Shown one piece after another: positions 1 to 43,895 of a stretch of DNA of 43,895 nt. A program made the position numbers and the translations under genes. Each line of letters begins with the position of its first letter. The stretch's first letter is position 1. The stretch lies in IMG/VR virus record IMGVR_UViG_3300035670_000430, positions 1 through 43,895 of that record, one strand, 5' to 3'. The stretch is from a virus. Below the pieces are notes generated by a model that saw nothing but the letters and a program-made list of their open reading frames with translations, was not told where the DNA came from and did not search any database.

Positions 1-1
1 A

Positions 2-295
2 CCTGACAATCCTAAGTTTGCAGAACAAGTTAACTGGGAATTGGATGCCCAGGAACTTTCCGATATTATCGTATATTATTTTGCAGATGGGACCAAATCG
101 CCCATAACACTTCTTGAAGTGGGCTTATTCCATAAGAAGGATTGCGTTGTATATTGCACGCCAAAATTCTGGCGTTGGGGAAATATTTCATTAGTCTGTT
201 CTAGATATGATATTCCTTTTTATGATAACTACGAAGCCTTTGTGAAATATATTAAGGGCTTGACGACCGACCTCAAAGAATTCTATAATATCTAA
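2..295 (+). CDS. Nucleoside 2-deoxyribosyltransferase-like protein, C-terminal part (5' truncated by window edge)
   Basis: The frame is open from the first bases of the window, so the start lies outside; 97 residues are visible. The text FAEQVNWELDAQELSDII, then TKSPITLLEVGLF and FWRWGNISLVC, matches the nucleoside 2-deoxyribosyltransferase-like family found in many phages. In that family an E-L-G/E-V-G segment near KSPI forms part of the nucleoside pocket. The likely role is nucleotide or base exchange, or sensing, in the cytoplasm; the reaction is inferred from the family only. An internal TTG at 41 is not a convincing start because the upstream frame already reads as family sequence. The last 15 codons also contain a strong promoter (260-289), and a copy of this gene end lies at 1061-1105. 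Confidence 0.72.
   Translation, partial: PDNPKFAEQVNWELDAQELSDIIVYYFADGTKSPITLLEVGLFHKKDCVVYCTPKFWRWGNISLVCSRYDIPFYDNYEAFVKYIKGLTTDLKEFYNI
260..289 (+). promoter_or_regulatory. Sigma70-type early promoter inside the 3' end of the preceding gene
   Basis: TTGACG at 260-265 and TATAAT at 284-289 are separated by 18 bp. The site is embedded in the last codons of the deoxyribosyltransferase-like gene and points at the Ser/Gly microprotein cluster starting at 304. A diverged second copy lies upstream of rIIA. Confidence 0.75.
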
Positions 296-303
296 GCGAA
301 TAT

Positions 304-510
304 ATGATTAAGAAATCAATTTACAAAAGACATATTGTGTCTAGATCTGGGTCTAGGTCTAGGTCTGCGTCTTGGTCTGGGTCTGAGTCTTGGTCTGGGT
401 CTGCGTCTGGGTCTGAGTCTTGGTCTGGGTCTGAGTCTGGGTCTGGGTCTTGGTCTAGGTCTTGGTCTAGGTCTGGGTCTTGGTCTGGGTCTGGTGAAAC
501 AAATGATTAA
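304..510 (+). CDS. Ser/Gly-rich hexanucleotide-repeat microprotein, copy 1
   Basis: A 68-residue protein with a basic head (MIKKSIYKRHIVSRSG), then alternating Ser-X dipeptides where X is Gly, Arg, Trp, Ala or Glu, and the tail SGETND. The DNA is a run of TCTNNG hexamers, so gain or loss of a unit keeps the frame. It follows a strong promoter by 14 bases. Its stop overlaps the start of copy 2 in the string ATGATTAA (8-base overlap). I do not recognise a function. It has no hydrophobic segment, so a soluble or virion-associated low-complexity protein is more likely than a membrane one. The repeated head, the shared stop/start junction and the neighbouring copies support real translation. The alternative is non-coding repeat DNA. 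Confidence 0.55.
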   Translation: MIKKSIYKRHIVSRSGSRSRSASWSGSESWSGSASGSESWSGSESGSGSWSRSWSRSGSWSGSGETND

Positions 511-655
511 GAAATTAATTTACAAAAGACATATTGTGTCTAGATCTGGGTCTAGGTCTTGGTCTGGGTCTTGGTCTGGGTCTTGGTCTGCGTCTGGGTC
601 TAGATCTAGGTCTGGGTCTTGGTCTGGGTATAGGTCTTGGTCTGGGTCTTGGTGA
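503..655 (+). CDS. Ser/Gly-rich hexanucleotide-repeat microprotein, copy 2
   Basis: A 50-residue protein with the same head as copy 1 (MIKKLIYKRHIVSRSG) followed by Ser-Gly, Ser-Trp and Ser-Arg dipeptides. Its ATG lies inside the end of copy 1 (ATGATTAA). It ends at a TGA in GGTGAAACAAATG, where copies 1 and 3 continue in frame into GETND, so this copy is slightly shortened relative to its sisters. A 5-base gap precedes copy 3. Translation is probably coupled to copy 1. Function unknown. Confidence 0.5.
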   Translation: MIKKLIYKRHIVSRSGSRSWSGSWSGSWSASGSRSRSGSWSGYRSWSGSW

Positions 656-660
656 AACAA

Positions 661-840
661 ATGATTAAGAAATCAATTTACAAAAGAAATATTGTGTCTA
701 GATCTGGGTTTCGGTCTTGGTTTTGGTCTGATTCTGGGACTTGTTCTGGGGCTGGGTCTGAGTCTGGGTCTGGGTCTGGGTGGTGTAGGTCTGGGTCTGG
801 GTCTTGGATTGGGGTTCAGTCTGGAGAAACTAATGATTAA
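661..840 (+). CDS. Ser/Gly-rich hexanucleotide-repeat microprotein, copy 3
   Basis: A 59-residue protein with the head MIKKSIYKRNIVSRSG, a more degenerate Ser/Gly/Trp body that includes two Cys residues, and the same SGETND tail as copy 1. The stop TAA overlaps the ATG of copy 4 in ATGATTAA. An in-frame GTG further upstream (637) would add only repeat-derived residues, so the conserved MIKK start was chosen. The head and tail are conserved while the body drifts, which suggests the ends matter. Function unknown. Confidence 0.5.
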   Translation: MIKKSIYKRNIVSRSGFRSWFWSDSGTCSGAGSESGSGSGWCRSGSGSWIGVQSGETND

Positions 841-1060
841 ACGATCTATTTACAAGAGAATCCACAGGATGAAGTCTAGATCCAAAACTGGATCTTGCTT
901 TTATGTCGGATCTCATGATAGAATATTCTCAGGATTCCCATTCCGCACTTGGTCTAGTTCGTGGTCTGGAACATTTTTTTGGTTAAATTCTCGAACCCTA
1001 ACTGCTTCTGGATCTCGGTCTGGAGATCAAAAATTAGTTATTTCGTATAGAAAAAAATAA
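833..1060 (+). CDS. Diverged Ser-rich microprotein, copy 4
   Basis: A 75-residue protein beginning MIKRSIYKR, the same head as copies 1-3, then a diverged body with scattered SGS, SWSG and SRSG motifs and a basic C-terminus (SYRKK). The regular hexamers are gone, so this copy is older or under different selection. The start was chosen at the shared head; the frame is open further upstream but reads Leu-Gly repeat from the shifted hexamers. The stop is followed at once by the duplicated promoter segment 1061-1105. Function unknown. Confidence 0.5.
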   Translation: MIKRSIYKRIHRMKSRSKTGSCFYVGSHDRIFSGFPFRTWSSSWSGTFFWLNSRTLTASGSRSGDQKLVISYRKK

Positions 1061-1105
1061 ATTGAGTGCTTGACGACCAACCCCAAAGAGTTCTATAATA
1101 GATAA
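1061..1105 (+). repeat. Second copy of the 45-bp deoxyribosyltransferase gene end (first copy 251-295)
   Basis: Positions 251-295 and 1061-1105 match at 38 of 45 bases by direct comparison. The copy still reads IECLTTNPKEFYNR and a stop, against IKGLTTDLKEFYNI and a stop in the intact gene, so it looks like a remnant of a duplicated gene end. Both copies keep the promoter. Together they flank the four-copy microprotein cassette as direct repeats. Confidence 0.8.
1070..1099 (+). promoter_or_regulatory. Sigma70-type early promoter for rIIA/rIIB
   Basis: TTGACG at 1070-1075, an 18 bp spacer and TATAAT at 1094-1099, lying 17 bases before the rIIA ATG. It is the duplicated version of the promoter at 260-289. 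Confidence 0.75.
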
Positions 1106-1116
1106 AGAGATAGAAA

Positions 1117-3291
1117 ATGATTCTAAACACAAATCCTGAAAACTCCGCAGTTCTTTCAAATGTATCTTCAACTAACGAATTCCGAATTCGTAATTCATCA
1201 AAAGCATTTTCGATTTTGAGTAGTGGTTTGTACGCAAACAAGATCAAGGCAATTATTCGTGAATTATCTTGTAATGCATACGATTCGCATGTTGCAGCCG
1301 GGAAGCCGGATGAACCGTTCACCGTTCATCTTCCGAATCGTCTTGAACCTTGGTTCTCGATTCGAGATTTTGGTGTAGGACTCTCGCACGATGAAGTAAT
1401 CAACATTTACACGACATACTTTGAATCCACTAAGACCACTTCGAATGATTTTGTCGGTGCTCTTGGACTAGGTTCTAAATCTCCATTCTCTTACACCGAG
1501 AACTTCACTGTCACTGCAATCAAGGGTGGTAAGAAAGGAATTTATTCGGCGTTCGTGAATGATTCGGGTGTTCCGAGTATTGCACTTATGTCCGAATCTG
1601 ATACCGACGAAGGTCCTGGAGTTGAAATCCGATTCTCTGTTGAAGATTTTAATGATATTCCTAAATTCCAGTCCGAAGCGGTTACCGTGTATACTTGGTT
1701 CAAGACGCAGCCTATTGTAACCGGATATTCTGGTTATGATGCTGCTTTAAAGAGTGGATCGATTTCCTACACAGAGAAGGATATTGTTCCTGGTATTCAT
1801 CGAACTGCCAGTATTAGTCGATATTCATATCAACAGTATCCTTCCTATGCAGTCATGGGTAATATCGCTTATCCAATCGAAGTACCGAACCCCCAACAGA
1901 ATTTGGGTTCTTTGGCTGATCTTCTGAAGTATGGATTGGTTATTGAATTCAATATCGGTGAAATTGATTTCCAGGCTTCTCGTGAGGGATTGTCTTATAT
2001 CCCTCAAACTATCGCAGCAATCAAGGCGAAGTTAGAAAATCTGCAAGCAAAGATGTATGATTTATTCTTAGAGAAGGTGAAGGGTGTCGATAAGAATAAA
2101 TGGGTATTTGCTGGATGGTTGATTAAAGAATCTCAGGATTCTTTATGGGGACAATATGCAGTCAAATATGCGAAGGATAATCCTTCACCGTTGTATGTTA
2201 TTTCCACTTATAATTATCCTGGTACTCTTTATTACACAAATCTCCCTCTCCCAAATGAGGAGTTAGATGCCTTCAACATTAAACCGACATTGATTTTCAG
2301 GAATTACGGGACGCCGAAAGAGTTTGATTTCAAGGTACATCAACCTCATGTGAATTACAACACAATGCATTTTTTCCTGAACGACACTAATAAAGGTGCA
2401 ATTCAACGGATTAAGAATCATGTCAAAAATCTATCAGTTTCTTCGACTCAATATTATATTATTCTAGACAAGATCGATAAGTCGAAGGAAATGCAGACCG
2501 ATGCATTCTTCGATATGATTCACAATCCACCAGAAGATCTTATTCATAAAGTTTCGGATACTAAAGAGACTTCGGTTTCCAAGAAATCCCGAAATAGTGA
2601 TATCACGATCCTGAAGTTGGCATTTAACCCTAAGGCCAGAAATACTTATAACGGTAATCTGGGCGTGTTTTACACTTGGAAAGAATGGGGAAAGTTGAAT
2701 GCTATTACAAATTCAATTGATACATTCTATTATATTCCCGTAAGCGGGTTCGTTTCGATTACAAAGAAAATCAGCAAATTCAAAGAAACTATACACCTTC
2801 TAAAAGATACTGTTTTATTTGGTAAATCTATCGGTGGAGTGTATGGTGTTCGTAAGGCTGATTTAGATGAAGTTGAGAAGCTTCCGAATTGGGTAAATAT
2901 CGAAGATCACATCGAAGATATCTTCAAGAAAAATAAATCTAAGATTCTTGAAGAATCTTGCTCTACTGTCATTGACATTATGCCGACGTTGAAGTATAAT
3001 GAAGTCATATGCAAGTCCTTGTCTGATAAATCTGATTTCAAAATCTTGAATCAGAAGATGAGAGTACCAAATACGAAAAATGACATCAAGAGACTCGCCG
3101 AGGTTCTTAAAGATTATGATCCTGAGTTCTTGCAAGAAATTATCAAATATCAGGATTCTTTACGAAACGAATGCAAGGCAGTATTGAATAAATATCCACT
3201 ACTGCAACATCTGAATAATTATCTACCAATTAGTTCATATGAACAAATTGCAGAATACATCAACCTAATCGACAAGAAAGAAGAGAATTAA
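1117..3291 (+). CDS. rIIA: RIIA-like protein (GHKL ATPase fold)
   Basis: A 724-residue homologue of T4 rIIA, whose product in T4 helps the phage resist exclusion by host-encoded defence genes such as lambda rexAB and affects lysis timing. The N-terminal GHKL (Hsp90/MutL/histidine kinase) ATP-binding signature is clear: an N-box with E49, N53 and D56 in RELSCNAYDSH, the D-x-G-x-G loop at residues 84-88 (DFGVG), and a Gly-rich lid near 114-124 (GALGLGSKSPF). The C-terminal two thirds show no motif I can name. Its own promoter lies just upstream. rIIB follows after 2 bases, giving the usual rIIA-rIIB pair. The length is close to T4 RIIA (725 residues). Confidence 0.92.
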   Translation: MILNTNPENSAVLSNVSSTNEFRIRNSSKAFSILSSGLYANKIKAIIRELSCNAYDSHVAAGKPDEPFTVHLPNRLEPWFSIRDFGVGLSHDEVINIYTTYFESTKTTSNDFVGALGLGSKSPFSYTENFTVTAIKGGKKGIYSAFVNDSGVPSIALMSESDTDEGPGVEIRFSVEDFNDIPKFQSEAVTVYTWFKTQPIVTGYSGYDAALKSGSISYTEKDIVPGIHRTASISRYSYQQYPSYAVMGNIAYPIEVPNPQQNLGSLADLLKYGLVIEFNIGEIDFQASREGLSYIPQTIAAIKAKLENLQAKMYDLFLEKVKGVDKNKWVFAGWLIKESQDSLWGQYAVKYAKDNPSPLYVISTYNYPGTLYYTNLPLPNEELDAFNIKPTLIFRNYGTPKEFDFKVHQPHVNYNTMHFFLNDTNKGAIQRIKNHVKNLSVSSTQYYIILDKIDKSKEMQTDAFFDMIHNPPEDLIHKVSDTKETSVSKKSRNSDITILKLAFNPKARNTYNGNLGVFYTWKEWGKLNAITNSIDTFYYIPVSGFVSITKKISKFKETIHLLKDTVLFGKSIGGVYGVRKADLDEVEKLPNWVNIEDHIEDIFKKNKSKILEESCSTVIDIMPTLKYNEVICKSLSDKSDFKILNQKMRVPNTKNDIKRLAEVLKDYDPEFLQEIIKYQDSLRNECKAVLNKYPLLQHLNNYLPISSYEQIAEYINLIDKKEEN

Positions 3292-3293
3292 TC

Positions 3294-4067
3294 ATGTATC
3301 CATATCTAATCCAAGGAAACAATATTATTGTGGTGATCGGAAATAACTCACACACAATCAACAAGAGTCACATTTCATATCAGAAGATCGTTGATGCAAT
3401 CAAGGCGAATGATTGGGACGGAGTGAAGTCACTCATCGAACCAACAAAGGCGCTCCTCAATTATGGAGCAGGTAACGTATCCATTAAGGGTGATGTTCTT
3501 TACTGGAAGGACGAAGAATTCCCTAATGTTCTTTCTGATAAGATTATTCAGATGTATCAGGAAGGTTTCCCGATTGAACCGATGGTTCTTTTCATGGAAA
3601 ATCTAATGACGAACCCTTCGAAGCGTGCGGTAACTGAACTTTATCGTTTCTTGGAGAAAGGATCGCTACCAATTACTTCTGATGGGCATTTCCTCGCATA
3701 CAAGAAGGTTCGTGCCGATTACAAGGATTGTCATTCTGGTACAATCGATAACAGTGTAGGACAAGTTGTGGAAATGGAACGTAATAAGGTCGATGACGAC
3801 AAGGATCGTACTTGTTCTACTGGACTACATTTTTGTTCAGAGAGTTACTTGGCTCATTTCGGCGGCGAGCGAATCATGATCCTGAAGATTAATCCGAGAG
3901 ACGTAGTTTCGATTCCTTCAGATTATAACGATGCCAAGGGACGTTGCTGCCGATATGAAGTTATCGGGGAACTTGGTGCAGATCAAGTGCCAGCCGATGC
4001 TTTTACTCAACCTGTACAAGATGATGCTAATTATGATATGGGTTGCGACTACTGCTCAAATGACTAA
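3294..4067 (+). CDS. rIIB: RIIB-like protein
   Basis: A 257-residue protein starting 2 bases after rIIA. The segment MVLFMENLMTNPSKRAVTEL, then GSLPITSDGHFLAYKKVR and TGLHFCSESYL, is typical of the RIIB family in T4-like phages. In T4 the product acts with RIIA in escape from exclusion and in lysis control; its biochemistry is not defined. The C-terminus is acidic and has a Cys-x-x-Cys near the end (GCDYCSND). The gene ends 10 bases before a strong GC-rich hairpin (4078-4099). It is shorter than T4 RIIB (312 residues), but the core is intact. Confidence 0.9.
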   Translation: MYPYLIQGNNIIVVIGNNSHTINKSHISYQKIVDAIKANDWDGVKSLIEPTKALLNYGAGNVSIKGDVLYWKDEEFPNVLSDKIIQMYQEGFPIEPMVLFMENLMTNPSKRAVTELYRFLEKGSLPITSDGHFLAYKKVRADYKDCHSGTIDNSVGQVVEMERNKVDDDKDRTCSTGLHFCSESYLAHFGGERIMILKINPRDVVSIPSDYNDAKGRCCRYEVIGELGADQVPADAFTQPVQDDANYDMGCDYCSND

Positions 4068-4077
4068 GTAGGAGATG

Positions 4078-4099
4078 GGGTGGGAGTAAAATCCCACCC
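4078..4099 (+). terminator. GC-rich hairpin after rIIB
   Basis: GGGTGGGA at 4078-4085 pairs with TCCCACCC at 4092-4099 around a 6-base loop. The following bases are AT-rich but not a T-run, so it may be a weak terminator or an RNA-stabilising stem rather than a full intrinsic terminator. Confidence 0.55.
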
Positions 4100-4108
4100 A
4101 ATTAATAT

Positions 4109-4306
4109 ATGTTTCGAAGAAATTATTTGTTATCTAGACGATTTTCAACAGGATCGAATTCAATTAAATACTCTCGTTCTGGTTATGTGTTAAGCCCGTA
4201 TGCGTTTATTTCGGCTTCCGGATCGGATTATGCTTGTGTTTCTTACTGTGGGCGAAAAGGTGTGGGATTTTCATCATCAGGTGAATGGGAGTTAAATTTA
4301 TGTTAA
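4109..4306 (+). CDS. Ser/Gly/Tyr-rich microprotein, rIIB-side copy A
   Basis: A 65-residue protein with a basic head (MFRRNYLLSRRFSTGSN), then a body in which Ser-Gly is spaced every 10 residues or so among aromatic and Cys residues (SRSGYV, SASGSDY, SSSGEW). It has the same style as the four microproteins upstream of rIIA, with no hexamer DNA repeat. Its stop overlaps the start of the next gene in ATGTTAA, just as the upstream copies overlap in ATGATTAA. The spacing of S-G with aromatics suggests a small beta-repeat fold; this is inference. Function unknown. Confidence 0.5.
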   Translation: MFRRNYLLSRRFSTGSNSIKYSRSGYVLSPYAFISASGSDYACVSYCGRKGVGFSSSGEWELNLC

Positions 4307-4476
4307 AGCAATCACATATTAATGTAGTTAGATATTTCTGGTCAGGAAATAAAAATAAGAAATGTTCTTATTCGGGTGATAAGTCCTATATGTTTTCAGA
4401 GATTGGTAGTAATATTTGTTGTTCTTTTTCTGGATTTAGTGATATCGCTTGGTCTTTTTCTGGCAACCGGAGTTGA
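4300..4476 (+). CDS. Ser/Gly/aromatic-rich microprotein, rIIB-side copy B
   Basis: A 58-residue protein starting at the ATG in ATGTTAA, which overlaps the previous stop. It has an aromatic-Ser-Gly-(Asn/Asp) motif repeated along its length (FWSGNK, YSGDK, FSGF, FSGNRS) and several Cys residues. An upstream in-frame start at 4285 exists, but the stop/start overlap and family resemblance favour 4300. It ends just before the -35 box of the deaminase promoter. Function unknown; likely a paralogue of its neighbour and of the pre-rIIA cluster. Confidence 0.5.
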   Translation: MLKQSHINVVRYFWSGNKNKKCSYSGDKSYMFSEIGSNICCSFSGFSDIAWSFSGNRS

Positions 4477-4501
4477 CACAAAACAAAAAATATAGTATAC
4501 T
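4473..4501 (+). promoter_or_regulatory. Consensus sigma70 promoter, near-leaderless start of the deaminase gene
   Basis: TTGACA at 4473-4478, a 17 bp spacer and TATACT at 4496-4501. A start site 7 bases after the -10 box would fall at 4508, two bases before the ATG at 4510, so no Shine-Dalgarno site can be on the transcript. Confidence 0.85.
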
Positions 4502-4509
4502 AGTAGTAT

Positions 4510-4929
4510 ATGGAAAGTGACCTGAGAATCCAGCGAATCTTCTCGATACTCAAAGAAGTTGCTATTGCGACTCCTAAAGTCTCTGGGGCGAAGCTGGCGG
4601 CGGCAATCGTCTACAAAAACAAAATCATTTCGATTGGCGTGAACTCAATGAAGTCTTCGCCACTACAGGCTAAATATGCAACTAATAAAGATCTATCTAT
4701 TTTCCTTCATGCTGAAATTGCAGCAATTAAAAATGCGCTACGTCAATTGGATGTAGAAGAGTTCTCTAAAGTAACTCTATTTGTTTGTCGGGTAAAAACT
4801 GACATTCAAACGAACCAGATGGTATTCGGTCTTGCGAAACCCTGCACCGGATGCCTACGTGCAATCGTAGAGTTTGATATAAAGAGAGTTTATTATACTC
4901 TCGACAATGAAGGATGGGAAACTTTATGA
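4510..4929 (+). CDS. Zinc-dependent cytidine/dCMP deaminase-family protein
   Basis: A 139-residue protein with the CDA-superfamily zinc site: H67-A68-E69 (LHAEIAAI), where Glu is the proton shuttle, and the P-C-x-x-C motif with C112 and C115 (PCTGC). The family hydrolytically deaminates cytosine or related bases. In a T4-like phage the best guess is deoxycytidylate deaminase feeding dUMP to the ThyX encoded at 25742-26434, but the substrate is not shown by the sequence and the protein is shorter than T4 Cd (193 residues). The promoter places the mRNA 5' end almost at the ATG. The gene overlaps uvdE by 4 bases (ATGA). Confidence 0.82.
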   Translation: MESDLRIQRIFSILKEVAIATPKVSGAKLAAAIVYKNKIISIGVNSMKSSPLQAKYATNKDLSIFLHAEIAAIKNALRQLDVEEFSKVTLFVCRVKTDIQTNQMVFGLAKPCTGCLRAIVEFDIKRVYYTLDNEGWETL

Positions 4930-5828
4930 TTTATGCCGGATATTGTTGCATTAATCTGACTCTACAAAAATCACTAGGAATTACGACAAACAGAACGATG
5001 CGGAAAGATACTTTCATGCAGAAAGGTATCGGATACGCATCCGAATTAATCCTACAGAATCTTTCAGATTTGATTCATATTATAGATTGGAACGGACAAA
5101 AAGATATTCTAAATTTCAGAATGTCATCTGAGATGTTTCCTTGGGCATCGGAATATGCATTCGAAGATCTGCCGGATTGGACAAAAATCAAATCAAAGCT
5201 ACAAGAAGCAGGCGAATTATCACTATTCTATGGAATGAGGATGTCTTTTCATCCTGGTCCATTTGTCAAGCTAGGATCTAAGATCGAAGGGGTAATTCAG
5301 AATTCAATCAAAGATCTTGAGATTCATAATTCAATTCTAGATCATATGGGTCTTGAGGCTTCTACTTTCTATCCGATTAATATTCATGTCGGAATGAAGG
5401 AATCGCCAGAAACTACTAACAAATTCTGCGATACATTCGAGAGATTATCTCCGAATCTGAAGAAGAGATTAGTTGTAGAGAATGATGATAAATCATCTTC
5501 GTATTCTGTATTAGACCTATATAATGGAATTCATTCTAAGATCGGGATTCCTATTACATTCGATTATTTTCACCATTCTCTACATCCCCATGATTTGTCC
5601 GAAGAAGAAGCATTCAAGATTGCCCATTCGACTTGGGATACAATTCCGCTGTTTCATTACTCAGAATCTAAAGCCTTGAATGAAGGTGTTGAATGTAATC
5701 AGACAGCACATTCATATTATGTGAATTCTCTTCCAGATGATTATGGATTAGATGTGTACTTGGATATCGAAGCTAAGGCAAAAGACTTAGCATTAATGAA
5801 GGTTAAGAATAATGTTAGAATTAAATGA
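4926..5828 (+). CDS. uvsE: UV damage endonuclease UvdE/UvsE
   Basis: A 300-residue TIM-barrel repair nuclease. Family landmarks are the N-terminal GYCCINLTL, MRMSFHPGPFV (residues 104-114), NIHVGMKE, the metal-site segment VVENDDKSSSYS, and FDYFHHSLHP. UvdE nicks DNA 5' of UV photoproducts using divalent metals and starts excision repair; a free-living phage would benefit in sunlit water. The start at 4926 was chosen over 4914 because AAGGATGG lies at good distance and the ATG overlaps the deaminase TGA in ATGA, implying coupling. The next gene overlaps its end by 17 bases. Length matches bacterial UvsE. Confidence 0.9.
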   Translation: MIYAGYCCINLTLQKSLGITTNRTMRKDTFMQKGIGYASELILQNLSDLIHIIDWNGQKDILNFRMSSEMFPWASEYAFEDLPDWTKIKSKLQEAGELSLFYGMRMSFHPGPFVKLGSKIEGVIQNSIKDLEIHNSILDHMGLEASTFYPINIHVGMKESPETTNKFCDTFERLSPNLKKRLVVENDDKSSSYSVLDLYNGIHSKIGIPITFDYFHHSLHPHDLSEEEAFKIAHSTWDTIPLFHYSESKALNEGVECNQTAHSYYVNSLPDDYGLDVYLDIEAKAKDLALMKVKNNVRIK

Positions 5829-6384
5829 ATCCTATAATGGAAAACATCAAACCCATGAAGATTGGTTGTGGGAATTAAATCAAGCTTGGGTCTTAGCTAA
5901 GAAGCATCTAGAAAATACATATACTAAGCGTTCAAGTGTTTCTTATTTGAAACATGTTGAGGATGGATTGAAAATCCTGGATTTAATTGGTGCATGTCGA
6001 ACAGCGAAACGAGCTTTCTGTCTTCATCCATTGCTTCAAACCGACACGGAATTGTTCAATAATTTAGACGAAGTTTGTACTTATTGTGGAGATACTCGTG
6101 CGGTTGCATTGGCAATGGAATATCGCTGGATCGCAAATACAAATCTTCGTCATTCAGTAAAAGATCGTGGTTGGACAATACCGCATTTGAACTTATTACC
6201 TTGCGTAAAAAATATGTTAATCGCAGATAAGATTCAAAATTTAATGGATTTTCGAACATATCAAAAATTACCATCCAGAGATACGAATGAAATCGAAACA
6301 TATTTTAGTGTTTGGTTGAGTGTTTTGGGTGTTTCTAGTATAGAATACAACGAAATTGTTAGAATTATTGAGGAGAAACCATGA
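5812..6384 (+). CDS. Conserved phage protein, possible HD-type phosphohydrolase relative
   Basis: A 190-residue protein. The segment SYLKHVEDGLKIL followed by AKRAFCLHPLLQTDTEL resembles the His-rich N-terminal part of HD-domain or SpoT-like proteins, but a complete H...HD...D metal set is not obvious, so function is open. A Cys-x-x-Cys sits mid-protein (CTYCGD). It starts with ATG inside the end of uvsE (17-base overlap), with AAGG upstream, and ends in an ATGA overlap with the next small gene. It belongs to the same plus-strand early operon as the deaminase, uvsE and clpP. Confidence 0.6.
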   Translation: MLELNESYNGKHQTHEDWLWELNQAWVLAKKHLENTYTKRSSVSYLKHVEDGLKILDLIGACRTAKRAFCLHPLLQTDTELFNNLDEVCTYCGDTRAVALAMEYRWIANTNLRHSVKDRGWTIPHLNLLPCVKNMLIADKIQNLMDFRTYQKLPSRDTNEIETYFSVWLSVLGVSSIEYNEIVRIIEEKP

Positions 6385-6539
6385 ATCAATATAAGTGTTC
6401 TTTTTATTGTGGAAATGATCGATCTGTTATGATGCGTGATTATAAGGTTCAGGCACCGTCGCCGTTCGATGCATCTAGAATTGTTGAGTCTCTTTTTGGG
6501 ACTGATAAGTATTTTAGATGGTCATCTATCCCAAATTAA
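6381..6539 (+). CDS. Small hypothetical protein
   Basis: A 52-residue protein beginning MNQYKCSFYCGNDRSVMM. The ATG overlaps the previous TGA (ATGA), and a strong GAGGAG lies 6 bases upstream. It contains a Cys-x-x-x-Cys near the N-terminus and ends KYFRWSSIPN. The ribosome site and tight packing make translation likely; function unknown. Confidence 0.65.
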   Translation: MNQYKCSFYCGNDRSVMMRDYKVQAPSPFDASRIVESLFGTDKYFRWSSIPN

Positions 6540-6548
6540 GGAATAAAA

Positions 6549-7139
6549 ATGAAGAAAACAAAGGTCGGTTCAGATAAGGGATCTGAGTTAGTAATTCCTC
6601 AGGTGTATCTTTCGTTCGAAGGTGCAGGATATTATCTGATTAATGATGATATTGATTCATACTCAACAGGAGAAGTAATTAAATATATTGTAGAACGTAA
6701 CGTAAATTTCGCCGATCAGAAGACAGAAATGCGATTTATCGTGAATTCTCCTGGCGGCGATTTATGTTCAGCTTTCGCCTTGATTGATGTTATGAAAGGA
6801 TCTAGAATTCCTATCTCCACATTTGGATTAGGAACTATCGCCTCGGCTGCATTGGCTATCTTTATTGCAGGTGAGAAAGGTAAGCGATACATTACACCGA
6901 ATACGTCGATTCTATCACATCAGTTTTCTTGGGGATCGATTGGGAAGGAACACGAACTTTACGCAAAGAATAAAGAGATTGAATTAACTACTAGTAGAAT
7001 GCTTCAACATTACAAGAAATGTACTGGACTTCCTGAGAAGAAGATTAGAGACCTACTCCTCCCGCCTCATGATGTGTGGTTGTCTGCGGCTGAAGCAATT
7101 GATTATGGTTTGGCTGATAAGATTGTGGATTGGTATTGA
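6549..7139 (+). CDS. clpP: ClpP-like serine protease (peptidase S14)
   Basis: A 196-residue ClpP-family protein. The oxyanion region VNSPGGDLCSA (residues 65-75), nucleophile S99 in GTIASAAL, H124 in LSHQFSWG and D175 in PPHDVWLSAAEAIDYGLAD complete the triad. Family members form barrel-shaped proteases that work with a host unfoldase. Several T4-like phages carry one in addition to the gp21 head protease; the targets are unknown. It is the last gene of the plus-strand early operon, preceded by a short purine-rich site and followed 7 bases later by an intrinsic terminator. Confidence 0.9.
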   Translation: MKKTKVGSDKGSELVIPQVYLSFEGAGYYLINDDIDSYSTGEVIKYIVERNVNFADQKTEMRFIVNSPGGDLCSAFALIDVMKGSRIPISTFGLGTIASAALAIFIAGEKGKRYITPNTSILSHQFSWGSIGKEHELYAKNKEIELTTSRMLQHYKKCTGLPEKKIRDLLLPPHDVWLSAAEAIDYGLADKIVDWY

Positions 7140-7145
7140 TCGTCT

Positions 7146-7177
7146 AAAGAGGGAGGGAGATATCTCCCTCTTTTTTT
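7146..7177 (+). terminator. Intrinsic terminator after clpP
   Basis: A 10 bp stem (7146-7155 with 7164-7173) with an 8-base loop ends in a run of seven T (7171-7177). It separates the plus-strand early operon from the convergent minus-strand late block. Confidence 0.85.
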
Positions 7178-7400
7178 ACTTCATCAACTCGTTCCATTCG
7201 TCTTTGGTAACTACGAGTAATTCTAAACCAGAACCAGGAGTATATTCCATATATTCAACTTCATCGTCAGTTACTTTAGTTACCATGATATTCTTACCGA
7301 TTTTATCTCCCTTTTTGGGATCGGCTACTTTATCTCTACCAGTTTCTAGATCTTTGACTTCTGAAATAATATCTAGATAATCTTGTGTGAATTTGTTCAT
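7176..7400 (-). CDS. Small acidic hypothetical late protein
   Basis: A 74-residue protein (MNKFTQDYLDIISEVKDLETG) with a Lys/Asp-rich middle and an SH3-like or beta-strand-rich end (KNIMVTKVTDDEVEYMEY). It has its own TATAAATA late promoter 15 bases upstream and an AGAGGA ribosome site. It is the last gene of the head block, right after major capsid gene 23. Its position suggests a virion or head-associated role, but no family is recognised. Confidence 0.65.
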   Translation of the reverse strand: MNKFTQDYLDIISEVKDLETGRDKVADPKKGDKIGKNIMVTKVTDDEVEYMEYTPGSGLELLVVTKDEWNELMK

Positions 7401-7415
7401 TTTTAATCCTCTATA

Positions 7416-7423
7416 TATTTATA
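7416..7423 (-). promoter_or_regulatory. T4-type late promoter (TATAAATA)
   Basis: Exact TATAAATA on the minus strand, 15 bases before the ATG at 7400. It immediately follows the T-run of the gene 23 terminator. Confidence 0.8.
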
Positions 7424-7451
7424 AAAAAAGGGAACCCGAAGGTTCCCTTTT
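7423..7451 (-). terminator. UUCG-loop terminator after gene 23
   Basis: Read on the minus strand, an 11 bp stem (7441-7451 with 7426-7436) closes a C-UUCG-G tetraloop and is followed by a T-run. This is the loop type common in T4 terminators. The tail runs directly into the next late promoter. Confidence 0.85.
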
Positions 7452-7470
7452 TCTTTTGATACTAACGATC

Positions 7471-8742
7471 TTATAGTACGTTGCGGACTAGTACACGACG
7501 ATAGTAATCGTTGGAGTTTGCAGCTAGAGATGTACCGTCGCCGCCAAGTGGATTGGCTACGATGGAATATCTTGTCTTAAATGCAATCTTCGGTGCAAAT
7601 GAGTTAGGATCAACTGCACGTACCATTGTTAGTGGAACATATGGGCAATAGAACATACCAGCATCATAAGCATTCGATCCCTTGTATCCAACAACCATTA
7701 CATCCGAGAACGAAGCACCAGCCTGAACCGAGAAGTAAGGATCGACATAAACCTTATACTTACCGTTTAAGACGCCGACGAAAGTGTTACCTGTGTCGTC
7801 AACATTTAGATCGGTAGATAGAGCAGGAGTATAATCTAGCTTACCAGCCATTGCTAGAGCAGAGGCTACGTCTGAAGAGCAGATAATGATGTTACCCTTT
7901 CCACGACGAGTTGCTTTTGCAATTGCATTTGCTTCACGTTCAACCTGGAACATTAGACCCTTGAAGCGTTCGACTGACCAACGACCATCGGAGTCTGTAT
8001 CTAGATCGAAGTAACCAGCGGCGGTTGTACCAACCTGTGCGCCTGCCTTAGCAATGCGGTAGATTGTACGAACAACTTCACGGTTGATTTCGGCCATGAT
8101 TTCCTGAGATAGAATATTCGATAGTTCGGACTCAGCATCTAGACCGTGGACAGCCTTTAGATCCTGAGCGATTTCCATTGAATATTCTGCCTTTAGAGCA
8201 CGAGTCTTGGCTTCAGTAGAGATCTTCTCAATTGTGAAACCCATTTCTCCAGCGATATCTCCCTGACCTGTGGCAGCAGACATACCTGTACCGAATAGAC
8301 CTAGTGCATCGGTTGAAGTAAATACGTTTGCATTATGAGGACCATATGGAGCAGGACCAGTTGCACCAGCGAAAGCTGTATTAGCTTCGTTGAAGAGTGC
8401 TTCGGTTGAAGATGTATTTACAACACCACCTGAACCGTAGCGTGACTTCATTGCGAAGATAAGACCTGTTGGAGCAGACATTGGCTGAACACCGCAAACG
8501 TCATAAGCCATTAGGTTTGGCATAGAACGGCGAACTAGAGCAATTAGTACTGGATCGAAACGATCAACGTTACCAGTTACGTTTGCTGGAGTTGCTTCGG
8601 TAATCATTCGGCGCTCTTCAGCTAGTGCCTTCTCCTGATTTTCTAGAAGAATGGCAGTAACTGCCTTGCGGTAGTTATCCTTGATTGGAGCTAGATCCTG
8701 GTGTTCTAGGATTGCCTTCCATTTGTTTTGTAGATTTGACAT
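7471..8742 (-). CDS. 23: Major capsid protein gp23 precursor
   Basis: A 423-residue major head protein. Diagnostic segments are LNKWK-like NLQNKWKAIL at the N-terminus, VRRSMPNLMAYDVCGVQPM, PTGLIFAMKSRYG, AVHGLDAESELSNILSQEIMAEINRE and the C-terminal KTRYSIVANP. The prohead protease site is probably after E49 in ITE|AT, which removes the N-terminal delta piece. T4 gp23 is longer (521). Residues 66-102 cover the Gol-like segment that is copied at 25455-25736. It has a TATAAATA late promoter, AAAGGAG before the ATG and a UUCG terminator after it, consistent with very high late expression. Confidence 0.97.
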   Translation of the reverse strand: MSNLQNKWKAILEHQDLAPIKDNYRKAVTAILLENQEKALAEERRMITEATPANVTGNVDRFDPVLIALVRRSMPNLMAYDVCGVQPMSAPTGLIFAMKSRYGSGGVVNTSSTEALFNEANTAFAGATGPAPYGPHNANVFTSTDALGLFGTGMSAATGQGDIAGEMGFTIEKISTEAKTRALKAEYSMEIAQDLKAVHGLDAESELSNILSQEIMAEINREVVRTIYRIAKAGAQVGTTAAGYFDLDTDSDGRWSVERFKGLMFQVEREANAIAKATRRGKGNIIICSSDVASALAMAGKLDYTPALSTDLNVDDTGNTFVGVLNGKYKVYVDPYFSVQAGASFSDVMVVGYKGSNAYDAGMFYCPYVPLTMVRAVDPNSFAPKIAFKTRYSIVANPLGGDGTSLAANSNDYYRRVLVRNVL

Positions 8743-8773
8743 ATTTCTCCTTTAAAGAAACAATTTATAATAG

Positions 8774-8781
8774 TATTTATA
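8774..8781 (-). promoter_or_regulatory. T4-type late promoter for gene 23
   Basis: Exact TATAAATA on the minus strand, 31 bases before the gene 23 ATG. Confidence 0.85.
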
Positions 8782-8786
8782 AAAAA

Positions 8787-10049
8787 TTAAAACTTGAGAT
8801 TTTTCGAAATTGCGTTTGCGTAGATGTTCATTACAGGATTATCGGAAATAATTTCTGTATTTTGATCTTCCTTTAGTGAATCTTCTGTCAACTTTTTCTT
8901 TGTTGATTTGGATTCGAAAGCAGTCTTAACAAGTACCTTTAGTTTTTCTTCATAAGATGCCTTGTTATCGAACTGAATTTCTTCGGCTAGGGTCTTGAAC
9001 TTTTCCTTCTGGGTTAGTGAAAGGTCCTTTGAAACTGCATTGATAATTGAGTATTTCACTTGTTCATCTAACATTAGGCGATAATTAGCCGCACGAGTAA
9101 TTTCTTCGTTTAGTTGATTATCGTACTTTTCCTTCTGTTCGTTGATTTTGTTTTCTAGCTCAACAATCTTTGTGTTTAGATCTTCGACAATATTCTTTTC
9201 TTCTGGAACAGTAATATTGTGTTCAGAGAATAGATTCTTTAGACCAGAGATAAATGACTCAGCAATCTCGGTTCTTAGACCTTCTTCAATTGCTAACTTA
9301 TTATCTTCAACCCATGATTCGGCTACATAAGTTAGATACTTATCTACAGATTCGACTACTGCTTCGTATACTTCGATTTCGTCTTCATCTTCGACTTCAT
9401 CGGTCATATCATCTTCTTTGTCCATAGCTTCTTCCATTGCTGGTTCTTCGGTGGGTTCTGGTTGTGATTCCATATCACGAAGATAATTTGCTAGACGAGT
9501 TGCAATTGTTGGGTCATCAACAACAGCCTGAAGAATTGTAACAATATAACCGAATGAATCATCGGCAACGGTATTGCCGGAGATGTCATCCATTGCAGAT
9601 TTTAGTGAACGGGCGAACATAGATGGATTTACTTTTAGAGCAGATAGAATCTTACGCATGTCTTGATCCATAGCCAATTCCTTTGGATCGACTTCGGCTT
9701 CTGACAATTCTAATTCAACATCCATCATTTCTTCATCGTCTTCTTCGGTTTCTTCTGCCTTCATAGGAAGGTCAGATCTCTTTGCGCCAGCCATATCCGA
9801 AAGTTGTTTCTCGGTCATTGACTTGTACATATCAACCGAAGCACCCTTTAAGGCAGATGGGGGAATAACACCACGCTTTGCGGCGAGTGCAGCACCAGCA
9901 GCCATTTGTTGCATGTCGGAAACGGCTTCTCGTTCTTGAATCTTTTGTTCAACAGCAGATTCAAAAACTTCTTTTAGTTTTTGGGCGAATTCTGGATTTA
10001 GATCCATTCCTTCGAAAAGTGAATCAAAATCTTTGGTTTTTTTAGCCAT
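8787..10049 (-). CDS. 22: Prohead core scaffold protein gp22, enlarged
   Basis: A 420-residue, highly charged protein between 21 and 23, the exact T4 position of the gp22 scaffold. The C-terminal 190 residues are coiled-coil rich (VEDLNTKIVELENKINEQ) and match the T4 scaffold style. T4 gp22 is only 269 residues. Here residues about 48-97 (AAGAALAAKRG, then SMTEKQLSDMAGAKR) resemble the DUF3008 family of small bacterial proteins. A long acidic stretch (residues 97-120 and 196-225) is also present. The scaffold is expected to be cleaved by gp21 at (L/I)xE sites. It has an AATAAATA late promoter and an AGGAG ribosome site. Confidence 0.88.
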   Translation of the reverse strand: MAKKTKDFDSLFEGMDLNPEFAQKLKEVFESAVEQKIQEREAVSDMQQMAAGAALAAKRGVIPPSALKGASVDMYKSMTEKQLSDMAGAKRSDLPMKAEETEEDDEEMMDVELELSEAEVDPKELAMDQDMRKILSALKVNPSMFARSLKSAMDDISGNTVADDSFGYIVTILQAVVDDPTIATRLANYLRDMESQPEPTEEPAMEEAMDKEDDMTDEVEDEDEIEVYEAVVESVDKYLTYVAESWVEDNKLAIEEGLRTEIAESFISGLKNLFSEHNITVPEEKNIVEDLNTKIVELENKINEQKEKYDNQLNEEITRAANYRLMLDEQVKYSIINAVSKDLSLTQKEKFKTLAEEIQFDNKASYEEKLKVLVKTAFESKSTKKKLTEDSLKEDQNTEIISDNPVMNIYANAISKNLKF

Positions 10050-10075
10050 TAATTTCTCCTAATTTCTATACTATA

Positions 10076-10083
10076 TATTTATT
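10076..10083 (-). promoter_or_regulatory. T4-type late promoter variant for gene 22
   Basis: AATAAATA on the minus strand, 26 bases before the gene 22 ATG; one mismatch to TATAAATA. Confidence 0.6.
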
Positions 10084-10087
10084 GTTT

Positions 10088-10738
10088 TTATAATTTCGAA
10101 AGAAAGTCTTTGAACACATTCAACTTCGTCTCCGGTAAATTCAGTCCGGATGACTTGTTAATTCTATTCTTCCATTCTTCAACTTGCACTTCTAAGAATT
10201 TACCGTTTTCGTAAACCCATTCTTTTGATTCCATTACAGCTTCAACGAAAGCTTCTTGTGCAGAAGGATCTGCAACAATATCTGCTGCTGTCATAATCTT
10301 ATAATCCGGTTGGACGATTGAATATTGACCCTCAGATTGCAATGAACCCAATCCTCGTGTAGAAACTCCTAGAGTACAATCAGCATCGATAAAAGCTTTT
10401 ACTATATTTCCGTTAGGAGTATCTAGAATTCTTGCCCTTCCGATGTAATTATTTCCTTCTGGGACCAAAGAAACTATTAGATGTGATACTCGATCAAGAT
10501 TGATGCTTGGATTTTCAGGATGTCCTAGTTCACCGAATGCTCTATTCTTAGTGACATATTCAGAATTATATCTGTCGATTTCTTCAGACATCCAATCTTT
10601 CTTGTATTTTCTGCCATTGCGATTCGGTTTCTCGCATTGAATGAATATACCTTCAATGAAGTATTTTTTCGCACCAGTAGATTCGACACATTCTGTAATG
10701 ATATTAACTTCTTGATTTACTTCTCTGAGTAGTTTCAT
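10088..10738 (-). CDS. 21: Prohead core protease gp21
   Basis: A 216-residue serine protease that matures T4-type proheads by cutting scaffold and capsid proteins after (L/I)xE. H73 lies in the family motif FGELGHPE (68-75) and the nucleophile S126 in LGVSTRGLGS. Length is nearly the same as T4 gp21 (212). The ATG overlaps the stop of the upstream basic gene in ATGA, so translation is probably coupled. It is followed by the gene 22 promoter. Confidence 0.95.
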   Translation of the reverse strand: MKLLREVNQEVNIITECVESTGAKKYFIEGIFIQCEKPNRNGRKYKKDWMSEEIDRYNSEYVTKNRAFGELGHPENPSINLDRVSHLIVSLVPEGNNYIGRARILDTPNGNIVKAFIDADCTLGVSTRGLGSLQSEGQYSIVQPDYKIMTAADIVADPSAQEAFVEAVMESKEWVYENGKFLEVQVEEWKNRINKSSGLNLPETKLNVFKDFLSKL

Positions 10739-11004
10739 TTGTACAAACCAGCTCTTTTCCCTCTAGTGATTGAGATTTTTCTTTTTCTTAGAATAGACGA
10801 TAACTTCGCTGCACGTTTTCTTGCCGATTTCTTTGCCGAAATCTTACGCTTACGTTTCTCACTAGGATTCATTCTTACTATCTTTTTACCAGAAATACGA
10901 AATCCGGATTTGGCAGACTTCATTTTCTTGCGTTGGATCTTACCACCACGAACTCTATCGTAGCGGATTCTTTGTCCAATTTTTACTCGCTTCTCAGTAA
11001 TCAT
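10735..11004 (-). CDS. Very basic small protein in the head gene block
   Basis: An 89-residue protein in which about 40 percent of residues are Lys or Arg (for example KRKRKISAKKSARKRAAK). A moderately conserved-looking head (RVKIGQRIRYDRVRGGKIQR) precedes the basic tail. It starts in a TAATG overlap with the gene above and ends in ATGA with gene 21. In T4 the space between 20 and 21 holds 67 and 68. The composition suggests nucleic-acid or scaffold charge binding inside the prohead, which is inference. Not recognised as gp68. Confidence 0.72.
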   Translation of the reverse strand: MITEKRVKIGQRIRYDRVRGGKIQRKKMKSAKSGFRISGKKIVRMNPSEKRKRKISAKKSARKRAAKLSSILRKRKISITRGKRAGLYK

Positions 11005-11396
11005 TAGCTATATTGCCCTACTTTTAGAAATCCTGATGTTTTTTCTAGTCTAATGATTATTACATATGGATCTGTTGTCGTGGTTGTAATTAACACGTTT
11101 CCATTTGTTCCTGAGTTAGAATTCGTGATTTTAGCCTGATAATCTTTATATAAATTCAATCTTCCGTTTCCGGCGAAAGTTCCTATTAAGTTATTAACTG
11201 ACCCATGAAAAAGTAATGATATTCTATTAGTTCCAGTAATAGCCCAATCAATTTTTTCGATAGATAATATTCCTGTGCCGGATAAATTAGTAAAAGAAGA
11301 CGGATTGACAACAATAGATCCAGTTTCAACGATTGATCCTGTAATTCTCACTACAGCAGAATTTTCATCTTCTCTTATGATTGTAGTTGTTGCCAT
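11004..11396 (-). CDS. Virion-surface beta protein, paralogue of the 32815 gene
   Basis: A 130-residue beta-strand-rich protein. Its layout (residues 1-120) matches the N-terminal half of the 235-residue protein at 32815-33522: TTxxRxxxxxAVVRITGS against RQNQKTAIIQVLGS, both with VNPSS or FNPSS, a KIDWAITG or KISWIVTG strand, a GNGRLNLYKDY or GNGEIDLAEDY turn, and a final YVIIIRL or YFLILRT strand. It is therefore a duplicated module, alone here and fused there. Location in the head block suggests a capsid or neck decoration role; function is not established. Confidence 0.7.
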   Translation of the reverse strand: MATTTIIREDENSAVVRITGSIVETGSIVVNPSSFTNLSGTGILSIEKIDWAITGTNRISLLFHGSVNNLIGTFAGNGRLNLYKDYQAKITNSNSGTNGNVLITTTTTDPYVIIIRLEKTSGFLKVGQYS

Positions 11397-11404
11397 TTGT
11401 ATCC

Positions 11405-11560
11405 TTATAGATTGCTGCTTATTTCTTCTCGCTTTTGATCGATGATTTTCGCAATTTTAGCAGAAAGAATGGAATTGACCAAAGGCTTAATACTAGCTGG
11501 CTTATTTTCGCCACTATACTTAATGATTTGCATAATTTTTTCTTTTTCAGTAATAGTCAT
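11405..11560 (-). CDS. 67: Small prohead core protein, gp67-like
   Basis: A 51-residue protein beginning MTITEKEKIMQIIKYSG and ending KREEISSNL. It sits directly after portal gene 20, where T4 has gene 67 (prohead core PIP). The pattern of a helix carrying LVNSILSAK followed by a basic I-D-x-K-R-E-E-I helix fits short gp67-like proteins of T4-like marine phages. It lacks the acidic tail of T4 gp67. Assignment rests on position and helix pattern, so it is provisional. Confidence 0.55.
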   Translation of the reverse strand: MTITEKEKIMQIIKYSGENKPASIKPLVNSILSAKIAKIIDQKREEISSNL

Positions 11561-11576
11561 ATATTCCTCTTCATAT

Positions 11577-13145
11577 TTAGGATAGTTCTAAATTCTCTGG
11601 TGGTGTCTCAGGTAACTCTGGTTCTGATATAGCAGGTTCGGTTTCAAATCCAGGTTCAGTGAATCCACTACTAGTGTCCATAATTTCTGGTTGTTCTTCA
11701 GGTTTCTCTTCTTCTGGGGTCTCATCATTATCAATCTTAATATCATCAATCTCTTCTTCAGATAACTTCAAGAAATTCTTCTTTATGTATTCAGGTGAGA
11801 AATATCCTTCACCCAATGAGATAGCAGAAGACGCTAATTCAATTCTTCTAGTCATGATTTCTGCTTCATTATATTCGGCGAAATGTGAATCTTTTCTGTA
11901 ATCGAAATAGATGTTATTCTTGATATGTGCATCCCAATCTTCTACAGTTACAATGTTCTTGAGGATTAATTGCTTTCTGAGTAGATCCGAGAATAGAGTA
12001 GAGAATCTTGTTCTGAGTCTCTTGATAAACTTATTAAATTTAACTTCTTCACGATCAATTTCGGCTGCTCGTCCGGAATTAAATGTAGATCCTTCGGTGA
12101 TTCTTGTTCCGGGGACGTGTAACGAGTTATAAAGATTCTTTCTGAAATAAGCCACGTCGCCCAATTCACCTAATGCAGTTCCACCGGGAAGAGTTGAGAT
12201 ATCAGTACCTTTGCCTTCGTCATTTACCGGAAGCCAATAATCCTCTAACATCGATAGCGTTCGGGTATCGTCTCTGAGATCACCAGTATTTGAATCATAT
12301 ACAATCTTATTTTTGAACTTATTCTTAAGATCGTTTATGTATTGTTCTGCTTTAAGCTTAGGTAATCCACCCGTATTAATCTTGAATATTCTACGTTCTG
12401 GTGCTCTGGCAATTCGATAAATTACAGCAGCGTCTTCCAACATTCTCAATTGATTAAATGGTTTAATTGCCTTATGAAGATATGAAAGTATTATTCCGCC
12501 ATTCTTATAATCAATCAATCCAGAATTAGTTGTTGCAACCGAATCTGCCGGAATTTTGATGTTATTATAAACATAATATTCCGAAATCGGTTTCTGAATA
12601 ATAACACCACGTTTTGTTACGTCGTCTTTTACTTCTTTAATCTTATCAATTTTCTTTGGATCAATATATCTGAGTTCTTGAATACCATCAGATACATTCT
12701 TCGAATCAATTACAATGTTAAAATAGATTCTACCGTCTACATACCATCTCTTGAATATCTCGTATGCATTCTCATTGAAATCTAATAGGTTTAATACATT
12801 ATTGAATTCTTCGACAATAACTTCTTTAATCTGATCCGAATAAGGTAACTTATCAACAATAATACCGACTGGTGGTTCTGGATCACCAGTCACAATTGCT
12901 TCATTGATAATCTCATCGATAGCAGATTCAATAGTAGATTGAAGAGATAATTCTCTGTATTTGTCTATAAGATCATTCTTGCTAGACGTATTGAATTCTA
13001 AATTGTAATATGTATTACTGAATCCTCCGACAGAGGAAACAACAATAGATTCATCGTCGTTAGTCTGAGGAACAGGAGAAAGTAGTTCCCTCTCCTGTTC
13101 GCCATTCTTTTTGAACGAAAATCCAAAAAAATCAAGTAAAGCCAT
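11577..13145 (-). CDS. 20: Portal protein gp20
   Basis: A 522-residue portal protein (T4 gp20 has 524), the dodecameric ring at the head vertex through which DNA is packaged and ejected. Markers are AIDEIINEAIV (residues 57-67), IYRIARAPERRIFKINTG, the segment LPGGTALGELGDVAYF and PGTRITEGSTFNSGRAAEIDREE. AAGGAT precedes the ATG. Gene order 19-20-67 follows T4. The acidic, Pro-rich C-terminus (EEEKPEEQPE onward) is variable in the family. Confidence 0.96.
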   Translation of the reverse strand: MALLDFFGFSFKKNGEQERELLSPVPQTNDDESIVVSSVGGFSNTYYNLEFNTSSKNDLIDKYRELSLQSTIESAIDEIINEAIVTGDPEPPVGIIVDKLPYSDQIKEVIVEEFNNVLNLLDFNENAYEIFKRWYVDGRIYFNIVIDSKNVSDGIQELRYIDPKKIDKIKEVKDDVTKRGVIIQKPISEYYVYNNIKIPADSVATTNSGLIDYKNGGIILSYLHKAIKPFNQLRMLEDAAVIYRIARAPERRIFKINTGGLPKLKAEQYINDLKNKFKNKIVYDSNTGDLRDDTRTLSMLEDYWLPVNDEGKGTDISTLPGGTALGELGDVAYFRKNLYNSLHVPGTRITEGSTFNSGRAAEIDREEVKFNKFIKRLRTRFSTLFSDLLRKQLILKNIVTVEDWDAHIKNNIYFDYRKDSHFAEYNEAEIMTRRIELASSAISLGEGYFSPEYIKKNFLKLSEEEIDDIKIDNDETPEEEKPEEQPEIMDTSSGFTEPGFETEPAISEPELPETPPENLELS

Positions 13146-13152
13146 AATATCC

Positions 13153-13665
13153 TTAGTTTAACGTACTAGCTGATTCCCACCAATCATATTGTAGTGTTAC
13201 AGTAAATTCTTCAATAGCATCATTTGATTCCCAAGATACATCAATCGGAGCGATATCAGATGGCCAAATTGAATTAAACTTATAACGCTTAATTACTTCT
13301 CCGGTCTTGGCATATTGTCTGACTTCGGCTTGTGTGTTCTTGTAATTCGGATCAACTTTTATATTACCGACATGAGTATTAATTCTCGACATCCAATTTT
13401 CGAATGCATTTCGAACATTAAATGTCTCTTCGTTCATTACAGTGACAGTCCATTCGGCGAATGTCTTGTCTCCTGCAACTTTAATTTTTCGACCGAAGTA
13501 AGGTAGTTCGATAGTTCCTACTGTTACTCCTGGTAGCTGTGCAGCCTTGCAGTGGAAAATGAAATCAGGACCAATTCCTCCACCGAATACTTGAGCTTCA
13601 AAAAGAGTAGGTCTTGCACCTTCTGCAACAAACTCCCCTTTGAATCTATTTAAGTTAAATGCCAT
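13153..13665 (-). CDS. 19: Tail tube protein gp19
   Basis: A 170-residue tail tube protein (T4 163). MAFNLNRFKGEF at the N-terminus, the internal LPGVTVGTIELPYFGRKIKVAGD and the C-terminal IEEFTVTLQYDWWE are family features. It polymerises into the inner tube below the neck. TATAAATA lies at 13688-13695 and AAGGATT before the ATG. It ends 7 bases before gene 20. Confidence 0.96.
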   Translation of the reverse strand: MAFNLNRFKGEFVAEGARPTLFEAQVFGGGIGPDFIFHCKAAQLPGVTVGTIELPYFGRKIKVAGDKTFAEWTVTVMNEETFNVRNAFENWMSRINTHVGNIKVDPNYKNTQAEVRQYAKTGEVIKRYKFNSIWPSDIAPIDVSWESNDAIEEFTVTLQYDWWESASTLN

Positions 13666-13687
13666 ACGATTTATAATCCTTTAATCT

Positions 13688-13695
13688 TATTTATA
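13688..13695 (-). promoter_or_regulatory. T4-type late promoter for gene 19
   Basis: Exact TATAAATA on the minus strand, 22 bases before the gene 19 ATG. Confidence 0.85.
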
Positions 13696-13703
13696 TTCGT
13701 TTT

Positions 13704-13725
13704 GGGGAGAGAATATTCTCTCCCC
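13704..13725 (-). terminator. Perfect 22-bp palindrome between genes 18 and 19
   Basis: A GGGGAGAGAA arm pairs with its exact complement with almost no loop. There is no T-run after it on the minus strand, so it may be a processing or attenuating stem rather than a normal terminator. It lies just before the gene 19 late promoter. Confidence 0.5.
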
Positions 13726-13730
13726 ATTTA

Positions 13731-15425
13731 TTAGAATTGACCAACAATTTCAGAGAATTCCACTGAATTTCTCACCGCAACGAAATTTAGTTGGATATAA
13801 TTAATGCTACGAGCTGGTTTTATATATATATCTCCAACAAATGAGTTTGAATCGATAACTTGTGGGGTGTTATTTGTTTCGTCACAAACCACCTTGAAGT
13901 CATAGATACCTCTTCTACCCTGCACGTCACGTAGATAAGGTTCAACTAATCCTACGAACTGAGCACGAGTGAATTCATCATTAATCTCGAATAGAGAGAA
14001 CTTAGCGGCAGTTGCAATTGCTTTCTCAAGAATAATGAACAATCTACGAACATTAATTCTGTCGAATGCAGAAGGACGAGCAAGAGTTGTCTTATCACCG
14101 AATAGAACTGTTCCGGTTCCTGATTCAGTAATAATTGGGTTAACGCCAACCTTGTATAGTTCGTCTCTCTGTGCCTTAGAAGGATTCCAAGCCAGCTTAA
14201 TTACATTCTTGATTACACCACGATTGTAACCAGCAGGCGAGAACCAAGGATCATTTGTCTGATCTGTTCGGGCACATAGACCAGCAACATCACCGTTACA
14301 AGGAATCCAACGGAATAAATCATTATACTTGTCGTATTGATACTTCCAGTTAGAATCCATTACTGCATAGGAAGAATTTGGTGATAGAGTTGTCATGAAT
14401 CCAGTAACGTTTGTTAGTGGAGTCGAGGTATTAACCACATCAGATTTCTCTGGTGAATAAAGAACGATACAATCCTTACGAACTTCAGCAATATTGCTAA
14501 TTAGATGGGTAACCGTTGCTTGATCTGCTTCACCTGCAATAATTAGATTAACATCATTCGAATCATCTACAAACTTATCATACGCAGTGATAGAGAAACC
14601 TGTAGAACCATCTAGATCATTTGCAGATACACCGAATGAGAGAGAATTGACATAAGGACCAGTTGCGCCGAATGTTGCGAAACCAGTTGATCCTGGTACG
14701 GCAGAACCCCATGCTGTTCCTGGTGCAGTTGCTCCGACGTGATTCCCCCACCAGATATAACGTGAAGTGCGGTTGATAACATCTTTGTAGTAGTTAGATT
14801 CGCCTGATTCCGTTTTTGCATCAGATGCTTTTGAAACATATGCAAACTTCTCAAGTACAGTTCCTGGTGTTCCGGTAAACTTACCGTCTTCGTCAACTAC
14901 AATAACATGAACTTCGTCATTTGCGTTTGGGTTAATTGAAGCTGCGTAGACAGAAGTTCCTGGTGCTGAATTGAATTCTGCCTTGTAAGTCCAAGTAGAG
15001 AACTTTTGTGCGTCACAGATAGAAACTAATAGAGAGTTACCTAATTCACCAGGATACTTTGCAAACCAAGCAGTTCCAGTAGTTCCTGAAGAATGATTTG
15101 TTGTGTAATCATCTTCGTTCTCTACCAGAAAACCAGTAGATCCAGAAGAAGCGTTTAAGGCAGTATTACCGATTGCACGGACTACCTTCAGATTGCCGCT
15201 GTATGAAAGAAAGTTAGCAGCCGAAAAGAATGTTGTTGCGGTATCGTTATCTGGTTTCCCGAATGTATTTACTAGTTCAACTTCGTTTGAGATTGTAGTA
15301 ATTTGATTTACAGGACCCCACGTAAATGCGCCAGCGATTGCACCGATAGAACTAGCAACTGCGGGGACAGTAGTAGTTAAATCGATTTCCGAAATATTTA
15401 CGCCTGGACTTAGCTGAAATGCCAT
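13731..15425 (-). CDS. 18: Tail sheath protein gp18
   Basis: A 564-residue contractile sheath subunit (T4 659; shorter forms are usual in marine T4-like phages). The N-terminus MAFQLSPGVNISEIDLTT and the C-terminal block with TLARPSAFDRINVRRLF, EFTRAQFVGLVEPYLRDVQG and an IQLNFVAVRNSVEF-type end are typical of the sheath core. The central 300 residues are the variable surface domain. Its TATAAATA is at 15471-15478 and AAGGAG precedes the ATG. Confidence 0.96.
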   Translation of the reverse strand: MAFQLSPGVNISEIDLTTTVPAVASSIGAIAGAFTWGPVNQITTISNEVELVNTFGKPDNDTATTFFSAANFLSYSGNLKVVRAIGNTALNASSGSTGFLVENEDDYTTNHSSGTTGTAWFAKYPGELGNSLLVSICDAQKFSTWTYKAEFNSAPGTSVYAASINPNANDEVHVIVVDEDGKFTGTPGTVLEKFAYVSKASDAKTESGESNYYKDVINRTSRYIWWGNHVGATAPGTAWGSAVPGSTGFATFGATGPYVNSLSFGVSANDLDGSTGFSITAYDKFVDDSNDVNLIIAGEADQATVTHLISNIAEVRKDCIVLYSPEKSDVVNTSTPLTNVTGFMTTLSPNSSYAVMDSNWKYQYDKYNDLFRWIPCNGDVAGLCARTDQTNDPWFSPAGYNRGVIKNVIKLAWNPSKAQRDELYKVGVNPIITESGTGTVLFGDKTTLARPSAFDRINVRRLFIILEKAIATAAKFSLFEINDEFTRAQFVGLVEPYLRDVQGRRGIYDFKVVCDETNNTPQVIDSNSFVGDIYIKPARSINYIQLNFVAVRNSVEFSEIVGQF

Positions 15426-15470
15426 ATAATATTTTCTCCTTGAGATTTTCGTTATCTCTGATTCTAGTTA

Positions 15471-15478
15471 TATTTATA
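15471..15478 (-). promoter_or_regulatory. T4-type late promoter for gene 18
   Basis: Exact TATAAATA on the minus strand, 45 bases before the gene 18 ATG. Confidence 0.8.
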
Positions 15479-15498
15479 AAAATGAAGATTTTGGGATA

Positions 15499-17079
15499 TC
15501 AGAATATCCAATTATCCGAATTAATATCATTATTTAGTCCATTATCTATCCCACCGAAAGAAAATATCTCTTCACTAACATCCAGACCCTCAGACATTAA
15601 AGTATTTCTTAAATCAGAATCAGTCAATTCTTTAAAAAATGGTTGGTTGATTGCCCAGGAATAAAGTACCAACGACATCACAAAATCATCATTCTTTCCA
15701 GCCTCGGCAGACCATGTATTATTCTTACTTATGAATGAATATAATTCGGATACAATATCTTCAGTAAGATTAATCAATTTTCTTTCTTCAATAATGGTCT
15801 TCAGGATTGATGTACCGATTCTCTTGACGGAAGAAGTCATCTCGACACCAATCTTATTCGAACGCTTAAAAGAAGTAGTCAATTCTTGACCACGTTTACC
15901 TTGTTGAGTAGTGAATAAATTTTCATATTCAAGATCATAATAACATGATTCTGCGACAACCCCACCGATAGTATTGCGTTCGATCAAGAGATAAGCATCA
16001 TTGTATTTCTTTGCAAGATCGACTATTACATTAGATAATAGAAGTGGACGTAATTCATTGTTCTTGTATGTACAAACAATCTTGTGTGGATAAGAAGTAA
16101 TGTCTATGACTATTGCAACAGAATAATCATTCTCGACGCCTCTCGAAGAATCTACCGATATAATGTAATTACTTTCGGGTTTCGGTTCTTCCAGAATAAC
16201 CCAGTTCGTATCTTTAGATATAGGTTCTTCCCAAGTTAGAGATTGAAGCGCATGACCCGAAATAAGTGTATTCGATGATCCTAGAAATTCGTTTCCATAT
16301 TCTTGACGGAATCCATGTTCACCTAGAATTTCTATTTGCTCTTTCTTCCACTTTTCATCACGTCCTGGAACCATATTCCAGGTAATCTCTAATGGAACGA
16401 AATTATTTCTTTTCTCAACGGCATCTTTCCATAATTTATAATAATGATTCATTCCATTAGGTGTTGATGATACTATTGTTTTAGTTTCATTACCAGATGA
16501 AATAGTCGGAAACGTCGATTTAAAGAAATCTTCTGCATTCTCAACGAATGCATATTCATCCATATAAATTAATGCACAGGCTTTTCCACGAATCGAATCA
16601 GAAGATGTTGCAGCGGCGAATATCTTAGAATTATTACCAAACTCTAAAGAACCTTTATTTAGAGCTTTAACTCCTGGCTGAAGAAAGAATGGAAGATTCT
16701 CTAGAGCAAGTGTTATTCTTGATAGAATTTCTCTCGCCGTAGCTGCTTTGTTTGCCAGAATCGCTATGTCTTTATCGCTAGTGAATATAGCATACCACAA
16801 CAAAAAAGAAGCAACTGTGGTTGTTTTTGCCGCTTGGCGTGCTGCAAGCAAAATCGAATTCCTATTTTTCCACAAAGATAATATGATATTCTTTTGATAA
16901 TCACGTAGAATAAGTGGTATTAATCCTTTATCTACGGATATAATCTTAACATACTTTTCTATAAAATATATTGGATCTCTGGAACATTTAACGTATTCTT
17001 GAATTTGATCTGGGGTATAATTCTCAACCAGATTTACTTTCTTGATATTTGGGTTAAGGTAATATGGTTTATTAATCAT
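15499..17079 (-). CDS. 17: Terminase large subunit gp17
   Basis: A 526-residue packaging motor (T4 610). The N-terminal ATPase has a Walker A variant ARQAAKTTT (80-88), where T4 has SRQLGKTT, and Walker B with D174-E175 in LIYMDEYAF. The C-terminal RNase H-like nuclease begins with IISVDSSRGVENDYS and continues with LLIERNTIGG and a final NDDFVMSLVL. It cuts and translocates DNA into the prohead through gp20. The ATG overlaps the stop of gene 16 in ATGATTAA, so it is probably coupled. Confidence 0.96.
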   Translation of the reverse strand: MINKPYYLNPNIKKVNLVENYTPDQIQEYVKCSRDPIYFIEKYVKIISVDKGLIPLILRDYQKNIILSLWKNRNSILLAARQAAKTTTVASFLLWYAIFTSDKDIAILANKAATAREILSRITLALENLPFFLQPGVKALNKGSLEFGNNSKIFAAATSSDSIRGKACALIYMDEYAFVENAEDFFKSTFPTISSGNETKTIVSSTPNGMNHYYKLWKDAVEKRNNFVPLEITWNMVPGRDEKWKKEQIEILGEHGFRQEYGNEFLGSSNTLISGHALQSLTWEEPISKDTNWVILEEPKPESNYIISVDSSRGVENDYSVAIVIDITSYPHKIVCTYKNNELRPLLLSNVIVDLAKKYNDAYLLIERNTIGGVVAESCYYDLEYENLFTTQQGKRGQELTTSFKRSNKIGVEMTSSVKRIGTSILKTIIEERKLINLTEDIVSELYSFISKNNTWSAEAGKNDDFVMSLVLYSWAINQPFFKELTDSDLRNTLMSEGLDVSEEIFSFGGIDNGLNNDINSDNWIF

Positions 17080-17440
17080 CCCGATTACCCTTCAAGAATT
17101 TCTGTAATTCTGCCGTAGATCCTATGAACAAATTATTCTGTGTATTGTTCTGAACGTCGGGTTTTGATTTTGTTTCTTTCATAGATATATCGGCCAGATT
17201 CTTCGCAACATCGGCAGTTGTTTTAATCAAATTAGCCACAACTTCATATGCTCTCGGGGACTCAGATGCCTTAGCAAATTCAAGTAAATTATCCAAGGCG
17301 TCTTGTGATTTATCGAGAAGATCGTGGTGAACTTTCTTGACTTTTTGAATGTCTTCACTCGGTTCCTCTTCACGAAGAACAATCTCTTGTTTCGGAGCAG
17401 GTTCGATGTCGAAGATCTGATTTAACTTATCATCTATCAT
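17072..17440 (-). CDS. 16: Terminase small subunit gp16
   Basis: A 122-residue protein just before gene 17, as in T4. The helix segment SESPRAYEVVANLIKTTADVAKNLADI matches the central oligomerisation helix of gp16 proteins, with an acidic N-terminal part and a polar C-terminus. It regulates gp17 ATPase and nuclease activity at packaging start. It is shorter than T4 gp16 (164), mainly at the ends. It overlaps gene 17 by 8 bases. Confidence 0.88.
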   Translation of the reverse strand: MIDDKLNQIFDIEPAPKQEIVLREEEPSEDIQKVKKVHHDLLDKSQDALDNLLEFAKASESPRAYEVVANLIKTTADVAKNLADISMKETKSKPDVQNNTQNNLFIGSTAELQKFLKGNRDD

Positions 17441-17478
17441 ATACTTTATTGACCCCCTTCAAAATACTCATCAACATG

Positions 17479-18918
17479 CTACATATCAGCCCAAGAACTA
17501 TTAATATATCCTTGCATCGTGTTTGTTGTTGTATTATATATTATCATGCCGTTCGTAGGGGTTAAATTATCTCTTTGGGTAGAAGTCATTCTAGGAACAA
17601 TTAGTGCTCCACTAGTAGACGACAAATCAAGAATGGACGATGTATTTGGTGAAGTGGTTCCTATACCGACTCTCCCTGACGCATCGATACGCATTTTCTC
17701 TAGCGATGATGTGTAAAATTGGATTGTTCCGCCAGTCCCGTTAAGTTGTCCCATCACCAATTCAGAATTGTTATTATCATTCCATATTCTCGCTCTATTT
17801 GCAATTTCTGCAACATCGATTATTAAACCGGATGATAAATTATCAGGATTATTGATTCTCAGTTCACCACCTTCACTCCCAACAGAAGCCATAATAGTTG
17901 TTATTCCATTTACAGATAATGTTGTTGCGGGTGAAGTTGTTCCTATACCGACTCTTCCTGACGCATCGATACGCATTTTTTCGAAGCCATCTATATTAAA
18001 TGTATGTAAAGATGCATCAAAAAATAATGGTTTATATACAGAATTCGTTCTGTCATAAGATACTAAAGCGGATCTATCCCCAGAATCAGAGTAAAAAATC
18101 TCAAGCCCTTTTCCTGAACTGGGTGTATTGCCAGTAGTTGTTTTTGATTTTATTCTCGTGAATCCTTCAATATCAATTAAACACGAAGGAGTTCCTGTTC
18201 CAATACCCACTCTATTATTGATATTTTCCGTATATATGATATCTGAACCTACAGTTAATCCAGAAGTTATTAATCTAGTGCCGTCAAACACTAAGCCAGT
18301 TGAACCAGCAAAAGTACCTGAAAAATTAAATTGGACTTGGGTGCTAGAACCACCAGGACCAGTGGCTCCTACGAGTGCATAATCGTATAAAATTTGATGT
18401 GTTTGTTCTGGTTCTGGTCCATCATTCAAATTAAGATATTTTGCGAGTAGATGTGAATATCCTTCACCAACTGAAGTAATATCAACAGAAATACCAGATA
18501 ATGCATCAGAAGAAGTTATTGCTAATTTAATTCTATTATCATCAATCCTAATGACATAATAAGTAACCCAAGTATTCAATCCACCAATGATTTCACCGGA
18601 TTCATTAGAATAAACCACTCTGTCACCTGTAGAGAAACCATGTCCTTCCACATAAATTGAATTAGAATCGATGTCAATTAAATCAGAGAATTCACCCAAG
18701 AAGAATTTAACATCAGAAACATTCTGTGCGAGATAAATCTCATTTTGATTCACTTCGACTACATAATATATCCCGTCATTAACCAATCCGATATCATATG
18801 GCGAGGGGATAGATCCAGTGGTATACTTAACAGATGTTAGAGTACTTAACCCATGTGAAGGTATCGTAATTTTGTTATCGGCGATTGAAGCACTAGTAGT
18901 GAATGATAAAGTTGTCAT
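17479..18918 (-). CDS. Tail fiber or surface protein with GIGTTSP repeats
   Basis: A 479-residue protein. Residues about 1-150 hold two copies of a beta module (THGLST-like, then IGGLNTWVTYYVIRIDDNRIKLA), and a related module is inserted in gp15. The middle has GxGATGPGGSSTQVQF linker text, then two copies of EKMRIDASGRVGIGTTSP, a hallmark of phage fiber shafts. The end (SGALIVPRMTSTQRDNL and GMIIYNTTTNTMQGYI) is a common fiber tip or trimerisation region. It is likely a late virion adhesin or fiber. It follows gene 29-side structural genes and precedes gene 16. Confidence 0.8.
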   Translation of the reverse strand: MTTLSFTTSASIADNKITIPSHGLSTLTSVKYTTGSIPSPYDIGLVNDGIYYVVEVNQNEIYLAQNVSDVKFFLGEFSDLIDIDSNSIYVEGHGFSTGDRVVYSNESGEIIGGLNTWVTYYVIRIDDNRIKLAITSSDALSGISVDITSVGEGYSHLLAKYLNLNDGPEPEQTHQILYDYALVGATGPGGSSTQVQFNFSGTFAGSTGLVFDGTRLITSGLTVGSDIIYTENINNRVGIGTGTPSCLIDIEGFTRIKSKTTTGNTPSSGKGLEIFYSDSGDRSALVSYDRTNSVYKPLFFDASLHTFNIDGFEKMRIDASGRVGIGTTSPATTLSVNGITTIMASVGSEGGELRINNPDNLSSGLIIDVAEIANRARIWNDNNNSELVMGQLNGTGGTIQFYTSSLEKMRIDASGRVGIGTTSPNTSSILDLSSTSGALIVPRMTSTQRDNLTPTNGMIIYNTTTNTMQGYINSSWADM

Positions 18919-18924
18919 AAGTTA

Positions 18925-20274
18925 TTAAACCAATTCAGACCATCCTAGAAGAGAAGCTACTTTAACTGAGTTGGAGAATCCTGTGAGTGCCATAGTAAGA
19001 ACATCCGATGTACCGACAATTGATCTTGTTGCATCCACAACAGATCGACCGATTTCAATATTAGTCGAATTCAATGAAATCGTATTTCCAGCAGAAATAA
19101 ATCCGGATAACAATTCTGTACCACCAGATACAGTTGTTGCATCGATGTTATAATCAATTCTACCTGATGGAGAAGTTGTCCAAGTAGTAGGATTAATTGT
19201 CGGATTCAATAACAATTTATATTGAAGATTAGTATTTGATTCAATTAGTACGGCGAATTCTGACAGAATAACTATTTGATCCAAGTAAGAAGAATTCAAT
19301 CTTAATGAAATTGTAGGTGAAAATGTCCCGGCAGTGCCGAGTGTCTGATAAGAAGGAACTCCTCTTGAAACAGAATATGATACACCCTTTAATTCATATC
19401 CACCTTCAGAAATGACAGTATTACAAATTTGTCTAGTCATTGAAGGAGAAGCAGTTGTTCCTGTATTCTCAATCTCATGTCTTGTCGGTAAACAAGCAGT
19501 AGTCATGTAAGTAGAATTATTTGTATTCACATTATGGAATATATGTGCAACACGCATCGAACCATTAATTACAAATCCGACTCTAACATCACCGACACCC
19601 AACCATTCAATATCTACGAACATAATATTAGCTTTTGTGATATCGATAGTTATCAAAGAATCGCCAGCGCCATCGAATGTATCTACATTCCATTGATCTT
19701 GTGGTACTCTAGCCTCAACAATAGAACCCACCGGACCAGTCGCTCCTCCTCCACCACCAGAATATGATCTCAAGACAAAGTAATTTGTCGTTCCGTCGTT
19801 CTCGAAGTAAATTCCATTCTGATGACCAAAATAACCTATTCTTTGTCTTAGACCCGCTTTGGGTTCATTGAAAGTGAATGATTCCATACAAAGAAGAGAT
19901 TTTCCGGGTTGATATGGAAATACGTTCTTAGATTCTCGAATAACCCAATCACCAGATCTCGTCCCGATATGCATTTCTACGGCAGATTCGTTAGTAGAAT
20001 GTTTGATATAAGAAGATCCTATACCAGTTGCACCAGTGAAACCTGTCGCACCTTGTAAGGCATTAACGTGTGTGGTATATTTACCGTTAAGACTATATCT
20101 ATGTTGTGAATCAAATAGAGTAAATGGAGTAGAAATTCTCTGACGACCGAATGCATCAATTGTAGATGATTTGGCATCAGATGTTAGATTACCATAACGA
20201 TCCGCCAACATAAACATTTCATATCTTTGTGGAGAATCATCAATAGTACCTATATTTTTACGCCATTGCGCCAT
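18925..20274 (-). CDS. Large virion structural protein with short collagen-like inserts
   Basis: A 449-residue beta-rich protein beginning MAQWRKNIGTIDDSPQRYEM. STIDAFGRQRISTPFTLFDS and GLRQRIGYFGHQNGIYFEND resemble a structural protein found in many T4-like and other marine phage virions. Two short Gly-X-Thr-Gly inserts (GATGFTGATG and GGGGATGPVGS) look like collagen-type linkers used in surface proteins. The exact location (fiber, head or baseplate) is not shown. GGAAG precedes the ATG; it is co-transcribed with the gene upstream. Confidence 0.7.
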   Translation of the reverse strand: MAQWRKNIGTIDDSPQRYEMFMLADRYGNLTSDAKSSTIDAFGRQRISTPFTLFDSQHRYSLNGKYTTHVNALQGATGFTGATGIGSSYIKHSTNESAVEMHIGTRSGDWVIRESKNVFPYQPGKSLLCMESFTFNEPKAGLRQRIGYFGHQNGIYFENDGTTNYFVLRSYSGGGGGATGPVGSIVEARVPQDQWNVDTFDGAGDSLITIDITKANIMFVDIEWLGVGDVRVGFVINGSMRVAHIFHNVNTNNSTYMTTACLPTRHEIENTGTTASPSMTRQICNTVISEGGYELKGVSYSVSRGVPSYQTLGTAGTFSPTISLRLNSSYLDQIVILSEFAVLIESNTNLQYKLLLNPTINPTTWTTSPSGRIDYNIDATTVSGGTELLSGFISAGNTISLNSTNIEIGRSVVDATRSIVGTSDVLTMALTGFSNSVKVASLLGWSELV

Positions 20275-20907
20275 TTAATTATCTTCCTTTACTATATCGT
20301 AAAAGTATTTATCATCGTCGGACGTATACCATTTAGACTTACCTTCACATTTCCATATATGTTCGTTTACTTTGTAATCTGGTTTTGCTGTATCTTCTTT
20401 GTATGGATTTACAATAAAGGCTGGTTCGTACCAACATATTCTATTATTTGGTTGTGCGGCGAAGTTACCGTTATCCAATTTCAATATATGAGCAGTTTTG
20501 AAGCCGCCTTCTCCTGGATTCTCGGCAGTAGGCGAACCATACCAATCTAGAGTAAACATATATTCACCATCATACCAACACTTATCCTTGAGGAATGCAG
20601 ATGCTCTTAACCCACGAAGATAATCATATTCAATTGTAGTAAGATCATATGAGAAGCAATCCCAGAGTTGGAGAACTTCAAGTGGTTGTGGTTCGGTCTC
20701 TTTCCAACAGAAAGCTGAGATAGGCAGTCTTGCTACCTGCGCTCCGTTATTAATCATGCACGAAAAAGTAATTGCTCTGGAAGGTATCGAAGTGACACCA
20801 AACACAGAGCAATTTAAGAATTCACCGAAATGTTCTTCTAAATTATAGAGATATTCTTTCCTCAGCAGACAATAGAATAGAGGTATATTTGTTGATAAAG
20901 TCGGCAT
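20275..20907 (-). CDS. Conserved phage protein in the late block
   Basis: A 210-residue protein starting MPTLSTNIPLFYCLLRKEYL, rich in Trp, Tyr and Cys, with FGVTSIPSRAITFSCMINNGAQVARLPISAFCWKE and GEYMFTLDWYGSP. I have seen this type in T4-like phages without a known function. It is the first gene of the minus-strand late block. An ACTAAATA box sits 7 bases before its ATG, so the transcript would have almost no leader. It joins the next gene without a gap. Confidence 0.65.
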   Translation of the reverse strand: MPTLSTNIPLFYCLLRKEYLYNLEEHFGEFLNCSVFGVTSIPSRAITFSCMINNGAQVARLPISAFCWKETEPQPLEVLQLWDCFSYDLTTIEYDYLRGLRASAFLKDKCWYDGEYMFTLDWYGSPTAENPGEGGFKTAHILKLDNGNFAAQPNNRICWYEPAFIVNPYKEDTAKPDYKVNEHIWKCEGKSKWYTSDDDKYFYDIVKEDN

Positions 20908-20914
20908 TAATCAT

Positions 20915-20922
20915 TATTTAGT
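20915..20922 (-). promoter_or_regulatory. Possible late promoter variant (ACTAAATA)
   Basis: ACTAAATA on the minus strand, 7 bases before the ATG at 20907. The same octamer precedes gene 13, the 31774 gene and the 42532 gene on the other strand. Confidence 0.45.
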
Positions 20923-21133
20923 CTCGATTAAATGAAGTGATTGAATCGAAATTATCTTGTTGAATATCTTTCGGAAGTTGATTCGATTCTTCTCGAATTC
21001 GTTGTAGAATGTCTTTTCTTTTGTTATCCAGCGCAGACTTAGTTGGTTTTTCACAACATATGCACCAATCTTCCGGGACATCTCGCCAATCTTCAATTGG
21101 ACAAGAACAGTAAGATAATCTAGGTTCATTCAT
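20918..21133 (-). CDS. Small Cys-rich protein, possible zinc knuckle
   Basis: A 71-residue protein with CSCPIEDW, then CICCEKPT near the N-terminus, a spacing that could bind one zinc ion, followed by a charged helical tail. A competing frame (20914-21129) exists, but this frame has the ordered Cys pairs and an ATGA overlap with the gene above, so it is preferred. It is the last gene of the long early minus-strand operon. Function unknown. Confidence 0.65.
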   Translation of the reverse strand: MNEPRLSYCSCPIEDWRDVPEDWCICCEKPTKSALDNKRKDILQRIREESNQLPKDIQQDNFDSITSFNRD

Positions 21134-21288
21134 ATTAATTCTCTTCTTGTATCATATCGTGTAATTATATTATGAGAAGAAAAGTATAGTTCCCTGTATC
21201 TTTCTTCCGACACATTTACCAGATTCCCATTATCGTCTTCTATAATCCACTCATGTTGTATATGATTATACACAGGTAATAGTTTCAT
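21130..21288 (-). CDS. Small hypothetical protein
   Basis: A 52-residue protein (MKLLPVYNHIQHEWIIEDDNG onward, truncated here) with an acidic middle and a basic end. Both borders are ATGA overlaps, with the gene above at 21285-21288 and the gene below at 21130-21133, which supports real coupled translation. No family recognised. Confidence 0.6.
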   Translation of the reverse strand: MKLLPVYNHIQHEWIIEDDNGNLVNVSEERYRELYFSSHNIITRYDTRRELI

Positions 21289-21479
21289 CTTGCTGGACAT
21301 TGCAATTCTCTTAGTTGATACTCACAATATACATCATAATCTTCTTTTGTGTGGAATTTGAATAAAATATTATCTGGCGCTTCGTGGACAGTAAAATCCA
21401 ATCCTTCAATCACACAAAATGCATAATCTCTTGCAGACCATCTACGTTGTTTGTAAGTATAGTTATAGTTCTTTTCCAT
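21285..21479 (-). CDS. Small hypothetical protein
   Basis: A 64-residue protein (MEKNYNYTYKQRRWSARDYAF) with many aromatic residues and a possible alpha-beta fold (FCVIEGLDFTVHEAPDNILFKF). Its start lies 17 bases inside the end of the gene above, and its TGA overlaps the next ATG. It is part of a chain of four overlapping small genes after nrdB. Function unknown. Confidence 0.6.
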   Translation of the reverse strand: MEKNYNYTYKQRRWSARDYAFCVIEGLDFTVHEAPDNILFKFHTKEDYDVYCEYQLRELQCPAR

Positions 21480-21687
21480 ATTGTTTTCCTAAATTATAAC
21501 CACGTTCTGTAGCTTCGTCGATTAATCTCTTAATCCTCACTTCAAACTCATCTACAGTAAAAGCACCATAGAATAAGGCTGAATCGGCGACTTGACTAGC
21601 CACCGATTCATTTAATTTATAGAGATCATCAATAGATTCTATTTTCATTTGATTCTCGTCGCCGAATATGGCTTTTAGTAAATCCAT
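21463..21687 (-). CDS. Small hypothetical protein after nrdB
   Basis: A 74-residue mostly helical protein (MDLLKAIFGDENQMKIESID), starting 3 bases after nrdB. The charged helices (DEFEVRIKRLIDEATERG) suggest a soluble protein that may oligomerise. In T4-like phages small genes often follow nrdB, but I recognise no glutaredoxin motif here. Function unknown. Confidence 0.6.
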   Translation of the reverse strand: MDLLKAIFGDENQMKIESIDDLYKLNESVASQVADSALFYGAFTVDEFEVRIKRLIDEATERGYNLGKQYGKEL

Positions 21688-21690
21688 ATG

Positions 21691-22671
21691 TTATCCCCAA
21701 ACATCTTCCCACGTTCCAGACAAGGCACCCTTGGCATAGTCGGTTACTCTTTGTTCGAAGAAATTTCCGTGAATAGGTGCGTTAATCATTCCTTCCACCC
21801 AAGGAAGCGGATTCTTCTTGACTTTGAAAATACCTTTCATACCAAGAGCAATTAACCGACGATCAGCAATATAACGAATATATTTCTTCACGTCATCAGA
21901 CGTAAGATTTTCCATTGGACCCATTGAAAAAGAAAGATCAATAAATTGATCTTCAAGTTCTACCATCTTGGTTGCAATAGCGTAAATAGAAGATTTGAGT
22001 TCATCTGTCCAAAGATCCGGGTTTTCCGTGATATAAGTTCTGAACAATTTAATCATATATTCAAAATGACATGTTTCATCAACTATCGACCAAGACAATA
22101 TCTGACCCATGCCTTTCATCTTACCATGACGAGGGAAATTCAATAGCATGATAAATGATGAAAATAACTGCATTCCTTCAGTAAATGCAGAGAAACATGC
22201 AATTTGTTTTGCAATTTCAGAGGGCGGCATTCCAGAAATCGATTGAATATATTCATGTTTTTCTGCCATCTCTTTGTATTGCAAAAACTCGTTGTAAGTT
22301 GTTTCTGGCAATCCAAGCGTTTCTACCAGATGGCTATACGCAGCCACATGTAGAGCTTCTCTGGCAGCAAAACTCAACAACATCATTCTTACCTCAGGCT
22401 GCGGGAATAATGGGAGGTAATTGTTGACATAAGCCGATGCAACGTCGATATCACCTTGCGTAAAGAATCTGAAAATTTGTGTGAGAAAATATTTTTCATT
22501 ATCTGTTAATTTCTGTTTCCAATCTTTCACATCCTGAAGCATTTCCACTTCAGTATGTAACCAATGACTCTGTTCGGATTTCAACCACGCTTCAAACGCC
22601 CAATCATAACCAAATGGTTTAAAGTAGGATCTGTCGTCTGTTAATTTTAGTGCGTTTTTTTTCTTTGTCAT
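21691..22671 (-). CDS. nrdB: Class I ribonucleotide reductase small subunit NrdB
   Basis: A 326-residue R2 subunit carrying the di-metal/tyrosyl radical cofactor. Likely ligands are D74 or D76, E105 and H108 (AAREALH), E165 (FTEGMQLF), E199 and H202 (DETCHFEY). The radical tyrosine equivalent is Y112 in EALHVAAY. It works with NrdA to make dNTPs for phage replication. The ATG lies 1 base after the nrdA stop. It is shorter than T4 NrdB (388), with a compact N-terminus. Confidence 0.96.
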   Translation of the reverse strand: MTKKKNALKLTDDRSYFKPFGYDWAFEAWLKSEQSHWLHTEVEMLQDVKDWKQKLTDNEKYFLTQIFRFFTQGDIDVASAYVNNYLPLFPQPEVRMMLLSFAAREALHVAAYSHLVETLGLPETTYNEFLQYKEMAEKHEYIQSISGMPPSEIAKQIACFSAFTEGMQLFSSFIMLLNFPRHGKMKGMGQILSWSIVDETCHFEYMIKLFRTYITENPDLWTDELKSSIYAIATKMVELEDQFIDLSFSMGPMENLTSDDVKKYIRYIADRRLIALGMKGIFKVKKNPLPWVEGMINAPIHGNFFEQRVTDYAKGALSGTWEDVWG

Positions 22672-22672
22672 A

Positions 22673-24457
22673 TCAACCTTCGCACATGATGCACGATTCG
22701 CCTTCTGCTAATTGTTTAATATCAATTTCATCTATTCTCTTGCGTTCAATTTTTTGCGACACACGATCTGCTTTACCGATCTTTTCTGATCTACAATAAT
22801 ACAGAGTCTTGAGTTTTTGTTTCCAGGCTAAAAAGTGTGTTGCGTGCAGATATTTAATGTTAACATCTGGCTTGAAAAACAAATTCACTGACTGACCCTG
22901 ATCGATAAATTGCTGTCTTGCTGATGCATGTTCTACAACCCAACGCTGATCTATTTCAATAGCTGTCTTAAATACTTCCCTCTCTTCTTCGGTGAGAATA
23001 TCCAAATGTTGTACAGATCCATTGTTAGAAATAATGGAAGACCAAATTTCTTGCGAGTCATCACCGACTTTTGCTTTGATTAAGTTGTTGAGATATCTGT
23101 TCTTGTTTAGATAAGCACCAGACAGAGTATCTTGTCTGTATGCATTGGCTTTGTATGGTTCAATTGATGGAGAAGTATTACCCATGATAATAGAACTTGA
23201 TGCATTTGGAGCCACTGCCATGACGTGACTGAATCGCTGTCCAGTTCCTGTTGCATCAGGTGCTTCGCCACGCATTTGACCCAACTGTAAATTGGCTTTA
23301 TCTAACTCAGTTCTGATGTGTTTAAACATAATAACATTAGTTGTTCTTGCACCAAGAGATTCGAATGGAATCATCTTAGATTGTAGATAAGCATGAAATC
23401 CTAAAGCACCAACACCAATAGATCGTTCTTGTCTAGCGGAATATATTGCACGTCCGACTGTTTTAGGAGCATTATCGATAAAGTAGTCTAATACATTATC
23501 TAACATCTCAGCAACATCATATAAAAATTTGAGATTATCTTTCCAACTATCGAAATATTCCAAGTTAACTGAGGACAAACAACACACCGCTGTTCGTTCT
23601 TTTGAAGTCGGCAAAATCACTTCTGAACACAAATTTGATTGATTGATTCTCAGACCTTTTTGTTTCAAAAATTCTGGTAATCCTCTGTTGGATTCATCAA
23701 TAAAATGAATGTAAGGTTCACCTGTTTGCATACGCATTTCCAAGATACGTTGCCAGAGATCTCTGGCAGAAACAGTTTCTTTTACAATATTAGAACCAGG
23801 GTCTCTAAGATACCAAGAATCATCAAAGTTAGGATCTTTCATGCAATTTTCAATGATTTCCATGAAATCATCTGAAATATTGATACCATGATGCATGTTC
23901 AGACAACGAAGATTAGGATCACCTGTGGGCTTACGCATTTCAATAAAATTGATAATATCAGGATGACTGATATCCAGATATGCTGCATAAGATCCTCTAC
24001 GTGTGGTTCCTTGACGATAAGCCAAACAAGATGAATCATAGATTTTCATATGAGGCATGACACCAGTAGACTTGTCACTAGCAGAACGGATACCGAAACC
24101 AGTGCCAACTCCACCACCCAACATACTAAGCCAGTTGGTTTCTGTTAGAGTATCACTTAGCCCTTCAGCAGTGTCATCTATAAAGTTCAAGAAACAACTG
24201 ATAGGGAGTCCTTTCTTTGTGCGACCGAATGATAGAATTGGTGTACTAAATGACAACCAATGCTTAGAAGCATAATCATAAAGTCTTTGTGCGTGGGCGG
24301 GATTAGACCCAAATTGCTTTGCAACAAAAGCAAATCTTTTTTGCGGAGAATCCTCGTCATCTCTCATGTATGATTCTCGTAACCGTTTGATACCCAATTC
24401 GTCGAATAATGAATCTCTTGAGTAATCAATATTAATACCTAGATAATCTTCTGTCAT
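22673..24457 (-). CDS. nrdA: Class I ribonucleotide reductase large subunit NrdA, without ATP-cone
   Basis: A 594-residue R1 subunit that reduces ribonucleoside diphosphates to deoxy forms. Active-site text is GLPISCFL (first redox Cys), NLCSEVILPT (Asn, Cys, Glu), CCLSSVNL (second redox Cys) and the C-terminal thiol pair CIMC. T4 and E. coli NrdA have about 750-760 residues; the N-terminal ATP-cone that senses dATP is absent here, since the catalytic barrel text begins within the first 80 residues. Loss of the cone would remove overall dATP feedback (inference). AGGAG lies upstream of the ATG. Confidence 0.96.
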   Translation of the reverse strand: MTEDYLGINIDYSRDSLFDELGIKRLRESYMRDDEDSPQKRFAFVAKQFGSNPAHAQRLYDYASKHWLSFSTPILSFGRTKKGLPISCFLNFIDDTAEGLSDTLTETNWLSMLGGGVGTGFGIRSASDKSTGVMPHMKIYDSSCLAYRQGTTRRGSYAAYLDISHPDIINFIEMRKPTGDPNLRCLNMHHGINISDDFMEIIENCMKDPNFDDSWYLRDPGSNIVKETVSARDLWQRILEMRMQTGEPYIHFIDESNRGLPEFLKQKGLRINQSNLCSEVILPTSKERTAVCCLSSVNLEYFDSWKDNLKFLYDVAEMLDNVLDYFIDNAPKTVGRAIYSARQERSIGVGALGFHAYLQSKMIPFESLGARTTNVIMFKHIRTELDKANLQLGQMRGEAPDATGTGQRFSHVMAVAPNASSSIIMGNTSPSIEPYKANAYRQDTLSGAYLNKNRYLNNLIKAKVGDDSQEIWSSIISNNGSVQHLDILTEEEREVFKTAIEIDQRWVVEHASARQQFIDQGQSVNLFFKPDVNIKYLHATHFLAWKQKLKTLYYCRSEKIGKADRVSQKIERKRIDEIDIKQLAEGESCIMCEG

Positions 24458-24466
24458 CTAATTCTC

Positions 24467-24652
24467 CTACCTAAAATAAATCCAATAACCGTCAGATTCT
24501 GCTTGAACCAATCCATGTTGGTTGTATATGTGTGCTGCAATATTTTTGAAATCATCAACTAGATAATCAGAGAGAATGTGTCTACCAACAATGGTTCCAT
24601 TCTCCGATCTTGTTTGAAATGCGCCGTATTTAGGAAGCCATTCTCTATTCAT
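24467..24652 (-). CDS. Small hypothetical protein before nrdA
   Basis: A 61-residue protein beginning MNREWLPKYGAFQTRSENG and ending DGYWIYFR, looking like a small alpha-beta fold (VDDFKNIAAHIYNQHGL). The start at 24652 was chosen because it overlaps the upstream stop in ATGAATAG with GAGG about 13 bases before. An alternative ATG at 24670 would add six residues. It lies between the ATP-grasp gene and nrdA. Function unknown. Confidence 0.6.
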   Translation of the reverse strand: MNREWLPKYGAFQTRSENGTIVGRHILSDYLVDDFKNIAAHIYNQHGLVQAESDGYWIYFR

Positions 24653-25451
24653 ATGAATTATAAGCCTCATTCAAACATTCTATCAATTTATGAATATTCA
24701 CTGCATAAAATCCAGAGCAATTAATACAGTTACACTCGACGACCTTAAATGATCCGTCTCCCATCTCGGCTATATCTATAACAAAAGAGTTATCAGGTGA
24801 ATATATACTTATCATCTTATCTACAAACGAATGATGATTGGTATATTCGGAATTGTCTATATTTTTGATACAAAAATTACCAAATTCGTTGTATTGCGAT
24901 CCAGAAACAATCTCTCCATTGACAACAAAAAATCGATATTCAGATCTTATCTGTTTCGGGGATGAGAATATCATCTGATAGTCGTCTGTTATTTTCTTTT
25001 TACCTAATGAACGACCCATATATTCTGAATACTTTGTGGACAATTCCATATAACAATGAACACGTCCCTTAATCAGATTATCACCATAAGCGTCCCGAAT
25101 GTATATAGATTTGTTCAAATCTGATGCTTCTGCCTCCATTCTCGGGAGATCACCAAATTTGAATAGAGTTAAATCATGATTTATAAAATGTTCACCGTAT
25201 TCTTGTGCAAATTTGATATAATCATAATTAACTTCTTCGAAAAATACATTCATACCAATATCTTTCGCTAGTAACATCATATTAACCGAACAGAAAGGAA
25301 AATACTTATGATAGTCGTTATCAGGTAACGATATATCCCAAGTCATAGAAAATGGTATATGCTTTACTTCTTTGTACCATAGATTCTCTTTTTCGAGTGA
25401 CGATTTCAATTCATCGAATCTATCGCCAATATCCTCAATTATAAATTTCAT
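24645..25451 (-). CDS. ATP-grasp-type protein (DUF4343-like)
   Basis: A 268-residue protein. The C-terminal half has SEYRFFVVNGEIVSGSQY, then FVIDIAEMGDGSFKVVECN, the pattern of ATP-grasp enzymes where Asp and Glu/Asn bind Mg-ATP near the end. ATP-grasp enzymes join a carboxylate to an amine or thiol through an acyl phosphate. The substrate is unknown; peptide or protein tagging is possible. It sits in the nucleotide operon between the gp23-fragment gene and nrdA. The ATG is 3 bases after the upstream stop. The family is known from phages and bacteria. Confidence 0.7.
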   Translation of the reverse strand: MKFIIEDIGDRFDELKSSLEKENLWYKEVKHIPFSMTWDISLPDNDYHKYFPFCSVNMMLLAKDIGMNVFFEEVNYDYIKFAQEYGEHFINHDLTLFKFGDLPRMEAEASDLNKSIYIRDAYGDNLIKGRVHCYMELSTKYSEYMGRSLGKKKITDDYQMIFSSPKQIRSEYRFFVVNGEIVSGSQYNEFGNFCIKNIDNSEYTNHHSFVDKMISIYSPDNSFVIDIAEMGDGSFKVVECNCINCSGFYAVNIHKLIECLNEAYNSYE

Positions 25452-25454
25452 AAT

Positions 25455-25736
25455 TTAATATTCCTGGAATATTGAATTGGATTCAATATTTCTTCTATAT
25501 TCACTCTTCATTGCGAAGATAAGACCTGTTGGAGCAGACATTGGCTGAACACCGCAAAGGTCATAAGCCATTAGGTTTGGCATAGAACGGCGAACCAGAT
25601 CAATACGGCGAACCAGATCAATTAATACTGTACTATTTGTAACTGGTTTTTTGAAAAACTCTTGGATATTAATCTTATATCCAAACACCGCCAGTATAGG
25701 CGACAATAATGTAAGAATGAATTCTTTTCTATTCAT
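25455..25736 (-). CDS. Gol-like gp23-fragment protein
   Basis: A 93-residue protein. Residues 1-20 (MNRKEFILTLLSPILAVFGY) are basic then hydrophobic, like a short membrane anchor or export signal. Residues about 38-80 copy the major capsid protein: LVRRSMPNLMAYDLCGVQPM, then SAPTGLIFAMKS, with V-to-L and A-to-D changes and a doubled IDLVRR. The DNA match to gene 23 covers about 107 bp with 4 mismatches. In T4 gp23 this is the Gol segment sensed by the Lit protease. Here it lies in an early operon, 5 bases after thyX. A decoy, regulator or recombination relic are all possible. Confidence 0.65.
   Translation of the reverse strand: MNRKEFILTLLSPILAVFGYKINIQEFFKKPVTNSTVLIDLVRRIDLVRRSMPNLMAYDLCGVQPMSAPTGLIFAMKSEYRRNIESNSIFQEY
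25506..25630 (-). repeat. Copied segment of gene 23 (source 8446-8552)
   Basis: Bases 25506-25630 match 8446-8552 in the same orientation, with mismatches at 8499, 8536, 8540 and 8547 and one 18-base insertion. The insertion (25605-25622) is an exact tandem copy of 25587-25604. Two of the four changes alter the protein. Confidence 0.9.
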
Positions 25737-25741
25737 GGTAT

Positions 25742-26434
25742 CTACTTAATATGAGGGAAAATCTTATTTATCGCTTCGGCACACGTCCGAGCAACCATCA
25801 TATGCTCTTTCTGTGTTCCGTTACCACTTCTAACTTCAATGTAATGTATCCAGGATCGAATAGAACCGTTCATATACATTCTTGATAATGTATTACCTTC
25901 GGGAAGAATAACTCGTGCAACTTCTTTCGCAATACCTTGAGAAATCGCCCATTCATATCGTTCTTTCACAAAGTTAATTACTTCGGTTTGAATGGTTTCC
26001 CATTCATCAAACAATTCAATATTATCACACTCGATTGAATTCTGACGATTCTTATTATCCTGCAATCTACATTCTCTCAAGCAAAATTCTAAGTCTTTTG
26101 TCGGATCTGCATAGCGTTGGCTATATTCCTGAAATCCAGTAAAAGAAGCATGACGCAAAATTTGTCTTACAATATCTCTAGTCGAAGTAATCTCTAAACA
26201 AACATTAACCATCTGGAATGGCGAGAAATGCTTATTCTCCAATAGATAATTGAGTAGTTTCTCAGCGGTCTCGGTATTATTTTGATTGGATGGATTAGAT
26301 ACTCTCGCACAGTAAGTAATCAAATTTGTCAAGGTCGTTCGATCTTCTTCACCCAGTAGATAAAGAAACTCTGGTCCTGGTTGCGAATATGAAACCAATC
26401 TAACATTCACAATCTCGTCATAATTCTTATACAT
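25742..26434 (-). CDS. thyX: Flavin-dependent thymidylate synthase ThyX
   Basis: A 230-residue FAD-dependent enzyme that makes dTMP from dUMP using methylene-tetrahydrofolate and NADPH. The ThyX motif reads RQILRHASFTGFQEYSQRYA (the usual form is RHRxxSxNExSxRY), so the third Arg of RHR is Ala here. C-terminal text with LPEGNTLSRMYMNGSIRSW is also typical. The start at 26434 was chosen because GGTGGTAAG lies upstream and the ATG overlaps the nuclease stop (ATGTATAA); a start at 26452 has no ribosome site. It completes a dCMP-dUMP-dTMP route with the deaminase at 4510. Confidence 0.93.
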   Translation of the reverse strand: MYKNYDEIVNVRLVSYSQPGPEFLYLLGEEDRTTLTNLITYCARVSNPSNQNNTETAEKLLNYLLENKHFSPFQMVNVCLEITSTRDIVRQILRHASFTGFQEYSQRYADPTKDLEFCLRECRLQDNKNRQNSIECDNIELFDEWETIQTEVINFVKERYEWAISQGIAKEVARVILPEGNTLSRMYMNGSIRSWIHYIEVRSGNGTQKEHMMVARTCAEAINKIFPHIK

Positions 26435-26795
26435 TTTTCTTACCACCATCATAAGGAATAGCCAATCCTTCTTGGATCAGTTTCAAATTAATAGAGTTAT
26501 TCGTCTCAAATTCTTTCTCAGATTCGTATATTGATCCAAGAACCCTTCCATACTTATCTGCCTTGTCTAACTCTGTAACTAGTATAACATACTTGTTCGT
26601 TAAAGTAAAGGTTAATTTTGATTTTGCCTTTGCTGCTTTCTCACGAGCCTCTAGATCCTTAGAGTTTAACTCGAATGCATCAATTCCAGATAACCTAACT
26701 CTCTTAGTGATATTGATATGAAATCCAAGATCAATCTCACAATCCACGGTATCGCCGTCTATTACTTTAATTACTTTTGCTTTGTAAGTATACAT
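26427..26795 (-). CDS. Staphylococcal-nuclease-like (thermonuclease) protein
   Basis: A 122-residue SNase-fold enzyme. The start MYTYKAKVIKVIDGDTVDC leads to the Asp that holds Ca; RVRLSGIDAFEL gives the catalytic Arg and Glu, and DKADKYGRVLG the second catalytic Arg. SNase enzymes cut DNA and RNA to 3' phosphates. No signal peptide is seen, so it probably acts in the cell, perhaps on host DNA or RNA. The start at 26795 is set by GGAAGAGAG and a TAATG junction with the primase gene. Confidence 0.88.
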   Translation of the reverse strand: MYTYKAKVIKVIDGDTVDCEIDLGFHINITKRVRLSGIDAFELNSKDLEAREKAAKAKSKLTFTLTNKYVILVTELDKADKYGRVLGSIYESEKEFETNNSINLKLIQEGLAIPYDGGKKNV

Positions 26796-27814
26796 TACAC
26801 TCTCTTCCATATATTAAACTTAAACTTAGCCTCTAAACCAGAACAAACGGAATTATCCAGAATTCGTTCTATGTCCATGTCAGCGAGAACCATGTCATTC
26901 ACATCTTTTTCTTTGATTGATTTGTCCCATATGATTATCTGATTACCAGAATCAATAACCCTACGCATGTTCTCAACAATTTCTTTATTAGAAGGTTCAT
27001 TATCAAAAACGAATACCGAAGATTTATATCTACCTATTAGTTTCTGTAATTCAGCACCAGAGGCGGCAATTGAATTTCTCACAAACAATGAATCAATCGG
27101 TCCCTCAAATATCCACACTCGATTATTTGTATTTAGACGCTCTAACCCATATATCTTTTCATACTCTTCTTTAATCTTGATTGTGATATATCGTACCGTC
27201 GATCCCTCTAATGATCTGCCTTGAAAAGCAACGAATTTACCATCCGAATCAAAGAACGGAATAACGAGTCTAGGTTCCTTCGCCTTTAACCCGGCAGATT
27301 TTTGTGGATCATATAATTCGGCGAATGCCTTGAAATCTGGGGCAAAAAATAGCTTATCGAAATGTTCCTGTGGGATCGCTCGATTTTCTACATACATCCT
27401 AACCCAATGTTTAGTATCGAGTGATGCGATAGATTCTAATCCAACAATACCATAATCGACAGATTTCTTCTGGAAATGATCTTTAGTACTAGAAGATAGT
27501 AGTATCGGTTTCTTGTAATTATGATTCGGATGATTATCGCCAGAAACAAATCGCTCAAGAACATATTCTTTATGTAGAATTGGATCAAGGTACTTTACGA
27601 AGTTAGACATCGTTGTTCCCTTAGAACAATTATGACACTTATAGAATAAGTCGTTGTTCTTCCGGTAAACGTATCCTCTCGCCTTATTATCCTTCTTCTT
27701 TGAATCATGACAATAAGGACATCGGAAATTCCAGAGCGATTCGGTCTTCTTTTTGAATCCTAATAGTTTGGGAGATAGTAAGAGTAAGTATTTCGTATCT
27801 ACAATCAATGACAT
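26795..27814 (-). CDS. 61: DNA primase, T4 gp61-like
   Basis: A 339-residue primase that makes RNA primers for lagging-strand synthesis with a gp41-type helicase (not in this window). The N-terminal zinc ribbon has C32, C35, C60 and C63 (CPYC and CHNC). The TOPRIM fold has E237 in WIFEGPIDSLF and D271 in VFVFDNEPS. It is the first gene of the long early operon. Its promoter leaves only a 4- to 5-base leader before the ATG. T4 gp61 has 342 residues, a close match. Confidence 0.93.
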   Translation of the reverse strand: MSLIVDTKYLLLLSPKLLGFKKKTESLWNFRCPYCHDSKKKDNKARGYVYRKNNDLFYKCHNCSKGTTMSNFVKYLDPILHKEYVLERFVSGDNHPNHNYKKPILLSSSTKDHFQKKSVDYGIVGLESIASLDTKHWVRMYVENRAIPQEHFDKLFFAPDFKAFAELYDPQKSAGLKAKEPRLVIPFFDSDGKFVAFQGRSLEGSTVRYITIKIKEEYEKIYGLERLNTNNRVWIFEGPIDSLFVRNSIAASGAELQKLIGRYKSSVFVFDNEPSNKEIVENMRRVIDSGNQIIIWDKSIKEKDVNDMVLADMDIERILDNSVCSGLEAKFKFNIWKRV

Positions 27815-27825
27815 ATAATATAACC

Positions 27826-27854
27826 ATTATAACTTAAGCGACACAATATGTCAA
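27826..27854 (-). promoter_or_regulatory. Consensus early promoter for the primase operon
   Basis: On the minus strand TTGACA (27849-27854), 17 bp, TATAAT (27826-27831). The ATG at 27814 is 11 bases past the -10 box, so the expected leader is about 4-5 bases. Confidence 0.85.
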
Positions 27855-27876
27855 GCGAAAAAAGTTACTAATTTGA

Positions 27877-27905
27877 TTGACAAGTGCTTGCGAAAGAGTT
27901 ATACT
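27877..27905 (+). promoter_or_regulatory. Consensus promoter pointing into a convergent gene
   Basis: TTGACA (27877-27882), 17 bp, TATACT (27900-27905) on the plus strand. No plus-strand gene follows for almost 1 kb; the transcript would be antisense to 27943-28377. The 16 bases after the -10 box nearly match those after the minus-strand promoter at 43358-43386. Confidence 0.7.
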
Positions 27906-27942
27906 AAGTATGTAGCGGTTTTAAGTAATAGTATTATATAGA

Positions 27943-28377
27943 TTAGGCAATAGGTAATATCTGAGAAGGAGTGATGAACGACTTCTTCCTCATGATAGTC
28001 TTAGGAACTAATCTTAGATCCTTAGTCTGAGGATTAATCTTCATGATGAATGGAATATTGATATCAGTAGACATGTCTTTGAGTACTGCTTGATAATTAG
28101 GATTTTTAGATGCAATTATCTTCCCATACTTAACGAACGACCCAAGAAATAATTTCTGTAACTCACACGGAGATATTTGTTGTTCGTTTCTCGGATCATT
28201 AATTCGCTCGAAGAAGTGATCGGTTTCTTTTCCCAACTCAACTTCGACACCAAGTTTATTCCAGATAGAATTAATCCACTCCTGAACCTTCTTCAGAGTC
28301 TCGAATTTCATCGGGATTAACTGAGGTTTGCATGGATTTAATCCTTCTTCTTCGAGAAATTCTTTGTATGATATCAT
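27943..28377 (-). CDS. Conserved T4-like phage protein of unknown function
   Basis: A 144-residue protein. The block ETDHFFERINDPRNEQQIS, then LFLGSFVKYGKII, MSTDINIPFIMKI and KTIMRKKSF recurs in T4-like phages. The order resembles small phage proteins that look RelE-like or substrate-binding, but no catalytic set is clear. It starts right at the predicted +1 of a TATAAATA late promoter, so the late mRNA would be leaderless. An early antisense transcript may cross it from 27877. Confidence 0.7.
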   Translation of the reverse strand: MISYKEFLEEEGLNPCKPQLIPMKFETLKKVQEWINSIWNKLGVEVELGKETDHFFERINDPRNEQQISPCELQKLFLGSFVKYGKIIASKNPNYQAVLKDMSTDINIPFIMKINPQTKDLRLVPKTIMRKKSFITPSQILPIA

Positions 28378-28381
28378 GCAA

Positions 28382-28795
28382 CTATTTATAGAATATATGA
28401 CTTCCTATGACTACTATTTTCCGGTATTTCCACCCAGGATTGATTCTTTTCTCATGGAAGAAAATTGATCCGTTGGTTGGATCTTCATATTTCTCCGATA
28501 AGATTCTTCTCGACAGGATCATACATTCTTGCCATCTATTATGTTCTATGATCTTGTATTTTTTTCCATACCAAGAAAATTGTCTAGGTTTTGATACTAC
28601 ATCGCATGGTCCTGAACCATATCCTCCTCTAATTCGGTTCATGATAACATATCCCACCGCTATTTTTCCGGTTTGCGATTCTCCTCTAGCTTCATAATAT
28701 AAAGCCTTTGACATGCATATTACTTCGTTTTCATCCCAAGTTGAACTCAATAAAGGACAAATGAGTGCAATTGAGATAATGATAATCTTTAACAA
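28382..28795 (-). CDS. Secreted SleB-type cell wall hydrolase (probable endolysin)
   Basis: A 137-residue protein with an N-terminal signal sequence (MLKIIIISIALICPLLSS) and a Hydrolase_2/SleB domain. Markers are the catalytic Glu at E35 in ALYYEARGES, VGYVIMNRIRGGYG, CDVVSKPRQFSWYG and IFFHEKR. It cleaves peptidoglycan glycan strands in the periplasm and is the only lysis enzyme in this window. The start is TTG, chosen because AAGGAGT lies 8 bases upstream and the signal peptide follows directly. It ends within the promoter of the next gene. Confidence 0.87.
   Translation of the reverse strand: MLKIIIISIALICPLLSSTWDENEVICMSKALYYEARGESQTGKIAVGYVIMNRIRGGYGSGPCDVVSKPRQFSWYGKKYKIIEHNRWQECMILSRRILSEKYEDPTNGSIFFHEKRINPGWKYRKIVVIGSHIFYK
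28383..28390 (-). promoter_or_regulatory. Late promoter giving a leaderless transcript
   Basis: Exact TATAAATA on the minus strand, straddling the stop codon of the hydrolase. The ATG of 27943-28377 begins 6 bases after the box, where T4 late transcription would start. Confidence 0.7.
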
Positions 28796-28864
28796 AATAT
28801 CGACTCCTTCTTGCTATTTTTGATTTAATGTTATATAATATTGTAATGGGTGGGATTTAGGTGT

Positions 28865-28872
28865 TCTAAATA
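28865..28872 (+). promoter_or_regulatory. Possible late promoter (TCTAAATA)
   Basis: TCTAAATA with a strong AGGAG ribosome site following, 18 bases before the ATG at 28891. It is related to the ACTAAATA boxes before other late plus-strand genes. Confidence 0.5.
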
Positions 28873-28890
28873 TACTTAGGAGATATAATA

Positions 28891-29259
28891 ATGACGTTGA
28901 CTGTTGCTAACTTAAAAAATGCTGAACCTGGATTGATTAAGATTTCTAATTCAGCTTTACCTATTAACATTGCTTTTCGTGTGTCTAAGGTCCTAAAGAC
29001 AATTGCACAAGAATTGGCTGCATTCGAAGAATCACGTTTGGTACTTGTGAAGAAGTATGGTGTTACAAATGAAGAAACTGGTGATGTATCGGTTTCGGAA
29101 GAAAACATGGAAGTTTTTTTCAAAGAGATTGATGTTCTTCTTCAAGAAGAAGTTGAGCTATCATTCAATAAAATTGATGTTGCAACTCTACCTGATTCGG
29201 TAACGCTGAGTCCAAATGATGTTGTTGCCTTAGAACCTTTCTTCAACTTAGAAGATTAA
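28891..29259 (+). CDS. Conserved phage hypothetical protein
   Basis: A 122-residue protein (MTLTVANLKNAEPGLIKIS) with a central helix (FRVSKVLKTIAQELAAFEESR) and an acidic C-terminus. This layout recalls small helical phage tail or DUF1617-type proteins, but the match is weak. It has its own TCTAAATA box, a good AGGAG site and an intrinsic terminator, so it is a single-gene late unit. Function unknown. Confidence 0.65.
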   Translation: MTLTVANLKNAEPGLIKISNSALPINIAFRVSKVLKTIAQELAAFEESRLVLVKKYGVTNEETGDVSVSEENMEVFFKEIDVLLQEEVELSFNKIDVATLPDSVTLSPNDVVALEPFFNLED

Positions 29260-29282
29260 ATTAGTTAGGATAATATGCATTG

Positions 29283-29307
29283 AGGCGAGGGAAACCTCGC
29301 CTTTTCT
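29283..29307 (+). terminator. Intrinsic terminator with GAAA loop
   Basis: AGGCGAGG (29283-29290) pairs with CCTCGCCT (29295-29302) around GAAA and is followed by a T-rich run. Confidence 0.85.
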
Positions 29308-29313
29308 TTTTGT

Positions 29314-29321
29314 ACTAAATA
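29314..29321 (+). promoter_or_regulatory. Possible late promoter for gene 13 (ACTAAATA)
   Basis: ACTAAATA just after the terminator, 14 bases before the gene 13 ATG, with AGAGG between. Confidence 0.5.
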
Positions 29322-29335
29322 GTATAGAGGCATAG

Positions 29336-30097
29336 ATGGCTAAACCAACAACAAGAGATCAATTCGCCGATTATTGTTTAAGAAGACTAGGTTTTCCTGT
29401 CATAGAAATCAACGTCGCAGAAGAGCAGGTTGATGATAGAATCGATGATGCTCTTTCTAAGTATTGGGATTATCATTTCGATGGCGTTGAAGAAGAGTAT
29501 CTTATCGTTCCTATAACAGATACCGATGTTGCGAATGGTTACATTACTCTACCTGATTCTGCTTTTGCTGTTGTATCTATTCTGCCGATTGGATCTACTA
29601 CTGCAACTGGTGTTGGTTCTGATATATTCAATGCCCAGTATCAATTTTACTTAAACGACTTCTACAGTACGAATAACATTGTCGGTTCTAACTTATCTTA
29701 TTTTACAACAATGAAATCTTATTTGTCTACTCTAGAGCGTGAATTGGTTCCGATTAATTCATTTAATTTCAATAGAAAAACTAATAGATTGAGATTCAAT
29801 GAACCAATGGCATTAATCAAAAACAAAGCTTCTACTCTTGTAGCAAAAATTTATCGTAAGTTAGATGTAGATACGTTCCCTGATATCTGGGACGATGAAT
29901 TCATGAAAGATTATGCGACGGCTTTAATCAAGAAGCAATGGGGCGAGAATCTGAAGAAATTCGGATCTCTGACACTCCCAGGAGGAATTACTCTGAATGG
30001 AGAAGCGATCTACACTGAAGCCGTTGCAGACATCGACCGACTTGAAACCAAGTTAACTACTGATCTCCAACTTCCGACAAATTTTCTAGTAGGATAA
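29336..30097 (+). CDS. 13: Neck protein gp13
   Basis: A 253-residue head-completion or neck protein (T4 309). MAKPTTRDQFADYCLRRLGFPVIEINV, shown here in part, and the C-terminal ALIKKQWGENLKKFGSLTL are clear family text. With gp14 it closes the filled head below the portal and joins it to the tail. It is followed by gene 14 after 1 base. Confidence 0.93.
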   Translation: MAKPTTRDQFADYCLRRLGFPVIEINVAEEQVDDRIDDALSKYWDYHFDGVEEEYLIVPITDTDVANGYITLPDSAFAVVSILPIGSTTATGVGSDIFNAQYQFYLNDFYSTNNIVGSNLSYFTTMKSYLSTLERELVPINSFNFNRKTNRLRFNEPMALIKNKASTLVAKIYRKLDVDTFPDIWDDEFMKDYATALIKKQWGENLKKFGSLTLPGGITLNGEAIYTEAVADIDRLETKLTTDLQLPTNFLVG

Positions 30098-30098
30098 A

Positions 30099-30737
30099 AT
30101 GCCGACTAACAAATACTTTCAAGCAGGAAGAGGAATAGGATCAAGAGAAGAACAGAATTTACTTCAAGTTCTAGTAAATGAATCTATTCAAATTGCGGGT
30201 GCAGATTTCGTCTATATTCCTAGAGATATCGTTAAATTAGATCAATTATATCGTGAAGATTACTTATCTAAGTTCACCAGAAATTATACAGTTGAAATGT
30301 ATATCGAGAATTTCGAAGGATTCGAAGGTGATGGAGAATTAATTTCTAAGTTTGGATTCACGATCTCGGATAAGTTGAGATTGGTTGTTTCGAAAGAGCG
30401 ATTTGAATATATCGTAGGGTTGCCTTATCCAACTGAAGGTGATCTTGTGTATTATCCTACTTCCAGAAATTTATTCGAGATTAAATTCGTAGATGATAAG
30501 TCACCACTAGTTCCACTTGGGACTAGACAATACTTCACCCTAGTATGTGAAACTCTGAAGTACTCCAACGAAACTATGGATAGCGGATCTGAAGCCGATG
30601 AAGTTGGTGTTAAGTACAATAATGATGGTGCAACAGGAATCGGTGATCCTTTCGCCAAGAATGATCCTATCCAGGAATTATCTGATGCTATCTTGAATTT
30701 CGATGAAAACGATCCTTTCGCAGAAAAGAGAGTATAG
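30099..30737 (+). CDS. 14: Neck protein gp14
   Basis: A 212-residue neck protein (T4 256). Markers are NLLQVLVNESIQIAGADFVY, IPRDIVKLDQLYREDYLSKF, the FEGDGELISKFGF segment and FTLVCETLKYSNE. It forms the head-tail connector with gp13. The stop is 3 bases before gene 15. The Asp/Glu-rich end (NFDENDPFAEKRV) repeats a DPFA motif. Confidence 0.93.
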   Translation: MPTNKYFQAGRGIGSREEQNLLQVLVNESIQIAGADFVYIPRDIVKLDQLYREDYLSKFTRNYTVEMYIENFEGFEGDGELISKFGFTISDKLRLVVSKERFEYIVGLPYPTEGDLVYYPTSRNLFEIKFVDDKSPLVPLGTRQYFTLVCETLKYSNETMDSGSEADEVGVKYNNDGATGIGDPFAKNDPIQELSDAILNFDENDPFAEKRV

Positions 30738-30740
30738 GAA

Positions 30741-31757
30741 ATGCTGACTAATTATCCATTTTATTTCTCATCTATCCGAAATTTAACTGCTGCATTCGGA
30801 TCTATGTTCAATAACATAAAGATACAACGAGTAGATTCATCAGGAAACATAGAGAAGGTTATTCGTGTCCCTATCTCATATGGACCAGCCGATAAAACAA
30901 TCTTAATGCTGCAACAACAATCACCTAATAGAAATTCAGGTGGTGTTGAAGTAAAGATTGTTCTACCGAGAATATCATTTGCCTTGACTTCAATGACTTA
31001 TGATACGGCAAGAAAAATTCCTTCTGTTAATAAGACAGTATTTAAATCCAGGACACTAGGATTTAATGCAGGAACTTCTGTGAATGCAGATGCCGATACT
31101 ATTGGAATTACTAATCATAATTTAAGAACAAGTCAAGCCGTAAAATATACTAAGGGTGCTGGTTCTATCATAGGTGGATTGGTCGATGGAACGATATATT
31201 ATGTATCGGTAATTAATAAAAATACTATTAAATTGTCCCAGACAAAAACCGCTGCCGAAGCCGGGTCTACTCTAAATTTAACTTCTGTCGGATCAGGGAC
31301 ATCAACTTTAACGACAACTTATTCGGCGAATTTTGATCCGGTTCCTTATAATTTCGAATTCACTCTGTCGGTGTTTGTTAAATACATAGATGATGGTTTG
31401 CAGATCATCGAACAAATTCTGCCGTATTTCACGCCATTCTACACAATCACAATGAATGATTTTGCTACTGCTGATCTGAAGCGAGATGTTACTGTAAATT
31501 TAACTTCAGTTACTCAACAAGATACATATGAAGGATTGGTCGAGGATGATAGAATTATAGAATGGGATTTAACTTTCGTTGCTTCGGCATGGGTTTATCC
31601 TCCAGTCAGAGATACTTCTGTAATCAAGATTGCTGAAACAAATTTCTTCGAATTGGATACAGAACAGAGGTTAGTCACAACTACTGTTCAAGTTAATCCC
31701 TTGACTGCAAATCCTGATGATGAATATACTATAGACACCACAATCACAGATTACTAA
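30741..31757 (+). CDS. 15: Tail sheath stabiliser gp15 with an inserted surface domain
   Basis: A 338-residue homologue of T4 gp15 (272), the hexamer that caps tube and sheath and binds the neck. N-terminal PFYFSSIRNLTAAFGSMFNN and VPISYGPADK, and C-terminal SVFVKYIDDGLQIIEQILPY, then DRIIEWDLTFVASAWVYPPV, are family text. Between them, residues about 108-197 are not in T4 gp15: a beta module with ITNHNLRTSQAVKYT, IIGGLVDGTIYYVSVINKNT and LNLTSVGSG. The same module is found twice in the fiber at 17479-18918. Confidence 0.92.
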   Translation: MLTNYPFYFSSIRNLTAAFGSMFNNIKIQRVDSSGNIEKVIRVPISYGPADKTILMLQQQSPNRNSGGVEVKIVLPRISFALTSMTYDTARKIPSVNKTVFKSRTLGFNAGTSVNADADTIGITNHNLRTSQAVKYTKGAGSIIGGLVDGTIYYVSVINKNTIKLSQTKTAAEAGSTLNLTSVGSGTSTLTTTYSANFDPVPYNFEFTLSVFVKYIDDGLQIIEQILPYFTPFYTITMNDFATADLKRDVTVNLTSVTQQDTYEGLVEDDRIIEWDLTFVASAWVYPPVRDTSVIKIAETNFFELDTEQRLVTTTVQVNPLTANPDDEYTIDTTITDY

Positions 31758-31760
31758 ATA
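31753..31760 (+). promoter_or_regulatory. Possible late promoter (ACTAAATA)
   Basis: ACTAAATA overlapping the stop of gene 15, 13 bases before the next ATG, with AAGGAT between. Confidence 0.45.
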
Positions 31761-31773
31761 GATAAGGATATAA

Positions 31774-32109
31774 ATGGTTTCAGGATACACAAATCTAATA
31801 ATAGAATCCGGGTCAACTTTTTCTCAAGAATTGACTCTAACCAACCCAGATGGAACCTCAATAAATCTAACTGGTTATTCTGCTGCATCGAAAATGAGAA
31901 AATCGTATTGGTCTAATTTCAATGTATATGATTTAACCGTAACAATTTCTTCTCCGTCAGAAGGGAAATTGATTCTTTCAGCGACACCAACACAAACTAG
32001 TTCGATTAAACCAGGAAGATATGTCTATGATGTAGAAATATCGATAGCCGATAATGTGTGGAGAGTAGTCGAAGGTATAATTGAAGTAAGACCTAACGCA
32101 ACAAGGTAA
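31774..32109 (+). CDS. Small virion-surface or baseplate-type beta protein
   Basis: A 111-residue protein with the order [25 protein letters not shown], shown in part, then a [10 protein letters not shown]-like strand and [13 protein letters not shown]. It resembles small beta-sandwich proteins encoded near tail and fiber genes of T4-like cyanophages. It is probably a virion component. AAGGAT precedes the ATG and an ACTAAATA box lies upstream. The exact place in the particle is unknown. Confidence 0.62.
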
Positions 32110-32111
32110 CT

Positions 32112-32813
32112 ATGTCTAGTATAATAAAAGTTAATTCTATAGGTATTCAAGGTGCTATCGGTTTTACTGGTTCAACAGGAATCGGTGCTACTGGATTCAT
32201 TGGTTCTACTGGATTTCAGGGATCTACAGGATTTCGAGGTGCTACTGGATTAGGTGCTACTGGATTCACCGGATCTACTGGGTTGCGTGGTTCTACTGGA
32301 TTTCAGGGATCTACAGGATTTCAAGGTGCTACTGGATTAGGTGCTACTGGTTTAACTGGTGCAACCGGAACATTTTCTGGTTCTAATCGTGAAATTCTGT
32401 ATATAGATAATACAACTGTAATTGGTGCGACAGGATTAACTTGGGTAAAAGAGTCAAATACTCTAAATTTAACAGGACCGCTTTCGATATCACCTGCCTT
32501 AATTTCCGGTAAGAGAATTGAAAATATAGGCATCACCCAAACCGTGATTGATGAATCACCAATAGTCGCATTCAGAACTGTAAAATATGTACTACAAGTA
32601 TCATACTTAACTAACTATCAGTGCTCTGAAATACTACTAATTCATAACGGAACAACCGCCGATATATCAGAATATTCTATTGTCCATACTTCGATCAATC
32701 CGCTCGTGACTTACACTACTGATATCTCGGGTGGAAATATCAGGTTAATAGCAACAGCAGCAGCCGGATCAACAACAAAAATTGATTTATATAAAATAGC
32801 TATAGGAGTATGA
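32112..32813 (+). CDS. Collagen-like virion-surface protein
   Basis: A 233-residue protein. Residues 12-95 are a collagen-type repeat of Gly-Phe/Leu/Ser-Thr-Gly or Gly-Ala-Thr-Gly units (for example [21 protein letters not shown] shortened). DNA units are in multiples of 9, so copy number can change in frame. The C-terminal 95 residues form a beta module ([20 protein letters not shown], then [17 protein letters not shown]) that also makes up the whole protein at 33531 and the end of the protein at 32815. It probably forms trimeric surface fibrils. Confidence 0.75.
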
Positions 32814-32814
32814 A

Positions 32815-33522
32815 ATGGCTCAGACTAATATATTAAGGCAGAATCAAAAAACTGCCATAATTCAGGTCTTAGGTTCCGCAATCGAAGATCAGGTTGTTTT
32901 TAATCCATCATCAATCTGGGAACCAGGATCAACAGAAATTCTATCGGCTTCTATAGATAAAATTTCATGGATAGTTACTGGTGGGATTGTTACTTTGTAT
33001 CTAGGCGAAAGTATCATAGGAAGTTTTTCTGGTAATGGTGAAATTGATTTAGCAGAAGATTATTCCGCAAAAAATACTGATTTTTCTTTTTTGCGAGGAC
33101 AACTCAGGGTAGTAACAAATACTACAAATAATTATTTTCTAATATTACGCACAAAACGAATCTCAATATCAACCGAAAATGCTTCATATACATTCGTTAA
33201 TGATTTCGGTGAAACTACTATTGTAACGTTCGTTAATGATTTAGGGGTAACCGATACAGTTATAGATGAAGTACCTACAACAAATGCTAAATCTATAAAA
33301 TATACAATTCAGGCTTCTTACTCTAATACATATCAGGTTTCGGATATCACTCTACTACATAATAATACAACTTCCGATATAACAGAATATGCAATTGTTC
33401 ATACATCTTCAATTCCGTATGTGACTTATTCGACAAATATTATCGGTGGGAAAATGAGATTAATTGCAAGATCACTATATGAACCAACTAGATTGATTAT
33501 CCAGAAAACAGTAATAGGATAA
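32815..33522 (+). CDS. Two-module virion-surface protein
   Basis: A 235-residue protein. Residues 1-120 are a paralogue of the 130-residue protein at 11004-11396. Residues about 140-235 are the beta module shared with both neighbours (SIKYTIQASYSNTYQVSDIT, then HNNTTSDITEYAIVHTS). Between them a short repeat, TFVNDFGETTIVTFVNDLG, links the modules. This is a clear fusion of two mobile surface units. Its role is unknown, probably capsid or fiber decoration. Confidence 0.72.
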   Translation: MAQTNILRQNQKTAIIQVLGSAIEDQVVFNPSSIWEPGSTEILSASIDKISWIVTGGIVTLYLGESIIGSFSGNGEIDLAEDYSAKNTDFSFLRGQLRVVTNTTNNYFLILRTKRISISTENASYTFVNDFGETTIVTFVNDLGVTDTVIDEVPTTNAKSIKYTIQASYSNTYQVSDITLLHNNTTSDITEYAIVHTSSIPYVTYSTNIIGGKMRLIARSLYEPTRLIIQKTVIG

Positions 33523-33530
33523 ATAAAAAT

Positions 33531-33839
33531 ATGGCTACAACTTATTCAAATCTTGGTACTTCACCCACAGCAGTTGATACAAATCCGATTAATACATACA
33601 GATCGGTGAAGTATATTATACAAGCTTCTTATCTGACTAATTATCAGATATCAGAAATTATTCTGATTCATAACGGCACAACCGCCGATATAACAGAATA
33701 CGCAATAACACACACGTCAACTAATCCGCTCGTGACTTATACGACTGATATATCCGGTGGTAATCTAAGATTGATTGCAGCCGCCGCAGCCGGATCAACA
33801 ACGAGTTTGGTAATTCAGAAGAATTTAATAGCACTATAA
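33531..33839 (+). CDS. Stand-alone copy of the shared C-terminal surface module
   Basis: A 102-residue protein almost entirely made of the module found at the ends of the two genes before it: SVKYIIQASYLTNYQISEII, then [36 protein letters not shown]. Identity to the collagen-like protein end is high by eye. Three versions in a row suggest tandem duplication followed by fusion. Function unknown. Confidence 0.72.
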   Translation: MATTYSNLGTSPTAVDTNPINTYRSVKYIIQASYLTNYQISEIILIHNGTTADITEYAITHTSTNPLVTYTTDISGGNLRLIAAAAAGSTTSLVIQKNLIAL

Positions 33840-33852
33840 GAAAGGTAAATTC

Positions 33853-34182
33853 ATGAGCAAAATCACAATTACATTTACAGAAGAAGGACATCCTCCTGTT
33901 TCAGTAGAGTTAACAGAAGCTACAACTGCGGTCTTGAATAAATATGTACAAGATAGTATTGAGTATGACGAAGAAGGTAATCCAAAGCAGAAATATTCTG
34001 GTAAGGCAGAGTTATTCTTACAACATACACAGAAAACACTAATCGAACCCCTAATTTCTTCTTATTCTGAATTTTTTAATGCAGAAACCGTAAAGCAAAT
34101 TAAGGCGTTGGAAGAACAAAAACAACACTTGGAACTAAGAATTAAATCACAGTTCGTTCCAAAGATTGTTGTACCTCAGTAA
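33853..34182 (+). CDS. Small hypothetical protein before the fiber gene
   Basis: A 109-residue protein beginning MSKITITFTEEGHPPVSVEL, with a beta-rich head and a charged C-terminal coiled coil (VKQIKALEEQKQHLELRIKS). AAAGG precedes the ATG. Its place before a large fiber gene and its coiled coil would fit a small structural or chaperone role, which is inference. No family recognised. Confidence 0.6.
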   Translation: MSKITITFTEEGHPPVSVELTEATTAVLNKYVQDSIEYDEEGNPKQKYSGKAELFLQHTQKTLIEPLISSYSEFFNAETVKQIKALEEQKQHLELRIKSQFVPKIVVPQ

Positions 34183-34209
34183 TAGAAGATTTGATGGAAA
34201 GGGAAATCA

Positions 34210-36990
34210 ATGGCAGAAAAAGACTTTAAAGTAAAAAATGGGATAATTGCGAACGGAGCGATTACCGGACAAACGTTAAATTCAAGACCAGTAGCACCAT
34301 TTTCCGATATCGGAACTCTTGGTGCGGAGTCGGTTAGTAACCCAGACTTTTCCACCGGACCATTTACCGGATGGACTGTGGGTTCGGGTTGGACTTATAA
34401 TTCTGGTGCACAACATACTAGTGGAACAGCTACACTAACACAATCATTCTCGATTACGGCGAATAATCCATATATTGTTGCAGTCACGATTACTGGAGCA
34501 TCGGCAGGTTCGATCACGATTGGTTTAGGTGTTGGGAGTGCGTCTGTTAGTGGTGATATTACAGCGACAACAACTACTACCCTACTATCTACGAGTGGTG
34601 GAAGTCAGACTCTTACTATAACGCCAACGAATGACTTCAATGGTACAATTACAGCGATCAGTGTAAAGGTCGTCAACGCATCCAATTCTAACGCTGATTT
34701 TTATGATGCGGCTGGGTCTTTGTTTGCTGCTGTACGTGGGAAGACATCACTTGTTAATACGGCATTTGGGGTTTCTTCACTGAGATTTAATACAACAGGT
34801 ATACAAAATACTGCATTTGGCGATAGTGCGTTGGCAAGAAATACTCTAGGTTTGAATAATAATGCGTTCGGCGGATTAGCTCTAGCATCAAATCTAACAG
34901 GATCATCAAACACTGCCATTGGTAGAAGTGCTCTTCAAGAAAACGTTCGTGGGTCTAACAATGTTGCAATCGGCGAAGCTCCGCTTTATAATAATATTTC
35001 AGGTGGAGTAAACATTGCTATTGGATCAAATGCATTATTCGCAAACACCACCGGAACTAACAATGTTGCCATTGGAGGAACCCAGACTTTAGCATCAAAT
35101 ATTTCTGGAACCAGTAACATTGCAATTGGAAGTACTGCTCTGTCTGCAAATACTGCGTCAGAAAATACAGCCGTGGGCAGAGAATCTCTTCAAAATAACA
35201 CAACCGGAACAAGAAATGTTGCTGTAGGGTATCGTGCTCTGAGATCAGTTATCACTGGGGAAAATAATGTTGGATTTGGACATCTTGCTGGTGCATTAAA
35301 TGCTGGGTCATTAACAACTGGTTCGAATAACACATTTATTGGCTATAACACTGGGTTTAGTACCACTACTCAACGTTCTGGATCAGTTGCAATTGGCTCT
35401 GGCGCAACTGTCAACGCTGACAATTCCGGTGTTTTAGGAACTGCCGGGATGAAGTGGAGTGTGGGTGGCAACACAGCACCCGCAACAACTCTTTGGGTTC
35501 AAGATACTACTTCCGCAGGTGGAGTAACTGGATTAACGCTCAGAGCAGGATCAGGACAACTTACTAATTCACTTCTCACAATCCAGGCAAATAATAGTAA
35601 TCAACTCTTGAACGTAAACCGTGATGGGTGGATAAACATTGGTAGAATTGGTGGATCGAACACAATAATTGAATTACCCCAGACCAATCCTTTTCAGATA
35701 AATGGGTTTGGTGGAAACGCTTCATTGGTCACTAACGGAGATTTTCTCACCGATCTAACAGGTTGGACTGTCACAGGAACAGATTGGATTAAAGATATCG
35801 GTGGTGCCCGACACATACCAGGAAACACAACTACTATATCTCAAAGTGTTACGGTTGTTGTTGGACAGACTTATAGAATCGGTATTAGTATGTTTGGTAG
35901 AACCGCAGGTTCTGTTTCAGTTGCATTGGGATCAGTTAGTTGGGGAGGGGGACCGATTATTGGCAATTATGCCACTTATATTACCGCCGATTCTTCTGGT
36001 ACGCAAACTCTCAGCATAACACCTACAAGTGATTTTGATGGATCAATTCGAGTTAGCATGTTTTCGCCCGGATCTGTATTGGAGATCAGGAATGCTACTT
36101 CGGGATCTAATGCTAATCCTATGAGGTCTGGTATATCTTTTAATAGCGGATCAACTAATAGAATAAATGGAGCGATTTGGTTAGAAAATCAAGAAAGTAA
36201 TGTAGAAGATTCTAATATATCATTTTATCTAAGGCAAACTGGTCCATCTAGTGGTAGTTCGCTGTTCAATGAAGTATTTAAATTAGTTGGTGGCGGCCCG
36301 GCGATTCTCGGTGCACCAAATATTTCCAATGGATATGCTGTACTGAGCGGAACTAGATACCTAATATCAAGTATTGGTGATGGCTTTCGTTCTAGTCTAC
36401 ATATGTCTCCGACATATTCTTGTCAATACAAACTACTGAATCCTGATTTTTCTGCCGGATTTACTAACTGGACAGCAGGATCGGGGTGGACATCTAATTT
36501 AGGTGCTCAACACACTAGCGGTGGAGGAACAGCAACTCTAACACAAAATCTGTATATTAGTGCGGGTATATCATATATACTTTCAGTTACAATTACTGGT
36601 CGATCAACAGGATCGATCACTGTGGGTCTAGGTTCTGCTGTAACTGGGGCTATTACAGCAACAACAAATACTACCCTAAATTCATCAGTTGGTGGATTAC
36701 AAACACTGACTATTACCCCAACAGATGATTTTGATGGAACTATCACCAATATACAAATTAGTCTTTTCGTTACTCGTCATAACTATATTATGATGAATAA
36801 TCCTGTCCTAGAAGGAACTGCTACATTAACGGATGCATGTGCGATTCGCTTCGACGCCGCAGCCGGAACCCATAAAGCAGTTGATTCGGGAACCACTAAG
36901 ACTTCACCAGGAACAGTAGATGCCTGGGTCAAGGTAAATGTCAACGGAACAATTCACTACTTACCAGCTTATACATCTAAGACCACGTAA
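34210..36990 (+). CDS. Large tail fiber or adhesin with YadA-head-like repeats
   Basis: A 926-residue protein. The start (MAEKDFKVKNGIIANG) is like other marine phage fibers. Residues about 180-400 carry about ten beta-prism repeats of the YadA head type (NTAFGDSAL, NNAFGGLAL, NVAIG). A 115-residue jelly-roll-like module (NPDFS..GWTVGSGW, TLTITPTNDFNGTI) is present three times, near 40-160, 510-640 and 745-860, and looks like a carbohydrate-binding unit. The C-terminus (AIRFDAAAGTHKAVDSGTTK) is short. It is probably a receptor-binding fiber. A strong terminator follows. Confidence 0.83.
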   Translation: MAEKDFKVKNGIIANGAITGQTLNSRPVAPFSDIGTLGAESVSNPDFSTGPFTGWTVGSGWTYNSGAQHTSGTATLTQSFSITANNPYIVAVTITGASAGSITIGLGVGSASVSGDITATTTTTLLSTSGGSQTLTITPTNDFNGTITAISVKVVNASNSNADFYDAAGSLFAAVRGKTSLVNTAFGVSSLRFNTTGIQNTAFGDSALARNTLGLNNNAFGGLALASNLTGSSNTAIGRSALQENVRGSNNVAIGEAPLYNNISGGVNIAIGSNALFANTTGTNNVAIGGTQTLASNISGTSNIAIGSTALSANTASENTAVGRESLQNNTTGTRNVAVGYRALRSVITGENNVGFGHLAGALNAGSLTTGSNNTFIGYNTGFSTTTQRSGSVAIGSGATVNADNSGVLGTAGMKWSVGGNTAPATTLWVQDTTSAGGVTGLTLRAGSGQLTNSLLTIQANNSNQLLNVNRDGWINIGRIGGSNTIIELPQTNPFQINGFGGNASLVTNGDFLTDLTGWTVTGTDWIKDIGGARHIPGNTTTISQSVTVVVGQTYRIGISMFGRTAGSVSVALGSVSWGGGPIIGNYATYITADSSGTQTLSITPTSDFDGSIRVSMFSPGSVLEIRNATSGSNANPMRSGISFNSGSTNRINGAIWLENQESNVEDSNISFYLRQTGPSSGSSLFNEVFKLVGGGPAILGAPNISNGYAVLSGTRYLISSIGDGFRSSLHMSPTYSCQYKLLNPDFSAGFTNWTAGSGWTSNLGAQHTSGGGTATLTQNLYISAGISYILSVTITGRSTGSITVGLGSAVTGAITATTNTTLNSSVGGLQTLTITPTDDFDGTITNIQISLFVTRHNYIMMNNPVLEGTATLTDACAIRFDAAAGTHKAVDSGTTKTSPGTVDAWVKVNVNGTIHYLPAYTSKTT

Positions 36991-37013
36991 GTAGGTATTA
37001 TCAATCAAACGGA

Positions 37014-37038
37014 GGGGGCAATTAATGCCCCCTTTTTT
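37014..37038 (+). terminator. Intrinsic terminator after the large fiber
   Basis: GGGGGCA and TGCCCCC form a 7 bp stem with a short AT loop, followed by TTTTTT (37033-37038). Confidence 0.88.
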
Positions 37039-37040
37039 CA

Positions 37041-37048
37041 TATAAATA
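37041..37048 (+). promoter_or_regulatory. T4-type late promoter for the glycosyltransferase cassette
   Basis: Exact TATAAATA, 31 bases before the ATG at 37080 and just after a terminator. Confidence 0.85.
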
Positions 37049-37079
37049 CATCGTAATTAAATTGATTTTAGGAGTTATA

Positions 37080-38252
37080 ATGAGTCAAAAGTTTCGTTTC
37101 CATATTCTTCCACCAGCACACACCGTAAGTAATTCGGATTATTCAATTTGTGCATACACGGCCAAAGCAGTTAAATACGGCAAGATGATGACCGAACGTG
37201 GTCACGAAGTAATTCATTATGGACATGAAGATTCGAATCTAGTATGTACGGAACACGTCACAGTTACGACAAATAAAGACCTGGAAATTTCTTATGGTAA
37301 CTTTGATTGGCGTAAGAATTTCTTCAAGTTCGATGTGAACGATCATGTCTATAAAATGCAGTACAAGAACGCAATCAGAGAAATAGAAAAGAGAAAGCAA
37401 CCTAATGATTTTCTTCTTCCTTTCTGGGGTTGGGGTAACAAACCGATTTGTGACGCACATGCTCATGATATGATTGTTGTTGAACCTGGAATCGGTTATG
37501 CTACAGGTCAATTCTCACCCTGGAGAATTTACGAATCTTATGCTATTCGTTCTGCCGTAGGTGGACATGAAGCCGTCGGGCAATGTAAAGAATCCTGGTA
37601 TCATGCAGTAATTCCTAATTATTTCGATCCTGAAGAGTTTGACTACTCAAAAGAAAAAGAAGATTATATGTTATTCATGGGTAGAATTTATCCAGGAAAA
37701 GGTATCGATATTGCTTATCAAGTTTGTAAGAAGTTAGGGTTGAAGTTAAAGATTGCAGGACAAGGATCTCTCGAAGAGAATGGTTACGAGGAGATTCCTG
37801 GTCAAATTGAAGTTATCGGATATCTGAATGCAGAAGATAGAAAGAGAGTGCTATCCAAAGCAAAAGGATTCTGGTTGCCATCTATGTTCAACGAACCTTT
37901 TGGCGGTGCATCTATCGAAGCTCTATTTGCGGGTTGCCCTATTATCACAACCGACTGGGGTTCCCACGCAGAGAATAATCTACATGGTGTAACTGGATAT
38001 AGATGCAGAACTTTCTCTGAGTTCCTCTGGGCAGCTAAAAATATAGATAAGATTAATCCTCAGGATTGTAGAGATTGGGCAATGTCTAACTTCTCCTTAG
38101 ATCGTGTTGCCAGAATGTACGAACACTATTTCACTATGGTCCATAACGTATATACTGGAAAAGGATGGTACGCAGAAGATTCTCATGAAGACGAATTGGA
38201 ATGGTTGGCTCGTTATTATCCGGCAGGGATTAAACGAGCAGGGAGTTGGTGA
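37080..38252 (+). CDS. Glycosyltransferase, GT4-like (GT-B fold)
   Basis: A 390-residue retaining-type glycosyltransferase. The donor half starts near YMLFMGRIYPGKGIDIAYQV. The E-x7-E motif is in FNEPFGGASIEALFAG, which binds nucleotide sugar. The start at 37080 follows TAGGAG by 7 bases; an upstream in-frame start at 37062 has none. It has a late promoter, so it may modify virion proteins or newly made DNA. The next gene overlaps its stop (TGATG). Confidence 0.88.
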   Translation: MSQKFRFHILPPAHTVSNSDYSICAYTAKAVKYGKMMTERGHEVIHYGHEDSNLVCTEHVTVTTNKDLEISYGNFDWRKNFFKFDVNDHVYKMQYKNAIREIEKRKQPNDFLLPFWGWGNKPICDAHAHDMIVVEPGIGYATGQFSPWRIYESYAIRSAVGGHEAVGQCKESWYHAVIPNYFDPEEFDYSKEKEDYMLFMGRIYPGKGIDIAYQVCKKLGLKLKIAGQGSLEENGYEEIPGQIEVIGYLNAEDRKRVLSKAKGFWLPSMFNEPFGGASIEALFAGCPIITTDWGSHAENNLHGVTGYRCRTFSEFLWAAKNIDKINPQDCRDWAMSNFSLDRVARMYEHYFTMVHNVYTGKGWYAEDSHEDELEWLARYYPAGIKRAGSW

Positions 38253-38521
38253 TGAAGATCATTGACTTTCGATATATATCTAAGAACGATGAATACGATG
38301 ATACTTATCCTCATTGGTCTAGGAAGTGGGAGTATCCGACCGTATTCTCTATCATTAAATCGTTAGAGGGTGAATTCAATAATAACCCGAAAATCCATAA
38401 TTCTTCTTGTCTTGATATCGGTTCTACACTTCATCCTTGGTTGGGATCGGATATAAATATCAGAGGATACTATCAACAAGGATCCTTTCACTCTAATTTG
38501 ACATGTACCTGGGGTAATTAA
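38252..38521 (+). CDS. Short protein, possible truncated methyltransferase
   Basis: An 89-residue protein. SRKWEYPTVFSIIKSLEG, then SSCLDIGSTLHPWLGSD looks like the start of a class I methyltransferase (the L-D-x-G strand-loop), but the rest of the SAM fold is missing and the protein ends soon after. It may be a remnant or a stand-alone small protein. The ATG overlaps the GT stop by one base and GGGAG precedes it. It lies between two glycosyltransferases. Confidence 0.5.
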   Translation: MKIIDFRYISKNDEYDDTYPHWSRKWEYPTVFSIIKSLEGEFNNNPKIHNSSCLDIGSTLHPWLGSDINIRGYYQQGSFHSNLTCTWGN

Positions 38522-38523
38522 TA

Positions 38524-39264
38524 ATGAATAATGATATCACAGTAGTTCTGAATGGTTATAAGCGTCCAGCGAACTTAAAAGAACAAGTCGATGCCGTTTC
38601 TACTTCAACCATAAAACCTGAATGTATTATGTATTGGCAGAATTCAATGCCAGGAATAACTTATGATGGTGAGTATATTAATAGATGCGTTTCAACAATA
38701 TCAAATACTAATTTTGGAGTTTGGTCAAGATTCTATTATGCCTTGAACGCAAGAACGAATTGGGTTTGTATTTTCGATGATGATACAATTCCAGGTAAGA
38801 AATGGTTTGAGAATTGTCTAGAAACTCAGAAGAAATATCCTGGGTTACATACCACAATAGGCGTAATTGTTAATCATGCGGATTATGGATTTGAACGTAG
38901 AATCGGTTGGGATAACCCTAACGAAGAAGTCCATCAAGCCGATTTTGGAGGACATGCGTGGTTCTTTCATCGTGATATGCTAACCCATTTCTGTAGAGAA
39001 TTACCTCCACTAGATCATGTGTTTTCAGTCGGAGAAGATATCCATTTCTCATGGATGTTGCAGAAATATTCTGAATTTAAGACTTGGGTTCCGCCTCATC
39101 CCCTATCGGATAAGGAAATGTGGGGATCTCTTAAAGGATGGGAATATGGTGGGGATGCCGTTGCGACTGCCGGAAATGGTGGGATTCCACATATGGCTAA
39201 GTATCTTAGATATGCTTATAACAATGGATTTAAATTTATTCTAGGTGACAAGGTAATATCATGA
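38524..39264 (+). CDS. GT2-like glycosyltransferase (GT-A fold)
   Basis: A 246-residue protein. ITVVLNGYKRPANLKEQVDA at the start and the D-D-D metal motif in WVCIFDDDTIPGKKW (residues about 79-93) are typical of GT-A transferases. HPLSDKEMWGS and HAWFFHRDML fit the acceptor side. Sugar and target unknown. It overlaps the next gene by 4 bases (ATGA), so the two are probably made together. Confidence 0.8.
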   Translation: MNNDITVVLNGYKRPANLKEQVDAVSTSTIKPECIMYWQNSMPGITYDGEYINRCVSTISNTNFGVWSRFYYALNARTNWVCIFDDDTIPGKKWFENCLETQKKYPGLHTTIGVIVNHADYGFERRIGWDNPNEEVHQADFGGHAWFFHRDMLTHFCRELPPLDHVFSVGEDIHFSWMLQKYSEFKTWVPPHPLSDKEMWGSLKGWEYGGDAVATAGNGGIPHMAKYLRYAYNNGFKFILGDKVIS

Positions 39265-40160
39265 AAAGAGTACTATTCTATACATTGACTAAATGGGCGT
39301 TCGGAACAATTCATTGTGGCTTAGAAAAAGAATTATACAAGCACGGTATCATTGCTAATTCATTAGATTGGTCTGAGCCTTATTCTATCGACGAATTCAG
39401 ACTCTTGAACCAAACATACGATTTATTTGTCACTAATCCAGAAGCAGTTATTCATTTGAATAGTTACGGAATTCCTCTAGAAAAGATCGCAACAGTTGCA
39501 CACGGTCAATGGGATATGTTATTGGCGAGAAGAGATTGTGGAAACGATTTCTACAATGCCTTATATCGTTTCGGTGTAGTATCTGATATTCTCAAAACAA
39601 AAGCTTCGGAATTTGGTATTACACGAACACCTGATGTAATTCCATTCGGGATTCATTTTGATATGTTCTATAAGAAACCATCAGATTCACTAAGAAGGGT
39701 TGGTTATGCCGGGGCGAGAGAAGTCAAGAATTTCTTCGGGACTGAAATTAAACGTGGTCATCTGGTAAAAGATACAATCAATAAAATACCATCAGTTAAT
39801 CTAATCGAACATGGATTCTATACCTGGATGTGTATGCCTGCATATTATTCATCAGTAGATGCGCTGGTGGTCTCTTCGATTGAAGAATCGGCAGGTTTGC
39901 CTTCTTTGGAAGCCGCTGCCGCAGGTAGGTTGGTTCTTTCTACACCTGTAGGTTACTTCGAGAAATATGGTCCTGCTGGTGGTGGCGTTGTTCTGCCTAT
40001 GTCAGACGATGGGTTTTGTTCTGAACTTAGGAGACAGATTGATTACTATTCATTGAATCCGGACGCACACAAACAAAAATGCCTCGACATTCAAGAGTTC
40101 GCAAGAGAGAACTATGATTGGTCGAAGCATATTGAAGCTTGGGTTCGATTTTTGAATTAG
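39261..40160 (+). CDS. Second GT4-like glycosyltransferase
   Basis: A 299-residue GT-B type protein. VVSSIEESAGLPSLEAAAAG holds the E-x7-E nucleotide-sugar motif, and VLSTPVGYFEKYG follows as in GT4 enzymes. The N-terminal half is short, with VAHGQWDMLLARRD in the acceptor part. It is the last gene of the cassette. Its TAG shares bases with the stop of the convergent gene at 40157. Confidence 0.82.
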   Translation: MKRVLFYTLTKWAFGTIHCGLEKELYKHGIIANSLDWSEPYSIDEFRLLNQTYDLFVTNPEAVIHLNSYGIPLEKIATVAHGQWDMLLARRDCGNDFYNALYRFGVVSDILKTKASEFGITRTPDVIPFGIHFDMFYKKPSDSLRRVGYAGAREVKNFFGTEIKRGHLVKDTINKIPSVNLIEHGFYTWMCMPAYYSSVDALVVSSIEESAGLPSLEAAAAGRLVLSTPVGYFEKYGPAGGGVVLPMSDDGFCSELRRQIDYYSLNPDAHKQKCLDIQEFARENYDWSKHIEAWVRFLN

Positions 40161-40351
40161 TAATAAGCTTCCACAGGAACAATCTCGTCGGTATCATTAT
40201 TCAGAAATTCCGATCCAAGATAAGATTGTGCGATTGATTTATTACGGAATATCCTACAGTCAGAAGGTTTATCTGACCAACGATTATCTTCACAAAAGAA
40301 TTCGGTAGCTCCAGAAGCATGTGTTCTTGTAATAATCCACCCAATAACCAT
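40157..40351 (-). CDS. Small hypothetical protein
   Basis: A 64-residue protein starting MVIGWIITRTHASGATEFFC, with a compact alpha-beta look. The start at 40351 was chosen because it lies in TAATATG just after the upstream stop; a longer version from 40399 would overlap the gene above by 47 bases without a ribosome site. The stop overlaps the convergent glycosyltransferase stop in TTAG. Function unknown. Confidence 0.55.
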   Translation of the reverse strand: MVIGWIITRTHASGATEFFCEDNRWSDKPSDCRIFRNKSIAQSYLGSEFLNNDTDEIVPVEAYY

Positions 40352-40352
40352 A

Positions 40353-40604
40353 TTATTGATCCATGTATTGTGAGAACATATGTGCATATCGAGAATCAAG
40401 ATTATTGACTAATTCAAATTCTCGGTATGCATCTGGATTATCCATACGCTCACATTCGAGGGCTTGTTCGATAGTATACCACTCTTGATCGAGCGTATCC
40501 TCATCATACCATTCAGGTCTAAAAGCAAATCCATCACCAGCATTTGCATCATACTCCCAACCCTGGAGTACCAAAAAATTAACCGTCTCGTTATGTAGTG
40601 TCAT
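40353..40604 (-). CDS. Small acidic hypothetical protein
   Basis: An 83-residue Glu/Asp/Tyr-rich protein (MTLHNETVNFLVLQGWEYDA; RPEWYDEDTLDQEWYTIEQA) with a net negative charge. AAAGGAT lies directly before the ATG. Small acidic early proteins of phages often bind host enzymes or mimic DNA, but nothing here shows that. It is co-directional with 40626-41974. Confidence 0.62.
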   Translation of the reverse strand: MTLHNETVNFLVLQGWEYDANAGDGFAFRPEWYDEDTLDQEWYTIEQALECERMDNPDAYREFELVNNLDSRYAHMFSQYMDQ

Positions 40605-40625
40605 ATCCTTTTTCGTATTTATGAT

Positions 40626-40910
40626 TTAATACTTCTCGTAAGATTTCATGAAGTACTGAGAGTAGAATAGGTCAATCGAAACTACATCCCGCACCCTCGT
40701 CCATTTCAATTCTGTTTTGAATTTAACGTTATGTAATTCTTGAATCACATACTCGACGGTTACAGTGGATTCTTTGAAATTCACAGAGATAATATCCGCT
40801 TCAACTTCATAGTATCGGACAAGCGCATCAACAATATCACTATCGGTGAAAGAATAAGGTATCCAATGATTCTTAATCGGCTTGATTGTTAGTTTTGGTG
40901 GATTGTACAT
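40626..40910 (-). CDS. Small hypothetical protein
   Basis: A 94-residue beta-rich protein (ADIISVNFKESTVTVEYVIQ; KFKTELKWTRVRDVVSIDLF). Its ATG shares one base with the stop of the 354-residue gene upstream, so the two are coupled. Function unknown. Confidence 0.65.
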   Translation of the reverse strand: MYNPPKLTIKPIKNHWIPYSFTDSDIVDALVRYYEVEADIISVNFKESTVTVEYVIQELHNVKFKTELKWTRVRDVVSIDLFYSQYFMKSYEKY

Positions 40911-41974
40911 TAGAACACCTTCAGGATAATGGTTTCGGAATTCATTCGTCCGGTCAAAGTAATGGGCTTAGTCTTGACTGAATCAATAATCTTTTTTGCG
41001 CCAACCTTTGTTGCCGTCTTCATCTTCGGCAGAATATCGTTCGGCTTACGAATCTTTTTTCCAATTGAAGCAGATTCATCGAAGTTCTGGATTGTAGAAC
41101 CCTTTACCTCAAGATCCTTGCCTTCGATTGCTGTGTAGACGCCCAGAACCCGATACTTCTTATTCCACACAACAACACCCTTAGAACCTGGAATAGCCTT
41201 CGGTTCGATAGACTTAATTCCGTTCTCGGTATCTTCTTGTGCGAACTTAACACGCTTCGTCGCCTTCTCCGGAGAAGTAGCACGTTTCTTCGTCACGACT
41301 CGTGGTTTACGGACCTTCTTCGTCGTCACAATATCCAACATCAGATCGACGAATCGTTCGTATTGTTTATTCGTCATGAACGAATACCCTTCAGCGATCT
41401 GATTATCATCAGACATCAACTCTTCAACCAGCTTTGCATACTTCGCTTTGATTGCAGAATGCTGGACTGGCGAAGGTGTATTCACCCGCATCCATTCGTT
41501 CATGGAAAATTGGGTCTTGTATCCATCTTCCATGAATGAATCAATGACAGAATCAAGCGATTCGAACATCGCAGCGAGTCGGGCATCAACAACTGCCGCC
41601 TTCTTCGCCTTCGTTTCCGCCTTCGACTTGAGGATTGAAGCGCCCTCAATAGTGAACTCGGAGATCCATCGGTCAATCTTCTGGATCATCTGTGTCGAAT
41701 CCAAGCCCCTCGAAACCATCCGGGCGATTGCCCCAGCGGTCGTAAAGGCACCGTCGGTAATCTGCTCAATTGCGAGGACATTCACCTTAGGGCGATTGTT
41801 CTTAACCCAATCGATGAACCAGGACTTCTTCTTATCGGAAGTCACAGAATAATTGTACCATGCGAGCGAATCAGAAAGAAACTTTGAAAAATTTGGATCA
41901 AGAGGCGAGAGATAATCCTTTGCCTCTGGCTCCTTCCCCCAGAACACTTCATTGGTGTTTTGAAATCTACTCAT
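40910..41974 (-). CDS. Lys-rich early protein of unknown function
   Basis: A 354-residue protein. Residues 1-190 are helical (FIDWVKNNRPKVN, MVSRGLDSTQMIQKIDRWI, Ala/Lys-rich AETKAKKAAVVDARLAAMF); a basic linker (KKVRKPRVVTKKRATSPEKA) and a beta-rich end (GVVVWNKKYRVLGVYTAIEG) follow. It might bind nucleic acid. Its codons use more C and G in third positions than the late genes by eye. The promoter predicts an mRNA starting exactly at the ATG. Confidence 0.68.
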   Translation of the reverse strand: MSRFQNTNEVFWGKEPEAKDYLSPLDPNFSKFLSDSLAWYNYSVTSDKKKSWFIDWVKNNRPKVNVLAIEQITDGAFTTAGAIARMVSRGLDSTQMIQKIDRWISEFTIEGASILKSKAETKAKKAAVVDARLAAMFESLDSVIDSFMEDGYKTQFSMNEWMRVNTPSPVQHSAIKAKYAKLVEELMSDDNQIAEGYSFMTNKQYERFVDLMLDIVTTKKVRKPRVVTKKRATSPEKATKRVKFAQEDTENGIKSIEPKAIPGSKGVVVWNKKYRVLGVYTAIEGKDLEVKGSTIQNFDESASIGKKIRKPNDILPKMKTATKVGAKKIIDSVKTKPITLTGRMNSETIILKVF

Positions 41975-41980
41975 GAATCA

Positions 41981-42009
41981 AGTATAGCTTAGTGCAGGAC
42001 GCATGTCAA
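41981..42009 (-). promoter_or_regulatory. Consensus early promoter, leaderless, for 40910-41974
   Basis: On the minus strand TTGACA (42004-42009), 17 bp, TATACT (41981-41986), then 6 bases to the ATG at 41974. A start 7 bases after the -10 box is the A of ATG. Confidence 0.85.
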
Positions 42010-42044
42010 CTCTTTTGAAAAAAAAAATATTTTTTCGTTTTTTA

Positions 42045-42073
42045 TTGACATCAACAAGGAAGTGCGATATAAT
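42045..42073 (+). promoter_or_regulatory. Consensus early promoter, leaderless, divergent
   Basis: TTGACA (42045-42050), 17 bp, TATAAT (42068-42073), then 6 bases to the ATG at 42080. It is back to back with the promoter at 41981-42009, separated by an A/T-tract. Confidence 0.85.
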
Positions 42074-42079
42074 ATGAGT

Positions 42080-42262
42080 ATGGAAACAACATACCTTGTC
42101 TATCACCTGAGTTTCTTCAACCCACGCACCGGAAAAGAACTGGTACTCTCGGTCCCGTTCGAAGATTCAGATACCAATAACTCTCTGGATAACGCATTGT
42201 CCTGGGGCGAGAATTTAACCCGTTATATGGACGGGTTTGTTTTTGAAGGGGCTTCTAGCTAA
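42080..42262 (+). CDS. Small early hypothetical protein
   Basis: A 60-residue protein (METTYLVYHLSFFNPRTGKE) with an acidic middle (VPFEDSDTNNSLDNALSWGE). The start at 42080 was chosen because it falls at the predicted +1; the ATG at 42074 and the GTG at 42062 would lie in or before the promoter. Small leaderless early genes next to strong promoters are common in phages as host-takeover genes, but this one is not recognised. Confidence 0.62.
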   Translation: METTYLVYHLSFFNPRTGKELVLSVPFEDSDTNNSLDNALSWGENLTRYMDGFVFEGASS

Positions 42263-42266
42263 AGAT

Positions 42267-42296
42267 TTGACAATCGATTCGCATTTTTAGTATACT
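42267..42296 (+). promoter_or_regulatory. Early promoter for 42313-42477
   Basis: TTGACA (42267-42272), 18 bp, TATACT (42291-42296). Here a leader with GAGAGGA is present before the ATG at 42313, unlike the leaderless neighbours. Confidence 0.8.
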
Positions 42297-42312
42297 GAAT
42301 GAGAGGATAAAT

Positions 42313-42477
42313 ATGACAATTCGTACAGGGCAGTACATCGTATATTCTGGTAAGTTCCTTGGTGCGCCGAAGTTTGTCGGCAAGATCCGAGGATTCAAGG
42401 GAAACTTTATGTTTCTTGAAGGTGAGCGTCTTCCGATCAATATGGCTTCGGTGAATATTCAACTATATCGCCAGTAG
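42313..42477 (+). CDS. Small beta-rich early protein
   Basis: A 54-residue protein (MTIRTGQYIVYSGKFLGAPK) that looks like a small SH3-type barrel (FVGKIRGFKGNFMFLEGERL). It has its own promoter and a GAGAGGA ribosome site 7 bases upstream. Its stop is followed at once by an ACTAAATA box. Function unknown. Confidence 0.7.
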   Translation: MTIRTGQYIVYSGKFLGAPKFVGKIRGFKGNFMFLEGERLPINMASVNIQLYRQ

Positions 42478-42485
42478 ACTAAATA
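42478..42485 (+). promoter_or_regulatory. Possible late promoter (ACTAAATA)
   Basis: ACTAAATA directly after the TAG of the preceding gene and 46 bases before the ATG at 42532. Confidence 0.4.
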
Positions 42486-42501
42486 TTAAAAAATATAATG
42501 A

Positions 42502-42518
42502 GGGGGCTTCGTGCCCCC
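42502..42518 (+). terminator. GC hairpin just upstream of the 42532 gene
   Basis: GGGGGC (42502-42507) pairs with GCCCCC (42513-42518) around TTCGT. No T-run follows; it may stop reading from 42313 or shape the leader of the next gene. Confidence 0.5.
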
Positions 42519-42531
42519 TATAGGTGTTTAT

Positions 42532-42975
42532 ATGTACAAACCATACGATCCAGAACTACAACACTTTGATAATGCCGGAAGGGATATTGTCAAAGCATTT
42601 ATTCAAAAAACTTCTGGTGGAAAAATTGTAGTCGAAGATAACCCAGATCAATACGGTGTTGATCTTGTCATGAAGAAGAGGGGCGAGATCATTGGATATG
42701 CCGAAGTCGAAGTCAGGGTTTCTTGGAAGGGGAAGGTATTTCCCTTCCCTGATTTAAACGTCCCATCACGTAAAGCTAAGTTGTTGAAAAATAAGGCCCC
42801 AACATACTTCTTTTCAATCAACAATGACCATACAGCGATGTTTTTCTGTGAGGGAGGGGTAATCCTCGATTCGCCCAAAAAAATGTCTCCTAATCGATTC
42901 TTGTCGGAAGAATTATTCTTCAAGGTCCCATTATCGAAATTAAGGTACGTCGATCTTGAAAAAATAAATAATTAA
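42532..42975 (+). CDS. Possible PD-(D/E)xK-type nuclease
   Basis: A 147-residue protein. An N-terminal helix (FDNAGRDIVKAFIQK) is followed by NPDQYGVDLVMKKRGEIIGY and AEVEVRVSWKG, the order D, then E-x-E on a strand, as in many PD-(D/E)xK endonucleases (Lys replaced or displaced). The start at 42532 has TAGGTG upstream; a GTG at 42511 lies within the hairpin. The nuclease call is inference from the motif order. It ends at a strong terminator. Confidence 0.55.
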   Translation: MYKPYDPELQHFDNAGRDIVKAFIQKTSGGKIVVEDNPDQYGVDLVMKKRGEIIGYAEVEVRVSWKGKVFPFPDLNVPSRKAKLLKNKAPTYFFSINNDHTAMFFCEGGVILDSPKKMSPNRFLSEELFFKVPLSKLRYVDLEKINN

Positions 42976-43115
42976 AGGGACTCTTGTGAGTCCCTTTTTT
43001 TGTGCTTTGCCTTCCGGCTTCTTGCCTTGTCTTTTCTCGAACGAATAACAGATCCGGTCTTGACACCGGAACGGATCTTCGAATATTTTATTTTCGGGAG
43101 TTTAATCGACTCCAT
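42972..43115 (-). CDS. Small very basic protein
   Basis: A 47-residue protein (MESIKLPKIKYSKIRSGVKT, then RSRKDKARSRKAKHKKR) with a strong net positive charge, so nucleic-acid binding is plausible. A perfect GGAGG lies before the ATG. It starts 1 base after the stop of the gene above and its last codons lie inside the terminator of the convergent nuclease-like gene. Function unknown. Confidence 0.7.
   Translation of the reverse strand: MESIKLPKIKYSKIRSGVKTGSVIRSRKDKARSRKAKHKKRDSQESL
42974..43001 (+). terminator. Intrinsic terminator after the nuclease-like gene
   Basis: A 10 bp stem (42974-42983 with 42988-42997) and a TTGT loop, followed by a T-run to 43001. The stem also encodes the end of the minus-strand basic protein. 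Confidence 0.88.
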
Positions 43116-43116
43116 T

Positions 43117-43245
43117 TTACCTCCAAGGTGAGGGATATTCCCTCATGCATTGAAAACACCGATACTTTCCGTTGACTGGTCTAGAGTATCGTGTATGGAA
43201 TTCTCCACAAATCCAATTCTGAATCGCATCAATAATCTTGCTCAT
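43117..43245 (-). CDS. Small protein with a Cys-x-x-Cys
   Basis: A 42-residue protein (MSKIIDAIQNWICGEFHTRY) with RCFQCMREY near its end, which could be half of a zinc site with the Cys at 13. AAAGGA lies before the ATG. It is the first gene of a two-gene minus-strand unit driven from 43358-43386. Function unknown. Confidence 0.62.
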   Translation of the reverse strand: MSKIIDAIQNWICGEFHTRYSRPVNGKYRCFQCMREYPSPWR

Positions 43246-43357
43246 CGTTATCCTTTATTTATCTATTTTACCACAACCAACCCTTGCAGGCAACTCAGTT
43301 TGTATTTTATTTGTTGCAAGAATTGGATATAGATCTATCTGAAACCGCTACATACTC
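43246..43357 (-). promoter_or_regulatory. Roughly 105-base RNA leader of the small minus-strand operon
   Basis: Between the promoter and the ATG at 43245 there is no gene. The start of the RNA reads AGTATGTAGCGGTTT, shared with the antisense promoter at 27877-27905. A GCAAC and GTTGC pair and a CTTGC and GCAAG pair could form a stem before the ribosome site. Confidence 0.45.
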
Positions 43358-43386
43358 ATTATAACGATTCTAGAAACAAAAGTCAA
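43358..43386 (-). promoter_or_regulatory. Early promoter for the small minus-strand pair
   Basis: On the minus strand TTGACT (43381-43386), 17 bp, TATAAT (43358-43363). Confidence 0.82.
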
Positions 43387-43441
43387 GAGAAAAGTGAAGA
43401 TTTTTCCAAGAAATATTTCGTCAGGATTTAGTTGTGATTGG

Positions 43442-43470
43442 TTGACATCTGAGAGCATATTCGCTATACT
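43442..43470 (+). promoter_or_regulatory. Consensus early promoter, near-leaderless, for the ATPase
   Basis: TTGACA (43442-43447), 17 bp, TATACT (43465-43470), then 8 bases to the ATG at 43479. The predicted RNA start is about 2 bases before the ATG. Confidence 0.85.
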
Positions 43471-43478
43471 GGTTTCAT

Positions 43479-43895
43479 ATGACACACGAAATGACTCGCC
43501 AAGAACGGATTCGGATGGCCAATGCCCTTGCCGACACCCATGGACGTACCGTTAGCCGTCAGCAGATTATCGATTTCGGTGAGAAGTTTGGATTGAATCC
43601 TGTCTTCCTCACTAAGAATAAGGTGGGACGTGGTTTGTACGATATCTCTGAATTCCTTGTCGGTGGTTCGATCACCCACGAATCAGATGATTCTCCTGTG
43701 ATTCAGAAGACCGATGCCGAACTTGTCCAGAACATGCGTAAGCGGTTCCGGACTCTTGATCGTATGGCTGGCGGTGTTGTCGCTGGTCAGGTACGTTCGA
43801 TGATCGTTTCCGGTCCTGCTGGTATCGGTAAGACTTATACGATTGAAGGGATTCTTGAGCGTGCGGCGGAAGAGAAGAAGATCCGTTACCACAAG
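43479..43895 (+). CDS. P-loop (AAA-type) ATPase, N-terminal part (3' truncated by window edge)
   Basis: The first 139 residues of a protein that runs off the window. Residues 112-119 are a Walker A motif, GPAGIGKT, followed by a helix (YTIEGILERAAEEKK). An N-terminal helical region (MTRQERIRMANALADTHGR, QQIIDFGEKFGLNPVFL) looks like a small DNA-binding or adaptor domain. Known phage relatives are AAA-like ATPases of unclear role. The frame is open to the last base. Codons are richer in C and G than in the late genes by eye, as in 40910-41974. Confidence 0.78.
   Translation, partial: MTHEMTRQERIRMANALADTHGRTVSRQQIIDFGEKFGLNPVFLTKNKVGRGLYDISEFLVGGSITHESDDSPVIQKTDAELVQNMRKRFRTLDRMAGGVVAGQVRSMIVSGPAGIGKTYTIEGILERAAEEKKIRYHK

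What the first reader, a model, noticed from the sequence alone, without database searches (positions are those of the whole stretch)
25455..25736. Stand-alone Gol-like copy of gp23 in an early operon
Seen: the 93-residue protein here carries residues that match gp23 66-102 almost exactly, in the same strand sense, with about 107 bp of DNA at 4 mismatches. Known: in T4 the equivalent short stretch of gp23 (Gol, roughly residues 93-122) bound to EF-Tu activates the Lit protease of the e14 element and aborts infection. Inference: the phage makes this sensor-trigger segment early and apart from the capsid, fused to a hydrophobic N-terminus. It could be a decoy that ties up or mistimes a Lit-like defence, a regulator of EF-Tu or of gp23 folding, or a relic of recombination. 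The match covers the Gol stretch rather than a random part of gp23, which argues against chance.
Basis: partly seen in the sequence, partly recalled or inferred. Interest (0 to 1): 0.85.

Follow-up and report, generated by a model that had tools for sequence, protein, structure and literature searches.

The report
Conserved stand-alone capsid-fragment gene in phages
A group of uncultured T4-like bacterial viruses carries a small early gene that fuses a short hydrophobic leader to a fragment of the virus's own major capsid protein; the fragment includes the stretch that in T4 triggers a bacterial suicide defence, and related viruses keep the gene, so it is not a random scrap, but what it does has not been tested.

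Summary
ORF 25455-25736(-), 93 aa, contains a 99-bp copy (96/99) of gp23 codons 67-99, in frame and in the same sense. The segment aligns with T4 gp23 97-133, over Gol. Such dispersed near-identical copies are rare in related contigs (2 pairs in 1.45 Mb).

It is not a one-off. The same leader (MNRK[EQ]F..L.SP.LA.FGYKINIQ), directly after ThyX, occurs in two other IMG/VR lineages. One (5 contigs from 5 samples) has an 80-aa homologue whose Gol segment is old: only 70% nt identical to that phage's probable own gp23. The other has a 73-aa form whose tail matches a C-terminal piece of gp23 better than Gol. Sister phages lack the gene; GenBank phages show no sign of one. The window's copy looks like an older small gene whose gp23 part was recently overwritten from its own gp23.

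The gene sits in a nucleotide-metabolism operon behind a consensus sigma70 promoter; gp23 has a late-type TATAAATA box.

Function is inferred only. Best guess: a leader-anchored gp23 mimic competing for a gp23-binding host factor (0.33). Close rival: functional leader, passenger tail. Lit/EF-Tu decoying is untested; selection on the Gol part is suggestive, not proven.

The parts
25455..25736 (-). 93-aa small gene: hydrophobic leader + gp23 segment + short tail
   Evidence: homologues in L003/L004/L007/L009/L010 (80 aa) and L023 (73 aa)
25644..25736 (-). Leader, residues 1-31 (MNRKEFILTLLSPILAVFGYKINIQEFFKKP), hydrophobic stretch residues 6-22
   Evidence: Conserved in all three lineages (19 of the first 25 residues invariant); best 17-residue mean hydropathy 1.7-2.1
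25506..25604 (-). gp23-identical tract (96/99 nt)
25587..25622 (-). 18-bp tandem duplication ATTGATCTGGTTCGCCGT x2 (IDLVRR twice), window only
8446..8544 (-). Matching donor stretch in gp23 (codons 67-99), Gol region
   Evidence: T4 gp23 97-133 by alignment
7471..8742 (-). Major capsid protein gp23 (423 aa)
   Evidence: PHROG 138 E=1.6e-151; PDB T4 gp23 E=5e-77
7567..7587 (-). gp23 C-terminal stretch (IAFKTRY) whose DNA matches the tail of the L023 small gene 20/21
25742..26452 (-). ThyX, always the gene immediately upstream of the small gene
   Evidence: PHROG 85 E=4e-55
24645..25451 (-). R2K-type ATP-grasp protein, downstream neighbour, optional (absent in L007/L009/L010 and L023)
   Evidence: Pfam R2K_3 7e-19
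27826..27854 (-). Perfect sigma70-type promoter TTGACA-17-TATAAT upstream of the primase-TNase-ThyX-small gene run
   Evidence: consensus match, not proof
8774..8781 (-). TATAAATA late-type box 39 nt before gp23
25455..25490 (-). A+T-rich nested inverted repeats (AATATT x3) at the gene's 3' end, absent in L003

Best explanation
A small accessory gene of one clade of T4-like phages, made from a hydrophobic leader and a piece of gp23, and read in the early/middle operon before gp23. The leader probably puts it in or on the inner membrane (inferred). The gp23 piece is kept similar to the capsid protein and, in the window, was refreshed by gene conversion from the phage's own gp23 (inferred from sequence). 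I propose that it acts as a gp23 mimic: made ahead of the capsid protein, it occupies whatever host factor binds this part of gp23 (EF-Tu with a Lit-like protease, another capsid-sensing defence, or a chaperone), so the factor is blocked or titrated when gp23 appears. Shown: architecture, homologues, position, recent copy in one lineage and old copy in another. Inferred: membrane location, timing, binding partner, effect.
For: Same leader and same locus in three lineages. An 80-aa homologue keeps PNLMAYDICGVHPMSTPSGLIFAMK although its nt identity to its probable own gp23 is only 70%, so the Gol part has been kept for long without being a fresh copy. Two alleles of that lineage differ at 3 sites, all synonymous. 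Pairwise dN/dS of that Gol segment against the window gp23 is 0.14/0.81, similar to gp23 against gp23. The ATP-grasp neighbour comes and goes while the small gene stays. In the third lineage the tail again resembles gp23, another piece (P<=0.001 against shuffles for all six gp23s tried; HMM i-E 2.7e-4 for two targets; DNA 20/21): repeated gp23 sourcing suggests that gp23 likeness matters. Dispersed copies of this kind are otherwise rare. Early-type promoter against a late-type gp23 box. Precedents: capsid proteins trigger Lit, CapRel and Thoeris (PMC3014915, PMC9712102, PMC11312562), and phage DSAD1 blocks DSR2 by competing with the structural protein that triggers it (PMC11087589).
Against: No binding partner, host or defence system is known for this phage. 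A piece carrying Gol could trigger a Lit-like defence early rather than block it. The third lineage lacks most of Gol. A stricter count of bases unique to the 80-aa copy (3 synonymous, 5 non-synonymous) is compatible with no selection on the Gol part. Structure prediction is uninformative (mean pLDDT 52). The window copy has a tandem duplication inside the segment.
Confidence: 0.33

Rival explanations
1. The leader is the working part (a small membrane protein unrelated to gp23) and the C-terminal tail is a tolerated passenger that recombination with gp23 sometimes rewrites.
For: Leader is the only part common to all three lineages and is nt-conserved between window and L003 (90%, dS 0.34, against dS of about 1.5 or more for neighbours). 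Tail differs in length, origin and has a tandem duplication. Unique-base count does not show constraint on the Gol part.
Against: Tails come from gp23 in all three lineages rather than from anywhere in the genome; the 80-aa copy keeps an open, recognisable Gol segment despite age.
Confidence: 0.3
2. Regulator of gp23 itself: the membrane-anchored N-arm peptide binds gp23, its chaperone or the prohead nucleation site and tunes folding or assembly.
For: The segment lies just after the likely processing site (ITE/A by resemblance to the T4 rule, my inference), in the N-arm of the mature protein (sequence; alignment to T4). The other piece found (gp23 C-terminus) could lie near it in the HK97 fold (my inference; no coordinates were available).
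Against: Made from an early-type operon, not with the head genes; no known T4-like phage needs such a factor; sister phages do without it at this locus.
Confidence: 0.16
3. Relic: an accidental in-frame insertion of gp23 DNA into a small ORF, inherited and decaying.
For: Window Gol part is a near-identical recent copy; tandem duplication; the L023 form lacks most of Gol; few sequences.
Against: Open reading frame kept in three lineages at neighbour-gene dS of about 1-2.5; three synonymous and no non-synonymous differences between alleles; neutral simulation over the full divergence predicts 15-20 amino-acid changes, 8 are seen, although placing only half the divergence on this branch does not reject neutrality.
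Confidence: 0.17
4. Assembly or chimera artefact.
For: Source is a metagenome contig; the stretch is near-identical to another part of it.
Against: Same gene at the same locus in six contigs from six other samples, in two diverged versions.
Confidence: 0.02

Closest known systems
Gol peptide of T4 gp23 (activator of Lit, substrate EF-Tu; e14)
   Same: Same stretch of the same protein (small 46-82 = T4 97-133); most Gol-region residues kept.
   Different: In T4 it exists only inside gp23 and is made late; here it is a separate gene with a leader. EF-Tu or Lit activity not tested.
DSAD1 (phage inhibitor of DSR2)
   Same: Proposed logic: a small phage protein occupies the site at which a structural protein would trigger defence (PMC11087589).
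   Different: No sequence relation tested or claimed; here the competitor would be a literal piece of the trigger.
Capsid-sensing defences CapRel-SJ46 and staphylococcal type I Thoeris
   Same: Show that major capsid proteins are sensed directly (PMC9712102, PMC11312562).
   Different: Other phages, other capsid proteins; presence in this host unknown.
gp24 and other gp23 paralogues
   Same: Genes derived from gp23.
   Different: gp24 is a full-length vertex protein; this is a fragment of about 40 residues on a new leader.

Membership tests
gp23 / T4-type major capsid protein (Pfam Gp23, PHROG 138) | sequence match to the family profile | tested here: met
   Residues 45-85 match Pfam Gp23 at 56.6 bits (cut-off 24.4), E=4e-15; PHROG 138 E=1.6e-15
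gp23 / T4-type major capsid protein (Pfam Gp23, PHROG 138) | full-length HK97-fold capsid subunit | tested here: not met
   Only 41 of 376 profile positions; 93 aa. It is a fragment, not a capsid protein
Gol-type activator peptide | covers the Gol stretch of gp23 | tested here: met
   Aligns with T4 gp23 97-133; 29-residue Gol described in PMC3014915
Gol-type activator peptide | binds EF-Tu and activates Lit cleavage | not testable with these tools
   needs a biochemical assay
Phage anti-defence decoy | expressed before the trigger protein | tested here: inconclusive
   Early-type consensus promoter and no late box before it, late-type box before gp23; no transcript data; TATAAATA is not enriched over chance in the window as a whole
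Phage anti-defence decoy | match to a known defence or anti-defence protein family | tested here: inconclusive
   No PADLOC match; PADLOC is mainly a library of defence proteins, so absence says little
Phage anti-defence decoy | restores phage growth on a host with the defence | not testable with these tools
   needs a plaque assay
Stand-alone small gene family (leader + gp23 piece) | shared leader and shared locus after ThyX | tested here: met
   Three lineages
Stand-alone small gene family (leader + gp23 piece) | Gol piece present | tested here: inconclusive
   Two of three lineages; L023 tail matches the gp23 C-terminus better

The most novel reading that the evidence does not exclude
A phage gene that repeatedly takes up pieces of its own capsid protein onto a constant membrane leader and keeps them matched to the current gp23 by gene conversion, so that an early-made, self-updating capsid mimic blunts host systems that sense the capsid protein.
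Probability: 0.15. Interest if true: 0.9.

Novelty: new variant of a known kind. Interest (0 to 1): 0.6.

Why it matters
Several bacterial defences sense newly made capsid protein. A phage gene that makes the sensed stretch on its own, earlier and tethered, would be a counter-measure not seen before and would bear on why gp23's most conserved stretch is also a defence trigger. Even if the function is different, it is a clear case of a new small gene born from a capsid-gene fragment, kept in several lineages and rewritten by gene conversion. The proteins can be tested directly in the laboratory T4/Lit system.

Tried and rejected
No DNA relative of the window in GenBank phages. Leader alone: no match in GenBank phages even at E<=10. 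The 80-aa query gives 2389 places in 2388 GenBank phage records; all 60 listed lie in genes annotated as head proteins or in the same place in less annotated records, so no sign of a second stand-alone copy there. No plasmid match and no cellular genome match. Scan of 54,010 short ORFs in 447 held sequences with a gp23 profile: only this family; leader profile: only this family. First idea that the L023 tail is Gol with a deletion: put second to a C-terminal piece because the scores are 44-52 against 27-38, though FDPV at its start may be N-terminal. Claim of clear purifying selection on the Gol part: withdrawn after the stricter count. A tree of the 111-nt segment puts the window copy beside the window gp23 and the L003 copy on a long branch, with weak support. 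AlphaFold model too poor to use. RNA hairpin at the 3' end: not more stable than shuffles. An RNA-level decoy is unlikely because the L003 copy is only 70% nt identical to its probable gp23. Paper searches found no report of a stand-alone capsid-fragment gene, in an open-licence library only.

Full report
OBSERVATION. The window is a 43.9-kb viral contig of a T4-like phage; its gp23 is about 60% identical to those of Methylophilales phage Melnitz and Pelagibacter phage HTVC008M, with no near DNA match in GenBank. The ORF at 25455-25736(-) is real as described. Its middle holds a 99-bp stretch with 96 identities to gp23 codons 67-99. An 18-bp tandem duplication (IDLVRR twice) overlaps its start; when this is collapsed the likeness to gp23 runs over 111 nt (104 identities), and the core 90 nt differ at one base. 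By alignment the segment is T4 gp23 97-133, i.e. the Gol region. Pfam Gp23 and PHROG 138 recognise it. Comparable dispersed near-identical repeats are rare: two pairs in 1.45 Mb of related contigs, both in one contig.

IT IS A GENE FAMILY. IMG/VR holds two further versions at the same place, directly after ThyX. (i) An 80-aa protein, MNRKEFILILLSPLLALFGYKINIQKFFKKPFTFDPALITLVRKSFPNLMAYDICGVHPMSTPSGLIFAMKNEYRKDVQS, in five contigs from five samples; its two alleles differ at three synonymous sites. Some of these contigs have the ATP-grasp gene next to it and some do not, but the small gene stays. (ii) A 73-aa protein in L023 with the same leader. Sister phages L166/L167 run from ThyX straight into the ribonucleotide reductase gene without it. 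Cellular genomes and plasmids gave nothing, and GenBank phages gave about one place per record, in the head-protein gene in the rows listed.

HISTORY OF THE gp23 PART. The contig of the 80-aa version in sample 3300042453 overlaps, over 1465 bp at 100% and at contig ends, a contig from another sample that carries a gp23, which is therefore most likely that phage's own. The 80-aa Gol segment is only 70% nt identical to it and 78% to the window gp23: an old segment. In the window, by contrast, the Gol part is nearly identical to the phage's own gp23, while compared with L003 the leader is 90% identical and the Gol part only 77%. The two stand-alone copies also share K(S/N)EYR(R/K) after the segment where the nearest gp23s have KS(R/K)YG. 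The simplest reading is one old fusion, later overwritten in the window lineage by gene conversion from gp23. In L023 the tail VPLIEQGVQPKPIIAFKTRYGV matches the C-terminal part of gp23 (window residues 369-392) with scores 44-52 against 27-38 for the Gol end, P<=0.001 against shuffles, and 20/21 bases (profile i-E 2.7e-4 for two targets). So the same leader carries a different gp23 piece there, though the match is short.

SELECTION. Leader: between window and L023, 7 amino-acid changes for 18 base changes against 12 expected, P=0.002; between window and L003, P=0.065; between L003 and L023, P=0.17. Gol part: pairwise dN/dS about 0.17 against the window gp23, but this mixes in gp23's own constraint. 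A neutral simulation over the full divergence is rejected, over half of it is not, and a strict count of unique bases (5 non-synonymous, 3 synonymous) is compatible with neutrality. I therefore claim conservation of the gene, constraint on the leader as likely, and constraint on the Gol part as suggestive only.

TIMING AND PLACE. The gene lies in the run primase-TNase-ThyX-small gene, after a perfect TTGACA-17-TATAAT at 27854-27826, with no TATAAATA before it. gp23 and the genes starting at 15425 and 13665 have TATAAATA 30-53 nt before them, although the motif is not over-represented in the window overall. The start has no clear Shine-Dalgarno sequence, like a number of other genes here. Residues 6-22 are hydrophobic after a positively charged N-terminus: a short membrane anchor or signal-like leader (inference). 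The structure model is too poor to add anything.

MECHANISM. Best guess: an early capsid mimic that occupies a gp23-binding host factor. The capsid protein is a known trigger of Lit, CapRel and Thoeris, and DSAD1 shows a phage protein competing with a structural trigger for the sensor. Against it stand the absence of any partner evidence, the risk that an early Gol would trigger rather than block, and the L023 version. The rival that the leader is what matters and the tail is a passenger is almost as likely. Regulation of gp23 folding or assembly, and a decaying relic, are less likely.

VERDICT. Its interpretation is partly supported: the gene is conserved and is not a mere accident, but Lit/EF-Tu decoying is untested. 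A new small gene family, of real interest and testable in laboratory T4/E. coli systems.

Noticed in passing
L004:2279-4546 against L003:6992-8773: The ribonucleotide reductase large-subunit gene downstream of the small gene has an intein-like insertion in L004 (755 aa, ...CCLTGDTEIVL...NNILVHNS...) and none in L003, whose loci are otherwise 97-99% identical.
   Followed up: no
L365:6107-9235: The same reductase gene in the sister contig is interrupted by about 1.3 kb that includes an HNH-like ORF (MDYQKIYRDLMVKAKRQNRVKTKEHYFEKHHIIPECLFK...).
   Followed up: no
window 24645-25451: R2K-clade ATP-grasp protein (PHROG 7313) beside the small gene; present or absent among close relatives that keep the small gene.
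   Followed up: partly
window 25455-25490: Nested A+T-rich inverted repeats (AATATT three times) at the 3' end of the small gene, absent from relatives; looks like a small insertion scar. Not unusually stable as RNA.
   Followed up: partly
window 304-807, 32569-33802, 17648-17982: Local repeats at 71-94% identity, the second set between neighbouring ORFs 32112-33839.
   Followed up: no
window 20275-20907: Protein matching PHROG 3704 (ferredoxin, auxiliary metabolic gene), 84-90% identical in sister phages, one of the most conserved of the proteins compared.
   Followed up: no
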